From: Candidatus Harpocratesius repetitus
Lineage (GTDB): Archaea; Asgardarchaeota; Lokiarchaeia; Sigyniarchaeales; Promethearchaeaceae
Direction of reading: 5' to 3'
Assembly (NCBI GenBank): GCA_021498095.1
Contig: JAIZWK010000001.1
Coordinates: forward strand, 496,001-560,000
Length of the DNA stretch: 64,000 bases
Shown: positions 1 through 64,000 of the stretch, one piece after another
Numbering within the stretch: the first letter of the stretch is position 1
How the letters are laid out: every line of letters starts with the position of its first letter
Notes under the pieces: generated by a model
Seen by the model: the letters and a program-made list of their open reading frames with translations, nothing else
Told to the model about the DNA's origin: nothing
Database searches by the model: none
Program-made: the position numbers and the translations under genes

Positions 1-1092
1 GCCATCTTGAATCGGCATAAAAGTTGCCCATCCGCAATCATCATGAGCAGAAATGGACCATCTAGGTAAATCGGAAAACCATACTAACAATTGAGTCAAT
101 TTACTTGAAGTAGCTAGAGGATAAAACTTTGTAATCTTATTATCAGTAACTTTTATAATTTCATCAATTAAATCGCTGGCAGTATAGCGCATATTCATTA
201 AATCTTCTAAAGTAATTCTTCCACATAATGACACAGGTTGAAAGACAACACCGCCTATAATATCATTATTTTGTTTGGCATATTCCAAAATAGGCCCAAT
301 TTCATGATCATTTACTCCTTTGGCGATTGTGGATACTAAAAATATCCCATCAAGACCTACTTCTCGGCAATTGTCTATTACTTGCTGTTTGATATCAGTT
401 AAGTCCTTTCCCCGGATTTTTTCATATATTTGATGAGATTGCTCGCTTGATGCATCCCATGAAAGATATACTGCACCTAATCCCACTTCCTTTAGTTGTC
501 GGCAAAATTCTTTGCTTCTTGCCATTCGAATTCCGTTAGTATTCAACATTGTATGGGGAAAACCCAAATCATTTGCTTTTTTAATTATATCAAGAATTTT
601 AGGATGAAGTGTAGGTTCTCCACCTGAAAATTGAGCAATAGCAGCATGATAAGGTCGTTGTTTAATAAAATATTCCATTATTTTTACGATTTCATTAAAT
701 GAGTATTCAACAATTCGTCCAGCAGCATTTGAATTAGCGAAACATATAGGACAATTTAAATTACAACGATTTGTTATATCAATAATCATCAAATTTGCAG
801 CAGATTGATGTTTATCACATAATCCACAATCATACGGACATCCTTTTTGTGTTGGAATTTTAATGATATTTTCAGGTGTAGTAGAAAAATTAGAATCTAG
901 TTTCACCGCCTCATGATTTTTCCATTTATAATATTCAGGATTATTAGAAATTTTGTCCATAAATTCTCCGTGTTTTGGACATTTTTTTCTCATTAATACC
1001 CAGTTAGTTTCTGGATCCACAAAAATTTCGGCGGGAATGGGTTCCATACATTCTGGGCAAACAGATGTGGTCTTTCTGAGAATTTCAACCAT
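1..1092 (-). CDS. Radical SAM protein, Tes (tetraether synthase)-like; C-terminus cut by window edge
   Basis: The frame is open for exactly 364 codons from the ATG at 1092 to base 1, so the C-terminus lies outside the window. An N-terminal metal-binding part has C12/C15 (CPEC) and C38-P-K-H41. It is followed by CPYDCGLC (C85, C89, C92) and then the radical SAM triad CNLNCPICF (C110, C114, C117). QFSGGEPTLHP is the usual SAM-binding GGE motif. This order of Cys clusters matches the MJ0619 family, which includes Tes, the enzyme that couples two archaeol chains into tetraether lipid. Related family members have other or unknown jobs. Radical SAM membership is seen directly; Tes function is inferred from motif order. 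Confidence 0.75.
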   Translation of the reverse strand, partial: MVEILRKTTSVCPECMEPIPAEIFVDPETNWVLMRKKCPKHGEFMDKISNNPEYYKWKNHEAVKLDSNFSTTPENIIKIPTQKGCPYDCGLCDKHQSAANLMIIDITNRCNLNCPICFANSNAAGRIVEYSFNEIVKIMEYFIKQRPYHAAIAQFSGGEPTLHPKILDIIKKANDLGFPHTMLNTNGIRMARSKEFCRQLKEVGLGAVYLSWDASSEQSHQIYEKIRGKDLTDIKQQVIDNCREVGLDGIFLVSTIAKGVNDHEIGPILEYAKQNNDIIGGVVFQPVSLCGRITLEDLMNMRYTASDLIDEIIKVTDNKITKFYPLATSSKLTQLLVWFSDLPRWSISAHDDCGWATFMPIQDG

Positions 1093-1252
1093 AACAATTA
1101 CCTAGTTTATCTAGTGTTTAAGAATTACATCTTTTACTAAAAGGGAGCAATAAAAATGAACGCTTACGAAAGTATGTGAGCGGATAATTCCCTTGATATT
1201 AGATTTAAGTAATTCGTGTTTTGATTAAAAGTTTTTCAGTTATGAGTTATAA

Positions 1253-4200
1253 TTATTTTTGAAAAAGCGGACGTCTTTGAAAAAAAGTTCTTATCCATCT
1301 ATATCTTCGCTGAAAATGTTCGATTTCTTTGGAGGTTAACTGTGATTTTACCCGACTCATCGCTTGTTGAAGAAGTTCATGTTCTTCAGGATCATGAAAC
1401 TTCACACCCATCTGATATACAATCGAGTATAAAATAAGTGCAGAATAATAATCTTTATTTTTTTCAAATAGAATACCTTTTCGAAAAATTTCATCTTTTC
1501 TGGCAAAGAATTCGGATTCATTCAAAGATTTACGCCCACGCAGAAATACTTCTTGAAAATCTTTTAATGTTCGGTTGATATAATGTAATATTGGTAAAGT
1601 TTCAAGACTATCAAGGTTTTCTTCGTTGGGAATTGATATTTCTTCCCAATATTTAAGATCTGATTTATCTATATCATTTTTTTGTAAATTATTTAATTCA
1701 GGATAATTTGGAGGAGTATCGGGTTTAGGAATGCGTAGAGTGGTAATATTTTCTAAGGAATTTTGAGAAGATTCTACTTTTTCATAATCTTCTAATTTAA
1801 ACGTTGATTTTAATAGAGGAATACTTTTCATTGAATCGTACACAGCAGTATGTTTTAGATATTTATTAGCAAATTTCCTACCAAATAGAATAACAATAGG
1901 TATTCCAATAAGAACAATCCCTGCAATAATTATAAGGGGTATAAAAATCTGTTGAAAAATATTGCGGGTGATTTCTATTTGAATTGTGAATGAATTAGGT
2001 AAATTCGTTCTGGATTCAGGAAAGCTAATACTAATTATTACATAATCAAACTGATCCTTTTTAGGAACATCGAAACCTGAAAGTGTGAAAACGGCATTTT
2101 CATCTGTATAGAGCGATTTCTCAATAGTATTATTAATATTTTTACCGACAAAAACAATTCTTGCAAATATTTCTTGATTTACTGCCTGCCATTCATGAGT
2201 ACCGTTATTGAATCGAATGGAACCGGAGAATTCAAAAGTTTCTTGTTCAACTACATTAATAAGGTCGTTGTAATCAAACAATACAGCCCATTTTGGCATA
2301 ATCTTTAATTCTATTTGGCTAAATTGTTGGGGAGCCAAGTTAGTTGTGTTTGCAAAAATTCTAATTTGATATAAATTCAAAGAAATTAAATTGCTAATTA
2401 GGAAATTTGCCTGATAATAACCAAATAGCGAAGAAGTGAGAGTGAAATGAGTAAAATTTGTAACAGCCAAATTATTAGTTGTATCATAAATATATCCCCA
2501 AATTGAACCGAAATTAAATGGTAAAATACTATTGGGGTCATCCAAATAGGTTGCTTGGTATTGATATTTGATTTTTATTGTAAAAAGCGAACTAAATTGC
2601 TCAAATTCTTGCAAAATAACATGATCTGAATCTGATACTTTGGAAGAATAGGCATTTGATTCAATAAACTCAAGATAAGTTGGAGGTGCGATGATTTCTA
2701 TTGATATTTCCCGATATTGAGATTCACATTTAGAAGTAGCATTTTGACACTTAAGAATCAAAAACAATGAATGTTCTCCCAAAAAATCCATATAACTGAA
2801 AGGATCGGTGTAGAAACGCAAGAAAAAGTTATCATAACTATTGTTTTCTTGCTCAAATTCAAACAACCACCAAGAAGAATCGATTAAAATCTGATCAACA
2901 TAAACAGAAATATTAAATGATGAAGGTGAGAATGACTTTCCTAAAGATTCACCAGAAGAAGTATACCATTTTCCATCTATAGTTAGACTTTGATTGAAAT
3001 ATATTTGAGAATCGCTTATTGTATAAAAAAATGTAGTATTAATAAGAATAAAAACTTGTACAGTGCAAGTTACAGTACGAAATTTATAATGAGAAAAGGT
3101 GATTGTTAGATTAACGTTAGTTCCAGCATGATAGTAATCAGGGTTAGCAAAAAGATCAAAGAAATATCTGTCTGTATCATATCGAATGGAATAATTTCCC
3201 GCCAACCAAGAAAGGGTAATATTTGCATTTGAAATAGATGTATTTTCAGCAGAATTATAAAGTACCCATAATGAATCATCTTCATTGAAAGAATTAATCT
3301 TCACATCAACACTTTTCTGTGAAAGTTTCAAGGTAGCTGATTCTTTAAGGAAATAATGGACCAGAAAAGAACCTGCAGAAGAACCATTATTCCACCATAT
3401 TCGTGCAGTTAAAAAGTTACTATTTACTCGATCAGAAATAACGTATGAAGGGAAAGAAAGTAGATGTGTTGTCTCGTTTGCTAAAGCAGATGTAGTTGAA
3501 TGATTATAGTCAAGAAAATCAGCAGCGGTAAGAATATATGAAGAATTACTTTCAAAAAAGGAGCCATTTGTCTGCCACCATGAAAGCGACACAGTCATTT
3601 CATTTCCTAAAGTGTTACAGTATGGATATATTTCATCCATTGCACTGTAAAATTGTCGACTGGGCGAGATATTGAAAAGTATGGGTTCATTATCAGATAG
3701 TGCAACAATATTTATGAATTCAGAAGAGAGGGTCGAATTAATCCAAATATAAGTCCCAGTGCATGAAAATGATGAATTATTTTCAGAAGTAATTGTAATA
3801 TTTCGCCAATTCTGAGGAAAATAGATCTTGTATCTAAAAGAAGAATTATCAAATACAAGTACAGTTGAATTAATTATCGGAATAGCAGGATCTAAAGATG
3901 AAAACCATTGAACTTCACTACTTAGAGAAGGGATTATAAATTGAGTCAAATTACTGAATTTTTCTTCGTGAATTATTATACTTAGGGAAAAATTAAAGAA
4001 ACAAGATAAATTTGCTTGGAAAAGGATACTAAACTGCCCAAATAACACGGGCCAAGGCCCCTCACCATCAGATTCAGAATTAAATTGGACTTGAAGCGGA
4101 TTTCCTGAAAAATTCCTGATTGATTGGAATCCATCTTGATCAAAAAGGCTTGCTTTAACATAAATATCTGAGATATTCAAAGAAGAATATTCAAGGTACT

Positions 4201-5527
4201 CAATATTATAAAGAAAATTTTTATTGTATGGTTGCCATTGCGTTCCATTCTCGCTAACAAGTGGATTTTGACTTCCATCAACATTGGAAATTGTTGTATA
4301 CAAATCAAAATAGTTAGTTGGTGGACCCAATTGCAACATTGAAGCGTTAATCACAAAATAATATTCACCAGGACTGAGAAATAGGGAGAATTCACTAAAA
4401 TCGAAAGTATGCCATGAACGAATAAGTTGAACTTCATTAGGGAAACTTTTTACTGCTAATGGGATAGTTAAATTCGGTCCTGTTCCATTACTTGGAAAAA
4501 TAGATATCTCAAAATTTCCTAATAGACTTGAAAAAGCACAAAATAGACGTAATTTTTGAAGATAAATATCTGATTGAATTGTAAAATTCGCGCTTGCATA
4601 AGAATACACAGAAGATTTATGGAGAGTAATTTTTGGATTATCAATTGTGCCGATCTGTTCCAAAAGTGCTGTGGAATATGAATTATTTGTATGAAAAATG
4701 GAAAAATTAAGATTTTGATAAATGGTTAAATTTGAATAAATTAGGGTTAAATTGACTAAATGTTGGCCCGACTCGGAATTGGAAAAATTATGTGCATATG
4801 AATAATTTTGGTAATTTGCAAGACTTGAAAAAGTGTGAACCAGTAAATTATCAATATAAATTTGTGCCTGGCTTATAGGTGCATTTTCAAAAGATGTAAT
4901 GGTGAAATTAATCCAGTTCAAATATCTGTTTTCACTGGGAAGTGATGTATTTACAGAATTGTTGGTATAGACTATTGTATATGTAGGATCTCCGATAATA
5001 GATTCATTTATAGGCAGAGTATGGGTTGTACTCTGCCATAAGTCATCAATAGTTATATTTAATGAAGTCACTTTATTATCAGCAGGCAGAGAAAAATGAA
5101 CTTCTGTTTGATTATTTAAAATTTCAGAAAGTGAAACAAAATTGGAGTAGTTTCCTTTTCCGTTAATGGATGTCGTATAATTTATAGGTGAACCTTCTCC
5201 AGAAAATGAAGAATTTAACAGATATAAACCTTCATTTTGATTATTATTTTTATTTATCGCAATATTTAGATCATTTGATATTTCTGAAGTTTTAGAACTA
5301 TTTTCATTCAAGTGTGTATTATTCAAAGTAGAAAGATCTGAGTTAATATTGAGATTTTTTGAATATGAAGAAGAATTATTAATGCGATTAAGATTGGCAA
5401 GATCAACAAGAGTATGGGATGAATTACTCTTAATTTCAATAATATTAAAGCAAATTAAGCTTGAGAAAAAAATAAAACTCATAAATATTCCAAAATATTT
5501 TTTCCTTCCCACCACACTCATATACAC
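1253..5527 (-). CDS. Giant surface-exposed membrane protein with cytoplasmic helical tail
   Basis: This is a 1424-residue protein. A hydrophobic N-terminal segment (about residues 12-30, after a short Arg/Lys stretch) acts as signal or anchor. About 1200 Ser/Thr/Asn-rich residues follow, predicted to be beta-strand rich and full of N-x-S/T sequons. A transmembrane helix near residue 1240 (FIPLIIIAGIVLIGIPIVIL) leads to a ~165-residue cytoplasmic tail. The tail is charged and helical at its end and looks TPR-like (NKDYYSALILYSIVYQMG). I recognise no enzymatic motif. The architecture suits a cell-envelope or receptor protein that links the outside to the cytoplasm. The true start could be Met3, or a later Met just before the hydrophobic stretch. 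Confidence 0.8.
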   Translation of the reverse strand: MYMSVVGRKKYFGIFMSFIFFSSLICFNIIEIKSNSSHTLVDLANLNRINNSSSYSKNLNINSDLSTLNNTHLNENSSKTSEISNDLNIAINKNNNQNEGLYLLNSSFSGEGSPINYTTSINGKGNYSNFVSLSEILNNQTEVHFSLPADNKVTSLNITIDDLWQSTTHTLPINESIIGDPTYTIVYTNNSVNTSLPSENRYLNWINFTITSFENAPISQAQIYIDNLLVHTFSSLANYQNYSYAHNFSNSESGQHLVNLTLIYSNLTIYQNLNFSIFHTNNSYSTALLEQIGTIDNPKITLHKSSVYSYASANFTIQSDIYLQKLRLFCAFSSLLGNFEISIFPSNGTGPNLTIPLAVKSFPNEVQLIRSWHTFDFSEFSLFLSPGEYYFVINASMLQLGPPTNYFDLYTTISNVDGSQNPLVSENGTQWQPYNKNFLYNIEYLEYSSLNISDIYVKASLFDQDGFQSIRNFSGNPLQVQFNSESDGEGPWPVLFGQFSILFQANLSCFFNFSLSIIIHEEKFSNLTQFIIPSLSSEVQWFSSLDPAIPIINSTVLVFDNSSFRYKIYFPQNWRNITITSENNSSFSCTGTYIWINSTLSSEFINIVALSDNEPILFNISPSRQFYSAMDEIYPYCNTLGNEMTVSLSWWQTNGSFFESNSSYILTAADFLDYNHSTTSALANETTHLLSFPSYVISDRVNSNFLTARIWWNNGSSAGSFLVHYFLKESATLKLSQKSVDVKINSFNEDDSLWVLYNSAENTSISNANITLSWLAGNYSIRYDTDRYFFDLFANPDYYHAGTNVNLTITFSHYKFRTVTCTVQVFILINTTFFYTISDSQIYFNQSLTIDGKWYTSSGESLGKSFSPSSFNISVYVDQILIDSSWWLFEFEQENNSYDNFFLRFYTDPFSYMDFLGEHSLFLILKCQNATSKCESQYREISIEIIAPPTYLEFIESNAYSSKVSDSDHVILQEFEQFSSLFTIKIKYQYQATYLDDPNSILPFNFGSIWGYIYDTTNNLAVTNFTHFTLTSSLFGYYQANFLISNLISLNLYQIRIFANTTNLAPQQFSQIELKIMPKWAVLFDYNDLINVVEQETFEFSGSIRFNNGTHEWQAVNQEIFARIVFVGKNINNTIEKSLYTDENAVFTLSGFDVPKKDQFDYVIISISFPESRTNLPNSFTIQIEITRNIFQQIFIPLIIIAGIVLIGIPIVILFGRKFANKYLKHTAVYDSMKSIPLLKSTFKLEDYEKVESSQNSLENITTLRIPKPDTPPNYPELNNLQKNDIDKSDLKYWEEISIPNEENLDSLETLPILHYINRTLKDFQEVFLRGRKSLNESEFFARKDEIFRKGILFEKNKDYYSALILYSIVYQMGVKFHDPEEHELLQQAMSRVKSQLTSKEIEHFQRRYRWIRTFFQRRPLFQK

Positions 5528-5641
5528 ACTTAGAAAAAATTCCTTAAATTTGTTTGGAATAATAGCGAACTTTTAATATAAAGCGCATATTTATAATGAA
5601 AAATAAATAGAAGGAAGAATTCAACTTCGTACCAAGTAAAG

Positions 5642-6916
5642 ATGGGAGATGGAAAAATATTGATTAACCAAAAGATAAAGGAACGCATGCTCAAGTTAAA
5701 ATTAACTAAGCTTGATCAAAAATTAGAGCATGAATTAATTCGTTCTTTTCGTTCTTTCTCCGAACAAGTGAAAGAAGATATTAATGCAATTGATGATTCC
5801 CCCCAACTGCTAAATATTATTCGTATCGGGTCAGCATTTAGAGAATTGTGTGATAAAATAGGTGAAGATAAAGATCATTTTAGCAAATTTTTTCGGTTTT
5901 TAGAAGAAGTTCGTTCACAAGATCGACAGATGGAAGAGTTAATTGAAGCTTTTAAGCGAAAATATGATTTCTCAAATCCATCTAAGTTTCGGGTAGAAGT
6001 ATCAGTAAATACTCAAGATATTCTTTTATATATTCAATCTTTGATTTCCATTTATGATGATTTTCAATCCCAGAAAGAAGAACTCAAACAATCTTTTGTA
6101 GATAATGATTCTTCATCATATAATGCAGAGAAAAAAGATTATTTATCCTTCTTTCAAAAAAAGATTCAAGCAATCAAACAAAAAACCCGTTTGATCACCC
6201 ATCTTACACCTGATGTAGTAGAACAAATGGATGATTCATCATCCCATATTTCTCGTACCATCTCAAGTGCTTATTATTTAGTTCATCCTGAACAAAAACC
6301 AGAGAATCGCAGATTAATTCAAGATTTTAAAAAATCCTCACCTTCAGATATCTTAGATTCTTTCAAACAACCACTTCCTTTTCAGCTTGAAAAAGCAATA
6401 TTACATACTTTTATTAAAGATTTAGAAAATAAAATGAAAGACTTTGAATCACAAGGATTTATTGCGCATATTCGTTCATTTGCACCTCTTATTTTTGCCA
6501 AATATGAAGAAATGGTCAATAATTTTGATAGTTCAAATAGTTTTACTTTAAACTTTGAAGAAAAGCTCCAACTCAAAAATATAATTAGAAAACACTACCG
6601 TGCACTTGAAGAATGGTTAGAACGTGTTAATCGTAAATATGGTGAAGATCAAGGTAATTCAAAAATAGAACCACATGTTAATCCAAAAATTCTCAAATCT
6701 CACTTAACAGAATACCAAATTAAGCGCGATCAACTGCAGAATCAAAGGGAAAATCGAAGGATTTATCAGCATATTCTTAAACAAGAGAAATTAGAAGAGA
6801 AGAATATGAAACAAAAAAGTAGAGAAATATTAAATGCCAAGAAATCAGAAAATAGTGAAGATCAAATTAAGAACGATCCAGATAAGCAAGAAGAATTAAA
6901 AAAAGCTAATAATTAA
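5642..6916 (+). CDS. Helical, coiled-coil-rich cytoplasmic protein, unknown function
   Basis: This 424-residue protein has no signal peptide or membrane helix. It is almost wholly predicted helical and rich in Lys, Glu and Gln. The last ~85 residues (from about 340) are very strongly charged and coiled-coil-like. The gene is divergent from the giant surface-protein gene, with 114 bp between the two starts, so they may share a promoter region. I do not recognise a family. A structural or adaptor role is conceivable but nothing in the sequence proves it. Confidence 0.75.
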   Translation: MGDGKILINQKIKERMLKLKLTKLDQKLEHELIRSFRSFSEQVKEDINAIDDSPQLLNIIRIGSAFRELCDKIGEDKDHFSKFFRFLEEVRSQDRQMEELIEAFKRKYDFSNPSKFRVEVSVNTQDILLYIQSLISIYDDFQSQKEELKQSFVDNDSSSYNAEKKDYLSFFQKKIQAIKQKTRLITHLTPDVVEQMDDSSSHISRTISSAYYLVHPEQKPENRRLIQDFKKSSPSDILDSFKQPLPFQLEKAILHTFIKDLENKMKDFESQGFIAHIRSFAPLIFAKYEEMVNNFDSSNSFTLNFEEKLQLKNIIRKHYRALEEWLERVNRKYGEDQGNSKIEPHVNPKILKSHLTEYQIKRDQLQNQRENRRIYQHILKQEKLEEKNMKQKSREILNAKKSENSEDQIKNDPDKQEELKKANN

Positions 6917-6972
6917 TAAATAAAAGAAATATTTGAAAAAAGTAAGAAAACAAAATAAAAAATCTTTCATCT

Positions 6973-9900
6973 TTATCTTCGTTTACGATATACAGGGATA
7001 ACAATCGCTACGATCGCAACGAAACTTATTCCACCTAACAGCGGCGTTGTATATCCAGGAATGCTACTAAAATCTAAATTCGAGAAAGAATTTGTATTAT
7101 TTCCTGTAGGAGAAGTTCCAGTATCATCATCTCCCGAAGTAGTTGTATCGTCTGAAGAACTTGATTGTGAGTCTATGTGAATTTCCAAATTATACCATCG
7201 AAATCCATCATCTCCACCTACTAAAAGGATTAAATCTTGTTCAACATTATTAGAGAACCATAAATACAATTCTCCGTCACTAGATGAATAATCGCTTACT
7301 AAAGTCGAACTTCCATCAGAATTCATCAGTTCTGCAAAGAAAGATCCCATCGAATCGCATTTTATCCGAATAGAAATGCTCCCAACTGGAACATGGAATC
7401 GATAGTAGTCTTGATCTCCTTGAATCAAATCATTCCATTGTCCTGGAGCATCTATCCAAGCAGCATTTTGAGGTTCATCATTTTCTTCCATATAATCGTC
7501 TTGTGGATTTTCATCTTGCCACCAGATATTTAAATCATACATATCACCATTATCAGGACCTGAAACTCGGATATATTCGGTGGGATAATCTCCAGATGCT
7601 GTCCAGACCAACTCTTTTCCGTCACTATAATCAGTAACAGCGTATACATGTACATCTCCATATTGATCTATAAGTTCAATGCTCAAATCAGTACTATATC
7701 GATCAAAAACTATATAAACATGAACAGTTTTTCCTGATGTGATTCCTGGAATCTGGAACCAATCTTGATCGAATTGATAAAATGATGAATAATATCCCCA
7801 ATCAAGCCATCTAGCTTCAGATTGAAAATCATTTTCTTCAGCCCAATCGTCATCATTTCGTTCAACCCATAAATTCAAGTTATAGAGGTTTCCCCAGTTT
7901 CCTCCCCATATATGAAGATATATACTGTCATAGTCACCGTAGTCACCGTAAACATTCCAAATTAATTCTTTACCATCAAATCGATCTTCGACTGAATAAC
8001 CAACTGGATTTCCGTTTATATCTACTAATTCCATATTAAGACTGTCATTGTCTCGATCAAATGTTGAATATATATGAATAATGTCACCATCCTTAACTGT
8101 AGGGATCTGGAACCAATCATCATCAAATTGGTACAAATTCGAGTAATATCCCCAGTCAAGTTCATAGGCAGATGACATAAAATCATTTGGTTCAGCCCAG
8201 TCATCTCCACCAAAATTGATTTTCGTTTCTAAATCATACCAATCTCCTAAATTTGGTCCTGTAATTCTGATATAAATATATCGTCCTATTTCTGAATTTT
8301 GATATTCTGAATAAACACAATCTCCAGCATAAATTCCATCTGCTAACCAATATCCATCAGAATCCCATAGTGAAAGATAAGGAGTCCAACTGTAATTATC
8401 AAAAAACATCGAAATTGTAAAGAAATCATCAGGTTCTAACCAAACATTATACCAATCTTCATCCCATTGATAAAAATCGGGATAATAAGTATTAATATCA
8501 AGCCATCTTGCTGACCACATATCGTCGTTTTCTTCTGCCCAATCATCAGAAACGGAAACATTTTCCCACCAAATATCTAAATTATACCAATCTCCCAAGT
8601 TTGGTCCGTAAACCAGAATGTAGAGATATGAATGATATTGATCAGGAGTAAACGCAATTTCCTTTGAATACTCATTAGAATAGTAATCGACAGTAAGTAG
8701 ATAACCCGTTTCATTATATAAGGCAATATATAATTCAGTAAAGTTTCTATCATATTCTAATCGCACATGCAGTCTTTGATCTGTACCTACTCCTGGAGTT
8801 TGATACCAATCATCATCCCATTGAAGAAGACTGGAATAATAACTCCATCCAAGAGGATATGCATTAGCCATATAGTCATTCTCTTCTGCCCAATCATCAG
8901 AAACGGAAACATTTTCCCACCAAATATCTAAATTATACCAATCTCCCAAGTTTGGTCCGTAAACCAGAATGTAGAGATATGAATGATATTGCCCAGGAGT
9001 AAAAGCAATTTCCTTTGAATACTCATCAGAATAGTAATCGACAGTAAGTAGATAACCCGTTTCATTATATAAGGCAATATATAATTCAGTAAAGTTTCTA
9101 TCATATTCTAATCGCACATGCAGTCTTTGATCTGTACCTACTCCTGGAGTTTGATACCAATCATCATCCCATTGAAGAAAACTGGAATAATAACTCCATC
9201 CAAGAGGATATGCATTAGCCATATAATCATTCTCTTCTGCCCAATCATCAGAAACGGAAACATTTTCCCACCAAATGTCTAAATCATACCAATCTCCCAA
9301 GTTTGGTCCGTAAATCAGAATGTAGAGATATGAATGATATTGATCAGGAGTAAAAGCAATTTCCTTTGAATACTCATCAGAATAGTAATCGACAGTAAGT
9401 AGATAACCCGTTTCATTATACAAAGCTAAATATAATTCAGTAAAGTTTCTATCATAATTTAAACGCACATGCACTCTTTGATCTGTACCAACTCCAGGAG
9501 TTTGATACCAATCATCATTCCATTGAAAAAGACCGAAATAATAATTCCATCCAAGAGGATATGCATTAGTTATATAGTCGTTAGGTTCAGCCCAATCATC
9601 GCCATATGATTCAATGATATAATCTAAATTATATACTGAATAATCACCACTAATTTTGATATAGTAATATTCTGATGAATTTCCGTTCACAAAGTTTAGC
9701 CATTTTGCACCATCCCACATTTTCGATGCATTTAGTAATAGATTACTATATTGATCATATAATTCAAGATTGACTTCTACCCATGAATCATAATATAAAT
9801 AAACTGAAATGTTATCATAATCATTCAACCAAATGGCGTACCAGTCAGCATTGTCGTTCAAAACCAGATGATCATAATAATTTGGAACTAGTTCTGGAGC

Positions 9901-11094
9901 TTCGCCTAAGTAGTCGTTTTCTTCCCAACTATCTTCAACAATTTTTATAGAAAGATTGTAGAATCCTGGTATTGGACTCATATATCCACTCGCACTATAA
10001 ATCTGCAATTTATATTGCTGATATCCACCGTAACAATAGAAACTGAAATTTTCATAATTTGATACTCCATATGATCCTCCAATTGAATTGTTATAACTAT
10101 CATAAATCGTAAAATCAAGATCATTTTCAGTATGATTGAAAAACGCTTCAATTTCTATTAAAGTTCCATTATAGCCATCGAATGTGAACCAATCTTCATC
10201 TGCAAGTGATAAATAAGTATAATAACCATATCCAATATAGTATGATTCATTGATATTGTCGTTTTCTTCATATGGATCATCAGTTGCACCCATTCCAGGA
10301 TATGTCCAAATATCCATGTCATACATATAACCAGAATAAGGAACTTCCCATACATAAATAGTCAAATTCTGATCAAGACCAGTTGCATTCAAGTAAACTT
10401 CGACTTGACCAAAACTAGTATGAATTCCAGAAGCAATAATACTTCCAGTCTCATTGAGAATATCAAAATCAATCCAAGAATAAGCTTCATCGAAGTTTAT
10501 CTTGACTTCTAAATCTTCATCAGCCATAACAAAAATGCGATAATAGTCACTGTCATTCATGAATAAATCGGCATAAAAATTTGGCCAAATTATTGATGCT
10601 GAAATGAAATCGTCGTTTCCTCCAAAATCATCAAATTTGTCATCAATACTACCTGGTGCAAATTCATCCACAATTAATGAGTATGTCGAATTATAAAGAC
10701 CTCCATTACTATAAAGTCGAATTACATAATAGTCTAAATTTGGAACTGTGAAATACAAGTCTTTAATTGGTTCCCAATCATAATTTCCTTTTACAAATGT
10801 ATACGATGAATTATAAAGCTCAATATTAATAGTTTCATTGGTTGCATTTGTTTGAATTTGGATATGTAAAATAAATCCTGCTGTTGCATTAACTCGGAAA
10901 TAATCTTCATCATATAAAGATAGATCATATTGTCCCCAAGAAATATTATATGCTGTGTAAAATGTGTCATTTTCTTCATAAATATCTTCAGGTTCTGCAG
11001 CTTGAACAGTAGTGATTGTGTTTACATGGAGACTGACAATGAGAAGAAGAAATCCCAATGCAATAGGAATAAGTCGATGCGTTATTTTTCTCAT
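6973..11094 (-). CDS. Surface protein built of many PPC-like beta-sandwich repeats, C-terminal anchor
   Basis: The 1373-residue protein opens with a signal peptide (MRKITHRLIPIALGFLLLIV, then an AEPEDIYEEND start to the mature region). It then carries about ten repeats of ~100-120 residues, each opening with D-x-x-x-E-x-N-D and containing DWY/DWF, a central beta-rich part and a GPNxGDWYDLxIWW-type end. This resembles the bacterial/archaeal pre-peptidase C-terminal (PPC) fold used in secreted proteins. A Ser/Thr/Asp linker precedes IPGYTTPLLGG, a hydrophobic helix and RKRR, a layout like archaeosortase-processed anchors. A strong ribosome binding site, GGGAGG, lies about 11 bases upstream of the ATG. 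It is probably an S-layer or adhesion component. No protease or other catalytic domain is visible. Confidence 0.82.
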   Translation of the reverse strand: MRKITHRLIPIALGFLLLIVSLHVNTITTVQAAEPEDIYEENDTFYTAYNISWGQYDLSLYDEDYFRVNATAGFILHIQIQTNATNETINIELYNSSYTFVKGNYDWEPIKDLYFTVPNLDYYVIRLYSNGGLYNSTYSLIVDEFAPGSIDDKFDDFGGNDDFISASIIWPNFYADLFMNDSDYYRIFVMADEDLEVKINFDEAYSWIDFDILNETGSIIASGIHTSFGQVEVYLNATGLDQNLTIYVWEVPYSGYMYDMDIWTYPGMGATDDPYEENDNINESYYIGYGYYTYLSLADEDWFTFDGYNGTLIEIEAFFNHTENDLDFTIYDSYNNSIGGSYGVSNYENFSFYCYGGYQQYKLQIYSASGYMSPIPGFYNLSIKIVEDSWEENDYLGEAPELVPNYYDHLVLNDNADWYAIWLNDYDNISVYLYYDSWVEVNLELYDQYSNLLLNASKMWDGAKWLNFVNGNSSEYYYIKISGDYSVYNLDYIIESYGDDWAEPNDYITNAYPLGWNYYFGLFQWNDDWYQTPGVGTDQRVHVRLNYDRNFTELYLALYNETGYLLTVDYYSDEYSKEIAFTPDQYHSYLYILIYGPNLGDWYDLDIWWENVSVSDDWAEENDYMANAYPLGWSYYSSFLQWDDDWYQTPGVGTDQRLHVRLEYDRNFTELYIALYNETGYLLTVDYYSDEYSKEIAFTPGQYHSYLYILVYGPNLGDWYNLDIWWENVSVSDDWAEENDYMANAYPLGWSYYSSLLQWDDDWYQTPGVGTDQRLHVRLEYDRNFTELYIALYNETGYLLTVDYYSNEYSKEIAFTPDQYHSYLYILVYGPNLGDWYNLDIWWENVSVSDDWAEENDDMWSARWLDINTYYPDFYQWDEDWYNVWLEPDDFFTISMFFDNYSWTPYLSLWDSDGYWLADGIYAGDCVYSEYQNSEIGRYIYIRITGPNLGDWYDLETKINFGGDDWAEPNDFMSSAYELDWGYYSNLYQFDDDWFQIPTVKDGDIIHIYSTFDRDNDSLNMELVDINGNPVGYSVEDRFDGKELIWNVYGDYGDYDSIYLHIWGGNWGNLYNLNLWVERNDDDWAEENDFQSEARWLDWGYYSSFYQFDQDWFQIPGITSGKTVHVYIVFDRYSTDLSIELIDQYGDVHVYAVTDYSDGKELVWTASGDYPTEYIRVSGPDNGDMYDLNIWWQDENPQDDYMEENDEPQNAAWIDAPGQWNDLIQGDQDYYRFHVPVGSISIRIKCDSMGSFFAELMNSDGSSTLVSDYSSSDGELYLWFSNNVEQDLILLVGGDDGFRWYNLEIHIDSQSSSSDDTTTSGDDDTGTSPTGNNTNSFSNLDFSSIPGYTTPLLGGISFVAIVAIVIPVYRKRR
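8532..9584 (-). repeat. Three tandem 351-bp units within the PPC-repeat surface gene
   Basis: A landmark (CTTCTGCCC on the + strand) recurs at 8532 and 8883, recurs at 9234, and reappears in a diverged form at 9585, so the period is exactly 351 bp or 117 codons. The first two units are nearly identical at the base level and the third is a little more diverged. This points to recent in-frame duplication inside the coding sequence. Confidence 0.9.
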
Positions 11095-11479
11095 ATTTAA
11101 TTTTTCCTCCCTAAAATAGAATGAAAGAAGATAATTTGTTTGTTTTAATCAAACTCGGTAAAGAATTTTCTTGCAATTTATGTTTGATGTTCTTTCCGAG
11201 TGCTAAAAGTAAGATAAAAATAAAGTCTTTTTATTTTACGTTTTGAGAATCTTTTTAATATTTTTAGGGAAATCCTTCCCAATCCTTTGTAATTATTCTA
11301 TTATTTTTAAATAGTAAATATTCAATCAAAAATCGTGGTACAATTATTTATCTCACATCAAAATTGCATTTAAAAAAATACTATAATCACAATTTTTAAG
11401 GAGAAAGCATGATTGAGGAAAATGAATACGAATTCAATTATTATCCTCCCTATTCTTTTTCACTGGGGGTCTTCATTAC
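11095..11479. other. Divergent intergenic region between surface-protein and SNF2 genes
   Basis: This 385-bp AT-rich spacer separates the minus-strand surface gene from the plus-strand SNF2 gene. It should hold both promoters. It contains an inverted repeat (11153-11201) on the surface-gene side and a short upstream ORF (11409-11483) on the SNF2 side, both listed separately. Confidence 0.7.
11153..11201. promoter_or_regulatory. Imperfect inverted repeat upstream of surface-protein gene
   Basis: ACTCGGTAAAGAA at 11153-11165 faces TTCTTTCCGAGT at 11190-11201, which is complementary except for one extra base, across a 24-base spacer. It lies 59-107 bp upstream of the surface-protein ATG. It could be a regulator binding site, or a hairpin in a long 5' leader. 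Nothing in the sequence decides between these. Confidence 0.4.
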
Positions 11480-11483
11480 ATGA
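11409..11483 (+). CDS. Putative 24-codon leader ORF overlapping the SNF2 start
   Basis: The ATG at 11409 is preceded by a strong ribosome binding site, AAGGAGA, at normal spacing. The frame reads 24 codons (MIEENEYEFNYYPPYSFSLG and four more) and ends at TGA 11481-11483, overlapping the SNF2 ATG at 11480 as ATGA. This geometry is typical of translational coupling. The SNF2 ATG itself has no obvious binding site. Alternatives are a chance ORF, or a -1/+1 frameshift that removed the original N-terminus of SNF2. Confidence 0.45.
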   Translation: MIEENEYEFNYYPPYSFSLGVFIT

Positions 11484-14400
11484 ATCTACAATTAACTTAT
11501 CTTCCCGCAAAATATTGGAACGATCCATCATCTCATTTTCGATTGATTTCTAAAACAAAGAAACCCCCTCAAGATTCTAGCTTTTTTATTATGTGGAGCA
11601 CGAATGAACTTTCTAAATCTTCAAAACTTGAAAATGATTATTCAGTATTGCGAAATAATTTAGAGAAAGAGATAAAATGGTATTTTCCAAAGATTCCTAC
11701 CGCTAAGTTATTGGAATGCGAAATATTTCTTAGTATTCCATATGATAATAAGTTAAAATCCGGAGAATTCCAAAAAGTTTTCCAACTTCGCCCTATTTTT
11801 GGGAAAATCATTCCAATACCTCCAGCAATTAAATTACTTTTTTTTCTTCAAATTATTGAAACTAACGATCGAACAAAACGCATTCCACAGTATTCAGAAT
11901 CAATTAAAACATGGGCATATCTAACAAAATTAACGGTAGAATTGCTCTCTAGGGGAAATTTTGTTCCAACACTTCATGAAATAGATTCTAATACATTTAT
12001 TGGACAGTGGAAGACAATTCTTAAAAGTCAAATGGATTATCAACGTTTTCATTTGATATTAAGAAATAGCGCATGGAGCGCGTTTAATCTTCCTATTGAT
12101 ATTATTCCCCCACATGGAAAAATCAAAGAATTCCAAACATCTGGTTTATGGCACCCATCATATTTGTTTATTGAATATATGGACACAGTTGGAGATTATT
12201 TAATTCGAGAATCATTAACAGATAAATTCTTTGCTCAATTTTCTGCAATATATAATTATTCTCCGCTTGAAATGGAAAATACATGCTTAGAAGATCCTGA
12301 TACACCATGGGATCTAAGATTTCTACATTCTTGCATTAGTAAACATCGAAATTTCAAAATCACTCGATTTTGTGATACTCCTATTCCAGGAATCCTTCGT
12401 AATTGGGTCCAAAATATTCAAGGATTTTCATTTTCTCACGGATTAGCATTCACATTTCGCTTGGAATACCCTAAAACAGAAAAATCAGATTGGACTCTTG
12501 GTTTTTATCTGCAACCTCTTCATGATCCAGATTATTTTATTCCTCTACAAGAATTATGGGGAGGAATATTAACTCATAATGCAGAATTTGCCAATGTTTG
12601 TGATGATGAGAATGGATTACAAGAAGAAACTTTGCGAGCACTGGGAACAGCATCAAAACTTTTTCCACCAATTAAAAGAGCATTATTTGGAAAAGGTCCA
12701 TCACAAGTGAAACTTAAAGCAGCAGAAGTAATGGATTTCATGAGATATTCCATGTATCTTTTAATTCAAGCAGGTTTCAATGTTGTATTACCTGAGGAAT
12801 TTACTGAAAAAGGTCAACAGAGGTTAAGTGCGCGTTTAGTCATTAAGCCTAAATCGCAATCATCACAAAAAAGAACTCATTTTGCCTCTACAAATGCACA
12901 AACAGCATTATTTGACATGGATTCGATGTTAGAATTCCATTGGGAAGGTATGATTGAAGGAAATCGATTAACTGAAAAAGAATTTCTAGAACTTGCGAAT
13001 AATCGAGAACCTCTGATTTTTTGGCGAGATCGTTGGATCTTAGTTGATCCAGAAGATATGGAAAATCTAAGACCAATATTTGAAACACAATCGAAAATAA
13101 AAGGAGAAATATCATATAGTGAAGCATTAAAGCTGGGAATGGTTGGAGATATTCAACTAAGTGAAACATCCAATCATTATGAAGTAGTAGTTGAAGGTGA
13201 ATTTCGAAATATCATCGATACACTTGAGAATATTCAAGAGTTTTCGCCTATTCCAATTCCATCAAATTTCCAAGGAACTCTAAGACCGTATCAGCAATCA
13301 GCACTTACGTGGTTGACACATATGACTTCGCTAAATTTTGGTGTGTGTTTAGCAGATGATATGGGTTTAGGAAAAACAGTTGAAATAATTTCCTTTTTGC
13401 AAAGACGTAAAGAAGATTTTCCTAATGCACCTGGTTCAATATTAATTATTTGCCCTACATCAGTTTTGTTTAACTGGAGAAGGGAAATAAATCGGTTTGC
13501 ACCTGATCTTGAGATTTATACCCACCATGGCCCGAATCGAGTAAAAAATTTACAAGCCCTTCAGAAATTTTCTCAAAACCATTTATTGATTTTAACAACC
13601 TATGGAACTGTCAGAAATGATAGCGAATTTTTAGAAACAATCCATTTTGCAGGAATTATTTTAGATGAATCTCAGAATATCAAAAATTACCAAGCACAAA
13701 AAACAAAAGCAATTCTACGGTTAAAATCCCAATTTAAAATTGCGTTAAGTGGAACACCAATTGAAAATCGGTTACTAGAATTATGGACACTTTTTAGTTT
13801 CCTAAATCCAGGATTATTAGGTAAAAGACGCATTTTTCAACAGAAATTCATCCTTCCAATTGAACGATATCATGATGAACAAATTTCAGCAAAATTGAAG
13901 CGCTTTATTTCACCTTTTATTCTACGACGACTCAAAACTGATACTAACATTATTCAAGATTTACCAGAAAAGAACGAAATAAAAATCTATTTGGAATTAA
14001 GTCCTAAACAAGCACAATTATATGCAAAAGTTGTTCGTGAAACCTTGCAGGAAATCGAAAATCTTGAAAAATCTAATATTCAAAGAAAAGGTCTAATTCT
14101 GAAGCTATTAACGGCAACTAAACAAATATGTAATCATCCTGTCCAATATCTTTATAAAACGAAACATAAAGTGAAAATTTTACCAAAATCAGCACCCATC
14201 AATCAATCCGAAAACCCATCTAATAATCTATCGGAAAAACAATCTGATGATATTGAAATTTCTTATTCAGAATTTTTACATGCATCTCAGAAATTGGAAA
14301 GATTGTCGGAAATGGTGGAAGAAGTCTTGGAAGACGGCGAAAAACTATTAATTTTCACTCAATTCAAACAAATGGGCGATTTATTAAAAGAATTTTTAGA

Positions 14401-14821
14401 ACTAAAATATCACCTTCCAGTCGGATGGTTTCATGGGGGTGTTCCGGAGCGGCAGCGCCAACAATTAGTAGATAATTTCCAATCTACAGCATTAGACTCC
14501 ATTCCAATTCTAATCTTGTCTCTTAGAGCAGGAGGAACGGGTTTGAACCTTACGCAAGCATCTACTGTATTTCACTATGATAGATGGTGGAACCCTGCTG
14601 TTGAAGATCAAGCCACCGATCGAGCTTATAGGATAGGTCAAAAAAAGACTGTTAATGTGTATAAATTTATCACTACCGGAACAATAGAAGAAAAGATTGA
14701 TCAAATGTTGGAAGAAAAGCGGGATCTTGCCGATCGGATTCTTGCTGCAAAAGATGAAACTTGGATCACCGCTCTTTCTAATGACGAATTGAAAGAATTG
14801 TTTAGTCTTTCTTATAGCTAA
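11480..14821 (+). CDS. SNF2-family (SWI2/SNF2, HepA-like) ATPase
   Basis: This 1113-residue protein has a ~590-residue N-terminal region of the type found in prokaryotic SNF2 proteins, then a complete helicase-like core. The core shows LRPYQQSALTWL (about 601), Walker A DDMGLGKT (about 626), Walker B LDESQNIKN (about 728), SGTPIENRLLELW (about 757) and motifs V-VI in GLNLTQAS...DRAYRIGQ (about 1021-1055). Such proteins use ATP to move along duplex DNA and remodel protein-DNA complexes rather than unwinding DNA. Members of this prokaryotic group often sit beside a SWIM zinc-finger gene, as this one once did directly. The last residues are now SLSYS, replacing SLSQIEEGY of the original end, because an insertion begins at codon level near 14812. 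Confidence 0.93.
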   Translation: MNLQLTYLPAKYWNDPSSHFRLISKTKKPPQDSSFFIMWSTNELSKSSKLENDYSVLRNNLEKEIKWYFPKIPTAKLLECEIFLSIPYDNKLKSGEFQKVFQLRPIFGKIIPIPPAIKLLFFLQIIETNDRTKRIPQYSESIKTWAYLTKLTVELLSRGNFVPTLHEIDSNTFIGQWKTILKSQMDYQRFHLILRNSAWSAFNLPIDIIPPHGKIKEFQTSGLWHPSYLFIEYMDTVGDYLIRESLTDKFFAQFSAIYNYSPLEMENTCLEDPDTPWDLRFLHSCISKHRNFKITRFCDTPIPGILRNWVQNIQGFSFSHGLAFTFRLEYPKTEKSDWTLGFYLQPLHDPDYFIPLQELWGGILTHNAEFANVCDDENGLQEETLRALGTASKLFPPIKRALFGKGPSQVKLKAAEVMDFMRYSMYLLIQAGFNVVLPEEFTEKGQQRLSARLVIKPKSQSSQKRTHFASTNAQTALFDMDSMLEFHWEGMIEGNRLTEKEFLELANNREPLIFWRDRWILVDPEDMENLRPIFETQSKIKGEISYSEALKLGMVGDIQLSETSNHYEVVVEGEFRNIIDTLENIQEFSPIPIPSNFQGTLRPYQQSALTWLTHMTSLNFGVCLADDMGLGKTVEIISFLQRRKEDFPNAPGSILIICPTSVLFNWRREINRFAPDLEIYTHHGPNRVKNLQALQKFSQNHLLILTTYGTVRNDSEFLETIHFAGIILDESQNIKNYQAQKTKAILRLKSQFKIALSGTPIENRLLELWTLFSFLNPGLLGKRRIFQQKFILPIERYHDEQISAKLKRFISPFILRRLKTDTNIIQDLPEKNEIKIYLELSPKQAQLYAKVVRETLQEIENLEKSNIQRKGLILKLLTATKQICNHPVQYLYKTKHKVKILPKSAPINQSENPSNNLSEKQSDDIEISYSEFLHASQKLERLSEMVEEVLEDGEKLLIFTQFKQMGDLLKEFLELKYHLPVGWFHGGVPERQRQQLVDNFQSTALDSIPILILSLRAGGTGLNLTQASTVFHYDRWWNPAVEDQATDRAYRIGQKKTVNVYKFITTGTIEEKIDQMLEEKRDLADRILAAKDETWITALSNDELKELFSLSYS
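14694..14811 (+). repeat. Direct repeat, left copy (inside SNF2 3' end)
   Basis: These 118 bp at the end of the SNF2 gene match 17331-17448 with only about two mismatches that I could see by eye. The copies bracket a ~2.5-kb inserted segment. Confidence 0.93.
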
Positions 14822-15115
14822 TTTTTTTTAGAAATCGAGATTCTTTCTAAATTTTAAAATCATCAATTTTAATGTCTTTTCTATTTTGATATCCACAATT
14901 TATTTTATGTTAAAGAGTGTTCTATTTAATATAATTCTATAAAAATTTACAAATTGTGCATTCATGCATGATTAGGCTTTAATTACTATAATTATATGTA
15001 ATTATAAGAATACAATGCTCTAAATGAAACCTTTATTTCATAATTTGTATAAATTGAATATTAAAATAAATGCTTTTTATGTGAATTAAAAATAATTTTT
15101 TTTAAAAAGCGATTT
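14822..15115. other. Intergenic, nested inverted repeats between convergent genes
   Basis: This AT-rich stretch lies between the SNF2 stop and the LRR gene stop, which converge. TAATTAC (14980-14986) pairs with GTAATTA (14998-15004). An outer pair, TACAAATT (14948-14955) and AATTTGTA (15043-15050), encloses it. It may serve as a shared terminator, or be part of the inserted element. There is no coding potential. Confidence 0.45.
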
Positions 15116-16153
15116 TTATTTACTCAAATCAATTTTTTCTGCCATCATCCGTAGCATGTTCTCTTCGGGAACCTTTTTAAAGGGATCGAGCAAGTATTCA
15201 AATGCCAACTCATAATAAGTGCGAGAAAAATGATCAAAATAATCATCGAAGATTTTTCCAATAGGTATTCTTATAGATCTTGGAGAATATTCTGGAAAGG
15301 GTAAGTTAGGATAATTTAAATCAAAAATAATTGCCTTTTCGTTATAATACAACCATATTTTCTTTGATTTTAGAATGTTATATTGTGAGGCGGTCAACTC
15401 GATAGCAGAGGGGGAATATATTTTGAGTTTTTCGAGATGTGGGGCATTTATAAGAGAGGAAGGTAAAGAGTGTATATTTTTAGAATTGTAAAGAGTGAGT
15501 TCAGAGAATTCAGGCATTAAATTAAAAAGATTTGGTAATTGAGTGATTTTGGGGGTTAATAGATAAAGACCTTTAAGATAATGATGATCTTTAAAGAATT
15601 GCTGTGGAAAGTTTTGGAGTCGATAAAGAATTAAGGTCGAAGCAGTTAATTTTGAAAGACGGTTGAGCCAAGAGGGCATTTCCTTAATGAATTGATCTTC
15701 AAAATAAATATATTTAAGATTGGGTAAGAAGTCAGGTAATTGTTCCAACATTTCATTTAATTCATCCGACGGCTCTTTATGTAAGCCAATCAAATAAATC
15801 GAATGAATATACTCAACTTTTCGATTCGTAGGATTGAATTTATCATAATCTGTTAGAAAAGTAGCACTAACTGTAATAAATGGTAAATCCTTACAATCAA
15901 AGGCATTGGTTTCATCTTCCCAAATTACACGTAATTCTTGCAAATAGGATGCAGTTTGGCGGTCAAGTTCATCAAATGGAGGATGTATATTTGCACAGTA
16001 ATGAGATGGGCGGAAACATAGTCGACGATTACTGTAGATACACTGCATATGCGGATTGTTTTTTTTTGGATTGAAAAGTTTAAGTTTTGGGGCTTCAATC
16101 CAGATTTGTCCCTTAGTTGCTCGATCCCACGCCGATATTTTATGTTTTTTCAT
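15116..16153 (-). CDS. Leucine-rich-repeat protein carried in the insertion
   Basis: The 345-residue protein has no signal or membrane helix. Residues about 115-270 hold degenerate leucine-rich repeats (for example LPNLKYIYFEDQFIKEMPSWL, LKGLYLLTPKITQLPNLF and LPSSLINAPHLEKLKI). The N-terminal ~100 residues contain several Cys and His (MQCIYSNRRLCFRPSHYCANIH) and may bind a metal. LRRs usually form protein-binding surfaces. The gene lies wholly within the segment that split SNF2 from SWIM and runs opposite to them, so it was probably carried in. I see no transposition or toxin motif. Function is unknown. Confidence 0.75.
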   Translation of the reverse strand: MKKHKISAWDRATKGQIWIEAPKLKLFNPKKNNPHMQCIYSNRRLCFRPSHYCANIHPPFDELDRQTASYLQELRVIWEDETNAFDCKDLPFITVSATFLTDYDKFNPTNRKVEYIHSIYLIGLHKEPSDELNEMLEQLPDFLPNLKYIYFEDQFIKEMPSWLNRLSKLTASTLILYRLQNFPQQFFKDHHYLKGLYLLTPKITQLPNLFNLMPEFSELTLYNSKNIHSLPSSLINAPHLEKLKIYSPSAIELTASQYNILKSKKIWLYYNEKAIIFDLNYPNLPFPEYSPRSIRIPIGKIFDDYFDHFSRTYYELAFEYLLDPFKKVPEENMLRMMAEKIDLSK

Positions 16154-17330
16154 GTATACATTACCATTGATTACCTTTTGCTTATTGTAGATATATTTAA
16201 GAAATTCAAATATAAAAATTTGGTTTAAAAAAAGTTAACTCGTAAATCCAATTATTAAATATCGGGCTATTTTTAATTACGAAGGATCAATTCACTAACA
16301 CCTCGGTTTGAATTTTTTTCCCCCATTTTTCGTTTGATTGAAATAATCGTTTAATTTCTGAATTATTCCACTCATTAAAGAGAATTTTTGGGCTAAATCG
16401 GTGTGGAACAATGGTATTTCCTAAGATTTCGTGTTAATTTGTGATTGTAATTTATGCCTGAAGTCGCTGTTCTAAACCCTCAGGTGTTTTAGGACCAGTT
16501 TAATGCACGCGAGTCTTAATCCTACTATTAATATTCTCCGCCAGATTATTTGATATAACTTTTGCCACAAATAGTCTTGTATTTCCTTTATAGCAACTGT
16601 AACTGCGGAAAGCACATTTTTTGCTAGTTTGAGATTTTTATAAAAAAGACTATTTTTGCATATCCCTGCTTTTCATTGTCAAAATCTTTAAAATGGTACA
16701 CGCTTTGCTTAAAAATTTCAGAATAATTGCCAATAAATTTTTTTTGAATTAAAATTTTGAAATAATTTAAAAAATAAGGCTTTTCTTAATTGATCCTTCA
16801 TTCTTAAAAATAGTCGGTTTCTATTTAACAGAAATTAATTTCCATTTAAGCACTTGAAATGGACAACAAAAAACCACTTTTTCCATTCTGATCTCTGAGA
16901 ATTTGTTCTGCCTTCGGCTTTTGAAGGGAATTATTTTTGTAACTTGAGTAACTGAACTGAAGGAAAGATTTCTAGAATTAAGCGAATCCGACGTGGTAAT
17001 TTATCAAGAAAAATGCTAAGAACCGAATCAAAAAGTACAAAAGGGATTTAAGATTATAGATTATCGCCAACCACTCTACAATATTCCCTAAAAGAGGTCT
17101 TAAATCCTATGATTAATAATACTGAGCACTTAAAAGAATTTAAGGAATTCATCAATCTTTTTGATTGAATAATATTATATTTTATAATGATCAAAATCAA
17201 TTAAGGAAGTAAAAAATCTGAAAAATTTAACTATAAATCATTCAAAGACAAGCTGTTGACTTTTAAAAAAATTAACATAAAATTAAATAAAATAGAAGTC
17301 TACTTAATTGCGAATAATAATATTTCCTAT
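16154..17330. other. Non-coding, decayed remainder of the inserted segment
   Basis: There is no intact ORF in about 1.2 kb. The left half holds a transposase relic on the minus strand (listed separately). The right half (about 16930-17170) shows short broken plus-strand coding-like stretches I cannot assign. The base composition is very AT-rich. The stretch ends at the right copy of the 118-bp direct repeat. Confidence 0.7.
16289..16790 (-). pseudogene. Degenerate insertion-sequence transposase remnant
   Basis: Read on the minus strand, the region gives a recognisable DDE-transposase C-terminus: SNNLAENINSRIKTRVH, then TGPKTPEGLEQRLQA, then a tail ending in EVLVN and a stop at about 16289. 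The catalytic-glutamate pattern N-x-x-AENxNxRxK is typical of IS transposases. At least three in-frame stops and a frameshift interrupt it. Upstream pieces such as KFIGNYSEIFKQSVYHFKDF continue in another frame to about 16790. No terminal inverted repeats were found. The IS family cannot be fixed from this relic. Confidence 0.65.
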
Positions 17331-17448
17331 AGATTGATCAAATGTTGGAAGAAAAACGGGATCTTGCCGATCGGATTCTTGCTGCAAAGGATGAAACTTG
17401 GATCACCGCTCTTTCTAATGACGAATTGAAAGAATTGTTTAGTCTTTC
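17331..17448 (+). repeat. Direct repeat, right copy (beside SWIM gene)
   Basis: This copy corresponds to 14694-14811 at the same length, 118 bp, with differences at the third base of a Lys codon region (AAGC versus AAAC) and at AAAG versus AAGG. It marks the right border of the insertion. Confidence 0.93.
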
Positions 17449-17470
17449 GCAGATTGAGGAGGGATATTGA
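17333..17470 (+). pseudogene. Orphan 3' end of the SNF2 gene
   Basis: This is a 45-codon in-frame fragment that repeats the SNF2 C-terminus (IDQMLEEKRDLADRIL...) and continues past the repeat into QIEEGY and TGA at 17468-17470. The stop overlaps the SWIM ATG. The final codons also contain GAGGAGGG, the ribosome binding site for the SWIM gene. This is the original downstream end of SNF2, left behind when the insertion separated the two genes. Confidence 0.88.
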
Positions 17471-18438
17471 TGCAACGTCGAACCAAAGAATCTAGAAAGC
17501 CAAAAAAAACACAAAATGGCCATAATTCAAGAAATGGACATAAAACAAGAAAAGGTCGTTATTTAGGAAATAATCGAAACGTACGGAAAGAAGTGCAAGA
17601 AATCAAGAGAGAATTGCACGGATTTGCAAAAACTAAATGGGGACAAATTTGGGTGGATCATATGTTAGAGTATGGTCGTCCGTTTCGAATGCAAAGAGGT
17701 ATTCGCTATGCACAAGAAGAAAGAGTATCTAATATCACAATTTCTCCAGGAATGATCTTTGCAACAGTTCAAGGAACTGCTCCAACCCCCTATTTAGTAA
17801 AAGTCCGATTTGAAACAATACCTGAAGATGTTTGGTATCAAATTGCCATGAAAATTGCAGAAAAAGCCTATTACACGATAAAATTATTAGAAAATACCAT
17901 TCCGGAGGATTTTGAATCAATTTTTGAAGAAGTGGGATATGAATTGTTTCCAGATCCAACAACAAGTTTAAATGCATCATGTTCTTGTCCTGATAAAGAA
18001 ATTCCTTGTAAACACATAGCTGCGACAATTTTATATGTTGCTCGTGTATTTGATTATGATCCATTCCTCTTACTAAAATTACGGGGAAAAGCTCGTGATG
18101 AATTATTACAAACGATTAAAAATGCACGAAGTTGCGCAAATGAACCAATTACAATTTCTGTAAAAAAGATTCGAGAAATGGTTAATATTGCAGATAAAAG
18201 TTTTGAAGTGCCAATTCTTCCAGTTCAAGAATTAAACGTAAATTCATTCTTAAAACCAACAACTCCCTATAATATTGGTTTTCGATTTTTAAAACCAGGA
18301 ACTGATATAAAAACATTAGATACGCTAAACTTGGCTCCAAATTTAGAAAAACCGGATCAATTTTATCAAGTTTTTCGAGACTTGTATTTAGTAGTCTCCA
18401 AAAAAGCTTATGGAATGGCAAAAAAATTAAATGAATAA
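17470..18438 (+). CDS. SWIM zinc-finger protein
   Basis: This 322-residue protein contains the SWIM signature C-x-C-x(n)-C-x-H as CSCPDKEIPCKH at about residues 171-182, inside the usual SSCSCP...CKHIAA helix context. SWIM fingers bind DNA or proteins, and in prokaryotes they are usually the partner of a SNF2 ATPase. I chose the ATG at 17470: it sits 6-8 bases after GAGGAGGG and overlaps the SNF2 remnant stop as TGATG. A TTG three bases earlier is possible but less likely. The N-terminal ~40 residues are very basic. With SNF2 now 2.6 kb upstream, coupling of the two products has been lost, and any promoter must lie in the inserted DNA. Confidence 0.88.
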   Translation: MQRRTKESRKPKKTQNGHNSRNGHKTRKGRYLGNNRNVRKEVQEIKRELHGFAKTKWGQIWVDHMLEYGRPFRMQRGIRYAQEERVSNITISPGMIFATVQGTAPTPYLVKVRFETIPEDVWYQIAMKIAEKAYYTIKLLENTIPEDFESIFEEVGYELFPDPTTSLNASCSCPDKEIPCKHIAATILYVARVFDYDPFLLLKLRGKARDELLQTIKNARSCANEPITISVKKIREMVNIADKSFEVPILPVQELNVNSFLKPTTPYNIGFRFLKPGTDIKTLDTLNLAPNLEKPDQFYQVFRDLYLVVSKKAYGMAKKLNE

Positions 18439-18840
18439 TATATTTTTAAAACGAAAAATATTGTAAGAGGGTATTTTAAATTTCAAAGATTCGAAGTTTT
18501 TCATTTCATCATCTTAATTCTCCCGACTCAAATCCAAAATATCCTTCCTTATTTTTTGTCGATTTTACCAAGGGCTAAATTCAAGATATGCAAATCAAAA
18601 ATTATAATAAAATCGACTTCAGATTGAAGAATTTATAAATATGATGGTATATTTTTAACAAATTCTTTGAAAAAATCGAGTTCGACAAAAAAAGAATTGT
18701 GATATTTTAGATTTAAGTCGGAAATATATGAATGATATTCAAAAAAGCGTTTAAATTAAAAAAGATGAAAGATCCTCGTAAAAATGAGAAAAATATCGAA
18801 AAAATGAAAATATGAAAGAAATTGGATTGGATTGATTAGA
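18439..18840. other. Intergenic region carrying the dispersed repeat
   Basis: There is no gene here. Most of this stretch (18467-18777) is copy 1 of a repeat found again at 61062-61373. The remaining ~60 bp is AT-rich spacer before the stop of the minus-strand gene. Confidence 0.75.
18467..18777 (+). repeat. Dispersed ~311-bp repeat, copy 1
   Basis: The sequence from GAGGGTATTTTAAATTTCAA to GATCCTC matches 61062-61373 along its full length with scattered substitutions and one or two indels. It is non-coding. Its ends are imperfectly inverted (GAGGGTATTTT against the complement GAGGATCTTTC). An internal perfect 11-bp inverted pair is present (TTTTTTGTCGA at 18552-18562, TCGACAAAAAA at 18682-18692). 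This makes it a candidate MITE-like element. Both copies have the same orientation in the window. Confidence 0.9.
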
Positions 18841-19521
18841 TTAGATATAAAATGAATTATCGCTAACTTTTACATTTTCCCTTATATTTTGGGAATTCAA
18901 AATTTGTGCTCGATTTCGCATATCCTTAACAATTTTATCGTGAGTTTCCAAAATATCAACAAATAATCCACCTTTTAATAAACTTAAGAAAAGGTCAAAA
19001 TTCAAAGTTCGATGAGCTAATCGCGTATTTACTAAAAGATAAGCCAATAAATCGATTTCACCTTGGACCTGCGTCATCATTGCCATAAAACTATCTTGAT
19101 CTTCTATTGCATTGCTTTCTGCCACTTCTGCTAACCTCATTTTGCAAAAATCGTAAAATCCGGACTCTAAAATAGCATTTAATATTAATTTTTTATTTGC
19201 ATGGGAGAAGAGCAGTTGATCTGAACGTGTAAACCCAGAAATTGTTTCATCAATTGCCACATTTAGGTAATCCATTAATGAATTCAATGCTTTTTGGTAG
19301 TTAAAGAAATTGCTTACATCGATTATTTGAACATTTTCATCTTCTTCATTATTATCTTTATCATCATTGACTTCAGGATTATCATTTTCTTTTCTATCTT
19401 TATTTTCTATTCTATCCTTATTTTCTTCTTTATCTTCATTTTCTTTGCGATTCCTATCTTTATAATTATAATTATTTTTCTTTTTATTAGATTGCCCATT
19501 TTCTTTCTTATCTTTATTCAC
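18841..19521 (-). CDS. Hypothetical protein with charged low-complexity N-terminus
   Basis: This 226-residue protein begins with ~65 residues made almost only of Lys, Glu, Asn, Asp and Arg in short reiterations (KENxDKEENKDRIENKDRKE), probably disordered. A compact helical domain follows (about 70-215). There are no membrane segments or known motifs. The gene lies downstream of the EMC3-like gene on the same strand, with a 168-bp gap. The low-complexity DNA is prone to slippage, so its length may vary between strains. Confidence 0.7.
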   Translation of the reverse strand: MNKDKKENGQSNKKKNNYNYKDRNRKENEDKEENKDRIENKDRKENDNPEVNDDKDNNEEDENVQIIDVSNFFNYQKALNSLMDYLNVAIDETISGFTRSDQLLFSHANKKLILNAILESGFYDFCKMRLAEVAESNAIEDQDSFMAMMTQVQGEIDLLAYLLVNTRLAHRTLNFDLFLSLLKGGLFVDILETHDKIVKDMRNRAQILNSQNIRENVKVSDNSFYI

Positions 19522-19689
19522 TTTTTCATTACCATTTTCATTTTATGATATTTATTCGAGTTCCAATGCTCTTAAAGAAAGAATGCTCCCCTTTATACCT
19601 TTTTGGTGAATTTAATCAGATTCAATTAATGAAATAGAACTCGAATAAAAATAAGATAAAAAAGCACAAAATTTGCACTCTTTGCTATA

Positions 19690-20358
19690 TTACAAGAGAT
19701 CACTGGGTTTTGGTAATTCAATTGTTGAAGAACTATCGAATAATGAGGATGCTTGACCTTGTGTTGATTGGGATACTCCGAGGAGTTTCTGAAGAACAGT
19801 TCCTAATGCAAAAGAACAAAGCATATACCATCCTGTATACCCCAAAAATCCTGCTTCTACGGGAAGATTCCCAACTGCAGAAAATAATTGCGAACGCATC
19901 ATGGCAACGATAAATGCGGGGAAATCATCCATGGGATTAATTGGAGGTCTAGCTACAGGTAATTGAATTGATGACCATGATGGTGTATAGATACTTCTGA
20001 TGACAAAGAAAAATGCCATAAATGGAATTATCGTAATGCATGTTGGTTTCAATTTCTCCATTTGTATAGATTGCTGCATTTTTTGAACGCTTGCATCTCG
20101 TCTTTGCCATTTTCCATATTCTTTTGCATAGCGCTTTGGATTTGTTTTAGATAATTCTAGAAGAGCTTTCTTTTTTGCATTATGTTCTGCCACAACTTCT
20201 TGGATACGACGAGCTTTATTGTGATCAACCAATTTTTTATTTAAAAATGTAGAAACTAATGAAACGAGTAAACAGATGAAAAAAATGAACCAAAGTGAAT
20301 TTGGAGGTCGGGAAACAAGAGTGATAAAATCACTCCATGCTAAAATCATGGCCAACAT
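19690..20358 (-). CDS. DUF106 / EMC3-TMCO1-like membrane insertase (Oxa1 superfamily)
   Basis: This 222-residue membrane protein has a first helix at about 20-42, then a cytoplasmic basic helical hairpin (residues about 45-105, KARRIQEVVAEHNAKKKALL and QRRDASVQKMQQSIQ). Helices follow at about 108-125 and 170-195. This is the layout of archaeal DUF106 proteins, the archaeal members of the Oxa1/YidC-EMC3-GET1 superfamily that inserts membrane proteins. In many archaea the gene sits beside secY, as it nearly does here (secY is ~1.2 kb upstream on the same strand). That context supports a role in co-translational membrane insertion. Confidence 0.82.
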   Translation of the reverse strand: MLAMILAWSDFITLVSRPPNSLWFIFFICLLVSLVSTFLNKKLVDHNKARRIQEVVAEHNAKKKALLELSKTNPKRYAKEYGKWQRRDASVQKMQQSIQMEKLKPTCITIIPFMAFFFVIRSIYTPSWSSIQLPVARPPINPMDDFPAFIVAMMRSQLFSAVGNLPVEAGFLGYTGWYMLCSFALGTVLQKLLGVSQSTQGQASSLFDSSSTIELPKPSDLL

Positions 20359-20456
20359 TAATCACTTAAATTTAACGAATGTAAAAAAATTTACGAAGTA
20401 AGAATAATAGAAATTATAAAAAAAATAAAAGTCTAAATAGATACCAAAAGGATAAT

Positions 20457-21266
20457 TTAAGTGGATTTTGAACGTTGAGAAAGAAATATAAATATTGGCG
20501 AGAATACAAAAACTACCTGCCCTATTGCTGTATTTAGGATGGTTGCTTCCCAAATTAAATCCCTAATTAAGAAATAAATTAGTCCTATTGGAATTAACAA
20601 ATTTCCAATGATGGTATATATAACTTTTCGCTTTAGCTCTTTATTTTTTAACGATTTTGCAATAGTTCCCAACCTAAATGAAGCTATAAGATAAAAACTT
20701 AAAGGAACAACAAAAATAACTGCAAAAACCCCAAAAACATCCTTTACCACAAAATCATCATTAGGAGGTAAATCTGTCACAGGATTTAATGGAGCACCAC
20801 TGGCATATTGAATCGAAATATTAGAAAAAATTGCCAAAATAATATAGCTTATTGCAAGAATCGAAATTTGAAGCAATAGTTGTTTCTTTTCTTTCATTAT
20901 ATATAAACTTGATTGAACAATGCATGCAGTGTTGTATGTAAAATACGTAAGAATAAAAAGCATAAGTAATTGTATTCGCCAAAATACTTGAGCAATTATA
21001 AAAGCAGTATAACTTAGTGGGGCAATGTACAAAACAATTATATCAAAAAAATTAAATCCAGCCCAAGCAACAAATGAGGTTGCAAAACATTTGTTCAATG
21101 TAGAGTTTTGTTTTTTATATACTTTATAAGCCGAGAAAAGATAGAAAACAAGAACAAAAAGCTTTACTGCAACAATTACCGGGTGAATTCGGCTATGAAA
21201 GGGAATTTCAAAAATCATGATAGATATTTTAAAAAAAGTGCTTAAAAATTTGATCATTGTGTACAT
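20457..21266 (-). CDS. Seven-helix membrane protein, unknown function
   Basis: This 269-residue protein has seven hydrophobic segments: VIVAVKLFVLVFYLFSAY, one around FNFFDIIVLYIAPL, one around RIQLLMLFILTYFTY, LLLQISILAISYIILAIF, VFGVFAVIFVVPLSFYLI, a segment ending in IPIGLIYFLIRDLIW, and IGQVVFVFSPIFIFL. A polar loop of ~35 residues lies between helices 4 and 5. There is no retinal lysine or other signature I can name. It sits between secY and the EMC3-like gene on the same strand. The upstream 304-bp gap suggests its own promoter. The start could be Met4. Confidence 0.72.
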   Translation of the reverse strand: MYTMIKFLSTFFKISIMIFEIPFHSRIHPVIVAVKLFVLVFYLFSAYKVYKKQNSTLNKCFATSFVAWAGFNFFDIIVLYIAPLSYTAFIIAQVFWRIQLLMLFILTYFTYNTACIVQSSLYIMKEKKQLLLQISILAISYIILAIFSNISIQYASGAPLNPVTDLPPNDDFVVKDVFGVFAVIFVVPLSFYLIASFRLGTIAKSLKNKELKRKVIYTIIGNLLIPIGLIYFLIRDLIWEATILNTAIGQVVFVFSPIFIFLSQRSKST

Positions 21267-21570
21267 ATAATTTTAATATATTGTTATTCAATTCTTTTTA
21301 TCAAATTTTCATTCAAGATTAAGTATTATTTCGATAGATACAAAATCTTTGCTGATTTGGAAAATAATCGAAAAAACTTTTCTGTAAAGATTTTTTAAAA
21401 ATATTTCTACTCCAATTTAACTTAAGATCGTAGTTTTTAATGGATTTCAGGATTTGATTAAAGACTGATATAGCAATTGCTGCGATAACATCATATTTCT
21501 AAGATCAACAAATTAAAAAGCAATAAAAATAAAGTAAAAAACGAAAAGTAAGAAATAAAAAATTCAAATT
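21267..21570. other. Intergenic, nothing recognised
   Basis: About 304 bp of AT-rich DNA lies between the secY stop and the start of the seven-helix gene. I see no ORF, RNA or strong repeat. It presumably holds the promoter of the seven-helix gene. Confidence 0.5.
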
Positions 21571-23064
21571 CTAACCTAAAAGAGCACTCATTCCAGGGAA
21601 CTGTTCCTTTGCTGCTTCTTGTGAAATTGTTTCAGCATAGTTTTGAATAATACCTACAGTAAGAAGGAGCCCTGTTCCAGAGCTTAATGCACCCATGAAA
21701 TCGGCTAAGAAACTAAGCATGCCAACAATAAAACCACATAAAATGGTTAATGGCCCAATATAACGTTTGAGAATCTTTTCAATAATCTTTTCACTCCGTC
21801 TAAAACCGGGAACTTGCATTTTTGAGCCTAAGATTTGTCCCGCAATATCGCGAGGAGCTAATCCAGAAACTTCTACCCATATTTGCCCAAAAACAATACA
21901 GATTGTAATGAAAATTACCATGTAAACAAGCGACTGAAATATAACACTTGCACCTTCTCCTTCTTTAAATGCAGTTATAATTGACCCCAAACCTTGCGGA
22001 GCAGTGATATATTTCAATAAACCCTTTATAGGTTTATAATACTGAGCATTGTCGGATTGTTCGAATACACCAAACCAATTTACCCACCATTTAAGTTTTC
22101 CTGTCTTTTCTGACCATTTCCAAAGAAGTTGTCCGAAAAAGAGTAAGTTGGCATATAGAGCTTGAGCAAGAATGACAGGAATATTGGATACATAAAGGAG
22201 CTTCATTGGATATTTGCCCCTATATCCTTTATACCCAGCATAAGTTAGTGGAATTTCAACACGCATGGTTTCAACATAAATTACCACAAAGAAGATAATT
22301 AAAGTAGTAGTCAACCCAAGTAATCCGGGATCTCCAGCATCCCTAATCCATAAATCTCGTAAGCGAATAACATCTCCATTTGCATCCAATTGTCCTGGTT
22401 TAAACAAAACAGAGAAGAAGGCAATAATAATTCCAGTTGGTAATCCATCTCCTGAACGATCGCTAAAGAAACTAAATGAATTCCAGAAAATTTGACCTGC
22501 TACACCACTGGCAATAAATAATGAAACACCAGATCCTAAACCATATCCTTTTTGAAGAACTTCATCCATCATCATAATTAAAATTCCAGCAAATATCAGT
22601 TGGAGAAAGATCAAGATCATATTAGTAGCACCGAGTTCGGCAGAGTCACCAAAAGCATCTCCAAAAATATATGCAATAATTTGAAGAATCGTTAAGAATA
22701 CTGTGATTACTTTCTGAGCACCAGTGAAAAGGGCTCGATCTTCTGGTGAGGACATATCAACTTCTATGAGTTTACTACCTTGCAATAATTGAAGAATTAA
22801 ACCCGCAGTTACAATTGGACCAATTCCGAGTTCCGTCAAAGTGCCTTTATTACTTGCAAGAATTACCCGTAACCAATAATAGTAATCAGCACTTGCACTT
22901 TGTAATATCCCATATAAAGGAACATTAGACATAATTGTATAGAGCAATAAGACGATAAAGGTATATATGAGTTTATCTTTAAAAGAGATTTCCCTATCTG
23001 GCTGTTTAATTTCTGGAGTTATACGTACAAACGGTGAGAATAATTTTAAGAAGCGACCTGCCAT
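21571..23064 (-). CDS. secY: Protein translocase subunit SecY (Sec61 alpha type)
   Basis: The 497-residue, ten-helix protein forms the channel through which proteins cross or enter the membrane. Visible landmarks are the cytoplasmic N-terminus before helix 1 (ISFKDKLIYTFIVLLLYTIM), the plug region after it, the conserved helix end TLIIFFVVIYVETMRVEIPL followed by YKGYRGKYPMKLLYVSNIPVIL, and the C-terminal ISGLAPRDIAGQI-type loop (here VSGLAPRDIAGQ). The sequence is of the archaeal/eukaryotic Sec61 alpha kind, and its length is slightly above the usual ~470 because of a longer loop near residues 325-360. SecE and SecG/Sec61 beta are not in the window. Confidence 0.95.
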   Translation of the reverse strand: MAGRFLKLFSPFVRITPEIKQPDREISFKDKLIYTFIVLLLYTIMSNVPLYGILQSASADYYYWLRVILASNKGTLTELGIGPIVTAGLILQLLQGSKLIEVDMSSPEDRALFTGAQKVITVFLTILQIIAYIFGDAFGDSAELGATNMILIFLQLIFAGILIMMMDEVLQKGYGLGSGVSLFIASGVAGQIFWNSFSFFSDRSGDGLPTGIIIAFFSVLFKPGQLDANGDVIRLRDLWIRDAGDPGLLGLTTTLIIFFVVIYVETMRVEIPLTYAGYKGYRGKYPMKLLYVSNIPVILAQALYANLLFFGQLLWKWSEKTGKLKWWVNWFGVFEQSDNAQYYKPIKGLLKYITAPQGLGSIITAFKEGEGASVIFQSLVYMVIFITICIVFGQIWVEVSGLAPRDIAGQILGSKMQVPGFRRSEKIIEKILKRYIGPLTILCGFIVGMLSFLADFMGALSSGTGLLLTVGIIQNYAETISQEAAKEQFPGMSALLG

Positions 23065-23341
23065 TGTTTATAAACCTTATAATGTGAGTCCGAGTAGATT
23101 AGACATTTTTTAATGAATTACGAAGCAAAATTTACAATATTATAAAATTTTTGTTATACAGCAATTGATGAATGGGCATAAATGTAATAAAATCACCAAT
23201 CACAATCTTGATCACTCTCGAATTTGATCTTGCAAAAAAAAAATATTCTATGAATTCAGCTCAGGTAATAGCAGTTGTTAAGGATTAAAATTTCAAATTT
23301 TTCTGCATTTTTTAATTTTTTACTATATTTTTTCGTTCTCT

Positions 23342-23350
23342 CTATTTAAA
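23342..23350 (+). promoter_or_regulatory. Candidate TATA box for trpS
   Basis: CTATTTAAAAATT lies about 55 bp before the ATG at 23400. A start of transcription ~25 bp downstream would fall after the TTG at 23358, so the box favours the ATG at 23400 as the true start of TrpRS. Confidence 0.4.
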
Positions 23351-23399
23351 AATTAATTTGTCCAAAAAACTCAAATTGATTGGAATTTTGCATTTAATA

Positions 23400-24590
23400 A
23401 TGAATAAAGAACCGATCGATGAAAAGGAAAATCCCCAACCTAACGAAAATGAAAATCTTCAACTTGATCCATGGGGTCAGGGTTTATTCTCAGAGGAAGA
23501 TTATGAAAGGCTCACTCGTGAATTTGGAATTGAGTTAATTCAAGATTTGGAGATTTCTTATTCGATGTTTGAAAAAAATCGTTTCTTGAGGCGAAAAGTG
23601 ATTTATGGACATCGGGATTTTAACCAAATTGTTAATGCGATTCAACATCAAAAACCTTGGGCAGTAATGAGTGGAATCAAACCAAGCGGGCATTTTCACT
23701 TAGGTACTTTAACAACGGCATCAGAAATCGTAGAATTCCAAAAGATGGGGGGTTTTGTTTATTATTCAATTGCTGATATCGAATCTTTTGTGGATAATGG
23801 AATGCCTTACAAACAAAGTTTTGAATATGCTGTTGATAATTTAGCAGATGTATTAACACTTGGATTGGATCCTAAAAAGGCATATATTTGGCTTCAATCA
23901 AGGGAACCACGAGTTAAAGAAATGCCATTTCGAGCAGGGCGATATGTAACCAGCAATATGATGCGTGCAATCTATGGAGAACGCGATTTTGCCCTATATC
24001 TTGCAGCATTGGTTCAAGTAGGAGATATTTTCATGCCTCAATTGCGCGATACAGTCATGCCAACAGTTGTTCCGGTAGGTATTGACCAGGATCCTCATTT
24101 AAGATTAGTCCGAGACTTGACAAAACACTTTAAACGTTCAGAAATAAACCCAAAAACGGGTCAAGAAGAAGAAGTCCCCTTCTTTAAACCTAGTGCGACG
24201 TATCATAAATTGCTACCTGGATTAGACGATATTCACAAAAAAATGAGTAAATCCCGTCCCAACAGTTATTTTAACTTAGGAGATGAACCTAAGTCAATTA
24301 AAAAGAAAATTATGGGTGCTTACACTGGTGGTCGAAAGAACAAAGAAGAGCAAGAAAAACTTGGTGGAATTCCAGAGAATTGTATGGTTTATAAATTACT
24401 TGAAATTCATTTTCAAAAGGATGATTCAAAACTCCAAGATCGATATCAACGTTGCAGAAGTGGAATGTTATGTGGAAAATGCAAAAAAGAAGCAGTTCAA
24501 ATCATTTTAGATCATATTCAAGATCACAATGAAAGGAAAAAGGAGTATATTGAGCTTGCACGTGAAATCCTTTCGCAAGGTCCAGACTAG
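23400..24590 (+). CDS. trpS: Tryptophanyl-tRNA synthetase, archaeal type
   Basis: This class Ic synthetase charges tRNA-Trp. From the ATG at 23400 it is 396 residues long. Archaeal TrpRS features are LDPWGQG near the N-terminus, a Rossmann fold starting at GIKPSGHFHLGTL, VPVGIDQDPHLRL, KMSKS, and the C-terminal TGGRKNKEEQEKLGG and MLCGKCK pieces. The HIGH-type motif reads HLGT, so its last His is replaced by Thr. The frame is open back to a TTG at 23358, but the TATA-like box just before that codon argues for the ATG. The gene is divergent from secY, with 335 bp between the two starts. Confidence 0.92.
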   Translation: MNKEPIDEKENPQPNENENLQLDPWGQGLFSEEDYERLTREFGIELIQDLEISYSMFEKNRFLRRKVIYGHRDFNQIVNAIQHQKPWAVMSGIKPSGHFHLGTLTTASEIVEFQKMGGFVYYSIADIESFVDNGMPYKQSFEYAVDNLADVLTLGLDPKKAYIWLQSREPRVKEMPFRAGRYVTSNMMRAIYGERDFALYLAALVQVGDIFMPQLRDTVMPTVVPVGIDQDPHLRLVRDLTKHFKRSEINPKTGQEEEVPFFKPSATYHKLLPGLDDIHKKMSKSRPNSYFNLGDEPKSIKKKIMGAYTGGRKNKEEQEKLGGIPENCMVYKLLEIHFQKDDSKLQDRYQRCRSGMLCGKCKKEAVQIILDHIQDHNERKKEYIELAREILSQGPD

Positions 24591-24777
24591 TCCAATTTAC
24601 TATTTGATATTTAGAAATAAATAAGTAATTTTTTCTTTTTTCCTTAAATTTTTGGATTTTTAATCAAATCAAAAAATGAAAGCTTAGTTCTGATTCTAAA
24701 TAATTAGTGTTGATACGTTTCATAAAATAGAAGTAAAAAACAAAAAACAAAAAAAAATAAAGAACAGTGTTATGATT

Positions 24778-27363
24778 TTAAGCTGAAAAGGTAAATTCTC
24801 CGTTTTTATCAACATCCACTGTGATTTCCTGCTCTTCTTGAATACGACCTTCAAGAATTGCCACCGCTAATGGATCTTGTATATATCGTTGAATTGCTCG
24901 TTTCAGAGGACGGGCACCATATTCTGGATCAAATCCGATTTCAGCTAAACTCTCTCTAGCTTTTTCGCTCAATCGCACCTTAATATGTCGGCTTTTGAGT
25001 ATTCGGTTTAAGTCATTAATTTGAATATCTACAATTGCTTTTATCTGATCGACTTTGAGGAAATTGAAAGTGATTATATCATCTACTCGATTCAAAAATT
25101 CTGGTCGGAAGTATTGTTTAAGTAAACTATGAATTTCTTCTTGAGTAATAGGTGATCCGCTCTTATTTTTCTCAGCAATCAATGCACTTCCGATATTGCT
25201 TGTCATAATTAATACTGTATTTTTGAAATCAACGGTTCTTCCCTTTCCATCAGTAAGACGACCATCGTCTAAAACTTGAAGAAGCACATTAAAAACTTCT
25301 AAATGAGCTTTTTCAATCTCATCAAAAAGAATAACAGAATAGGGACGTCTACGAACTGCTTCAGTTAACTGCCCTCCTTCGTCATATCCCACATAACCTG
25401 GAGGTGCTCCAATCAACCTGGCGACACTGTGTTTCTCCATATATTCTGACATATCAATTCGAATTAAGGCTTCTTCACTATCGAAAAGGAACTCAGCTAA
25501 AGCTTTAGCAGTCTCTGTTTTTCCTACACCGGTTGGCCCTAGAAAAATGAAAGAGCCAATGGGACGGTTTGGATCTTGGATCCCTGAACGTGCTCTACGA
25601 ATTGCATTTGCTAATGTTGAAAGAGCCGCATCTTGTCCTACAACCCTCTTTCTAAGTCGATCTTCCATTTCTAGTAGTTTAGTACGTTCTCCTTCTAAAA
25701 GACGCGAAACTGGAATGTTCGTCCATTGTGAAATAATTTGTGCAATATCTTCTGCAGTAACTTCTTGGCGGAGCATGCGTTTCTCCTTTGATACTTCTTT
25801 TAATTTTTGGGTTAAGCGTTCTTTCTCCTTTTGCAAATCCAATCTGACACCATAACGCATTTTTGCCGCCTTTTCCAAGTCACCTTCGCGAGTGGCGCGT
25901 TCTTCTTCAAGTTTAGATTCTTCAATTCGTTTATTGATCGTTGAAATAGCATTGATAATCTTCTTTTCTTCTTCCCACTGTTTTTTCAAGTCTTCATATT
26001 GTTGTTGCAATTCATGAATCCGATCATCGCAAGCTTGTCGTTGTTTCTTCCCAGCTTCATCAGTTTCTTTTTTAAGAGCTTCTTTTTCAATTTGTAGTTG
26101 AATGATTTGTCGATGAATGTTATCCATTTCTAGCGGCATTGAATCCAATTCAATTCTTAGCCGAGAAGCGGCTTCATCAATTAAGTCGATGGCTTTATCT
26201 GGCAAAAACCGATCAGTAATATAACGGTGAGACAATGTTGCGGCTGCAATTAGCGCTTCATCTTTAATATGAATTCCATGATGAACTTCATATTTTTCTT
26301 TCAAACCGCGTAAGATTGTAATCGCCTGCTCTACGCTGGGTTCATTCACAAATACAGGTTGAAATCGGCGCGTAAGGGCTGTATCTTTTTCAATATATTT
26401 ACGATATTCTTTGACAGTTGTTGCGCCAATACATCTTAGTTCTCCCCGAGCAAGAGCAGGTTTTAACATGTTAGATGCATCCATAGCCCCTTCAGCTGCA
26501 CCTGCTCCAACCAAAGTGTGTAATTCATCAATGAAGAGAATATATTTTCCATTACTCTTTGTAATCTCTTTTAACACTGATTTTAATCGTTCTTCAAATT
26601 CACCACGATATTTGGCTCCAGCGACAAGTTGGCCAAGATCGAGAGATATTACAATCTTATCTTTCAAAGAAGATGGAACATCTCCATTGTGGATTCGTTG
26701 GGCAATACCTTCAACAATAGCAGTTTTTCCAGTCCCTGCATCTCCAATTAAAACAGGATTATTTTTAGTACGTCGTGAGAGGATGGTAATAACTCTACGA
26801 ATTTCTTCATCTCGACCTATTACTGGATCTAATTTACCTTGCCGTGCAAGATCGTTCAGATTTTTAGTATATTTTGCTAAGACATTGTATGTTCCTTCAG
26901 GATTTTGTGTATCTATCGTAGTATTCCCTCGAATTTCAGAAAGTGCTCGTAAAATGCGCTCATAAGTTAAACCATTCTTTTTGAATAAATTTGACAACGA
27001 ATAATCATTTCCCTTAGCCAACGCCAAGAAAAGATGTTCACCACTTAGGTATTGATCATTAAGTGAATCCATTTCGGCCATAGCTTCATTGATTAATCTG
27101 CTAAGGTCTCTTGATAAATAAATATCTCCCGTATTTCCTGTAACTTGTGGAATACGTTTAATTTCTTTATCTATTGCACTAGTGATCTGTTTTGGATTAA
27201 CACCTAATTTTTGCAGAATAAGTGTTCCAATTTCTGTTGGATCTGATAAAAGGGATTTGAATATATGTTCTATTTCTATTTGCTGATTATGATGATTTTC
27301 GGCAATATTTTTTGCCCGCATAATAGCTTCTTGTAATTTTACTGTAAATCGATTAAGTTCCAT
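24778..27363 (-). CDS. clpB: AAA+ disaggregase ClpB
   Basis: The 861-residue hexameric ATPase solubilises protein aggregates, usually together with DnaK. It has the Clp N domain (1-145), NBD1 with GDAGTGKT (about 205), the coiled-coil middle domain (about 400-530, [17 protein letters not shown] and [14 protein letters not shown]), NBD2 with GPTGVGKT (about 608) and Walker [12 protein letters not shown], and the C-terminal small domain. Length and order match bacterial ClpB. This family is patchy in archaea and usually explained by transfer from bacteria. No dnaK/dnaJ/grpE is in the window. A TATA-like box lies ~60 bp upstream and AGGTGA precedes the ATG. Confidence 0.95.
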
Positions 27364-27420
27364 GTATTATTCACCTTTTTTTGTTTGGATTGTATGTGAT
27401 TTTTAATAATTCGATTCTTA

Positions 27421-27432
27421 CTATTTATAAGG
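27421..27432 (-). promoter_or_regulatory. Candidate TATA box for clpB
   Basis: On the minus strand CCTTATAAATAG fits the archaeal TATA consensus. It lies 58-69 bp upstream of the clpB ATG, giving a leader of about 35 bases. A second AT-rich candidate is near 27452. Confidence 0.45.
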
Positions 27433-27633
27433 TTTTCTATCTATTTAAATTTTTGTCAACTTAAAGTTAACATAAATAATACTGCTAATTATTTTCTTTT
27501 TTTCTTTAAAATACTTTTTATACTACTAGTTGCATTTTTCTTTCCTTGGAACATTTTAATAATTTAAATTTAGAAAATTTCGAAAAAGAATCACTATGAA
27601 GTTAAGAATCAGATTTAAAAGAAGAATAGATAA

Positions 27634-27685
27634 CCCCCCTCTTTGTAGAGGGGGGCGCGTTTTCACGCATTGTGGGGTTTTTTTT
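27634..27685 (+). terminator. Two GC-rich hairpins followed by a T-run
   Basis: CCCCCCTCT (27634-27642) pairs perfectly with AGAGGGGGG (27647-27655) over a four-base loop. A second small hairpin, GCGT-TTTC-ACGC (27657-27668), follows, then TTGTGGGG and nine or more T. On the + strand this looks like an intrinsic terminator. However, no plus-strand gene ends nearby, so it may end an unannotated RNA or belong to a mobile remnant. Confidence 0.45.
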
Positions 27686-27814
27686 TAGGTTTGGGGTTAA
27701 AATTTTGGGGATTTTACTATACTTTTGTTGTTTTTTGTGAGTTGTGATGTATGAATGAAAGGAAAATGATTTTATTGTGAGATAAGTATATGATTGTTAT
27801 GAAATTTTCCCAAT

Positions 27815-27903
27815 TAGTGTGACTAAACTCATGAGTGTCGACGAATCAATTAATATCAGACAGATATCAGTGTTGATTCCATGGCACATAGTGAATCACA
27901 CTA
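27815..27903. other. Nested inverted repeats, possible folded RNA or palindromic element
   Basis: The outer stem is TAGTGTGA (27815-27822) with TCACACTA (27896-27903). Inside lies the palindrome ACTCATGAGT (27827-27836). Next comes a stem GAATCAA (27843-27849) with TTGATTC (27873-27879), which itself encloses ATATC (27853-27857) with GATAT (27863-27867). Three stacked pairings within 89 bp exceed chance expectation by eye. It is not a tRNA, because no T-arm motif is present on either strand. Confidence 0.5.
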
Positions 27904-28095
27904 CGGGATTCTAAATAATAACAATGAGAAAAGCTATAAAAAAGCAAGGAGAACTCAAAACGAAAAATTACAAAAAATACATCGTCCATCCTTATGTCAT
28001 TTATATATAATGATTTACAAAATTAAAAAAAAGACATGATACTGGAAAAAAATAAAAAAAATATGGAATGGAAAACAAAAACAAAATATCAGATT

Positions 28096-30768
28096 TCAAA
28101 GAAGAATCATGCATCCAGATTCTTTTAGTTCATTCAACCATTTCCTCTGTTCTTCAATCATACTTTTTAGCGAATTTCCGGATAAATCAAGAAATTTAAT
28201 TTTCTTTAAATGTATAATTCCGTCAGGTAAACTTGATAACCCACAATTCTTCAAACTGAGCCTTTGTAAATTCACCAAATGCGAGAAATTTGACGGAAGC
28301 TCTGAAATTTTTTTGTTATAAAGTCCCACTTCAATGATGGTGCCATTTTTCACATGAAACCCAAAAGAATCAGAAGTTATGTTTTGTATCGAAGGAATTC
28401 TTTCATGCAAAATGCTTTCCATGTCGCGCAATACACTAGCTTCTTCAACTTGATGACAACTATCACCATCACAGTAGACCGTTCCAGCAGATTTTTCGTG
28501 AGTAATCCAAGTCTTAATTGGTTTTAATCCTTGAATTCGTCGTTCGTATTCTTCTTTGGTGATTTCTTCATATGGCATCTGCTTATATCCTGAATCTGTG
28601 AGTGGTAATAAGCTCAATCCTTTCAATTTATCTTCAACGAATTGCAACGCATATTTTAGATCTTTGATTTCTTCTTTCTTGAATGTAACTGTAATAGATA
28701 CTTGATTATCACTCCAGTAATGTTGGTAATCAATTGCATTAGCCAATTGTTCCCAGATCGAAACGTCCTTTTTCGCTCGCAAGAAATTCTTTTCGTGAAT
28801 AGGGAATTCCACAACCATACTATTATCTGAATAAGCATCAGGTTCAATATGATAATTTGCTTCTTTGAGAATATCAAGGAGTGTTGATTCTTTGGAAATT
28901 CGGATACGGCGAATGTAATACTCTGAATGAGGATAATGAATGCCAGGAGCGACACCAGGTAATAGACTTACTGTTCCACTTGGTTTTACTGTTGTTATTT
29001 TGATAGATTGAGGAACACAGAAAAAATCAGAATATTTTTCGTCTAATTCACGTAAATACCTATACCCTCTATCTGACCATTCCAATATGGCATGTCGCCC
29101 ATGTCGTGCAAATGCATCAATAATTCCAGTTTGGCTTGTTCCAATACGCCTATTCTTTCCCATAACAGCATTTGTTTCATTCCAATGAACATTAACTAAA
29201 GTAACAGATTTAGCATATAGATAAGCATACTTAAGAGTCTCTTCAAATTCCTCATAAGACTCATGCAAAGAAGGAAATGTTTCAACAAGACAGCATAATT
29301 CAAAGGATTCTAAAGTCTGTTCTCCACAAGGATTAACCCCAACGGCTTTTTTATCTTTATAATCAGGTGGATGTCCCATACGACTGTATGCTCGCGAATT
29401 TTCCAGCCATATAATTCCGGGTTCTCCATTTCTTGCAATAGAATCAATAATTTTACTGTAATCCATTCCTTTATGCCCAATGATGCTGTTGTTTGAAGCC
29501 CATCGATGATGATAAAGTGCCTTTTGATCTTGTTTGCAGTTTACATAAGCTTCATCATCCAAATCACCTAATGCAATTTCAGCAGAGCGCCGAACATTTC
29601 CTGCAACCACGCATTTACCAATTAAATTCATCATATCGACGATATCAACAGAAGAGAGAGTTTGACCGATACGTTGATCGAGAATCTCTTTTTGACTGTT
29701 TAACATTTCTTTTAAAGGTTCAGGACCTGATGCTACACCACCAAATCCTCGAATAAGCGAACCTGCGGGTCTAATTTTTGAAAAATCGTAAATCGGCATC
29801 GCATCTCCTTCAAAGTAAGCATTTAGCAAATGACGGAGTGCTTGCACCCAGCCTTCTCGGCTGTCAGGCACCTCAAACACAAAAGTTTCGTCTTTTGGTT
29901 TTTGGATAATTAATTTACCCGCTCCTTTCGTGTCAAAACCAACACCAACTCCCAACATCAATGCGTCCATTAACCATTCAAAAGCTTTTGTCTTTTTAAT
30001 CTGAATATCTTCAGTAGAGACAAAACCACAGTTGTTCAGCGCCATTGAACCATGTTTATCAATAAATTCTGTACCCATCATCCATAAACCCCGACCAGGG
30101 GGTAAAAATCTAAATGTCCAAATTTTTTCGAACATTCTTTGAGCAGATTTTTGAGCTTTCTCAGGATCCCATGGTAAGCCAAGATTATAACAGTGTTCCT
30201 TCTGAATACTGTAAACCCCTTCCACTACTCGCTGTACAGTTTCATAAAATTCTTCAGTGCGATTTTCTGATTCCAAATATCGAGCATAGGTGCGTTTATA
30301 AGTAATATATCCTAAAGGACCCCATTGAGGTTGTTTTCCAGCATATTGAGCCATGAATTTTGGGTCTAACTTAAATTTAATTACACTGCTGTTAATCAAT
30401 TTGGCGTAGATATTTCGTTCCCGTTCGTGACCTCGAGCTAAAAGATCCAAACACATTATTTCTCGTACCATGGATGTTTGAATCGTATCTAATCCTAAAA
30501 TTGTTATTCGTTTTAATGAATCTTTCACTACTTCAATACATTCATTCCAATCAAGCCCAGTTTCTTTATTAAGACTTTTTACCATCTTATCTGGATTAAA
30601 AGGTTTGAATGTACCCCGAGCATTTTTTACATGTCGGGGGAAAATACGTTCTAATGAGAAATTTATATTATTTTTTTCAGGTGGAATTGATTGAACCATA
30701 AAATCTCCCCTCTTCGATTTGTTCCGATTTGATTCGGCACAATCTATTACTTGGGTTTTTTTTTCCAA
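28096..30768 (-). CDS. nrdJ: Adenosylcobalamin-dependent (class II) ribonucleotide reductase with C-terminal LRR tail
   Basis: This enzyme reduces ribonucleotides to deoxyribonucleotides using a B12-generated thiyl radical. The 890-residue protein carries an N-terminal region with an ATP-cone-like feel (about 50-110), ALNNCGF (about 243), the catalytic NPCGEQTLESFELCCL (about 479) and a C-terminal redox pair CDGDSC (about 766/771). It belongs to the monomeric RTPR-like branch (about 740 residues). After the redox pair, where the family normally ends, come ~110 residues with leucine-rich repeats (LVNLQRLSLKNCGLSSLP and KIKFLDLSGNSLKSM). A Met at about residue 24 (MVQS) is an alternative start with a good upstream AGGGGAG-like site. 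There is no intein. Confidence 0.93.
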   Translation of the reverse strand: MEKKTQVIDCAESNRNKSKRGDFMVQSIPPEKNNINFSLERIFPRHVKNARGTFKPFNPDKMVKSLNKETGLDWNECIEVVKDSLKRITILGLDTIQTSMVREIMCLDLLARGHERERNIYAKLINSSVIKFKLDPKFMAQYAGKQPQWGPLGYITYKRTYARYLESENRTEEFYETVQRVVEGVYSIQKEHCYNLGLPWDPEKAQKSAQRMFEKIWTFRFLPPGRGLWMMGTEFIDKHGSMALNNCGFVSTEDIQIKKTKAFEWLMDALMLGVGVGFDTKGAGKLIIQKPKDETFVFEVPDSREGWVQALRHLLNAYFEGDAMPIYDFSKIRPAGSLIRGFGGVASGPEPLKEMLNSQKEILDQRIGQTLSSVDIVDMMNLIGKCVVAGNVRRSAEIALGDLDDEAYVNCKQDQKALYHHRWASNNSIIGHKGMDYSKIIDSIARNGEPGIIWLENSRAYSRMGHPPDYKDKKAVGVNPCGEQTLESFELCCLVETFPSLHESYEEFEETLKYAYLYAKSVTLVNVHWNETNAVMGKNRRIGTSQTGIIDAFARHGRHAILEWSDRGYRYLRELDEKYSDFFCVPQSIKITTVKPSGTVSLLPGVAPGIHYPHSEYYIRRIRISKESTLLDILKEANYHIEPDAYSDNSMVVEFPIHEKNFLRAKKDVSIWEQLANAIDYQHYWSDNQVSITVTFKKEEIKDLKYALQFVEDKLKGLSLLPLTDSGYKQMPYEEITKEEYERRIQGLKPIKTWITHEKSAGTVYCDGDSCHQVEEASVLRDMESILHERIPSIQNITSDSFGFHVKNGTIIEVGLYNKKISELPSNFSHLVNLQRLSLKNCGLSSLPDGIIHLKKIKFLDLSGNSLKSMIEEQRKWLNELKESGCMILL

Positions 30769-31065
30769 TATAAATTAGTAACACAAATTGTTATTTGAAG
30801 TTCATTATTAAGAAAGGAACATACGTCTATTTAACATTAACAACCGACAATATTTTTTAGATTCATCGTTATTTTGATTAAAAAATTCTAAAGAAATATT
30901 TGTATCACTCATTTTGCAGAAAATATGATGTTAAAATGATAATTATTTCAATATATAGGCTCAATACGAGTATTTCTGTTCTTTTAAAAATATAATTCCG
31001 AATTTGCTTAATCTTTGCTTTCATAATTTTTATACCCAACGCAAACTTATTTAAATTGAAAATCA

Positions 31066-31923
31066 ATGTCATGGTTGCGAATTGAAAAGCTCACTGTTGA
31101 AGTAGAGGGAAAGAGAATTTTAAATGATTTCGATTTGAATATTGATCAAGGTGAGGTGCATGTTTTACTAGGTCCAAATGGAGCCGGAAAGACAACACTT
31201 ATCAAATCAATATTGGGTTTTAAGAATTATCACGTAGTAAATGGACATATTTACTTTAAAGATCAAGAAATCACACATTTCCCGATTAATGAGCGAATCC
31301 AAATGGGAATTGGCGTTCTGTTTCAACACCCACCTGCGATAAATGGTTTAAAACTTTCCAAATTATTAACAGTTTGTGGCGAAAAACGAGGAAATCATAA
31401 TGGAGAAATACAAGGAAATAATTATCAACAAATAGAATCGAGTAATTGCAGTGATGAATTTCCTCCATATATTCAAAGTTTAGCTGACCGCTTAAAATTT
31501 CCTCCTGATTATTTGAATCGAGATGTAAACATGGGATTTAGCGGTGGGGAAGTGAAGCGATCGGAAATTCTTCAGATGATGGTGTTGCAACCAGAATTAT
31601 TACTTTTTGATGAGCCTGATTCGGGGGTCGATGTCGAAAATGTTGAATTAATCGCCAAGATCATGCGAGAATTGCTCGATCGAGATAAAGTTCCATCAAA
31701 ACAAACAAAATCCGGATTGATAATTACTCATTTAGGTTATATTCTAAAATTTCTTGGACATATTACCCGAGCACATATAATGATGGATGGAACAATTACT
31801 TGTTCAGGCGACCCTGCGTTAATTATTCATTCAATTATGAAAAATGGTTTTGAAGCATGTCGTGAGTGCATTAGCTGCGTTGAAAGTTCAAGTATATTAA
31901 AGGAGGTTGATTTTACCCTATGA
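31066..31923 (+). CDS. sufC: Fe-S cluster assembly ATPase SufC
   Basis: The 285-residue ABC ATPase powers the SufBC(D) scaffold that builds Fe-S clusters. It has Walker A LGPNGAGKTT (about 35), signature FSGGEVKRSEIL (about 161) and Walker B LLLFDEPDSGVD. The EPDSGVD form is typical of SufC. An insert of ~25 residues rich in Asn and Gln lies near residue 110. Its stop overlaps the sufB ATG as ATGA, so the two are translationally coupled. A TATA-like TTTTTATAC lies ~35 bp upstream. Confidence 0.93.
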   Translation: MSWLRIEKLTVEVEGKRILNDFDLNIDQGEVHVLLGPNGAGKTTLIKSILGFKNYHVVNGHIYFKDQEITHFPINERIQMGIGVLFQHPPAINGLKLSKLLTVCGEKRGNHNGEIQGNNYQQIESSNCSDEFPPYIQSLADRLKFPPDYLNRDVNMGFSGGEVKRSEILQMMVLQPELLLFDEPDSGVDVENVELIAKIMRELLDRDKVPSKQTKSGLIITHLGYILKFLGHITRAHIMMDGTITCSGDPALIIHSIMKNGFEACRECISCVESSSILKEVDFTL

Positions 31924-33218
31924 ATACAAAGCAAAATATGACCAAAAGTGATAATGAACGTCAAATTTCATCTGAGGAAATCAAAAAGCGCGCAAAAGAA
32001 ATTATTGAAGCTGCAAGACAGAATAACGAAGACGGAATTGATTTAGACGCATACACTTTAGGTGACATTAATGAACCAGAAGCAACTATGCATTCAGAAG
32101 CGGACATCCCTGATGAATTAAAAGAATCTATGGATAAAGTGGGAATTGATATCAAAGAAAATAAAAGTGGAATCTATCTGCAAACTGGAAATAAACACGA
32201 TCTCTGCGTTAGTAATACACCGGGTGTAGAATTACTCCCAATTAAAGAAGCACTTAAAAAATATGATGGAACAGATGGAAAGTTCAATTTACAAGAATAT
32301 TTATGGAAAGCAGTACCATATGACAAAGATCAATATACAGCTGAAGCCGCCATTCAAGAAATTACCCAAGGATACTTTATCTATGCTCGAAAAGGTCAAA
32401 AAACAGTCTTTCCTTTGCAATCATGTTTGTTTGTAAATTTGCCTGGCATGAAACAAGTTGTTCATAATATTATTATTGCTGAAGAAGGTTCTGAATTAGA
32501 TATTATTACAGGTTGTTCAACACATAAAACTGCCAGAAAAGCTTTACATTTGGGAGTCTCTGAATTTTACGTAAAGAAAAATGCAAGAGTTTCTTTTACC
32601 ATGGTTCATAATTGGGCAGATGATACCAATGTTCGACCACGAACGGGTATAATTTTGGAAGATGATGCACAATTTTCCAATTTTTATATCGTTATGTCAG
32701 CGGTAAAGAATCTCCAAACCAATCCTGTTATAAAATTGGTTGGAAAAAACGCATCTTATTATGGCCAAACTTTAATTTATGGAAAAGGGGAAAGTTATTT
32801 TGATACCGGTGCAACCGCACATTTAATCGGGGAGGGCTCCAAAGCAGAAATTATTTCACGAGTATTAGCAGTAGATGGTGCTCATGTGAAAGCCAGAGGA
32901 ACGATTATAGGAGAAGGAAGAGATGTTACCGGCCATATTGATTGTTCTGCTCTAATTCTATCTGATCGATCTCGTGTTGACTCAATTCCTGAAATTCAAG
33001 CAAAAAACCCTGAAGTTACACTCACTCATGAAGCTTCGGTGGGAAAAATCGCAGATGAACATATAGAATATTTAATGAGTCGCGGCTTATCTGAAAGTGA
33101 GAGCATTAATCTAATTGTAAGTGGATTTCTCGATGTAGACACAAGCCCACTTCCAGAAAAACTTGCTAAAGAAACACAGAAAATAATTGAACTTGTTTCT
33201 GAAGCTGAGATGGGATAA
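31920..33218 (+). CDS. sufB: Fe-S cluster scaffold protein SufB
   Basis: The 432-residue protein shows the SufB/SufD beta-helix core (about 150-380). The expected Cys in the HIDCSALIL position (equivalent to the bacterial SufB scaffold Cys) is present, as is the C-terminal THEASVGKI and DEHIEYLMSRGLSESESINLIV helix region. There is no SufD in the window; archaeal systems often use SufB with SufC only. The first ~80 residues are charged and helical. Coupled to sufC by a 4-bp overlap. Confidence 0.92.
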   Translation: MNTKQNMTKSDNERQISSEEIKKRAKEIIEAARQNNEDGIDLDAYTLGDINEPEATMHSEADIPDELKESMDKVGIDIKENKSGIYLQTGNKHDLCVSNTPGVELLPIKEALKKYDGTDGKFNLQEYLWKAVPYDKDQYTAEAAIQEITQGYFIYARKGQKTVFPLQSCLFVNLPGMKQVVHNIIIAEEGSELDIITGCSTHKTARKALHLGVSEFYVKKNARVSFTMVHNWADDTNVRPRTGIILEDDAQFSNFYIVMSAVKNLQTNPVIKLVGKNASYYGQTLIYGKGESYFDTGATAHLIGEGSKAEIISRVLAVDGAHVKARGTIIGEGRDVTGHIDCSALILSDRSRVDSIPEIQAKNPEVTLTHEASVGKIADEHIEYLMSRGLSESESINLIVSGFLDVDTSPLPEKLAKETQKIIELVSEAEMG

Positions 33219-33251
33219 AAATCAAATATTATCTTTTTCTTTTCTAATTTT

Positions 33252-34004
33252 TTATCCTATTTTTCTGATTCTTCTCCCATGATATAACAAGATATCTTCA
33301 AAAAACTTATGTGTGCTTAATACTTCCAATATTTCAATATTTAATTTCTTTAAATGGGATTTTATTGGAGTCTGATCAATATTGCTTGAAGAAATTAACA
33401 TGAAATCCCCTGGACATTTTAGAAAAGGTGAGACTTCCTCTAAAAATGCTAAAGTAACTTCATATCCATTAATTCCACCCTCCCATGCAAAATCAATTAA
33501 TTGGCGGTTTTTCTGATCAATTATTTGAGGTTCACTTGCTAAATATGGTGGATTTGATAGAATAAAATCAAAGGGTGCATAATTATGATGGTTAATTAAT
33601 GGGGAAAAAAACTCACCTTGATAAAATGTAATATATTTTTCTAATCCATTAAGCTCTGCATTAAATTGAGCCGTTTGAACTGCAATTGGATTAATATCTA
33701 CTCCAATTATTTCAGGTAAATATCCTTTTTGAAGTAAACGTGATGCAAGATACAGTGAAAGAACCCCGCTCCCAACTCCCATTTCAAAAATCCTAATATT
33801 TTGAGATTTTTCGAGAGAATAAGGAGATTGATCAATATTTTGAATCCATTTCTTTAAAAATACAATAGATAAATCTGTATCATCAGAAGGAGTATAGACT
33901 TGGTTCGGAACAACTAATTGTAAATTAAAATAATCAAATGCATCATTTTCATCAAGAATAACAGGTTTAAATTTCTCCATCAGCAAATTCTCCAGTGATT
34001 CCAA
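33252..34004 (-). CDS. HemK/PrmC-family (MTQ2-like) protein methyltransferase
   Basis: The 250-residue SAM-dependent enzyme has motif I EMGVGSGVLSLYLA (about 71) and the substrate motif NPPYLASEPQ (about 151). NPPY enzymes of this group methylate a Gln amide, and the archaeal/eukaryotic branch modifies the GGQ loop of release factor aRF1. It is the last gene of the L21e-RpoF-DUF655-KsgA cluster and overlaps the end of ksgA by 38 bp, a familiar archaeal arrangement. Substrate is inferred from context and family. Confidence 0.85.
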   Translation of the reverse strand: MESLENLLMEKFKPVILDENDAFDYFNLQLVVPNQVYTPSDDTDLSIVFLKKWIQNIDQSPYSLEKSQNIRIFEMGVGSGVLSLYLASRLLQKGYLPEIIGVDINPIAVQTAQFNAELNGLEKYITFYQGEFFSPLINHHNYAPFDFILSNPPYLASEPQIIDQKNRQLIDFAWEGGINGYEVTLAFLEEVSPFLKCPGDFMLISSSNIDQTPIKSHLKKLNIEILEVLSTHKFFEDILLYHGRRIRKIG

Positions 34005-34941
34005 AAATACATAGTTTAAAAAGAGTTTTTGGGGTCAAATTTCTCACTTTTTCATTGGAAAAAACAAAGTGAGAAGGATTTTCAATAAATTTATTAAAAT
34101 ATTGATATTTTGTTTTACAAATTTCATCAGAATGCTTTAACCAGAGCTTTAGAGCATTTCTTATGGATTTATTCTTATGAGGAAAAACACCCCTTAAAAA
34201 AGTCAAATACAACTCTTTATTATCCCAACTTTGAAAATCTCCAACATAAATTGGCGATTTCCTCTTCAAAGTAATAAGTTTTGAAGATACTCTGGGTGGT
34301 GGATAAAAAGAATTAGGATTTACATGATGATTAATATGAACATCTAAGAATAAACCAACGCTGGCTGCAAGACGGGAGTAATTCGAGCTATTTACTGATG
34401 CAGTCAATCTATCTGCAAATTCAGTTTGTACCATTAGATTTACTTGATCAAACTGCCACTCTTCAATTAATTTAAATATAAGTGGAGCTGAAATCTGATA
34501 TGGAATATTAGCAACCACCCGATTTGCATTTGGAAGGGGAATTTTAAGAACATCTCCAAAAATAATGATTACTTTCGCTTCAGATGTAGAAATTTGTGAT
34601 CTAAATGTCTCAATTTTGCAATTTAATTGATCTACATCGTAATAATCACAAGAATAATCGTTTCTATAAGCGGAATATAAAAATTTAGCGATTTTTCGAT
34701 CGTTTTCAATTAAGAATACTTTTTTACTATTTTGAATTAAAAAATCAGAGAGAATTCCAAGACCTGCCCCTATTTCAATTACATAATCTCTGTTGGGATT
34801 TAATTTAGCATATTGAAGAATAAGATGTATAATATTTTTATCAATCAAATAGCACTGTCCGCGATTTTTGTCCAACTTTATTCCCAATTCTTGTTGCATC
34901 GCTTTCAAATCTTGGGGAGTAAAATATGGCAAGAGAAACAC
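33967..34941 (-). CDS. ksgA: 16S/18S rRNA adenine dimethyltransferase KsgA/Dim1
   Basis: The 324-residue enzyme dimethylates two adjacent adenines in the 3' hairpin of small-subunit rRNA. Visible are KNRGQCYLID (the QxFL-type motif, here Q-C-Y-L), EIGAGLGILS and NIPYQISAP, the family's NLPY motif. The C-terminal domain (about 200-324) is longer than in bacterial KsgA. Its end overlaps the HemK-like gene. It lies between the DUF655 and methyltransferase genes, as in many archaea. Confidence 0.92.
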   Translation of the reverse strand: MFLLPYFTPQDLKAMQQELGIKLDKNRGQCYLIDKNIIHLILQYAKLNPNRDYVIEIGAGLGILSDFLIQNSKKVFLIENDRKIAKFLYSAYRNDYSCDYYDVDQLNCKIETFRSQISTSEAKVIIIFGDVLKIPLPNANRVVANIPYQISAPLIFKLIEEWQFDQVNLMVQTEFADRLTASVNSSNYSRLAASVGLFLDVHINHHVNPNSFYPPPRVSSKLITLKRKSPIYVGDFQSWDNKELYLTFLRGVFPHKNKSIRNALKLWLKHSDEICKTKYQYFNKFIENPSHFVFSNEKVRNLTPKTLFKLCIFGITGEFADGEI

Positions 34942-34989
34942 CTAAATATTTATTAATAAAAAAAAGATAAATAAGAGAGTATTGTAAAA

Positions 34990-35757
34990 TTATCGCCGAC
35001 GACGTGGATCATCAGGGCGATAACGCCTATGATCTTCTTGGCGCCTATATCCAGATTGCTTCTTTTGTCTTTTCGCAAACAAATAATGCTTTTGATCAGG
35101 ATCACTGATTTCTTCAATGATTCTTTTCGCAAATACATCTACTGGTTTGAAACCAGGAATATTTTCATGAATTTCTTTAAAGCTTTGAAATGGATGCTTT
35201 TCGCGATATTTAATAATCTCCCACATTAGTTTTTTTCCAACTCCTGGAAGAACTTCTAATGAGTGTCGTTTCAGAGTAATAGGACCAGCATTATTTATGA
35301 AATGAAGAAACTTTGCCTCATTTTCCTTCACATATGATTCTAAAACAGAAGATAAAGTGTTTATCGATGTAGGTGTAAGATCATCATAATGTAAAACCTT
35401 GTTAACTCGTCCCAGAGGGCTTTCTTCACTCCCCTCATAAATTATCTTTTGCTGAACTTCGAGATTAGGAATTAACTTTTTATTCAAATTAACTTCTAAG
35501 AGACGAAAAGTAGGTATTTCAATCACTTGACAAATGGGATGCCAAGAGTGACCTGCTTTATCCACCCCACCGTGTTGTAAAATATCAAGAAGATATAATT
35601 GTGTCCCCTTTTTGATATATACATTCGGACGGGGATGAGATCGACGACTGATTCGACGAGGGCCCCGAAAACCTGGTTTTCGAGGTGAATTTCTTGAATA
35701 AGAATCCCTTGACTGTTTTGGATATCTTCGCTCTGGACCGCTCATTTTTGCATTCAC
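34990..35757 (-). CDS. DUF655 RNA/DNA-binding-type protein
   Basis: The 255-residue protein matches archaeal DUF655. It has an OB-like/S1-like central part (residues about 45-130) and a helix-hairpin-helix segment (LPGVGKKLMWEIIKYREKHP, about 170-190). Arg-rich tails occur at both ends (RNSPRKPGFRGPRRISRRS near the N-terminus, RPDDPRRRR at the C-terminus). It is usually found between rpoF and ksgA, as here. It is thought to act on nucleic acid; the role is not known. Confidence 0.85.
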   Translation of the reverse strand: MNAKMSGPERRYPKQSRDSYSRNSPRKPGFRGPRRISRRSHPRPNVYIKKGTQLYLLDILQHGGVDKAGHSWHPICQVIEIPTFRLLEVNLNKKLIPNLEVQQKIIYEGSEESPLGRVNKVLHYDDLTPTSINTLSSVLESYVKENEAKFLHFINNAGPITLKRHSLEVLPGVGKKLMWEIIKYREKHPFQSFKEIHENIPGFKPVDVFAKRIIEEISDPDQKHYLFAKRQKKQSGYRRQEDHRRYRPDDPRRRR

Positions 35758-36126
35758 ATTTGTTTTTTTTATATATATCTATTATTATGAGATTTAGGGT
35801 ATATTAGTGGTAGAAAAATACCTCAGTTAAAAAAAAAGTAACCAATCTACAAGATTTATGGTATTTGATTTATCCCATGAATAATGTTGAATCAATTCGA
35901 ATGGGAGGACTGGAACTGAAACTGAGGTTCATTATGCATTCACTCGAAGAAATTTAGTTATACCTAATATAGTTCAAAACGAATTAATAAAATTAATGAA
36001 AAACTTATCAACACTGATCACTCTCCATGGAAGAATATGAATAAGCTGATCAGTGATTAGAAAATTTTTTATCGATTTTTACTAATATAATTCCATTATC
36101 GTAAAAATCATTAAATTTCTTTTTGA
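35758..36126. other. Intergenic region with a 9-bp inverted repeat
   Basis: This 369-bp gap lies inside an otherwise compact archaeal cluster, so DUF655 and the genes after it may have their own promoter. CACTGATCA (36012-36020) and TGATCAGTG (36047-36055) form a perfect inverted pair with a 26-base spacer near the rpoF stop. Nothing else is recognised. Confidence 0.55.
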
Positions 36127-36483
36127 TCAGGCTTGCAATTCTCGAATTTTCTGAATCATGATAACAATATCTTCATCAGATAAATCTCGAAGAACTGGAT
36201 CTTTCTCCAATATCACGCGTACTTCTTGAGGATAATTAGGATCAATATTAACTATTTGAATTGCATGTGAATCATCCATATCATACTCATCTTTTAGCAT
36301 GTTGATAACATTTCGTGCCACGTCTGCAGGCATTTTGCTGAAATTATGACAGTATTCATAAGTTGCTTCAGTGAAAGGATCGACTGGTGTTTCGAGTTTT
36401 TCCATTCGGGCATATACTTTGTCAAGAATTTCTTTCACTTCAGGAATGGATATTTTTTTTTCTTCTAGTATTTTTTTAACCAA
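36127..36483 (-). CDS. rpoF: RNA polymerase subunit F (Rpb4)
   Basis: The 118-residue, wholly helical protein matches archaeal RpoF. It has an N-terminal part with ISIPEVKEILDKV and a C-terminal HRDC-like half (RNVINMLKDEYDMDD and PNYPQEVRVILEKD). It pairs with RpoE (Rpb7) to make the polymerase stalk; rpoE is not in this window. Its position between L21e and DUF655 is the standard archaeal order. Confidence 0.9.
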   Translation of the reverse strand: MVKKILEEKKISIPEVKEILDKVYARMEKLETPVDPFTEATYEYCHNFSKMPADVARNVINMLKDEYDMDDSHAIQIVNIDPNYPQEVRVILEKDPVLRDLSDEDIVIMIQKIRELQA

Positions 36484-36743
36484 TGTTTTTTACACCTTTG
36501 TTGAGTAAAGAAGAGTATATAAGAATTGAATTTTTGCAAATTTTTCTTGATTTAGGGAAAATTTTGTTATTTAAATTTGATAGTTGTATGCAGTTTAAGA
36601 ACATTGAAAATGATGATTAATTAATATAATATTAGTGCTTTAAAAAAAAAGGAATATCGCATAACAATGCGTGTGTTTATTTTTTAATTTTCACGAAGGT
36701 AGGACAAGGATTTTGATCGTTGAAATCGTTGAAAATGTTCAAA

Positions 36744-37079
36744 TTATACTTCTGCGGCTTGATTTTTCAATTCCCAATCTTTATTAATTCGAATGTGTTC
36801 GCGACCAATAAACAAAGTCTTTAGTTTATTTTGGTCCTTAACTTTAACTTCAAAACATCGACCTCGCTGACCGATAATAACACCTGTTTTTCCAACAAAT
36901 CTTCGGTGAGGTAAACCTCGTTTTTGAAATGAAGGATCTCCTAAGATATCAACCTTCATACCTGGATAATAATCAATCATAAAACGGGATAATCCGGGTA
37001 ATCCGCGTTTTCGGATATTTTTTCGAAAAATCCGTCTTGTTTTGGCTCTGTATCCATTATGTTTAACCATAGTACTCAA
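36744..37079 (-). CDS. rpl21e: Large-subunit ribosomal protein L21e
   Basis: The basic 111-residue protein matches archaeal/eukaryotic eL21. It has the N-terminal GYRAKTRRIFRKNIRKRG, an SH3-like fold with IDYYPGMKVDILGDPSFQKG-type sequence, PHRRFVGKTGVIIGQRG, and the C-terminal FIGREHIRIN. Met4 (MVKHNGY) is the usual family start and may be the real one. A TATA-like TTTTTAAATG on the minus strand (37112-37121) precedes it by ~35-45 bp. Confidence 0.95.
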   Translation of the reverse strand: MSTMVKHNGYRAKTRRIFRKNIRKRGLPGLSRFMIDYYPGMKVDILGDPSFQKRGLPHRRFVGKTGVIIGQRGRCFEVKVKDQNKLKTLFIGREHIRINKDWELKNQAAEV

Positions 37080-37111
37080 CTTAATTTAATCGTAATAAGG
37101 AGAAAAATCCG

Positions 37112-37121
37112 ACATTTAAAA
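37112..37121 (-). promoter_or_regulatory. Candidate TATA box for the L21e cluster
   Basis: On the minus strand a T-run leads into TTTTTAAATG. Its position predicts a short leader of roughly 10-20 bases. It is likely the head promoter for L21e and perhaps rpoF. Confidence 0.4.
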
Positions 37122-37228
37122 AAAAATTTTCGATTTGAGGCAAATTCATCACTAATAGTATTAACCAACTATATTAGAACACTTAAGAGCGAAGAATTCT
37201 GAATAATTTCAAAGTTGTTAAAGAAGGC

Positions 37229-37238
37229 TTTTTAAATA
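37229..37238 (+). promoter_or_regulatory. Candidate TATA box for the M24 peptidase gene
   Basis: CTTTTTAAATAATG centred near 37234 lies about 35 bp before the ATG at 37269, the usual distance for an archaeal promoter with a very short leader. Confidence 0.42.
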
Positions 37239-37268
37239 ATGTTGATTTTCGAAGATAAGTGAAATACC

Positions 37269-38414
37269 ATGCGCTCGATTACTAATGAAAAATTCGAAAA
37301 ATTATTGAAATTCATGCAAGATGAGAAAATAGATGTTTTAATGATTGCAGATAATGAAAGCTCAAAAAATGTTAACTTACAATATCTCAGTGGTCATCCT
37401 ATGGATGCATTATTTATTGTAACTAGCTCAGGTGAAAACGCTTTGATTCCTTGGGATGTTCCTTTAGCTCAAAAAGAAGCACAAGTTGATGAAATTATCG
37501 ATCCGATTAATTACAAATATAATTATATTCAAGCAGTAAAGGAATATTTAGAGAAGCATCTTAATAAATCAAAAGTTGTGATGGCTGTTACTGATAATTT
37601 TCCTTATTCAGGTGTAATAAGATATGAAGAAAGCATTCCAAATATATCATTTTACCGAGAAATTCCCAAAATTTCCCAATTTATCAGTGATTTACGTTCA
37701 ACAAAATCACATAAAGAAATTGAGATTTTACGTAAAGCAGCCCAAATTGGAACGGAAACAATCCAAGATATCAAACATTTCTTGAAAAATGCCGTGGATG
37801 AATCAGAAAATGATCTAGCTTTTTATGTTCATAAAAAAATGGCAGATAAAGGAGCAGAAGATTTAGCTTTTCCTACATTAGTTGGGAATGCAAATCGAGC
37901 ACATATGATACACTGCCACCCTTGGGCATCAAGTCAAAAATTAGCTGTTCCAGGTTTAGGTTTAATTGATTTTGGAGCAAAATATAAGGGTTATCACTCT
38001 GATATTACAGTTCCATTTAGCTTTGGAGAACTAAACGAAACTCAGCAAAAAATGCACGAATTAACATTTAAAGCCTATCAAGCTGCCATTGACATGTTAG
38101 AAATAGGAGTTCCCTTATGGAAAGTAAATCAAGCTGCCATTGATGTAATTAAAGCAGGTGGGTTTGATATGCCTCACTCATTAGGTCACGGTTTGGGATT
38201 AACAGTCCATGATTCACCTTTTATAAGTCGAAAACCAAGCAGTGAATATGCATTGAAGTATTGGAAAGAGGTGAAGTTGGAAGAAGGAATGGTATTTACT
38301 ATCGAACCTGGAATTTATAAGGAGGGATTCGGAGGACAACGCTTGGAGAACGATGTGGCAATCGTGAATGGAAAGGTAGAAATTCTAACAAAAAGTGAAT
38401 TCATCCAAATCTAA
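37269..38414 (+). CDS. M24 metallopeptidase (Xaa-Pro dipeptidase/aminopeptidase, PepQ-like)
   Basis: The 381-residue enzyme has a creatinase-like N-terminal domain (1-140) and a pita-bread catalytic domain. The metal ligands are all visible: the first Asp in LIDFGAKYKGYHSDIT, the second Asp in the same motif, His in HSLGHGLGLTVHD, Glu in MVFTIEPGIY, and Glu in RLENDVAIV. Such enzymes cleave dipeptides or N-terminal residues before proline. The gene starts a plus-strand run, but the following gene is 221 bp away. Confidence 0.9.
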   Translation: MRSITNEKFEKLLKFMQDEKIDVLMIADNESSKNVNLQYLSGHPMDALFIVTSSGENALIPWDVPLAQKEAQVDEIIDPINYKYNYIQAVKEYLEKHLNKSKVVMAVTDNFPYSGVIRYEESIPNISFYREIPKISQFISDLRSTKSHKEIEILRKAAQIGTETIQDIKHFLKNAVDESENDLAFYVHKKMADKGAEDLAFPTLVGNANRAHMIHCHPWASSQKLAVPGLGLIDFGAKYKGYHSDITVPFSFGELNETQQKMHELTFKAYQAAIDMLEIGVPLWKVNQAAIDVIKAGGFDMPHSLGHGLGLTVHDSPFISRKPSSEYALKYWKEVKLEEGMVFTIEPGIYKEGFGGQRLENDVAIVNGKVEILTKSEFIQI

Positions 38415-38635
38415 TACTTCTATCACATTCATCCTTGCAATGTAGTCGATATCACCATAATTAAAATGTTATTTTTTTTTGATTTTCAATTTCAAGAAGT
38501 TTTGGAAGTTTTAACACCCTTAAGCGAAATTTATAAATTACCTTGAATTTTAAATTTTAACTCGCACTTGATCAAATAATTATCTAAGCAAACCCAACGT
38601 TAAGTTGTGAGAAAAATTTTACATGAATTTACTAA

Positions 38636-39694
38636 GTGATTGAATATATGACTGAAAAAAAAGAAAATTCTTTACAAAATTCTGAAATTAAAATACTAAA
38701 AACATCCAATTCTGCGATTTCTCAAAGTTCTTCACCCTTAAAATCATCATCTTTGATTTCTCCTTCTTCTTCCACCTCATTATCATCTGTTAGTTCGAAA
38801 ATATTAAAAATGCTTCTAAAATACAACCCTTTTGATCCAATTTGCGATTGGTCTCGGAAAGTAATGCAAGATTTAGGAATATTGGATATTTACGACGAAT
38901 TTATTTACTGGAATGTTGGAAGAGCTAATTTTATTCAATTTTTCCGAACATTTTGGGGTTATGATATTCGAGGTAAAGAGAATTTTCCAGAACATGGGGG
39001 CGCTTTGGTTATAGCCAATCACCAATCAGAATTTGATCCATTTTTAGTAGGATCTGCAGTGCATCGTAAAGTTCAGTGGTTATCAAAAGCAGAAAATTTT
39101 GAAATCCCTATTTTTCGTTCAATTATCAAACCATTTGGTACTATTCCCTTAAGAAGAGGACAAAGTGATGAAAAAGCTTTAGCAAAAGTTCGCTCTGTAT
39201 TAGAAGGAGGAGGATGTGTGGGTATGTTTCCAGAAGGAACCCGTTCTCCTGATGGAAAATTAGGGCCTTTTCATAAGGGTGCAGCACGATTATGTTTAGA
39301 AACAGGTGTACCTTATGTTCCTTGTGCAATTTTCGGAGCATATCGAGTTTTTCCAAAGCATGTGAATGTAACCGGTATACGCTGGAATAAGGGTTATAAG
39401 ATATCAGTTGTAATTGGAAACCCAGTTTATATTGACCCCTCTTTAGAATCGAATTTTGAAAATGCTGAAATGGTGAAAGATGCAATGCGCCATGATATTA
39501 TCTTATTAAAAGCAGGATTGATGAATAAATCCAGAGTATTGAGAACAAGAAAAGATATTGCACCAGTTGAACAGATTCCAGATCTTAATTCATTAGTTCG
39601 TGAAGAAATACAAATGGATCGAATAGGTAACTCGATTTCTGAAAAAGAACGGATGCAATTAGAAGCAAATTCAGACAATTTAAGCATTTCCTAA
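38636..39694 (+). CDS. 1-acylglycerol-3-phosphate O-acyltransferase-like protein (PlsC family)
   Basis: The 352-residue protein contains the complete PlsC signature: NHQSEFD (about 121, the HX4D catalytic dyad), FPEGTRSPDGKLGPF (about 199) and VPYVPCAIFG (the P-motif). PlsC makes phosphatidate in bacteria and eukaryotes by adding a fatty acyl chain. Archaeal lipids are ether-linked isoprenoids, so such genes are uncommon in archaea but known in Asgard groups. The N-terminus (1-60) is Ser-rich and disordered. The ATG preferred is near 38648 (MTEKKE), the one used here being four codons earlier. A paralogue follows. Confidence 0.88.
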   Translation: MIEYMTEKKENSLQNSEIKILKTSNSAISQSSSPLKSSSLISPSSSTSLSSVSSKILKMLLKYNPFDPICDWSRKVMQDLGILDIYDEFIYWNVGRANFIQFFRTFWGYDIRGKENFPEHGGALVIANHQSEFDPFLVGSAVHRKVQWLSKAENFEIPIFRSIIKPFGTIPLRRGQSDEKALAKVRSVLEGGGCVGMFPEGTRSPDGKLGPFHKGAARLCLETGVPYVPCAIFGAYRVFPKHVNVTGIRWNKGYKISVVIGNPVYIDPSLESNFENAEMVKDAMRHDIILLKAGLMNKSRVLRTRKDIAPVEQIPDLNSLVREEIQMDRIGNSISEKERMQLEANSDNLSIS

Positions 39695-39880
39695 AAAATA
39701 ATTGGGTTGCGCTTTATAATCAAAAGTTTTTTGTTGTTTTCTATTTTATTTAATTTAATTCAAGAATTGTGATAATTGTAATATTCAAAGAAAATGTAAA
39801 CTTTCATCTGGATCACAGTTAATCTTAGAAAATTAGCATGAAAATAATAGAAAAATTGTTTTAGTTTCATCTGGAGGAGA

Positions 39881-40690
39881 TTGACGATTACTGAAAATTC
39901 TGAAAAAAATTTTATTTCAAAATTCATAATTGAGCCGATTAATAACAGTATTTATGGATTGCGCCAAGTTACTAAAAAAATAGGCTATTTAGAAGCAATT
40001 GATGGCCTATTTCTTCGAGTGATAGAAGAACCACTAATGTTGAAGCTCCTCACCAGCAATTATCAGTTTGAAATCTCAGGAACTGAAAATCTAAAACAAC
40101 ACATGGAAAATGGTTGCTTATTGATTTCAAATTTTCAATCGGCAATAGATCCACTTATTTCTGGAGTATCTGTAATGCATATTACAAAAAAAATTCCCAA
40201 TCATGTGTTACCATTGAAATTGGGAGTAGATTCTCCAATAATGAATTTAGTTAGAATGAACCAAACTATATTTTCACGCACAACTGGTTTAGAAGAGGAA
40301 ACAATAGAAGAATGTCTTGCAGCATTAGAACAAAGGAAAATAATTTTTTTCTATCCTGAAATGCAGCCAAATTTAGGAAATGGTGCTTTTTTACCATTTA
40401 ATCCAGGATATATTCAAGTTGCATTTGAAAGTAAACGTCCAATAATTCCAGTGGCCATTTTTGGAACAGATCGAGTATTCGGGCCAAAAATGAAAATTCC
40501 AGCCATGAAGGGAAACATTAAAATTCGGTTTGGTAAGCCATTATTTTATGAAAACTTATTTAAAGATGTGATCTCCTTAGATTTTCGCATATTGGAAAAA
40601 GTTAACAAAAAGATTCAACGAAAAGTGAAAAATCTTTGGTCAGATATTTGGGCGGAAGAAGAAGATAAAAAGAAGAAAGATAATTCTTAA
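39881..40690 (+). CDS. Degenerate PlsC-like paralogue, probably not catalytic
   Basis: This 269-residue protein aligns with its upstream neighbour in order and fold but lacks key residues. The HX4D motif has become NFQSAID, with Phe in place of the catalytic His. The second motif FPEGTR has become YPEMQP. The third (RPIIPVAIFGTDRV) remains. The TTG start at 39881 follows GGAGGAGA very closely; no nearby ATG gives a full-length fold. It may act as a regulator or partner of the upstream enzyme, or have another substrate. Charged Lys/Glu tail. Confidence 0.78.
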   Translation: MTITENSEKNFISKFIIEPINNSIYGLRQVTKKIGYLEAIDGLFLRVIEEPLMLKLLTSNYQFEISGTENLKQHMENGCLLISNFQSAIDPLISGVSVMHITKKIPNHVLPLKLGVDSPIMNLVRMNQTIFSRTTGLEEETIEECLAALEQRKIIFFYPEMQPNLGNGAFLPFNPGYIQVAFESKRPIIPVAIFGTDRVFGPKMKIPAMKGNIKIRFGKPLFYENLFKDVISLDFRILEKVNKKIQRKVKNLWSDIWAEEEDKKKKDNS

Positions 40691-40726
40691 TAATACTAAT
40701 CAGAACAAGAGCTTAAAAGAAGAAAA

Positions 40727-41785
40727 ATGAACGAATCGAATATTCCCCCCCGAAAAATAAAAGTAGGAATCCCTCGGGCACTTTATTTTTATCGATATGG
40801 CCCACTGTGGGTATATCTATTACGTCAATTTCAATGTGATGTAGTCATTTCTGCACCAACTTCGGCAAAAATTGTAGAAGATGGGGCAAAACAAGCTATT
40901 TCAGAATTATGTGTTCCTATGAAACTTTACTTCGGACATGTTCAAGCCCTTTTAGATGAATATCCGGATTTAGACTATGTTTTTATTCCTCGATATGTTT
41001 CTATCCATAAAAACCAGTATTACTGTCCAAAATTCCTTACTTTACCCGAAACCATTAAATACGGTATGAAATTATCGGTTCCAATCTTGACCTTAGAAGT
41101 TAATGCAAAAAAACATTATGGGATCGAAGGAGCAATCGAAATGGGTAAAACTCTTGGATTTTCTCTTGAAGATTCTGGAAAAGCTTGGATGGTTGCTTTG
41201 AAAAAGTATAATCAGCTGAAATCCAAAATGAATTCTTCAAACTACATTGATATTTTAGCAAGTCTTGACAAAAATCCGAATCATGTAATAAAGAAAAGAA
41301 AATTTCGCGAAGTTATTCCAAAAAAAATTCGAGGAAAATTTCCGTTATCCATCCTCATTTTGGGACATCCTTACAACGTGTACGAATCATATATAAATAT
41401 GCATCTAATCGAGCGATTGAAGACATTAGATTGCCATATTCTTACTATTGAAGATACTCACTCAGATCAATTCAAAAAACCGGTGAAAATTAATAAAATA
41501 TATGAGCAATACTGGCAGAGTGAAGATGAAATTTTGAAAACTGCCCGATATTATTTGAATGAGGGAAAGAAAGAAATAGATGGAGTTATTTTTCTTATTT
41601 CATTTGCTTGTGGACCAGATAGTTTAATCGAAGAATTGGTTATGCGGGATATGAAAACACGTAAAATTCCATTTTTAACATTGATACTTGATGAGCATTC
41701 TGGGGAATCAGGGATGGTTACCAGAATAGAATCATTGGTTGATATGATTCGCCGGAAAAAATATGATTCTATATCATCATCTTAA
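40727..41785 (+). CDS. Acyl-CoA dehydratase activase-related protein (2-hydroxyglutaryl-CoA dehydratase D-like)
   Basis: This 352-residue protein resembles the DUF2229 group, relatives of the 2-hydroxyacyl-CoA dehydratase subunits. The start KVGIPRALYFYRYGPLW is typical. Cysteines that could hold an Fe-S cluster are in SELCVPMKL, YYCPKF and SFACGPDSL, and the ending motif DEHSGESGMVTRIESLVDM is characteristic. It is the first of three adjacent genes, five bases before the next. In bacteria the three parts are often clustered or fused, and their substrate is unknown. Confidence 0.82.
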   Translation: MNESNIPPRKIKVGIPRALYFYRYGPLWVYLLRQFQCDVVISAPTSAKIVEDGAKQAISELCVPMKLYFGHVQALLDEYPDLDYVFIPRYVSIHKNQYYCPKFLTLPETIKYGMKLSVPILTLEVNAKKHYGIEGAIEMGKTLGFSLEDSGKAWMVALKKYNQLKSKMNSSNYIDILASLDKNPNHVIKKRKFREVIPKKIRGKFPLSILILGHPYNVYESYINMHLIERLKTLDCHILTIEDTHSDQFKKPVKINKIYEQYWQSEDEILKTARYYLNEGKKEIDGVIFLISFACGPDSLIEELVMRDMKTRKIPFLTLILDEHSGESGMVTRIESLVDMIRRKKYDSISSS

Positions 41786-41808
41786 AAATTATGGGAGATT
41801 CTCAGATA

Positions 41809-43098
41809 ATGACAAAAATTATTAGTTTTCCTTCTATGGGATGGAGTAGAATTGCTTTTCGCGCGTTATTTGAAAAATTACCTGGCGTCACAGTATTTCC
41901 TCCTCCTCCAGTTACCCGTGATATTGTCAAAATGGGAGCCAAAATCTCTCCTGAATTCGTATGTTTTCCCTTTAAAGTTACCCTTGGCGAATTTGTTAAT
42001 ATGATCGAAAATCATGATATTCATACATTTGTAATGTCAATAGATTGCGGGCCTTGCCGTTTGGGTTTTTATGCACCTATCCAAGAGAAAATCTTAAAGG
42101 ATTTGGGTTATGATGTGGAAATCATTCCAATTCAACAAGATGATTTACTAAATTTCAAGTGGACAAAAACTTTACTTCAATTATCAAATGTGACAAACCC
42201 AATTATGAAATACTACGACGTTATCCGTTGTACTCGTCTTGCTTTAGTAAAAATGAGCTATATTGCAGATATTACCCGATTAGAAGGTTTAATCCGATGT
42301 CGAGAAATTCACAAGGGAGATACAACTCGTGTAGTAAAAAATCTAATGGATCAACTTGATAATGAATGGGATCTTCAAGTTCTTCATCATTTTGATAAGG
42401 TAATTCAAACAGCTTTTGCAAAAATTAGAATAAAGCACGACATCGAACCTTTACGGGTGATAGTTACAGGAGAAAATCATATCGTTATGGAACCTTTTAT
42501 CAATATGGATATTGTCCGAAAATTTGGTGAAGAAGGTGTAGAAGTTCATTTGGCAAATAGTTTATATGGTTGGATTTTACATAAACTTCACATAAATGCA
42601 GAACGCAAAAAATTGGAGAAACTATCCAAACCATACATTCCACTGGATATCGGTGGTGAAGCAATATGGGTAGTTGGACATTACATTGAAGGTCAAAACC
42701 AGGGATTTGACGGATTTATTCACTTATATCCATTTACTTGTATGCCTGAAAACACTGCCCGAGGAATACTGGAAGGACAAAGTCCTGATCCTTTTTATCT
42801 ACCTATTCAATTTTATAGTATTGATGAACATACAGGTTATGAAGGTATGCGAACCCGTCTGGAAAGCTTTATTGATTTAATGAACTCAAATCGGCAAGGA
42901 AATCCAAAATTCCAAAATAAATATAGAGAACCATCAGAAATCAAAGCAATTTATGATAAAAAAGTCCCTTTAACAAATCATTCACCATTATTTTCTGAGG
43001 TTCTCACCCCATTTACTAATAACTTGAATATTTTAATATCGGAGCTTTTTAATATGAAAGCTACAAAACAAAATACAAAGGGAGATAGAAATACTTAA
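41809..43098 (+). CDS. CoA protein activase, DUF2229-like second subunit
   Basis: This protein is a paralogue of its upstream neighbour and 429 residues long from the ATG at 41809. I prefer that start over the ATG at 41791, because GGGAGA lies 11-12 bases upstream of 41809 and the family begins with a similar I-x-FPxMG motif (here MTKIISFPSMGWSR). Conserved Cys occur in SPEFVCFPFK, SIDCGPCRLG and YPFTCMPENT, and the ending DEHTGYEGMRTRLESF parallels the first protein. The stop overlaps the next ATG as TAATG. Confidence 0.82.
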   Translation: MTKIISFPSMGWSRIAFRALFEKLPGVTVFPPPPVTRDIVKMGAKISPEFVCFPFKVTLGEFVNMIENHDIHTFVMSIDCGPCRLGFYAPIQEKILKDLGYDVEIIPIQQDDLLNFKWTKTLLQLSNVTNPIMKYYDVIRCTRLALVKMSYIADITRLEGLIRCREIHKGDTTRVVKNLMDQLDNEWDLQVLHHFDKVIQTAFAKIRIKHDIEPLRVIVTGENHIVMEPFINMDIVRKFGEEGVEVHLANSLYGWILHKLHINAERKKLEKLSKPYIPLDIGGEAIWVVGHYIEGQNQGFDGFIHLYPFTCMPENTARGILEGQSPDPFYLPIQFYSIDEHTGYEGMRTRLESFIDLMNSNRQGNPKFQNKYREPSEIKAIYDKKVPLTNHSPLFSEVLTPFTNNLNILISELFNMKATKQNTKGDRNT

Positions 43099-44225
43099 TG
43101 GAAAAACAAGAATTGGAAGAAACCAAGCATATCACTTCAGTAAGCCTTGAAACACAATCAATGAAAACCCAAATAAATCAAGAATCGAAATTTAAAGAAA
43201 TTCGTAATGTATTTATGGGTATTGATATCGGATCTGTTTCCATTAAAATTCTACTACTAGATGAACAAGAAAACATTATTGAACGGTTGTGGTTGCGAAA
43301 TCAAGGTAGTCCAATTGAATCTTCAAAAAAGGGATTGGCTCAATTAAAGAGACAATTGGAAGATCATGGGATTTTAAACAAGATTCGAATTATTGGTGTA
43401 GGAACTACAGGTTCTGCACGATATCTTATCAAAAGTGTTATTGGTGGAGATATAGCAAAAACTGAAATTATTGCACACGCCGTGGCGGCTATTCATTATA
43501 ATCCAGAGGTTCGAACAATTTTAGAAATTGGTGGACAAGATTCGAAAATTATAATACTCAGAAATGGTATTGTTTCAGATTTTGCAATGAATTCTGTGTG
43601 TGCAGCCGGAACAGGCAGCTTTCTCGATCATCAAGCCAGTCGATTAGGTATTCCAATTGAAAAATTTGGAGAATATGCACTTCGAGCGAGTGAGAATGTT
43701 ACAATTGCAGGCCGTTGTGGAGTTTTTGCAGAAAGTGATATGATTCATAAAGCTCAAATGGGATATTCAAAAGAAAGCATCATCCGTGGATTGTGCGATG
43801 CATTAGTTCGTAATTATTTAAACAATGTTGGAAAAGGTAAAGAAATAGAAGAACCAATTCTATTTCAAGGGGGAGTTGCATTTAATAAAGGCTTGATTAA
43901 AGCATTTCAAGAAGAATTACATAAAAAAGTAATTGTTCCCGAAAATGGCTTGAATATAATGATGGGCGCTTACGGTGCAGCGTTATTGGTTAAAGAAGAA
44001 GCAGAACGAACTCAGAAAATGATTGGAACTTGGGAAACTAAATTCAGAGGATTCGATCTTTTGCATTTTGATTTTGAAACAAAAGCATTTCAATGTCAAG
44101 GTTGCCCAAATCGTTGTGAAGTGGTTTCTGTATATATGCATAAAAAAGACGAAGAAACTGGAGAAGAGAAGAAAGAATTAGTTGCCCGCTGGGGAGATCG
44201 TTGCGGTAAATGGGCTGTTTACTAA
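43098..44225 (+). CDS. BadF/BcrA/HgdC-type acyl-CoA dehydratase activator ATPase
   Basis: The 375-residue ASKHA-fold protein has GIDIGSVSIK (about 41), LEIGGQDSKII, the Fe-S ligand pair in NSVCAAGTGSF and AGRCGVFAES, and QGGVAFNKG. In this family an Fe-S cluster bridges two subunits and ATP hydrolysis drives a very low-potential electron to the dehydratase. An added C-terminal motif, CQGCPNRCEVVS plus DRCGKW, probably holds another cluster. Overlaps the previous gene by one base. The first ~40 residues are charged and may not belong to the core; M40 is an alternative start. Confidence 0.9.
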   Translation: MEKQELEETKHITSVSLETQSMKTQINQESKFKEIRNVFMGIDIGSVSIKILLLDEQENIIERLWLRNQGSPIESSKKGLAQLKRQLEDHGILNKIRIIGVGTTGSARYLIKSVIGGDIAKTEIIAHAVAAIHYNPEVRTILEIGGQDSKIIILRNGIVSDFAMNSVCAAGTGSFLDHQASRLGIPIEKFGEYALRASENVTIAGRCGVFAESDMIHKAQMGYSKESIIRGLCDALVRNYLNNVGKGKEIEEPILFQGGVAFNKGLIKAFQEELHKKVIVPENGLNIMMGAYGAALLVKEEAERTQKMIGTWETKFRGFDLLHFDFETKAFQCQGCPNRCEVVSVYMHKKDEETGEEKKELVARWGDRCGKWAVY

Positions 44226-44251
44226 TCACTTTAAATTAAGGGTTTTTAATC

Positions 44252-44503
44252 ATGGATAACAATAACTTTTCTATTTCGCAGAAAAATAAGTTAAATGAAA
44301 AATCATCTTCAATCAAATCTTTAATTGATGTAGATAAAGTAATTAGTGATATAAAAAAAATAGCTAGACAAATTCAAACTCCTTCAGATTTATTGGATTT
44401 AACTTGGGAACAACTAATTCCTAAGATAGTTAAGGAAAAAACGGATGACTTTTTCCAAAACGCTCAAAAAACGATTGATTATTTTTTCCGACACTTAATT
44501 TAA
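44252..44503 (+). CDS. Small helical protein (83 aa), unknown
   Basis: The short ORF follows the activator gene by 26 bp on the same strand, so it may be the last gene of the cluster. It is mostly polar, with helices (VDKVISDIKKIARQIQTPSDLLDLTWEQ) and an aromatic C-terminus. There is no clear ribosome binding site beyond an AAGGG-type stretch upstream. It matches nothing I know. Confidence 0.55.
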   Translation: MDNNNFSISQKNKLNEKSSSIKSLIDVDKVISDIKKIARQIQTPSDLLDLTWEQLIPKIVKEKTDDFFQNAQKTIDYFFRHLI

Positions 44504-44560
44504 TCTAATTTAATCTAAATCTGATTGAAATCAAAAAAAAAAAGTAGTAAAAAAGAATTA

Positions 44561-46294
44561 TTATAATTTTCTGACTAATTTTTTATTTTTTTTCGATTTA
44601 GGCTTCGATTCTGGTTTTTCTACTTTAGATGGTGTTTTATCAACCTCAATATTATCTGAACTTTCTGTATCACTTTCTACCTCAGAAATTTGGGATTTTT
44701 GCATTAAACGTATCTTCAATCCTGTATAAGAAGTTGCAAAAACTAAAACTCCACCAATAATTATTCCAATAACAAACATAAGCCAAATCATGGAATTAAA
44801 TGTTTTAGTTGTTTCAATTTCAAATTTAACTGGATCGGATAATTCAGAAGTTAATCCATCAGTATCTTGTATGAGAATTTGAACTGTCCATGTCCCAGCG
44901 GCTAATTCTGCGGTATTTAATTGGAATTTCTCGGTTTCAGAGTATTGGTAAGGAATAGTATATTGTTTTTGAGTTCCTGTTGCATCATGGGTTAAAATAA
45001 TAGTAATATATGCATATACTTCTTTATTATTTTCATGATTCAAAGCGATAATACTCGCATCCTCATCATCAATTACATCAAACGTGAAATTTAAAACTTC
45101 ATTTTGAGTAAAGCTTAGAGGTTCTCCATAAAAACCATTAATGTAAAATTTATTTACTTCAGGAGCATTATTCTTGAGTTGAATTTCTATGGTTTCACTT
45201 GATTTACCAATTAACGTTTCATTATCAGTTGCATATTCTCTTAATTCAACATTCATTGTAATTACTCCGATATTGATTGTTGTAGGAAAGAGAACTTCTT
45301 TTTCAAATAACCATGAAGTTTCAGTTAAATTTGGTAAAATATCATTGTAATCACTGAAGAAAATAGCAGTTCCACTAATTGGATCTTTAGCAGTGATTGT
45401 GATTCGAAAATTTTCAAAATGACCATCAATATCTGAAGCATTAAGTCGAAGTTTAAAGTTTTCTCCTCGATATACAGGAATACTTGTGGAATTGACTTGA
45501 TTATATATACTTTCGCCGATTTCTAATTGTATTGCATCAATAATAGGATCGTTATTCAAGATCTCAAAATAATATAAATCAACATTTCGTTCATCAGCAT
45601 CCCAACAAGTTGCATTGATGTAATAATTTCCTAGTGCAGTATCATTCGCAATATCATAAGAATACTCAAATACTGACTCGTTGTTTACAAAAATCTCGAT
45701 AGGTGTTGCTGAACCAGATCTATATAAGCTAATCATCCAAGTTAAATCTCCAACAGCTTGTTCAACATCTGATGGGAAAAATTCCATGTTAATTGTTTCT
45801 TCTCGATAATATTCTTCTTTATCTAGTTGAACAGAAACAGATGGCTTATTATTCTCAATAATAAATGAAGCATCTGGATCATTGTTTTCTATTCCACCAG
45901 AAGTTCCTTGAATATAAACATTAGCTTGTCCTGTAATATTATAAGCATCTGGAGTAAATAGCACAGACCAAACTTGAGGATTACTTGTTGTGTTAGCCAT
46001 TGGTAATAAAAGACTAGAATCATCTGCAAAAGTAATATTTGCGTTAAATCCCGGAGAACTTAATAAATGAGAATTATTGAAAGTAATATTCACCGATTGC
46101 AAAACGCGTTTTATAGTGCTACGATCAATAGTGACGTCATCTGATGTGATTTGATCTGCTGCAGATACTGGTTGAGTTGACGCTTGATTATAAGAATGTC
46201 CAGAATATCCGGTCAATGTTGGAAAAATAATTCCAAAAATTGCAATAGAAACAAGAATAGTTATTATTTTCTGATTTTTGTTCATTTTCTTCAC
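44561..46294 (-). CDS. Membrane-anchored surface protein with Ig-like domains
   Basis: The 577-residue protein has a signal peptide (KIITILVSIAIFGIIFPTL), about four beta-sandwich Ig/cadherin-like domains (residues ~50-480), one transmembrane helix (about 495-520) and a basic cytoplasmic tail ending in Lys-rich sequence. It contains several sequons. It starts 16 bp after the stop of the 904-residue surface protein, on the same strand, so the two are probably co-transcribed and act together at the cell surface. Confidence 0.8.
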   Translation of the reverse strand: MKKMNKNQKIITILVSIAIFGIIFPTLTGYSGHSYNQASTQPVSAADQITSDDVTIDRSTIKRVLQSVNITFNNSHLLSSPGFNANITFADDSSLLLPMANTTSNPQVWSVLFTPDAYNITGQANVYIQGTSGGIENNDPDASFIIENNKPSVSVQLDKEEYYREETINMEFFPSDVEQAVGDLTWMISLYRSGSATPIEIFVNNESVFEYSYDIANDTALGNYYINATCWDADERNVDLYYFEILNNDPIIDAIQLEIGESIYNQVNSTSIPVYRGENFKLRLNASDIDGHFENFRITITAKDPISGTAIFFSDYNDILPNLTETSWLFEKEVLFPTTINIGVITMNVELREYATDNETLIGKSSETIEIQLKNNAPEVNKFYINGFYGEPLSFTQNEVLNFTFDVIDDEDASIIALNHENNKEVYAYITIILTHDATGTQKQYTIPYQYSETEKFQLNTAELAAGTWTVQILIQDTDGLTSELSDPVKFEIETTKTFNSMIWLMFVIGIIIGGVLVFATSYTGLKIRLMQKSQISEVESDTESSDNIEVDKTPSKVEKPESKPKSKKNKKLVRKL

Positions 46295-46310
46295 TTCATT
46301 TACTTTTTCA

Positions 46311-49025
46311 TTACATTAATCGTTTTTTGTTTTCAAGAGCCATATGCTTCACAACTACAATTCCAATAATTGGTATTGCTAAAGGAAGAACATATCCAAG
46401 TAAAATACTTCCCAATGAAGGTTCCACATTTGTAGAAATAGTGTCTTGGTATAACATCATACCATTAATGTCATAAATCTCGATAGTATAAGATTTCATT
46501 CCCAATTCATAAGGATTACGGAGAGTTTCACCAATTGGTATACTTAAGATATTTTCTCCTGGAGCAACTTTAGTTAGGGAAGAAATAAGATTACCATTAA
46601 GATAGACTTTAATTTCTTGAATAGATTCCATATTATTTTGAACAGCACATATAAGGTTATTTTCTCGCCATTGATAAGCACTTTCTGGTGGAGTTAAATA
46701 TAGAATTTCAATTGGATTTTTTATAGTCGAAGATAATGAATAAGATTCGATTAAGGAACTATCTGATTCACGTTTAATCTGTAATTCATAATTTAAATCT
46801 CCTAAGGGTGCCTCTTGGTTAATAAATGAGATTAAATCAAGAGTTATCGATTGATATGCATTTAAATCAATGGTTTGATTCACAGTACTAATAAATTCAC
46901 CCGAAAATTCTAGAATTATTGATTCTGCAAAGTTTTTTGTATTTTCTACTGTTACTATAGTAGAAAAATTACGAGCTCGAAATACAGTAGCATCTTGTTG
47001 AACAGAAATTATCTCTATGGAACTAATAATTGAAAATGAGATACTTGCTTCATCATAAACTAATGAATTATTTAAAACTTTAATGAGAATTTCTGATTCG
47101 CCAAAATCTGCTTTTTGATTTACGTCTACAATAAAACTGAAATTATTTAGTGTTTCAGCGAATACTAACTGATTTTCAAAAGTTTCATTGGTTATGAAAT
47201 CACCTTCAATATCAATATCAACAGTGAAATTGTTCAATTTTTCTGAATTAATTGAAAATGATACATTTAATTCTGCTCCACATCTTATTTTCTTATTTTG
47301 AAGATCAAGATCAATAATATCAATTCCAGGTTGTAAATTAAAGGTTGCTGATGCGAATTTAGTGGAGATTCCGGTATAATTTACCCGTAAATCGACAAAA
47401 TATTCACCAAAATCCATATCTTCACTAAAATTGAAGAGTAATGAACTTTTCCCAGAATTATTTCCAAAAATGGAATAACTTTCTAAAATACTTCCATTTG
47501 GTGATCGAAATACATAAAAGAATGAAGCATTTATGATTTCATATGATTTTTGTTGTGTAAAAGCACCAGCAGTTAATGAAAAATCAAAAACATATTCTGC
47601 AGAAACGTTTAATGGACTTTCTTCTCCCTTAATGAACTCTGTTTGATTTAGATTTAATGAAACTGAAGATTGTTGAGCAAATTCATTAAACTCTATATAA
47701 GTTTTTAATAAATAACTATGAACCTTCAAGCTTTTCGTTGTATCAAATTGGGATGAAGTACTATTTAGTGAAGTATAATAATTTCCATAAACAGGATCTC
47801 TAAGATTTTTCTGTATTCCTTGATACATTTCCATACAAATTTGGTAATAAGTAAAATTACCCGTAATCTGGAATAATTTTTCAATAGCTATCATCATTAT
47901 TGCATTAGCTTCAACATCAATGGTTTGATCAATGACAACAGCACCTGCTTTAGACATGGCATTCATAAACAATGAATAGTTATCATTCCAAAGATGATTA
48001 TAAAAATTATTGAAAATTGCTTCAGCTTTTTCTACTCGCTGATAATTTGCGTTTTCAACTAATTCATCAGAAAGGAACCATTCAAGGAGAGCTAAGATAC
48101 CATAAGCATTTGTTTTCAAGTCTCGAATAGATGAAGAAAGAGTAGTGCTAAGATCAATATCTCTTTTATAATCAAAAGCATTTTCACTATAAATTAAATA
48201 GTTTGCAGATGCATATTCATCGATTAATATCTCCATAATTTTATTTGCTTCAGCTTTTGCAGTAGCGGCATCAGCTAAGCTATATTTATTAATCAAAAAT
48301 CCAGATAATGCAACTAAAAATTGATCTTCTATATATTTCTGTCCGTCAGAATTAGTATGATTATACAATAAATTATCAGAATCTAAGAATGAATCAGCTA
48401 ACACTTCCCATTGAGCATGAATTAGACCAGATGCTTGTGATTTTGTGGAAGTATCTTCTAACAACTTATTTAGTGATAAGATATATTGAGCATTTCCTTT
48501 TAATTCTTTCACTGATGAATTTGATTGCGTATCTGCAGTAATATAAGAATAAAAGCCGGGATCATTAGTGGATTCATCCCAAAATGGATAATCTTTTAAA
48601 TTCTGAAAATAAGCAAGAATTTGGTTGTTAGAGTAACCAACTAAACTTGCTAATCCATCTAAAAATATAACAGTATCTTCAAAATAATGATGATTATCTG
48701 TAATATTTTCTCCCGATCGATCTGTTTGAGAATAGTATAGAGGCAAATATTGATCACTAGGGGATTTTGGGAGTGTGGCATTATTTATCAACAATTCTAC
48801 CCAATTAAGATAGGGAGTTGAATTGCGTAAATATGGTAATGTAGTATAATCTGAACTGCTTTGGTCAGAGAGAGTTGTTGATTCAAAGTGTGAATCAGGA
48901 TTTAAATTGTTATCTATTGGGATATTGGGAGATCCTCCTTGAATTAGCATGGGAAGGAGAAGAAGCACCATTACAATCCCCAAAAAACCTATTTTTACGT
49001 TTTTCCGCAACGTCTGTGGTGTCAT
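46311..49025 (-). CDS. Secreted protein with alpha-helical toroid and beta-sandwich domains
   Basis: The 904-residue protein begins with a signal peptide. Residues about 60-440 form a helix-hairpin array like the (alpha/alpha)6 barrels of six-hairpin glycosidases and epimerases (ALLEWFLSDELVENANYQ, YYQICMEMYQGIQKNLRD). Beta-sandwich repeats follow (about 460-860), and then one C-terminal transmembrane helix with a very short KKRLM tail. I cannot point to a catalytic acid or base, so an enzymatic role is only a guess. First gene of a two-gene operon. Confidence 0.75.
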   Translation of the reverse strand: MTPQTLRKNVKIGFLGIVMVLLLLPMLIQGGSPNIPIDNNLNPDSHFESTTLSDQSSSDYTTLPYLRNSTPYLNWVELLINNATLPKSPSDQYLPLYYSQTDRSGENITDNHHYFEDTVIFLDGLASLVGYSNNQILAYFQNLKDYPFWDESTNDPGFYSYITADTQSNSSVKELKGNAQYILSLNKLLEDTSTKSQASGLIHAQWEVLADSFLDSDNLLYNHTNSDGQKYIEDQFLVALSGFLINKYSLADAATAKAEANKIMEILIDEYASANYLIYSENAFDYKRDIDLSTTLSSSIRDLKTNAYGILALLEWFLSDELVENANYQRVEKAEAIFNNFYNHLWNDNYSLFMNAMSKAGAVVIDQTIDVEANAIMMIAIEKLFQITGNFTYYQICMEMYQGIQKNLRDPVYGNYYTSLNSTSSQFDTTKSLKVHSYLLKTYIEFNEFAQQSSVSLNLNQTEFIKGEESPLNVSAEYVFDFSLTAGAFTQQKSYEIINASFFYVFRSPNGSILESYSIFGNNSGKSSLLFNFSEDMDFGEYFVDLRVNYTGISTKFASATFNLQPGIDIIDLDLQNKKIRCGAELNVSFSINSEKLNNFTVDIDIEGDFITNETFENQLVFAETLNNFSFIVDVNQKADFGESEILIKVLNNSLVYDEASISFSIISSIEIISVQQDATVFRARNFSTIVTVENTKNFAESIILEFSGEFISTVNQTIDLNAYQSITLDLISFINQEAPLGDLNYELQIKRESDSSLIESYSLSSTIKNPIEILYLTPPESAYQWRENNLICAVQNNMESIQEIKVYLNGNLISSLTKVAPGENILSIPIGETLRNPYELGMKSYTIEIYDINGMMLYQDTISTNVEPSLGSILLGYVLPLAIPIIGIVVVKHMALENKKRLM

Positions 49026-49135
49026 TCCTAAATTCTACCTATAATGTTTTCGAATCTATATCAAAAAGTTCAAGCAATAAAAAAATAAAAAGATTATAGA
49101 ACGTATTGTTGAATAAAGGAATTTGTCGATTACAC

Positions 49136-50257
49136 TCAGAAAAAGGAAAATCTTGAAGATTTTGTGTAATTACCAACAATTGGAATTTTTTCACCACATT
49201 TTAAGCAAGTATTCTCGGAAGATAATCCTGGTGCAGTAACATTGTATCCTTGTCGTGAAATAATCAATTCACCGCATTTAGAACAATATGTATTATTTCC
49301 CTTAGTAGTATATACATTTCCCATATAAACGTAATGCAAACCAGCAGACTTGGCTTCTTTCCAAGCAAATTTTAGAATATTTTTTGAAGTAGATGGATTA
49401 TTCATCCGATATCGTGGAGTATAAGCTGAAAAATGTAAAGGAGTATCGCTACCCAAATTCTCTAAGACCCACTTTATTAAAGCACGAATTACAGAAGGAG
49501 AATCGTTTTCACCTGGAATTAATAAATTAGTGATTTCTAAATGGACATTATTTTCTTTAAAGAATTTGCATGTATCTAACACAGGTTGAACAGAGTGAAC
49601 TCCAACAATCCTTTTATAAAAAGAATCTTCCATTGATTTGATATCAATATTTGCTGCATCAATAAAGTTAATAAGCTCAGAGTTAGCCTCTGGGGAAGAA
49701 TATCCGTTAGAAACTAAAATATTCTTTATTCCTTCTTTATGGGCTAAAAGAGAAGTATCTTTAATAAATTCAAACCAAATTGTTGGTTCATTATAGGTAT
49801 ATGCAATTGAAATTGATTTTGACCTTTTAACTTGGGAAATAACTTGTTCTGGTGTCCTTTCTGTTAATAAAAATGAATGAATTCCAAAATCTTGTTGATC
49901 TTTCTGAGAAAATAATGCAATTTTTCCGTCTTCTGAAGGATATGACTGAGATATTTCCCAATTTTGACATTGTTTACATCTAAAATTGCATCCTATTGTT
50001 GCAATCGAAAATGCTTGGCTACCTGGAAAAAAATGATATAATGGCTTCTTTTCCACTGGATCATTGGTTCCAGGAGAAATTAATGCCCCATAATCAAGAG
50101 AATAAAGTTTGCCATCTAGATTGATTCGTGTTCGGCAGAAGCCTCTACGATTTGGATTAATAATACAATAATGAGAACAAACATTACATTTCACTTGCTT
50201 ATCAGCAGGATTTCCATAAGATTCCCACAACTCTGCGATTTTTTTCATCGATACCAC
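49136..50257 (-). CDS. AmmeMemoRadiSam-type radical SAM enzyme
   Basis: The 373-residue protein of the PflA-like group has an N-terminal Cys set (C24, C27, C31, C41), the radical SAM motif GCNFRCKQCQNW (C90, C94, C97) and PLYHFFPGS. A C-terminal zinc ribbon (YCSKCGELI ... NTCLKCGEKI) is added. The AmmeMemoRadiSam family is usually coded near AMMECR1 and MEMO genes; neither is here. Its substrate is unknown. It sits 32 bp after the TPR gene on the same strand. Confidence 0.9.
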   Translation of the reverse strand: MVSMKKIAELWESYGNPADKQVKCNVCSHYCIINPNRRGFCRTRINLDGKLYSLDYGALISPGTNDPVEKKPLYHFFPGSQAFSIATIGCNFRCKQCQNWEISQSYPSEDGKIALFSQKDQQDFGIHSFLLTERTPEQVISQVKRSKSISIAYTYNEPTIWFEFIKDTSLLAHKEGIKNILVSNGYSSPEANSELINFIDAANIDIKSMEDSFYKRIVGVHSVQPVLDTCKFFKENNVHLEITNLLIPGENDSPSVIRALIKWVLENLGSDTPLHFSAYTPRYRMNNPSTSKNILKFAWKEAKSAGLHYVYMGNVYTTKGNNTYCSKCGELIISRQGYNVTAPGLSSENTCLKCGEKIPIVGNYTKSSRFSFF

Positions 50258-50289
50258 TTTTTCATTAGAATTAAGGGAGGTAATAACAT

Positions 50290-51246
50290 TTAAAGCTTTT
50301 CGGCTTGATCCTTATGTGCTTCGTGTAATGCTTTACGTTCTTCATGCATTAATTCTTTTGGACTATATCCTAAAGTTAGTAGAAGCAAACGCATAGATTC
50401 AACCGCTTCTTTATGATCTGAAATTGTATTAAGATATACAGCCAATTTGAAAGTTTGGAGATACACATTTTTAGCTTTTTCCATATCTCCTAATTTAACA
50501 TAGCATTCACCAATAAAACCTTCTGCTAAATACATTTTCTCTAAATCGCCTAAATTATAAGCAATATTATAAGCTCTCTTAAAATAATTGACAGCAGTAC
50601 TATATTCTTCAAGAATCTGACAAATTACGCCTAAATCTATCAGTGTCTTAAATTGTCGTTCGGGTATTTTTATTTGGATCCAAAAATCAAGGGCTTTTCG
50701 CTTTAATTCTAAAAGCATGTCATACCTTTCGAGTTTTTCATAATGCTCAAGTAATATTTGAATAGTTGCAGCAAATTGCAACTCATCTTCTAGATAAATA
50801 GCCATTTGCAAACCTTTCAAAAGAAAATTTGTTGCTTTAACTTCCTCTTTCATTTTCAGATAACATATTCCTAAATTCTGTAAAGTTGCAATTCTTTCGT
50901 TTAAATAATTATGTGTTTGCCAATACTCGTACGCTTCTTCATTATATCGAAGTGCAAGCCCAAATTCACCCATTTGAATAAATAATGATCCTAAACTCCC
51001 CTTAACATTTGCAATTTTGAATTCATCATGTAATTTCTCATATTCAGATAAAGCTAATAAGAAATATTTACGGGCTTCAGTTAATTTTTCCTTTTTCCAG
51101 TAAAAAATCCCTAAATCAGCTAAGATTAATGCCCGTTGTTCTTGAATTTGTGGGGTTTCATGGTGTTTATAAGTTTCCTTTAATTCTTGTAATCCTAAAA
51201 AAATAGATTGATCTAAATCTTCAAAATTATCCTGCTTTTTACTCAT
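50290..51246 (-). CDS. TPR-repeat protein
   Basis: The 318-residue cytoplasmic protein consists of about seven tetratricopeptide repeats. Each shows small and large residue spacing typical of TPRs (for example LGIFYWKKEKLTEARKYFLL, NLGICYLKMKEEVKATNFLL, EGFIGECYVKLGDMEKAKNV). TPRs bind other proteins. It is the first gene of a pair with the radical SAM enzyme, so it could be an adaptor for it, but it could also be unrelated. Confidence 0.88.
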   Translation of the reverse strand: MSKKQDNFEDLDQSIFLGLQELKETYKHHETPQIQEQRALILADLGIFYWKKEKLTEARKYFLLALSEYEKLHDEFKIANVKGSLGSLFIQMGEFGLALRYNEEAYEYWQTHNYLNERIATLQNLGICYLKMKEEVKATNFLLKGLQMAIYLEDELQFAATIQILLEHYEKLERYDMLLELKRKALDFWIQIKIPERQFKTLIDLGVICQILEEYSTAVNYFKRAYNIAYNLGDLEKMYLAEGFIGECYVKLGDMEKAKNVYLQTFKLAVYLNTISDHKEAVESMRLLLLTLGYSPKELMHEERKALHEAHKDQAEKL

Positions 51247-51344
51247 AAGTCAACAAAGGAATTCAATGCAAAATAAAAAAAAAAGAACTCTAAAAATATT
51301 TTAATAAAAATTTACAATTTTAAAATTTAATAAATCTCTAAATT

Positions 51345-52259
51345 TCACCATAATCCTTCTTTCAAAGTATCAAAACTGCGAATTTTTATACGGTTTACAT
51401 CTTTCTTAAATCTATACTTGACTATATCTTTCAACATGTTTAGATATTCTTCACGTAGTGGCTTTTTAAACTCTTTCTTAAACTTCTTTATTAGATCTTC
51501 TTCATATATATCTTTATTTTCGATTTTTTTTGCAATAAATTCAGCATGTTTAAATATTTTTTCTATCTCTTGTTGCATTATTATTTCTTGAGAAGAATCA
51601 TCTAGAATTGATAAAGCATTATTAATTAAATCCTTCTCGATATTAAGAGATATATGCTCCCAGGGTGAATTTGCTAAAACACCAGTAGGACTTATTACTA
51701 AAGCCTCGCTGATCTGAGTTTTTAAATAATCTTCTTCCTTTATTGTAGAAACTTGGACTAAATTTTTCCTATATATTTCAGGTAAGAACTGATTAAATAG
51801 ATGAGAAATCATTGCAGTCTTACTTTTTTCACTCTCAGTTCGGAGAAAAATAATAGGAAAATTACATAAAATTGCATGAAGACAAGAGCTTAAAGCATAA
51901 TCACCATATGTGGATATTAAATCTCGAATGAATATTTTTCCTTCTATAGCTGCTTTCTTTATTTTGGAAAGATCAATTGCCATATCTATGGATTCATATC
52001 CTCTAATCTTTCCATCATTAGATACAAAAGCAATAAACTCATGTTCGCAACATATCCCAGCATGGACTTGTACCTTTAATGTTCCCATTTTTTTATTCCC
52101 AAACAAATATTTTGGAACAGATATATGCTTTGTTTTATTACAATTTGGGTTAGGACATTCAACTAATACTTCGATACTTTCTTGAGAATCTTGCATTATT
52201 TTTTGTTGTTGTTGGGAAGGAATAAATATTTTTTGGTTAAGGAAGGATATATAGTACAA
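51345..52259 (-). CDS. Cys/His-containing Asgard-type hypothetical protein
   Basis: The 304-residue protein has a probable metal site: CPNPNC near the N-terminus, then CCEHEF. It is followed by a short conserved-looking KIRGYESID segment. I recall such CEH-plus-RGYxxID proteins from Lokiarchaeal genomes, where they are unannotated. The remainder is helical. The start at Met22 (MQDSQESIEV, 52196) is as likely as Met1; it leaves ~86 bp to the divergent neighbour. No function can be assigned. Confidence 0.75.
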   Translation of the reverse strand: MYYISFLNQKIFIPSQQQQKIMQDSQESIEVLVECPNPNCNKTKHISVPKYLFGNKKMGTLKVQVHAGICCEHEFIAFVSNDGKIRGYESIDMAIDLSKIKKAAIEGKIFIRDLISTYGDYALSSCLHAILCNFPIIFLRTESEKSKTAMISHLFNQFLPEIYRKNLVQVSTIKEEDYLKTQISEALVISPTGVLANSPWEHISLNIEKDLINNALSILDDSSQEIIMQQEIEKIFKHAEFIAKKIENKDIYEEDLIKKFKKEFKKPLREEYLNMLKDIVKYRFKKDVNRIKIRSFDTLKEGLW

Positions 52260-52282
52260 TTACTAATAATGAGCGACTTTAT

Positions 52283-53875
52283 ATGGTAAATAGATTTCCA
52301 TTTGCAATAGAGGAAAAAACCCAACAGGAATTGAGCTTTGATGAGAGTATTGCTGCAAATTTTATCACAATTTTAAATCGGATGAATTTAGACACAGAAC
52401 ACATCGTTAAAATATCAGAAATACTATGGCCAGTTATGTTTATTCAATCTGAACCAAATGCAAAACTCGTTTTAGATAATGTTGGAGTTTTATTTTTTGA
52501 AGAAAAAATAGTAAACGCACCTAGGACTGCCCAAGTAGGTCATATATTAAGAAATCAAGATTTATTTTATTTAGAACGATTAAGAAAAGTAAAATCAATA
52601 ATAAAATTTCAAGAATCAATTGAACTTTCTAGTCAGAAAAGTGAGATTTCACAGGAAGAATATATTTTCAGAAAGATCCGAGGGTTATTTCCTCCATACC
52701 TTTTAAAATGTATTGGAAAGATGATGCTATTCGTTCAACCACTTAATTTAGCAAAATTCGACCTTTTAGAAAGTCAATATACTTTTGATGATGCTATTGA
52801 TTTTGCTCAAGAATGGTTAGATTTGCTTAATTTTATTAGAGGAACCCGACATCGTTGGAAATCACTAAAAGAATTAATCCAGGAACCTATTGAAAAGTGG
52901 AAACTTGATTTAAAAGTCCAACTTAAAGATATTGAAAGTTTTTATAAAAAAAAAATCCGAAATTTTGATCAATTAGATGATTCAATGATTAAATCAAAAC
53001 TAGATGAAGCAAAAAACAATATTGATCGTTGGGTTTTACAAGAGCAAAAATCAATAATTGAACGGATAGGTAAACTTTTCGTAGGAATAAATATCTTATT
53101 TGAAAAAGCAATTGAACAGAATAAAGATTTTCTTCAATTAGATACTTTAAAAACTAGAAAAATTGGAGATGTTGTAGTAAATGCTTATCAAAATATTGCA
53201 TTTCTCAGGGACACTCTAGAGAAATCAAATGAAGAATTAGACGAAATTTCCTCGAAAATTAATACAATTAGAGAAAATGTAGAAAAGACGAATTTAACTG
53301 CAGAAGAAAAAATTAAATTACTTCAAAAAGAATTGCAAGATCAAAAGAAAAACCAAGAACAAAAGATTATGGATCTAAAGAAAGAAAAAGAAGAAAAAAT
53401 CATCTCAATCCAGAAGAATCTAAATAATTTAATTGAGTTAGAAAAAGAGATTTATCAAATAATTGAACAAAAGATGACGGAATGTAATATCCACGAGAAA
53501 AAAATCAAAGAATGGCAAATTAGTGATGAAATAACAAAAATTCGAAATCCAACAAGTAAATTTTACATTCCTATTGGAATTGCATTGATTGAAGATAATG
53601 ATTTTGAAGAAAGGTTAGAAATAGTATTTCCTTCCATTTTTGGTCAGAATCTTCATAGAGAATATTTCTCTGAAAAAATTCCAGAGTTTGAAAAATCCCT
53701 TTCTGAAATCTTAGAAGAAAATATGAAATTGCGCAGTAATTTTGAATTTACATGTGAAAAGTCTCAAGATTTTAAGAAAAACATTCAAAATGGAATAAAA
53801 AGTCTATTCAACAAAGGGTTGATTAATATAAAAATGAAACAGAAATATACTTCAATTCTTACTTCAATGGAATAA
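52283..53875 (+). CDS. Coiled-coil protein, unknown function
   Basis: The 530-residue protein has a globular N-terminal part (1-110), a helical middle and a long coiled coil (about 310-420, heptad-like runs such as KEKEEKIISIQKNLNNL). It is divergent from the Cys/His gene with a very short gap, suggesting that the two are regulated together. There is no membrane segment or nucleotide-binding motif. Confidence 0.78.
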   Translation: MVNRFPFAIEEKTQQELSFDESIAANFITILNRMNLDTEHIVKISEILWPVMFIQSEPNAKLVLDNVGVLFFEEKIVNAPRTAQVGHILRNQDLFYLERLRKVKSIIKFQESIELSSQKSEISQEEYIFRKIRGLFPPYLLKCIGKMMLFVQPLNLAKFDLLESQYTFDDAIDFAQEWLDLLNFIRGTRHRWKSLKELIQEPIEKWKLDLKVQLKDIESFYKKKIRNFDQLDDSMIKSKLDEAKNNIDRWVLQEQKSIIERIGKLFVGINILFEKAIEQNKDFLQLDTLKTRKIGDVVVNAYQNIAFLRDTLEKSNEELDEISSKINTIRENVEKTNLTAEEKIKLLQKELQDQKKNQEQKIMDLKKEKEEKIISIQKNLNNLIELEKEIYQIIEQKMTECNIHEKKIKEWQISDEITKIRNPTSKFYIPIGIALIEDNDFEERLEIVFPSIFGQNLHREYFSEKIPEFEKSLSEILEENMKLRSNFEFTCEKSQDFKKNIQNGIKSLFNKGLINIKMKQKYTSILTSME

Positions 53876-53974
53876 CTTGATGCATTTGATAATACAATTA
53901 CAATAAGGATAGGATATGGCTCTAATGAAAAAAATGCTCTCTAAAAGAGGACACTACCCCCATTAACTATATTT

Positions 53975-56900
53975 TTACTTCTTTTTTAATTCTGAAAGTG
54001 CCGCTTGCATGATTTTATTTTGAGTATGGTGAGCTCGAATACTTAAAATGGCAATAACTCTATCTTTTATTTCTTTCCTTTCATATTTCACAATTCTTTT
54101 TAAAGCAAGAACAACAGATTCTTCCAACTGAATAGGGGATTCATCTGATAAATGAGAAAGCAATTGTGGTATAAGTATTTCTGAATCGATTTTTCTAGAT
54201 AATCTAACTAAGGCAGATATTGCTGCATTCCGGATGGTTTCTTTTGGATCTGCCATGAGTTTCACAAATATAGGAAATATAAGATTAAAGTTTTCTTGAT
54301 TTAATGTTCCAATCCATTTCACAAATGCAAGTAAAACTTCTTCATCTTCAGTAGAAATATGAATTCTTTCAAGAACTGATTTTATATTAACCATTTTTTT
54401 TTGGTCTTCATCCAAAGATCCCAGAATATTCAAAATAGATTTTCTAGTCCACTTGTTTGGATCTTCAAGTAATTTTAGAAGATTTGAAAATATTAGTGTA
54501 TCATGCGATTTCAGAGAAATTTCGACTAAACTTTTAAGACAAGTATTTTTTACACTGAAATCATCTTCTTTTAATCCTTTCATTAGGATACTTATTGCCT
54601 TTTTTGGAGTAGAACCTCCAATTATTCCTAATATAGTATAACCTTGCTCTCTTACAGATGAATCGACATCGTTTATCATAGTATTGATAAATTTCATTGA
54701 GATTAAATTAGGATCTTGTTTTACTAAACTTGAAATCATTTTTGCAATGGAGATTCTTAAAGATTTACTTGATGTCTTAAATGTCTTTAAAAGATCATTA
54801 AGAAAGGGCTTCAATTCAATTAAATTTGTGGAATTGACAGACTTAATGATATTTAGCAATTCAATTTTAATTTTATCTGAGGATTCCTTTTTCCAAATAT
54901 TAAATAGAGTTTTTGGAGATATATCAATAGAATGTATACTACAATAATCAGATAAGACACGTACAGCATTAATTTTTGAATTATCATTCTTTGAAGAAAT
55001 GTTTTGAATAAGTAAGGGAATAATCTGGTTTGGAAATTGCTTTGTAATGTTTAGTACTGTCTGTACAATTTTCCCACGTGTTAAAATACTTTCAGTGTCG
55101 GATTCTTTAATTAATTCTGAAACAATAAACTTTGGATCTTGTTGAGCCATCTCAATTAATTGAGATTGAGCAATTCCTGCAAAATCTCCATCATTGGATT
55201 TAATGTATAATTTTAACACCGAAAGAACTTTTGAGGGTGCCTGTTTCCAGATATATGGAAAAAGCGAAATAAAGAGTTTCTGAATCTCGAAAGATTTTCC
55301 TTTTGCGGCGTTTAGCAAATAATCAATAGAAATACCAAATGGTTTTTCTTGAAGATACGATTTAAGTCCCAGAAAGGCAGCATTTCTTATAGAAATATTG
55401 TGATCAAATAAATGATCTTTGAAAATATCAATGGGAATATGATTTTTTTCGAAATCTCCAATCTTAGCAAGAGTCTCCAATATTATTGCTTTAGTCTTTG
55501 GATTAACACTTGAAGTCATTTCTATTAATTTCGATATACTTAATGATTCTATATCAATTGTTGCAATTTCACCCGCAATTCGAGCCACTGCTTCTTGAAT
55601 TTGGGGATGTGGATCATTTAATCGAGAAATGAAAATTGAATGGTCTACTTGATCTGGAAATGCAGAAAGAATACGGAGAACTTTCCCTTGAACATTATAA
55701 TCTGGATAATTTAAGAGAGAAAGTAATTTTTGCCGCAATTTAGAACTTAGTTTTTGATTCATATCATTTGATGTATATTTTAAAAATAATATTTGTAGAC
55801 ATAATTCTTTATGAAAGTGATTTCTATTTGAGAGAATACTAAGAAACAAATCTTCATTGATTTTTTGAAGACATTGAAGAGTATCATTAGAAAAACATTC
55901 CAAAATTGAAGTAACCATATCAGGATTCTCTGATTTGAGCCCAATTTCAACAAGGGGGAAAAATTTCTCAGGATATTCAATCATTAACCTTGTGAATAGT
56001 TTTTGGCTCCAATAATACCCATAAATAAATGTTCTATCAGATAAAGCATCAAAAAGAGGATCTATAAATCGATCTTGATCAAAACTTAATCCCCGTTTAT
56101 TTGGAATCCTTAAATACATTCGTTCTAGTGATTCATAGGCAAATTTTTGTTCGGATTCTGGTTGATAACGAATCATATTAAAACCAGGAATTGGATTAAA
56201 CTTCTCTTCTGCCGATGTAACTGTTCCTATAAATGCATTTCGAATAGCTTTATGGTTTTTTTGAATAAAAAAGAAATAGGAAATTATTACAAAAAGCATG
56301 AATTCTTCAATAACTCCAATTAAATTCAACTCAGTATAGAGTTCAACGCGATTCCCATATTTATTAATTCCACGTAAATCGTAAAAAGTTGCAGTAATAT
56401 CCCATTTCATAAATAATTCTTGAAAAACATAAGGTCTAGCAATTAAATAATTAAGCATTATATTAATTCCCATCGCTGCAATTAAGAAAGTGGAAAATAG
56501 TATAGATTGTGTGGAAGATTTTACTTTTCGTTTCCAATATCGATTAAAGTATGCAGTAATGGCCAAGGCGAGAGAAATAGGAATAGACCAATCTACATTG
56601 TACCATGATACTGTATATGGAACATAGTTAATATCAAATCGAGAAATAGTTGCAACTGTTCGATAAATAAAATAAATATAAGAATAGAAAAGAGTTCCGT
56701 AAACAATATAGGTCATAGGATCTCTAAAGAATTCCTTTATAGCACGATTACTTTGATCAAAATGTAGAAAAGTAGATCGAGGTAAATGGGGAAGACTGAT
56801 AGTAAAGATACCAAAGGCGATTATATAGCCTACTGATGCATAGTAAAGAATAATGACCATTGGATAAATTAACTGCCAACTAAGCCACGCAATAATAAAT

Positions 56901-57412
56901 TTCACATGGAACACTAAAGTCAATAATACAGGGGGAAGAACAATAGCTAATCCATAGATAATTATAGCTAAAACATAACTCCAAGGTTTTGAGAAGTATT
57001 TGATTAATTTTTCAAAAGGTTGTTGAAAAGGAGTGGTACTAATTTCATGAGAAAAATGAGCCATGAAAAGAAATTCAATAAGTGGATAAATTGAAATAAA
57101 AGTTAAACAGAAAATAAGCGGAATTAGAAGAAATACTGCTTGATCTTGATAACCCCAATCATTTAAATCAAGAATAAAGGTTACAATTGTTGTTGCTACA
57201 ATAGTTAAGCCATTTCCAAAGAAAAAGGCGAAAATTATGCATTTTAAAGTATCATTCCATTTCCAAAATTCCTTTTTTACCAATTTTACTTGTGATGCCA
57301 TGAGATAATATCCAGCAAGAAAGCTAAGGATAAGAAATATAATTAAACCGATTGTCCATGAATTTATTGAAGTAGGAATACTAAATATATCCCAGATATC
57401 CTTGAATTTCAT
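53975..57412 (-). CDS. Ten-helix membrane protein with long C-terminal HEAT-repeat array
   Basis: The 1145-residue protein has about ten transmembrane helices in residues 1-400 (for example IGLIIFLILSFLAGYYL, AVFLLIPLIFCLTFISIYPL, YIVYGTLFYSYIYFIYRTV). Then come ~700 residues of HEAT repeats with the usual spacing (DPHPQIQEAVARIAGEIA, DVDSSVREQGYTILGIIGG, DPKETIRNAAISALVRLS). The HEAT array should face the cytoplasm and act as a large docking scaffold. There is no clear channel or transporter motif. I know of no named family with this arrangement. Confidence 0.82.
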   Translation of the reverse strand: MKFKDIWDIFSIPTSINSWTIGLIIFLILSFLAGYYLMASQVKLVKKEFWKWNDTLKCIIFAFFFGNGLTIVATTIVTFILDLNDWGYQDQAVFLLIPLIFCLTFISIYPLIEFLFMAHFSHEISTTPFQQPFEKLIKYFSKPWSYVLAIIIYGLAIVLPPVLLTLVFHVKFIIAWLSWQLIYPMVIILYYASVGYIIAFGIFTISLPHLPRSTFLHFDQSNRAIKEFFRDPMTYIVYGTLFYSYIYFIYRTVATISRFDINYVPYTVSWYNVDWSIPISLALAITAYFNRYWKRKVKSSTQSILFSTFLIAAMGINIMLNYLIARPYVFQELFMKWDITATFYDLRGINKYGNRVELYTELNLIGVIEEFMLFVIISYFFFIQKNHKAIRNAFIGTVTSAEEKFNPIPGFNMIRYQPESEQKFAYESLERMYLRIPNKRGLSFDQDRFIDPLFDALSDRTFIYGYYWSQKLFTRLMIEYPEKFFPLVEIGLKSENPDMVTSILECFSNDTLQCLQKINEDLFLSILSNRNHFHKELCLQILFLKYTSNDMNQKLSSKLRQKLLSLLNYPDYNVQGKVLRILSAFPDQVDHSIFISRLNDPHPQIQEAVARIAGEIATIDIESLSISKLIEMTSSVNPKTKAIILETLAKIGDFEKNHIPIDIFKDHLFDHNISIRNAAFLGLKSYLQEKPFGISIDYLLNAAKGKSFEIQKLFISLFPYIWKQAPSKVLSVLKLYIKSNDGDFAGIAQSQLIEMAQQDPKFIVSELIKESDTESILTRGKIVQTVLNITKQFPNQIIPLLIQNISSKNDNSKINAVRVLSDYCSIHSIDISPKTLFNIWKKESSDKIKIELLNIIKSVNSTNLIELKPFLNDLLKTFKTSSKSLRISIAKMISSLVKQDPNLISMKFINTMINDVDSSVREQGYTILGIIGGSTPKKAISILMKGLKEDDFSVKNTCLKSLVEISLKSHDTLIFSNLLKLLEDPNKWTRKSILNILGSLDEDQKKMVNIKSVLERIHISTEDEEVLLAFVKWIGTLNQENFNLIFPIFVKLMADPKETIRNAAISALVRLSRKIDSEILIPQLLSHLSDESPIQLEESVVLALKRIVKYERKEIKDRVIAILSIRAHHTQNKIMQAALSELKKK

Positions 57413-57502
57413 TAGTATATTATTGGTGATTTTCCTTAATGGCTTTATTGATCTTACAATAAGTGATTTTTTTTAGCTGTAAATATTACAATATTAGAAG
57501 AA

Positions 57503-58069
57503 ATGAGCCCGCTTTCAATAAAAAATAAATTAAAACGAGATCAAAATAAGTACATACATCAAAAAGTAGATGTAATTGTAACCAAGGAATTTCCTTCTTT
57601 TCATATTTTGGGAAAGCACATTGGTCCGTTTAAATTAGGGCATCCAATGACAATCGATCAATATATTGCACGAATTTTAGTTGAAGAAGGAATTGTTAAA
57701 TTTGATGATACTAAGCATTTAAATCGAAAAGGAATTCAGAAAATTAATTTTCAAGAATCTACAAATCCTGAATTGGGAAAAATCGCTGAAAACTTTATTT
57801 ATACACAAGCACGAGAACAACTGGAGATCATGAATAAACTCTACGAACAAGGAAAAATTCCACGACAAGAGTTTAAACAATTGCTCAGTGATGTAAACGA
57901 TTTAATTCGCGTCCGTTTAGCAAAAATTAACCGGCTTGCCGTACAAACGGGCAGAAGTCAATCTGAACGCAATTTAACGCAAGAAGAACGCATTCTTTTT
58001 GATGAAATTGCAAGCAAAATTAATGAATGGAAAACTGCTTTAGGAAAAGTTAATTCGAAATATAATTGA
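57503..58069 (+). CDS. GINS complex subunit, Gins23 (Psf2/Psf3)-type
   Basis: The 188-residue protein has a small beta-rich domain first (residues ~20-65; VDVIVTKEFPSF, GKHIGPFKLGHPM, ARILVEEGIVKF) and a helical domain after it. This B-then-A order is that of Gins23/Psf2-Psf3, as opposed to A-then-B in Gins51. GINS joins MCM and GAN/RecJ-Cdc45 in the archaeal replicative helicase complex. Divergent from the HEAT protein gene, with 90 bp between. Confidence 0.78.
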   Translation: MSPLSIKNKLKRDQNKYIHQKVDVIVTKEFPSFHILGKHIGPFKLGHPMTIDQYIARILVEEGIVKFDDTKHLNRKGIQKINFQESTNPELGKIAENFIYTQAREQLEIMNKLYEQGKIPRQEFKQLLSDVNDLIRVRLAKINRLAVQTGRSQSERNLTQEERILFDEIASKINEWKTALGKVNSKYN

Positions 58070-58101
58070 TTATATAAGTAATTTCATAATTGAATACACT
58101 C

Positions 58102-60201
58102 CTATCTCTCCTTTTCTGATTTTACCGCGCTAATATGAACAGTTCCAGAAAAATAAGAGCCCGAATGACCAAGAATTTCAGGAATTGAATTTGTGAAATG
58201 ATTGGCATTTAAAGAAGAAGGATTTCGATTTGGACCACCTGAATATATTAAAGCCATTTCTCTTCCTAATGAAGGCATTACTTCAAGAATAAATATTCCT
58301 TCTCCAAATTGATTTGAAACTTTAACTCTTTCACCCACTCGTGAGTCAATAGATACTATATCTAAAGGATTTAGAAATACTTTTAAAAAATCAGAATTAA
58401 ATTGAGAATTTATTTCTCCTAATTGTGAATGAATAAAATGTGGATGGTGCGGTGTATAAAGATAAAAATCGCCTGGTTTTTTCTGCAGGATTTTAAGAAA
58501 TAATTCATGATGATGAATAAAGTATTCCATAAAGGAATGCAATTGTATTTTTCCAGTGGATGTTGGAAATTGTAAATCAGTAAAGAAAGTTTCATCTGGA
58601 TTAAAAAATAACACATATCCGTTTTTTTCAATTTCTTTTCTTTGCTGAGGTTTTAAAATTTTCATGCAATTTCTAACCATTTGTTCTGAAGATATTTTGA
58701 ATTGTTTCAATATAGAGGAAGACCACCCAATTTGATTCCCAAAATCAAGGCCTAGGCGATTAAAAAACTCATGATTTGAAAGACAGCTTGTATATGGACA
58801 TGGTCCTGCTTGAATGATCGAAAGACCGGGCATATAATAAGAACTTACCAAATCATTCGTTTCTGGTGCCATTTTCATTGGAAAAATTAAATCAGCATAA
58901 GCGCATGTTTCATTCAAAAAACAATCTAAAACAACAACAAATAAGTCTTCGCGCTTTAAAACAGATCTAAGAAGGTTTTGATTCGGTAAACTACTGGCAG
59001 GGTTGAAATTATAGATGAATAACATTTTTATTTCATGATCTTGCAGAATATTAGCTAATTTTATAATTTCAAGCGAATTATTTTGATTCAAAGTGTGTGA
59101 ATAATTAAATGTGATTTCTTCAATAATACGTTCTCTTATTTCTCTTCTGTGATCACTTAGTGAATAAATAATTCCCGCTCCTGGTTTTCCAATATTTCCT
59201 AATACTACTTGGATTAAAGCAATAAATTGAACAAAATATCCACCATATCTATCTTTTTGGGTACCATATCCAATTAAAAATAAAGTATGTGAAATATTTT
59301 CTACTAAAAGAGAAGCAAATGATTGTAACTGTTCTAAAGATACCCCGATTTTGTTACATATTTCGATAATATCAACTTTCTCGATTATTTGCTTTACAGA
59401 ATTCCAATTATCCACATGTTCAAATAAAAACCTATGATTTTCCCCATTTATTTGAAGAATTTGTTTAATTATTCCTATGGCTAACAGATGAGAAGTATTT
59501 AAAGTAATTTTCAAAAAAAAATCAGATTGATTTGCAATTTTGGTTTCTCTTGAATCTATTACAACAACTTTCAATCCATTTTTCTGTGCTTTTCTTACCA
59601 AAAGATGAGCATGATTATTATTATTGGTTAGATCTGAATTCCAGATAACTAAGAGGCGGGTTTCAGGATTTGTAATCTGCAGTGGGTGAGAAAGGGAGTA
59701 AGTTCCAAACATTTGACGTAATCCGGCAATTCCCCCTTCATTACAGATCCCTCCTGTTGTAATTAAGGCACCTATTTTATTAAAAAAGCGTAATGGGGAA
59801 AATTGAGAAAGTAATCCGGTATTTCCAGAATAAAATGCCGCAAGGATCTTATCTGCTCCATGTTGATAATAGATTTCTTTTAATTTCATTAACAACTGAT
59901 CCCAAGCATTTGAAAAGGAAATTTCCTTAAAGTTTTGGCAGGGTTTGGGAGCTTGTCGTATAAGTGGAACATGTAATCTTGAATTATGATAAAGAGAACC
60001 TATTTTATTGGTGTACTTCGCACAGAAAACACCTTGAGTAAAAGGGTGCTTTTTTGAGGGAATTGTTTGAAGAAGAGGATGATCGATTTTATTATCATCC
60101 CATATTCCCATATAAACGCAAGCGCCATAACAATCTTTTGTGCAAGTCGCAAATCGGGAGATTTTCGAAGACGAATTCAAGATTTTGGGTGAGTCTTCCA
60201 T
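58102..60201 (-). CDS. Molybdopterin-dependent oxidoreductase, DMSO reductase family
   Basis: The 699-residue enzyme binds an N-terminal [4Fe-4S] cluster (CTKDCYGAC at about 21-29, with a further Cys in VFCAKY). It then shows the bis-MGD domains, including the active-site loop GGICNEGGIAG (about 151) and a C-terminal domain with HPHFIHSQLGEINS. No TAT signal is seen, so it should be cytoplasmic. There is no partner subunit next to it. The substrate cannot be read from sequence; formate, thiosulfate/polysulfide and hydroxyaromatic substrates occur in related enzymes. Confidence 0.9.
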   Translation of the reverse strand: MEDSPKILNSSSKISRFATCTKDCYGACVYMGIWDDNKIDHPLLQTIPSKKHPFTQGVFCAKYTNKIGSLYHNSRLHVPLIRQAPKPCQNFKEISFSNAWDQLLMKLKEIYYQHGADKILAAFYSGNTGLLSQFSPLRFFNKIGALITTGGICNEGGIAGLRQMFGTYSLSHPLQITNPETRLLVIWNSDLTNNNNHAHLLVRKAQKNGLKVVVIDSRETKIANQSDFFLKITLNTSHLLAIGIIKQILQINGENHRFLFEHVDNWNSVKQIIEKVDIIEICNKIGVSLEQLQSFASLLVENISHTLFLIGYGTQKDRYGGYFVQFIALIQVVLGNIGKPGAGIIYSLSDHRREIRERIIEEITFNYSHTLNQNNSLEIIKLANILQDHEIKMLFIYNFNPASSLPNQNLLRSVLKREDLFVVVLDCFLNETCAYADLIFPMKMAPETNDLVSSYYMPGLSIIQAGPCPYTSCLSNHEFFNRLGLDFGNQIGWSSSILKQFKISSEQMVRNCMKILKPQQRKEIEKNGYVLFFNPDETFFTDLQFPTSTGKIQLHSFMEYFIHHHELFLKILQKKPGDFYLYTPHHPHFIHSQLGEINSQFNSDFLKVFLNPLDIVSIDSRVGERVKVSNQFGEGIFILEVMPSLGREMALIYSGGPNRNPSSLNANHFTNSIPEILGHSGSYFSGTVHISAVKSEKER

Positions 60202-60372
60202 TAATGATTAATAAAAAAACATCTAAATTAAGTTATAGGAAAAATGATGCTAAGTTATGGTCTAAAGTTATTTGAAATAAAAGGTATAATATTTTATAAT
60301 TAGAAACCATTTTCCAATGTTCAAGTAATTTATAATCAAGTAAATAATAATCAAGTGATTTAATTTATCAAA

Positions 60373-61032
60373 TTGGTGAACAAAAAAATGAAAGGATTCT
60401 TGTTATCGTTATCATCCTTATTAGGGTTTGCAGATTTATGGCAGAATTATTTGGAAATGGGCACTCCTGAGAAAGTTATTATTGGAATTGTCGTCTTTGC
60501 TCTTTTAGCAACATTACTTTATTTCTTATATAGAATACTAGATGGAATTGCAGTTATATTCAAAGGAATCTTCTGGTTTTTAAAGAGTATTGTGTTTTTA
60601 ATTGTGGTTTTACTCTTTTCTTTAGCCTGGTTAATTTTTATATGCCCATTCGGATTTTTCCGCTATAAGAAATTTACTGAAGTCATTGAAATATATAAAA
60701 TTACCTTAAGACGATTGAAGTACTTCTTTTATCCTAAAGCAAAAAAGGATCTAATAATGACAAAAGAAGAAATCGCTAAAAAAATAACAGAAAAAGATAA
60801 AAAAGAAATGCTTAGGGAGAAGAAGGAACAAGATGGCACTTCGAAAGAAAAAAAACCATCTGAAAAATCAGATGAAAAAGAGGAAATACCAAAATTTCAC
60901 TGCTCCAATTGTGGAGCCGAAATGCCTCCTTCAATGGTAACTCTCTTACAAAAAGGAAATGCGGCCTTTTGCGAAGCATGTGGTCAAAAATTTAAAATGG
61001 AAGGGGGAATTCCCTATCCAACGGATCACTAA
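60373..61032 (+). CDS. Membrane protein with C-terminal zinc ribbon
   Basis: The 219-residue protein has two hydrophobic stretches near the N-terminus (VIIGIVVFALLATLLYFLY and IVFLIVVLLFSLAWLIFICPF). A charged Lys/Glu helical region (about 120-175) follows. A zinc ribbon (FHCSNCGAEMPPSM ... AFCEACGQKF) ends it. I do not recognise a family. The + strand start ATG is preceded by a TTG that the frame allows. Confidence 0.75.
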   Translation: MVNKKMKGFLLSLSSLLGFADLWQNYLEMGTPEKVIIGIVVFALLATLLYFLYRILDGIAVIFKGIFWFLKSIVFLIVVLLFSLAWLIFICPFGFFRYKKFTEVIEIYKITLRRLKYFFYPKAKKDLIMTKEEIAKKITEKDKKEMLREKKEQDGTSKEKKPSEKSDEKEEIPKFHCSNCGAEMPPSMVTLLQKGNAAFCEACGQKFKMEGGIPYPTDH

Positions 61033-61061
61033 CAAAGCATTTTAAAAACAATATTAAAATT

Positions 61062-61373
61062 GAGGGTATTTTAAATTTCAAAGATTCGAAGTTTTTCATT
61101 CCTTCAACTTGATTCTTCCGACTCAAATCCAAAATATCCCTCCATATTTTTTGTCGATTTAACCAAGGGGCCAAATTCAAGATAGGTAAATCAAGAATTA
61201 TAATAAAATCGACTTCAGATTGAAGAATTTATAAGCAGGATGGTAAATTTTTAACAAATTCTTTGAAAAAATCGAGTTCGACAAAAAAAGAATTGCGATA
61301 TTTCAGATTTAAGTCGGATATATATAAATGATATTCAAAAAAGCGTTTAAATTAGAATAGATAAAAGATCCTC
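61062..61373 (+). repeat. Dispersed ~311-bp repeat, copy 2
   Basis: This copy aligns with 18467-18777 over its whole length, same orientation, with base differences and one or two indels. It begins about 30 bp after the stop of the zinc-ribbon membrane protein and ends 43 bp before the methyltransferase ATG, so it fills that intergenic gap. Confidence 0.9.
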
Positions 61374-61415
61374 AATTATCAACACTTTTTTTTCTTCTGG
61401 AAATAATAATAGAAT

Positions 61416-63851
61416 ATGGCTCTTTTGCTTTCTGCAGAAAAAGTAGATGAATTTTTCGGGATAAAATCATCCATGTTTAAAAGGTTTAGATCTTCGATTA
61501 ACTTAAAGCAGAAAGAAGATGCTATCTTTCAAGAGAAATTTAACATTGGATATAAAAAATGGAAATTATTCTTCCGATCTTTCTATAGTGAAGTTAATTT
61601 AAGTAGAAATCTCTATTTTCTTCATATTTATTGTGTAATTCTGGTAAAAGGTTTGCAATTTATTTTTTTTTCTACTTATTATTTTAACGATATAACAGAG
61701 AAAATGAAAGAGGAAAAGAAAGATAACAAAAAAGTGAACAGGAAAAATATTACTAAATTAAATGATTTTTTTCCAGAAATATTCGATTTAGATTTTTTCT
61801 CTTGGATTTTTCAAGATAATCAGTTGTACTCATTAATTCAAAACCTTTTTCAAGCAGATTGTTTTTATCGACTCAAGAATTCATCAATATCAATTCCTTC
61901 TGATTTGTTTCATGTTTTTTATCAAAATTTAATCAGTTCAGAAGTTCGCCATAATCTGGGAGAGTTCTATACTCCACCTGAACTAGCAAATCAAATGATC
62001 AAAAATCGCTATAAGTTTGGACTAAAAATTATGGATCCAGCATGTGGAACTGGTGTATTTTTAATAGAAATTATAAAAGAAATAATCAACAAATCAGATC
62101 GTTCAAAGAAAGATAAATTAAGTGCTCTTAAACAAATCTATGGATTTGATATTAATCCTATTGCATGTCTTTTTGCCAAATTGAATTTTCTACTAACTCT
62201 TCACTTTCATGGGATAGAATATCCAATTAATGAACTTCATATTTATAATGAAAGCGTACTGTTTTGGAAAAACAAGTTCTTTCCAATATCTATGATACAA
62301 AAGAAGTTTGACTTAATAATTGGTAATCCTGCTTGGATCACAGTGAAGAGTATGCAGGATTTAGAATATAAGGAGCAAATAAAAAACCTTGCGAAAATAC
62401 TGGAATTAAAACCAACTACTCATCAAATACCTAATATTGAAATCAGTGCACTTTTCTTTTACCAATGTCGAGATTATTTGGTAGTTAAAGGTAAAATAGG
62501 ATTTATTGTAAGTAAGGCTTTTATTAATGGAAGCAATCATGCATTAACGCGGAAATTTACGGATTTTGATGAAATTTCAATTTGGACTTTTGATAAAAAT
62601 TTATTTCCTATATCAAATATATGCTTATTTGCAAGATATAATCCTCCTTTGAGAAGAACCGAAGAAGAATTAAAAGAATTACAAATTGAAGAAATTCAGT
62701 TTCAAATTGAAAAAATAGGACAAAGCTTAAGAATTAAACAATTAAATCGTATTTTCTTGGTTCCGTACAGAATTGAAAAGCATAAAAACCAGCTGCTGGT
62801 TACTAAATTAATAGGATTAAAAGAAAAAAAGGCATTAACAGAGCTACTCCCTCACGGAATAAATCAATATAAGAATTCATGCTATCGTGGAGCAGATATT
62901 TTTCCCCGTGCTTTACTTTCTGTCTTTCCAAAACAAAGTTCTTCTGGTAGGATATTTATTCAACCTATAACAAATGAGTCTAAATTGACTTGGGATTTCG
63001 ATCTTGAAAAAAAATTGGAAGAATTCCCCGAAATAATTAAAAAGGGAAAAATTTTCATGGATTCTTCTTATATTTTTCCTGTTTTGAAAAGTAAACACTT
63101 GGTCCCCTTTACATATCTTTACTGGGATTATGCTTTTATTCCCATCCAGGAAAATAAAAAGACGGGCGGGTATGCTCGTATCTCAGAATCAGAAACATTA
63201 GCTTGGCGCTATTATCAAGTCTTAGAACAAATTTTCCAACAAAATTTCAAAACAGGTGCATCTATTCGGACTTTATGGGAAAGAATGAACTATCATAATA
63301 ATTTAATCCAACCTAGGCATCGAAGTCCGTATAAAGTTGTTTATCAACGGAGTGGATCATATGTAAAGGCTTGTATTATTAAGGAACCAAAAGTTATTGT
63401 CGATACAACTAACTATTTTCTTGCTTTCTCAAATTTAGATGAAGCATATTATGTATTAGGCTTCTTAAATGCTCCAGATTTAACTAAAGCTATTCAAATC
63501 GAAAAATCTGCGCGTGATATTCACAAGCTTCCCTTTACATTCTATTTACCCAAATTTGATCCAGACGACCAAAACCATCAAAATCTTATAAAACAAGCCC
63601 AGATCATGGAGAAAAAAGCTAAACAAATCGCCTTATCTGCAGTTAAATCCTTTTTAAATAAAAATCAAGCAGAACTGAAAATTACAGAATTCTATAATGT
63701 ACCCGTTTTAAAGACAATTAAAGCGCGCCAAATTCAATCCCAAATCTATAATTCCTTAGGTTGGAATCCAAAAAAAGATAGCATTTCTGAAGATTTTGAA
63801 AAGTTGAATCATCTTGTTCGGTTAGTTGTTTCTGAAAATAAGAATAGTTGA
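61416..63851 (+). CDS. Eco57I-like N6-adenine DNA methyltransferase
   Basis: The 811-residue protein has GEFYTPPELANQMI (about 183), the SAM-binding motif DPACGTGVF (about 207) and the catalytic NPAW (about 303, in place of NPPY/F/W). The region from about 400 onward should hold the target-recognition part. It resembles Eco57I-type and related type IIG enzymes, in which methyltransferase and nuclease may be fused; no PD-(D/E)XK motif is clear in the N-terminal 180 residues. No separate restriction gene is seen. The adjacent dispersed repeat suggests a mobile setting. Confidence 0.87.
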   Translation: MALLLSAEKVDEFFGIKSSMFKRFRSSINLKQKEDAIFQEKFNIGYKKWKLFFRSFYSEVNLSRNLYFLHIYCVILVKGLQFIFFSTYYFNDITEKMKEEKKDNKKVNRKNITKLNDFFPEIFDLDFFSWIFQDNQLYSLIQNLFQADCFYRLKNSSISIPSDLFHVFYQNLISSEVRHNLGEFYTPPELANQMIKNRYKFGLKIMDPACGTGVFLIEIIKEIINKSDRSKKDKLSALKQIYGFDINPIACLFAKLNFLLTLHFHGIEYPINELHIYNESVLFWKNKFFPISMIQKKFDLIIGNPAWITVKSMQDLEYKEQIKNLAKILELKPTTHQIPNIEISALFFYQCRDYLVVKGKIGFIVSKAFINGSNHALTRKFTDFDEISIWTFDKNLFPISNICLFARYNPPLRRTEEELKELQIEEIQFQIEKIGQSLRIKQLNRIFLVPYRIEKHKNQLLVTKLIGLKEKKALTELLPHGINQYKNSCYRGADIFPRALLSVFPKQSSSGRIFIQPITNESKLTWDFDLEKKLEEFPEIIKKGKIFMDSSYIFPVLKSKHLVPFTYLYWDYAFIPIQENKKTGGYARISESETLAWRYYQVLEQIFQQNFKTGASIRTLWERMNYHNNLIQPRHRSPYKVVYQRSGSYVKACIIKEPKVIVDTTNYFLAFSNLDEAYYVLGFLNAPDLTKAIQIEKSARDIHKLPFTFYLPKFDPDDQNHQNLIKQAQIMEKKAKQIALSAVKSFLNKNQAELKITEFYNVPVLKTIKARQIQSQIYNSLGWNPKKDSISEDFEKLNHLVRLVVSENKNS

Positions 63852-63891
63852 AAGCAAATACAAGATAAGAAATATCAACGATATTATTTTT

Positions 63892-64000
63892 TAAAGCTTT
63901 TCTTCCATATAGGGATCCAGCCATTTAATTGCTAACCAATAAAGAGGAAGTAAAGAAAGTTCAACAAAAATTGAGATGATGAAAGGATACTTTTTTACAT
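63892..64000 (-). CDS. C-terminal end of a membrane-protein gene, cut by window edge
   Basis: On the minus strand a frame runs in from the right edge and stops with TAA at 63892-63894. It reads VKKYPFIISIFVELSLLPLY and then WLAIKWLDPYMEEKL, a hydrophobic segment with an amphipathic end. The gene proper lies outside the window, so its identity is unknown. Confidence 0.5.

What the first reader, a model, noticed from the sequence alone, without database searches (positions are those of the whole stretch)
14694..17470. A ~2.5-kb insertion split a coupled SNF2-SWIM gene pair and left 118-bp direct repeats
The end of the SNF2 gene occurs twice, at 14694-14811 and 17331-17448, equal in length and almost identical. 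The right copy continues into the true SNF2 end, whose stop overlaps the SWIM start and carries its ribosome binding site. So the two genes were once adjacent and coupled. A 118-bp duplication is far too long for an ordinary IS target duplication. It instead resembles an element that integrated while restoring the 3' end of its target gene, or a recombination event. The SNF2 product was left with a changed C-terminus (SYS for QIEEGY). No integrase is visible inside.
Basis: partly seen in the sequence, partly recalled or inferred. Interest (0 to 1): 0.78.

Follow-up and report, generated by a model that had tools for sequence, protein, structure and literature searches.

The report
Insertion duplicated a gene's tail end
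In an Asgard-type archaeon a 2.5-kb piece of DNA has wedged itself between two partner genes and left two copies of the last 118 letters of the first gene, so neither gene was broken; related archaea show that selfish DNA-cutting genes repeatedly insert at gene ends in a similar, gene-sparing way.

Summary
14694-14811 and 17331-17448 are a 118-bp direct repeat, 98.3% identical, with two differences, both at third codon positions. In 27 related genomes SNF2 directly abuts SWIM, so the uninterrupted order is ancestral and the right copy is the original gene end. The insert (14812-17330) holds an LRR-like gene found only in this genome among its family, a 551-bp MITE lacking its usual 8-bp target duplication, and a truncated second repeat. 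No integrase or homing endonuclease was found. It is a decayed mosaic, not an intact element.

One relative (G024) was hit independently at the same gene end. There a LAGLIDADG homing endonuclease lies between a diverged in-frame SNF2 tail and the displaced original tail. This endonuclease family shows terminal-gene repeats at 12 of 70 places, against 6 of 574 random placements, on about ten gene types. That resembles fungal mitochondrial mORFs.

The window probably does not belong to that class. Its copies are near-identical, so every native site of up to 118 bp survives and a homing nuclease would gain no immunity. Best reading: decayed integration of foreign DNA carrying its own SNF2 tail (e14/icd-like). 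Aberrant break repair is a close rival.

The parts
11480..14821 (+). SNF2 helicase gene (DUF3670-SNF2-Helicase_C), 1113 aa, intact, ending in the left copy of the tail (...FSLSYS*)
14694..14811 (+). left copy of the 118-bp direct repeat, in frame as the current SNF2 C-terminus
14812..14821 (+). changed SNF2 end supplied by the insert (TTATAGCTAA = Y S stop), followed by T8
14812..17330 (.). inserted segment (2519 bp), absent from SNF2-SWIM loci of 27 relatives
15116..16153 (-). 345-aa LRR-like ORF; four paralogues (38-40%) in this genome, none in the other 7 genomes of the family
16265..16815 (.). 551-bp MITE with terminal inverted repeats GGCTATTTTTAA...TTAAAAATAGTC; longer copies are 1593 bp; nearly all other copies have 8-bp target duplications, this one has none
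16828..17165 (.). 338-bp truncated end of a second repeat that is at least 1.84 kb long at two other places
17331..17448 (+). right copy of the 118-bp repeat: the displaced original end of SNF2
17333..17470 (+). remnant of the native SNF2 end (IDQMLEEKR...FSLSQIEEGY, stop TGA 17468-17470) with the ribosome-binding region of SWIM
17470..18438 (+). SWIM zinc-finger gene, intact, start overlapping the old SNF2 stop
14694..14700 (+). AGATTGA at the start of the repeat (microhomology, first site)
17451..17457 (+). AGATTGA 2 bp after the end of the repeat in native sequence (microhomology, second site)

Best explanation
A piece of foreign or mobile DNA that carried its own near-identical copy of the last ~118 bp of SNF2 joined the chromosome within that stretch, by site-specific recombination (as prophage e14 does in icd) or by a single homologous crossover. 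The gene body was joined to the incoming tail, which brought a new end (YS-stop). The original tail, with the SWIM ribosome-binding site and start, was pushed 2.6 kb downstream. Both genes stayed intact and the insertion was tolerated. Afterwards the element decayed: mobile repeats entered it, part of it (perhaps with a recombinase) was deleted, and an LRR-like cargo gene remains. Shown: the duplication, the ancestral uninterrupted order, which tail is native, the mosaic and rearranged insert, intact SNF2 and SWIM. Inferred: that the left tail came with the element, the recombination route, and the loss of a recombinase.
For: Uninterrupted SNF2-SWIM in 27 relatives. The right copy is native and the left end is new. 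The two copies differ only at two synonymous sites, as expected for a tail from a very close relative. The insert's unique part (14812-16264) has no DNA match elsewhere in the genome, so it is not a recent copy of a resident locus. The LRR gene family is absent from the 7 other genomes of the family. MITE without TSD beside a truncated repeat means internal rearrangement, so an integrase could have been lost. Taking G001 (AAG, AAG) as the native state at the two differing codons, left is native then changed and right is changed then native, as after a crossover between them (weak: two sites). Precedent: e14 separates 163 bp of icd and supplies a replacement end (PMC6379469).
Against: No integrase, recombinase or attachment-site arms are present, and no second copy of the element or of the SNF2 tail exists elsewhere in the genome. 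The 7-bp AGATTGA at both boundaries is not predicted by this model and favours a slippage or repair origin. The crossover pattern rests on two sites and one relative whose protein is only about 70% identical.
Confidence: 0.4

Rival explanations
1. Aberrant double-strand-break repair or template switching. A break near CTTTC^GC at the end of SNF2 was repaired with copying of ~118 bp from the sister copy, helped by the AGATTGA microhomology, and stray DNA was captured at the same time. The duplication is a by-product with no dedicated machinery.
For: AGATTGA begins the repeat and recurs 2 bp after its end; it occurs only 21 times in both strands of the 64-kb window, so a chance match within +/-3 bp of the boundary is about 1.6e-3 (post hoc). 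The insert looks like a patchwork (LRR gene, MITE, truncated repeat). No recombinase inside.
Against: The insert's unique part has no source copy left in the genome, although the 98% identity suggests a recent event. A separate later insertion would have to hit the duplication junction to within 2 bp.
Confidence: 0.33
2. Relic of a gene-rescuing homing element as found in relatives: a homing endonuclease gene linked to a replacement tail of its target invaded the SNF2 end; the nuclease was later lost and the tails were homogenised by gene conversion.
For: G024 carries such an element at the end of the same gene. The nuclease family shows the pattern at 12/70 places against 6/574 random ones. 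An LRR gene together with a homing endonuclease has been reported in the Heimdallarchaeal element HeimM2 (PMC8813620).
Against: Tails in the homing-endonuclease cases are about 76-84% identical in DNA, here 98%. Because the copies overlap by 118 near-identical bp, every native site up to 118 bp is still intact in the interrupted allele apart from two substitutions, so there is no immunity. This genome has no member of the nuclease family, and no remnant was found in the insert.
Confidence: 0.2
3. Assembly or strain-mixing artefact at a repeat.
For: Only one genome of this species was available, and reads could not be checked; contamination is estimated at 4.49%.
Against: The genome is one 4.36-Mb contig. 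Both junctions are gene-consistent, the insert contains repeats resident in this genome, and a comparable structure exists independently in G024.
Confidence: 0.04

Closest known systems
Prophage e14 in E. coli icd (tail-restoring integrative element; PMC6379469, citing Hill et al. 1989)
   Same: A protein gene's 3' end (163 bp there, 118 bp here) is duplicated; the gene keeps a replaced end and the old end survives as a fragment beyond the insert
   Different: e14 is a site-specifically integrated prophage; this insert is 2.5 kb, lacks any recombinase and has decayed; archaeal host
Fungal mitochondrial mobile ORFs (mORFs) in atp6, atp9, cox2, nad3 (PMC3630166) and the Allomyces atp6 case cited there
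   Same: Inserted tail plus extra gene, then the displaced native tail; the target gene stays readable. G024 matches in detail, including the test that the displaced tail is the native one
   Different: mORFs encode LAGLIDADG or GIY-YIG endonucleases and their two tails are strongly diverged; the window has no endonuclease and near-identical tails
Synthetic home-and-rescue (HomeR) gene drive (PMC7968924)
   Same: A nuclease inserted at the end of a conserved gene with a recoded 3' end that rescues the gene; same logic as G024 and its kin
   Different: Engineered Cas9/gRNA system; only an analogy, and not for the window itself
HeimM2 of Heimdallarchaeum (PMC8813620)
   Same: Small Asgard mobile element with an LRR protein gene
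   Different: 8 kb, carries a homing-endonuclease homologue and lies between the 16S rRNA gene and a tRNA gene

Membership tests
Integrase-type 3'-end-restoring element (e14/icd type) | Direct repeat made of the target gene's 3' end at both borders | tested here: met
   118 bp, 98%
Integrase-type 3'-end-restoring element (e14/icd type) | Target gene still encodes a full-length product with an element-supplied end | tested here: met
   1113-aa ORF; only the last residues changed; that the end was element-supplied is inferred
Integrase-type 3'-end-restoring element (e14/icd type) | Encodes a site-specific recombinase | tested here: not met
   No such ORF or remnant seen in the insert; loss by deletion possible
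Integrase-type 3'-end-restoring element (e14/icd type) | Excised circular form or empty site in the population | not testable with these tools
   No reads or second strain available; empty sites only in other species
Gene-rescuing homing element (fungal mORF type), window | Homing endonuclease gene between the two tails | tested here: not met
   Family profile against six frames of the insert: nothing above noise; no hit in the genome
Gene-rescuing homing element (fungal mORF type), window | Replacement tail diverged from the native tail so that the nuclease site is destroyed | tested here: not met
   98% identity; first difference 25 bp into the repeat; both borders keep native sequence
Gene-rescuing homing element (fungal mORF type), G024 locus L024 | LAGLIDADG gene between two tails | tested here: met
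   415-aa ORF, PF14528 2.7e-5 (24.8 bits, cutoff 22.5); family profile matches I-DmoI/I-CreI chimera, I-HjeMI and I-AniI weakly
Gene-rescuing homing element (fungal mORF type), G024 locus L024 | Displaced tail is closer to the sister species than the in-frame tail is | tested here: met
   Displaced tail 85.9% over 198 nt to G012; in-frame tail 79.5% over about 130 nt, then not alignable
Gene-rescuing homing element (fungal mORF type), G024 locus L024 | Endonuclease cuts the uninterrupted allele and drives its own copying | not testable with these tools
   Needs biochemistry
IS/MITE insertion with target duplication | Short fixed-length target duplication at the borders of the insert | tested here: not met
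   Resident MITE makes 8-bp duplications; the insert borders show 118 bp

The most novel reading that the evidence does not exclude
Asgard archaea host a widespread class of nuclease elements that insert into conserved genes and rebuild the severed end with a diverged copy (natural home-and-rescue drives). The SNF2-SWIM junction is one of their recurrent targets, and the window insertion is an old member whose nuclease was lost and whose tails were homogenised.
Probability: 0.2. Interest if true: 0.72.

Novelty: new variant of a known kind. Interest (0 to 1): 0.52.

Why it matters
The window shows how an insertion can enter a coupled gene pair without breaking either gene. Following it up exposed a more general strategy in relatives: LAGLIDADG genes next to a rebuilt end of their target gene, on about ten conserved gene types and on 3' and apparently also 5' ends. 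That layout was described for fungal mitochondria and is mirrored in engineered home-and-rescue gene drives. I found no report of it for archaeal chromosomes in the open-access papers searched. If confirmed, it gives a natural prokaryotic system for studying how selfish nucleases avoid killing their host gene, and it warns that gene ends in these archaea may have a different history from the gene bodies, which matters for phylogenies of Asgard proteins.

Tried and rejected
Homing-endonuclease remnant in the insert: family profile against six frames, nothing above noise; none in this genome. Second copy of the element or SNF2 tail elsewhere in the genome: none. LRR paralogues as markers of similar insertions: no direct repeats around the four others. 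LRR relatives in viral contigs: none. Oligo-T terminator after the new stop as a sign of a designed gene end: T8 follows 0.7% of gene ends and 0.4% of random noncoding places, so uninformative. tRNA copies as the cause of the repeat around the endonuclease in L089: no tRNA found. Native-tail test in the phosphoglucomutase case: mixed, because same-genus G027 and G014 match the in-frame tail better over its first part while the last codons of G027 match the displaced tail.
Full report
1. The observation. The window lies in a 4.36-Mb single-contig genome (G000) whose order includes MAGs titled Candidatus Lokiarchaeota: contig lengths link G044 to LW60_5 and G040 to Zod_Metabat.1389. The species itself was not identified. 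The 118-bp repeat is exact in position and length. The two differences are K-codon third positions (AAG/AAA and AAA/AAG). SNF2 (1113 aa) and SWIM are both intact.

2. The ancestral state. In 27 other genomes holding this SNF2, SWIM follows with little or no gap; only G000 and G024 are interrupted. G001, same genus, ends SLSQTTEVY, matching the right copy's SLSQIEEGY and not the left copy's SLSYS. So the right copy is the displaced original end and the left end is new.

3. The insert. 14812-17330 contains (a) an LRR-like ORF on the minus strand (15116-16153) with four 38-40% paralogues in G000 and no relative in the other seven genomes of the family; Pfam sees only sub-threshold LRR. (b) A 551-bp MITE (16265-16815), one of roughly 35 full or partial copies of a family whose longer members are 1593 bp; of the copies whose ends were read, nearly all have 8-bp target duplications, but this one has AAATATCG on one side and GGTTTCTA on the other. 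(c) The terminal 338 bp (16828-17165) of a second repeat that is at least 1.84 kb long at two other places. The part outside these repeats has no DNA match elsewhere in the genome. The insert is therefore a rearranged mosaic and its original content is uncertain.

4. An independent case at the same gene end. In G024 (another family of the order) the order is SNF2 with an in-frame tail, a 415-aa ORF, a second SNF2 tail, SWIM. The ORF is a LAGLIDADG protein (PF14528, 24.8 bits against a cutoff of 22.5); the family profile matches solved homing endonucleases weakly (I-DmoI/I-CreI chimera, I-HjeMI, I-AniI). The displaced tail is 85.9% identical to the sister genome G012 over 198 nt, while the in-frame tail reaches 79.5% over about 130 nt and then cannot be aligned. 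This is the test used for fungal mitochondrial mORFs (PMC3630166), with the same outcome: the displaced tail is native, the in-frame tail is foreign or strongly diverged.

5. A wider pattern. Relatives of this nuclease occur in 42 of 97 genomes. At 70 places tested with 1.5-kb flanks, 12 show a same-strand translated repeat across the nuclease, against 5 of 400 random placements in G000 and 1 of 174 in other genomes (that one is G024 itself); Fisher p = 1.7e-7 and 1.2e-8. The controls are not from exactly the same genomes, and at least two of the 12 (L089, not a recognised gene; L137, 47% identity) are doubtful. Targets with a rebuilt 3' end: SNF2, phosphoglucomutase, AMP-binding enzyme, metallo-beta-lactamase fold protein, alcohol dehydrogenase, DeoC-type aldolase (three genomes), a radical SAM protein; with wider flanks a DegT aminotransferase and apparent 5'-end cases (GH38 mannosidase, DNA methylase, an unassigned protein). 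Tails are mostly 76-84% identical in DNA with the reading frame conserved. In the phosphoglucomutase case it is unclear which tail is native.

6. Why the window is probably not a member of that class. Upstream sequence runs native to 14811, and downstream sequence is native from 17331. Because these stretches overlap by 118 nearly identical bp, any native recognition site of up to 118 bp is still complete in the interrupted allele, apart from two substitutions, the first of them 25 bp into the repeat. A homing nuclease would go on cutting such an allele. G024, in contrast, differs within a few bases of its junction. No nuclease of the family exists in this genome. The relic reading would need both loss of the nuclease and homogenisation of the tails.

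7. Mechanism. Two models fit the near-identical overlap. In the first, incoming DNA carried a close copy of the SNF2 tail and integrated in it, by a recombinase or a single crossover, as prophage e14 does in icd with a 163-bp duplicated fragment (PMC6379469). In the second, a break near the end of SNF2 was repaired with duplication of the tail and capture of DNA. For the first: the insert has no source in the genome, its gene is lineage-specific, and the two mismatches are arranged as after a crossover between them if G001 shows the native state (weak). For the second: AGATTGA starts the repeat and recurs 2 bp after its end, and no recombinase is present. I lean to the first (0.40 against 0.33).

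8. Consequences. SNF2 lost only its last few residues. SWIM keeps its ribosome-binding region but is now 2.6 kb from SNF2, beyond a gene on the opposite strand, so its transcription may have changed; this is untested. Homologous recombination between the repeats would restore the original pair exactly.

9. Verdict. Observation confirmed; interpretation partly supported. The window itself is a modest, well-defined variant of tail-duplicating insertion. The literature check covered only open-access papers.

Noticed in passing
L024 (G024:C95) 2330-3804: LAGLIDADG homing endonuclease gene at the SNF2 3' end, with a diverged rebuilt tail and the displaced native tail.
   Followed up: yes
L075/L076, L080, L095, L096, L101, L103, L114, L117, L125: Relatives of that endonuclease next to other genes with a second, diverged copy of the gene's 3' end on the far side.
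   Followed up: partly
L093, L129, L149: Endonuclease loci with a repeat of the gene's 5' end instead (GH38 mannosidase, unassigned protein, DNA methylase).
   Followed up: partly
L279, L280, L281, L282, L287 (aldolase gene, after ...GVD): A 32-nt frame-breaking hairpin insertion at the same position of a DeoC-type aldolase in five genomes (three with the endonuclease), absent from about 25 orthologues; the stem is kept despite sequence change, resembling a very small BHB-type archaeal intron.
   Followed up: partly
L263 12458-14224 (G000 about 2.6125-2.6142 Mb): Another possible gene-end duplication in the same genome: a 67-bp, 84% repeat (27 bp exact at its end) flanking what looks like a VapB/VapC pair (by eye; no Pfam hit).
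   Followed up: partly
G000, many places; window 16265-16815: A 551-bp MITE family derived from a 1593-bp IS encoding a 460-aa transposase-like protein, with 8-bp target duplications; L055 also lacks a matching duplication.
   Followed up: partly
L061 and L063: A repeat of at least 1.84 kb, 95% identical between two places, without a long ORF; its end is the 338-bp piece in the window.
   Followed up: no
L138-L141: Four further LRR-like paralogues found only in this genome of the family; two follow long unassigned ORFs whose C-termini resemble each other (GHFWINAPK / LGYVWSHYKP).
   Followed up: no
window 18841-19521: 226-aa ORF with a highly repetitive charged N-terminus (K/N/E/D-rich).
   Followed up: no
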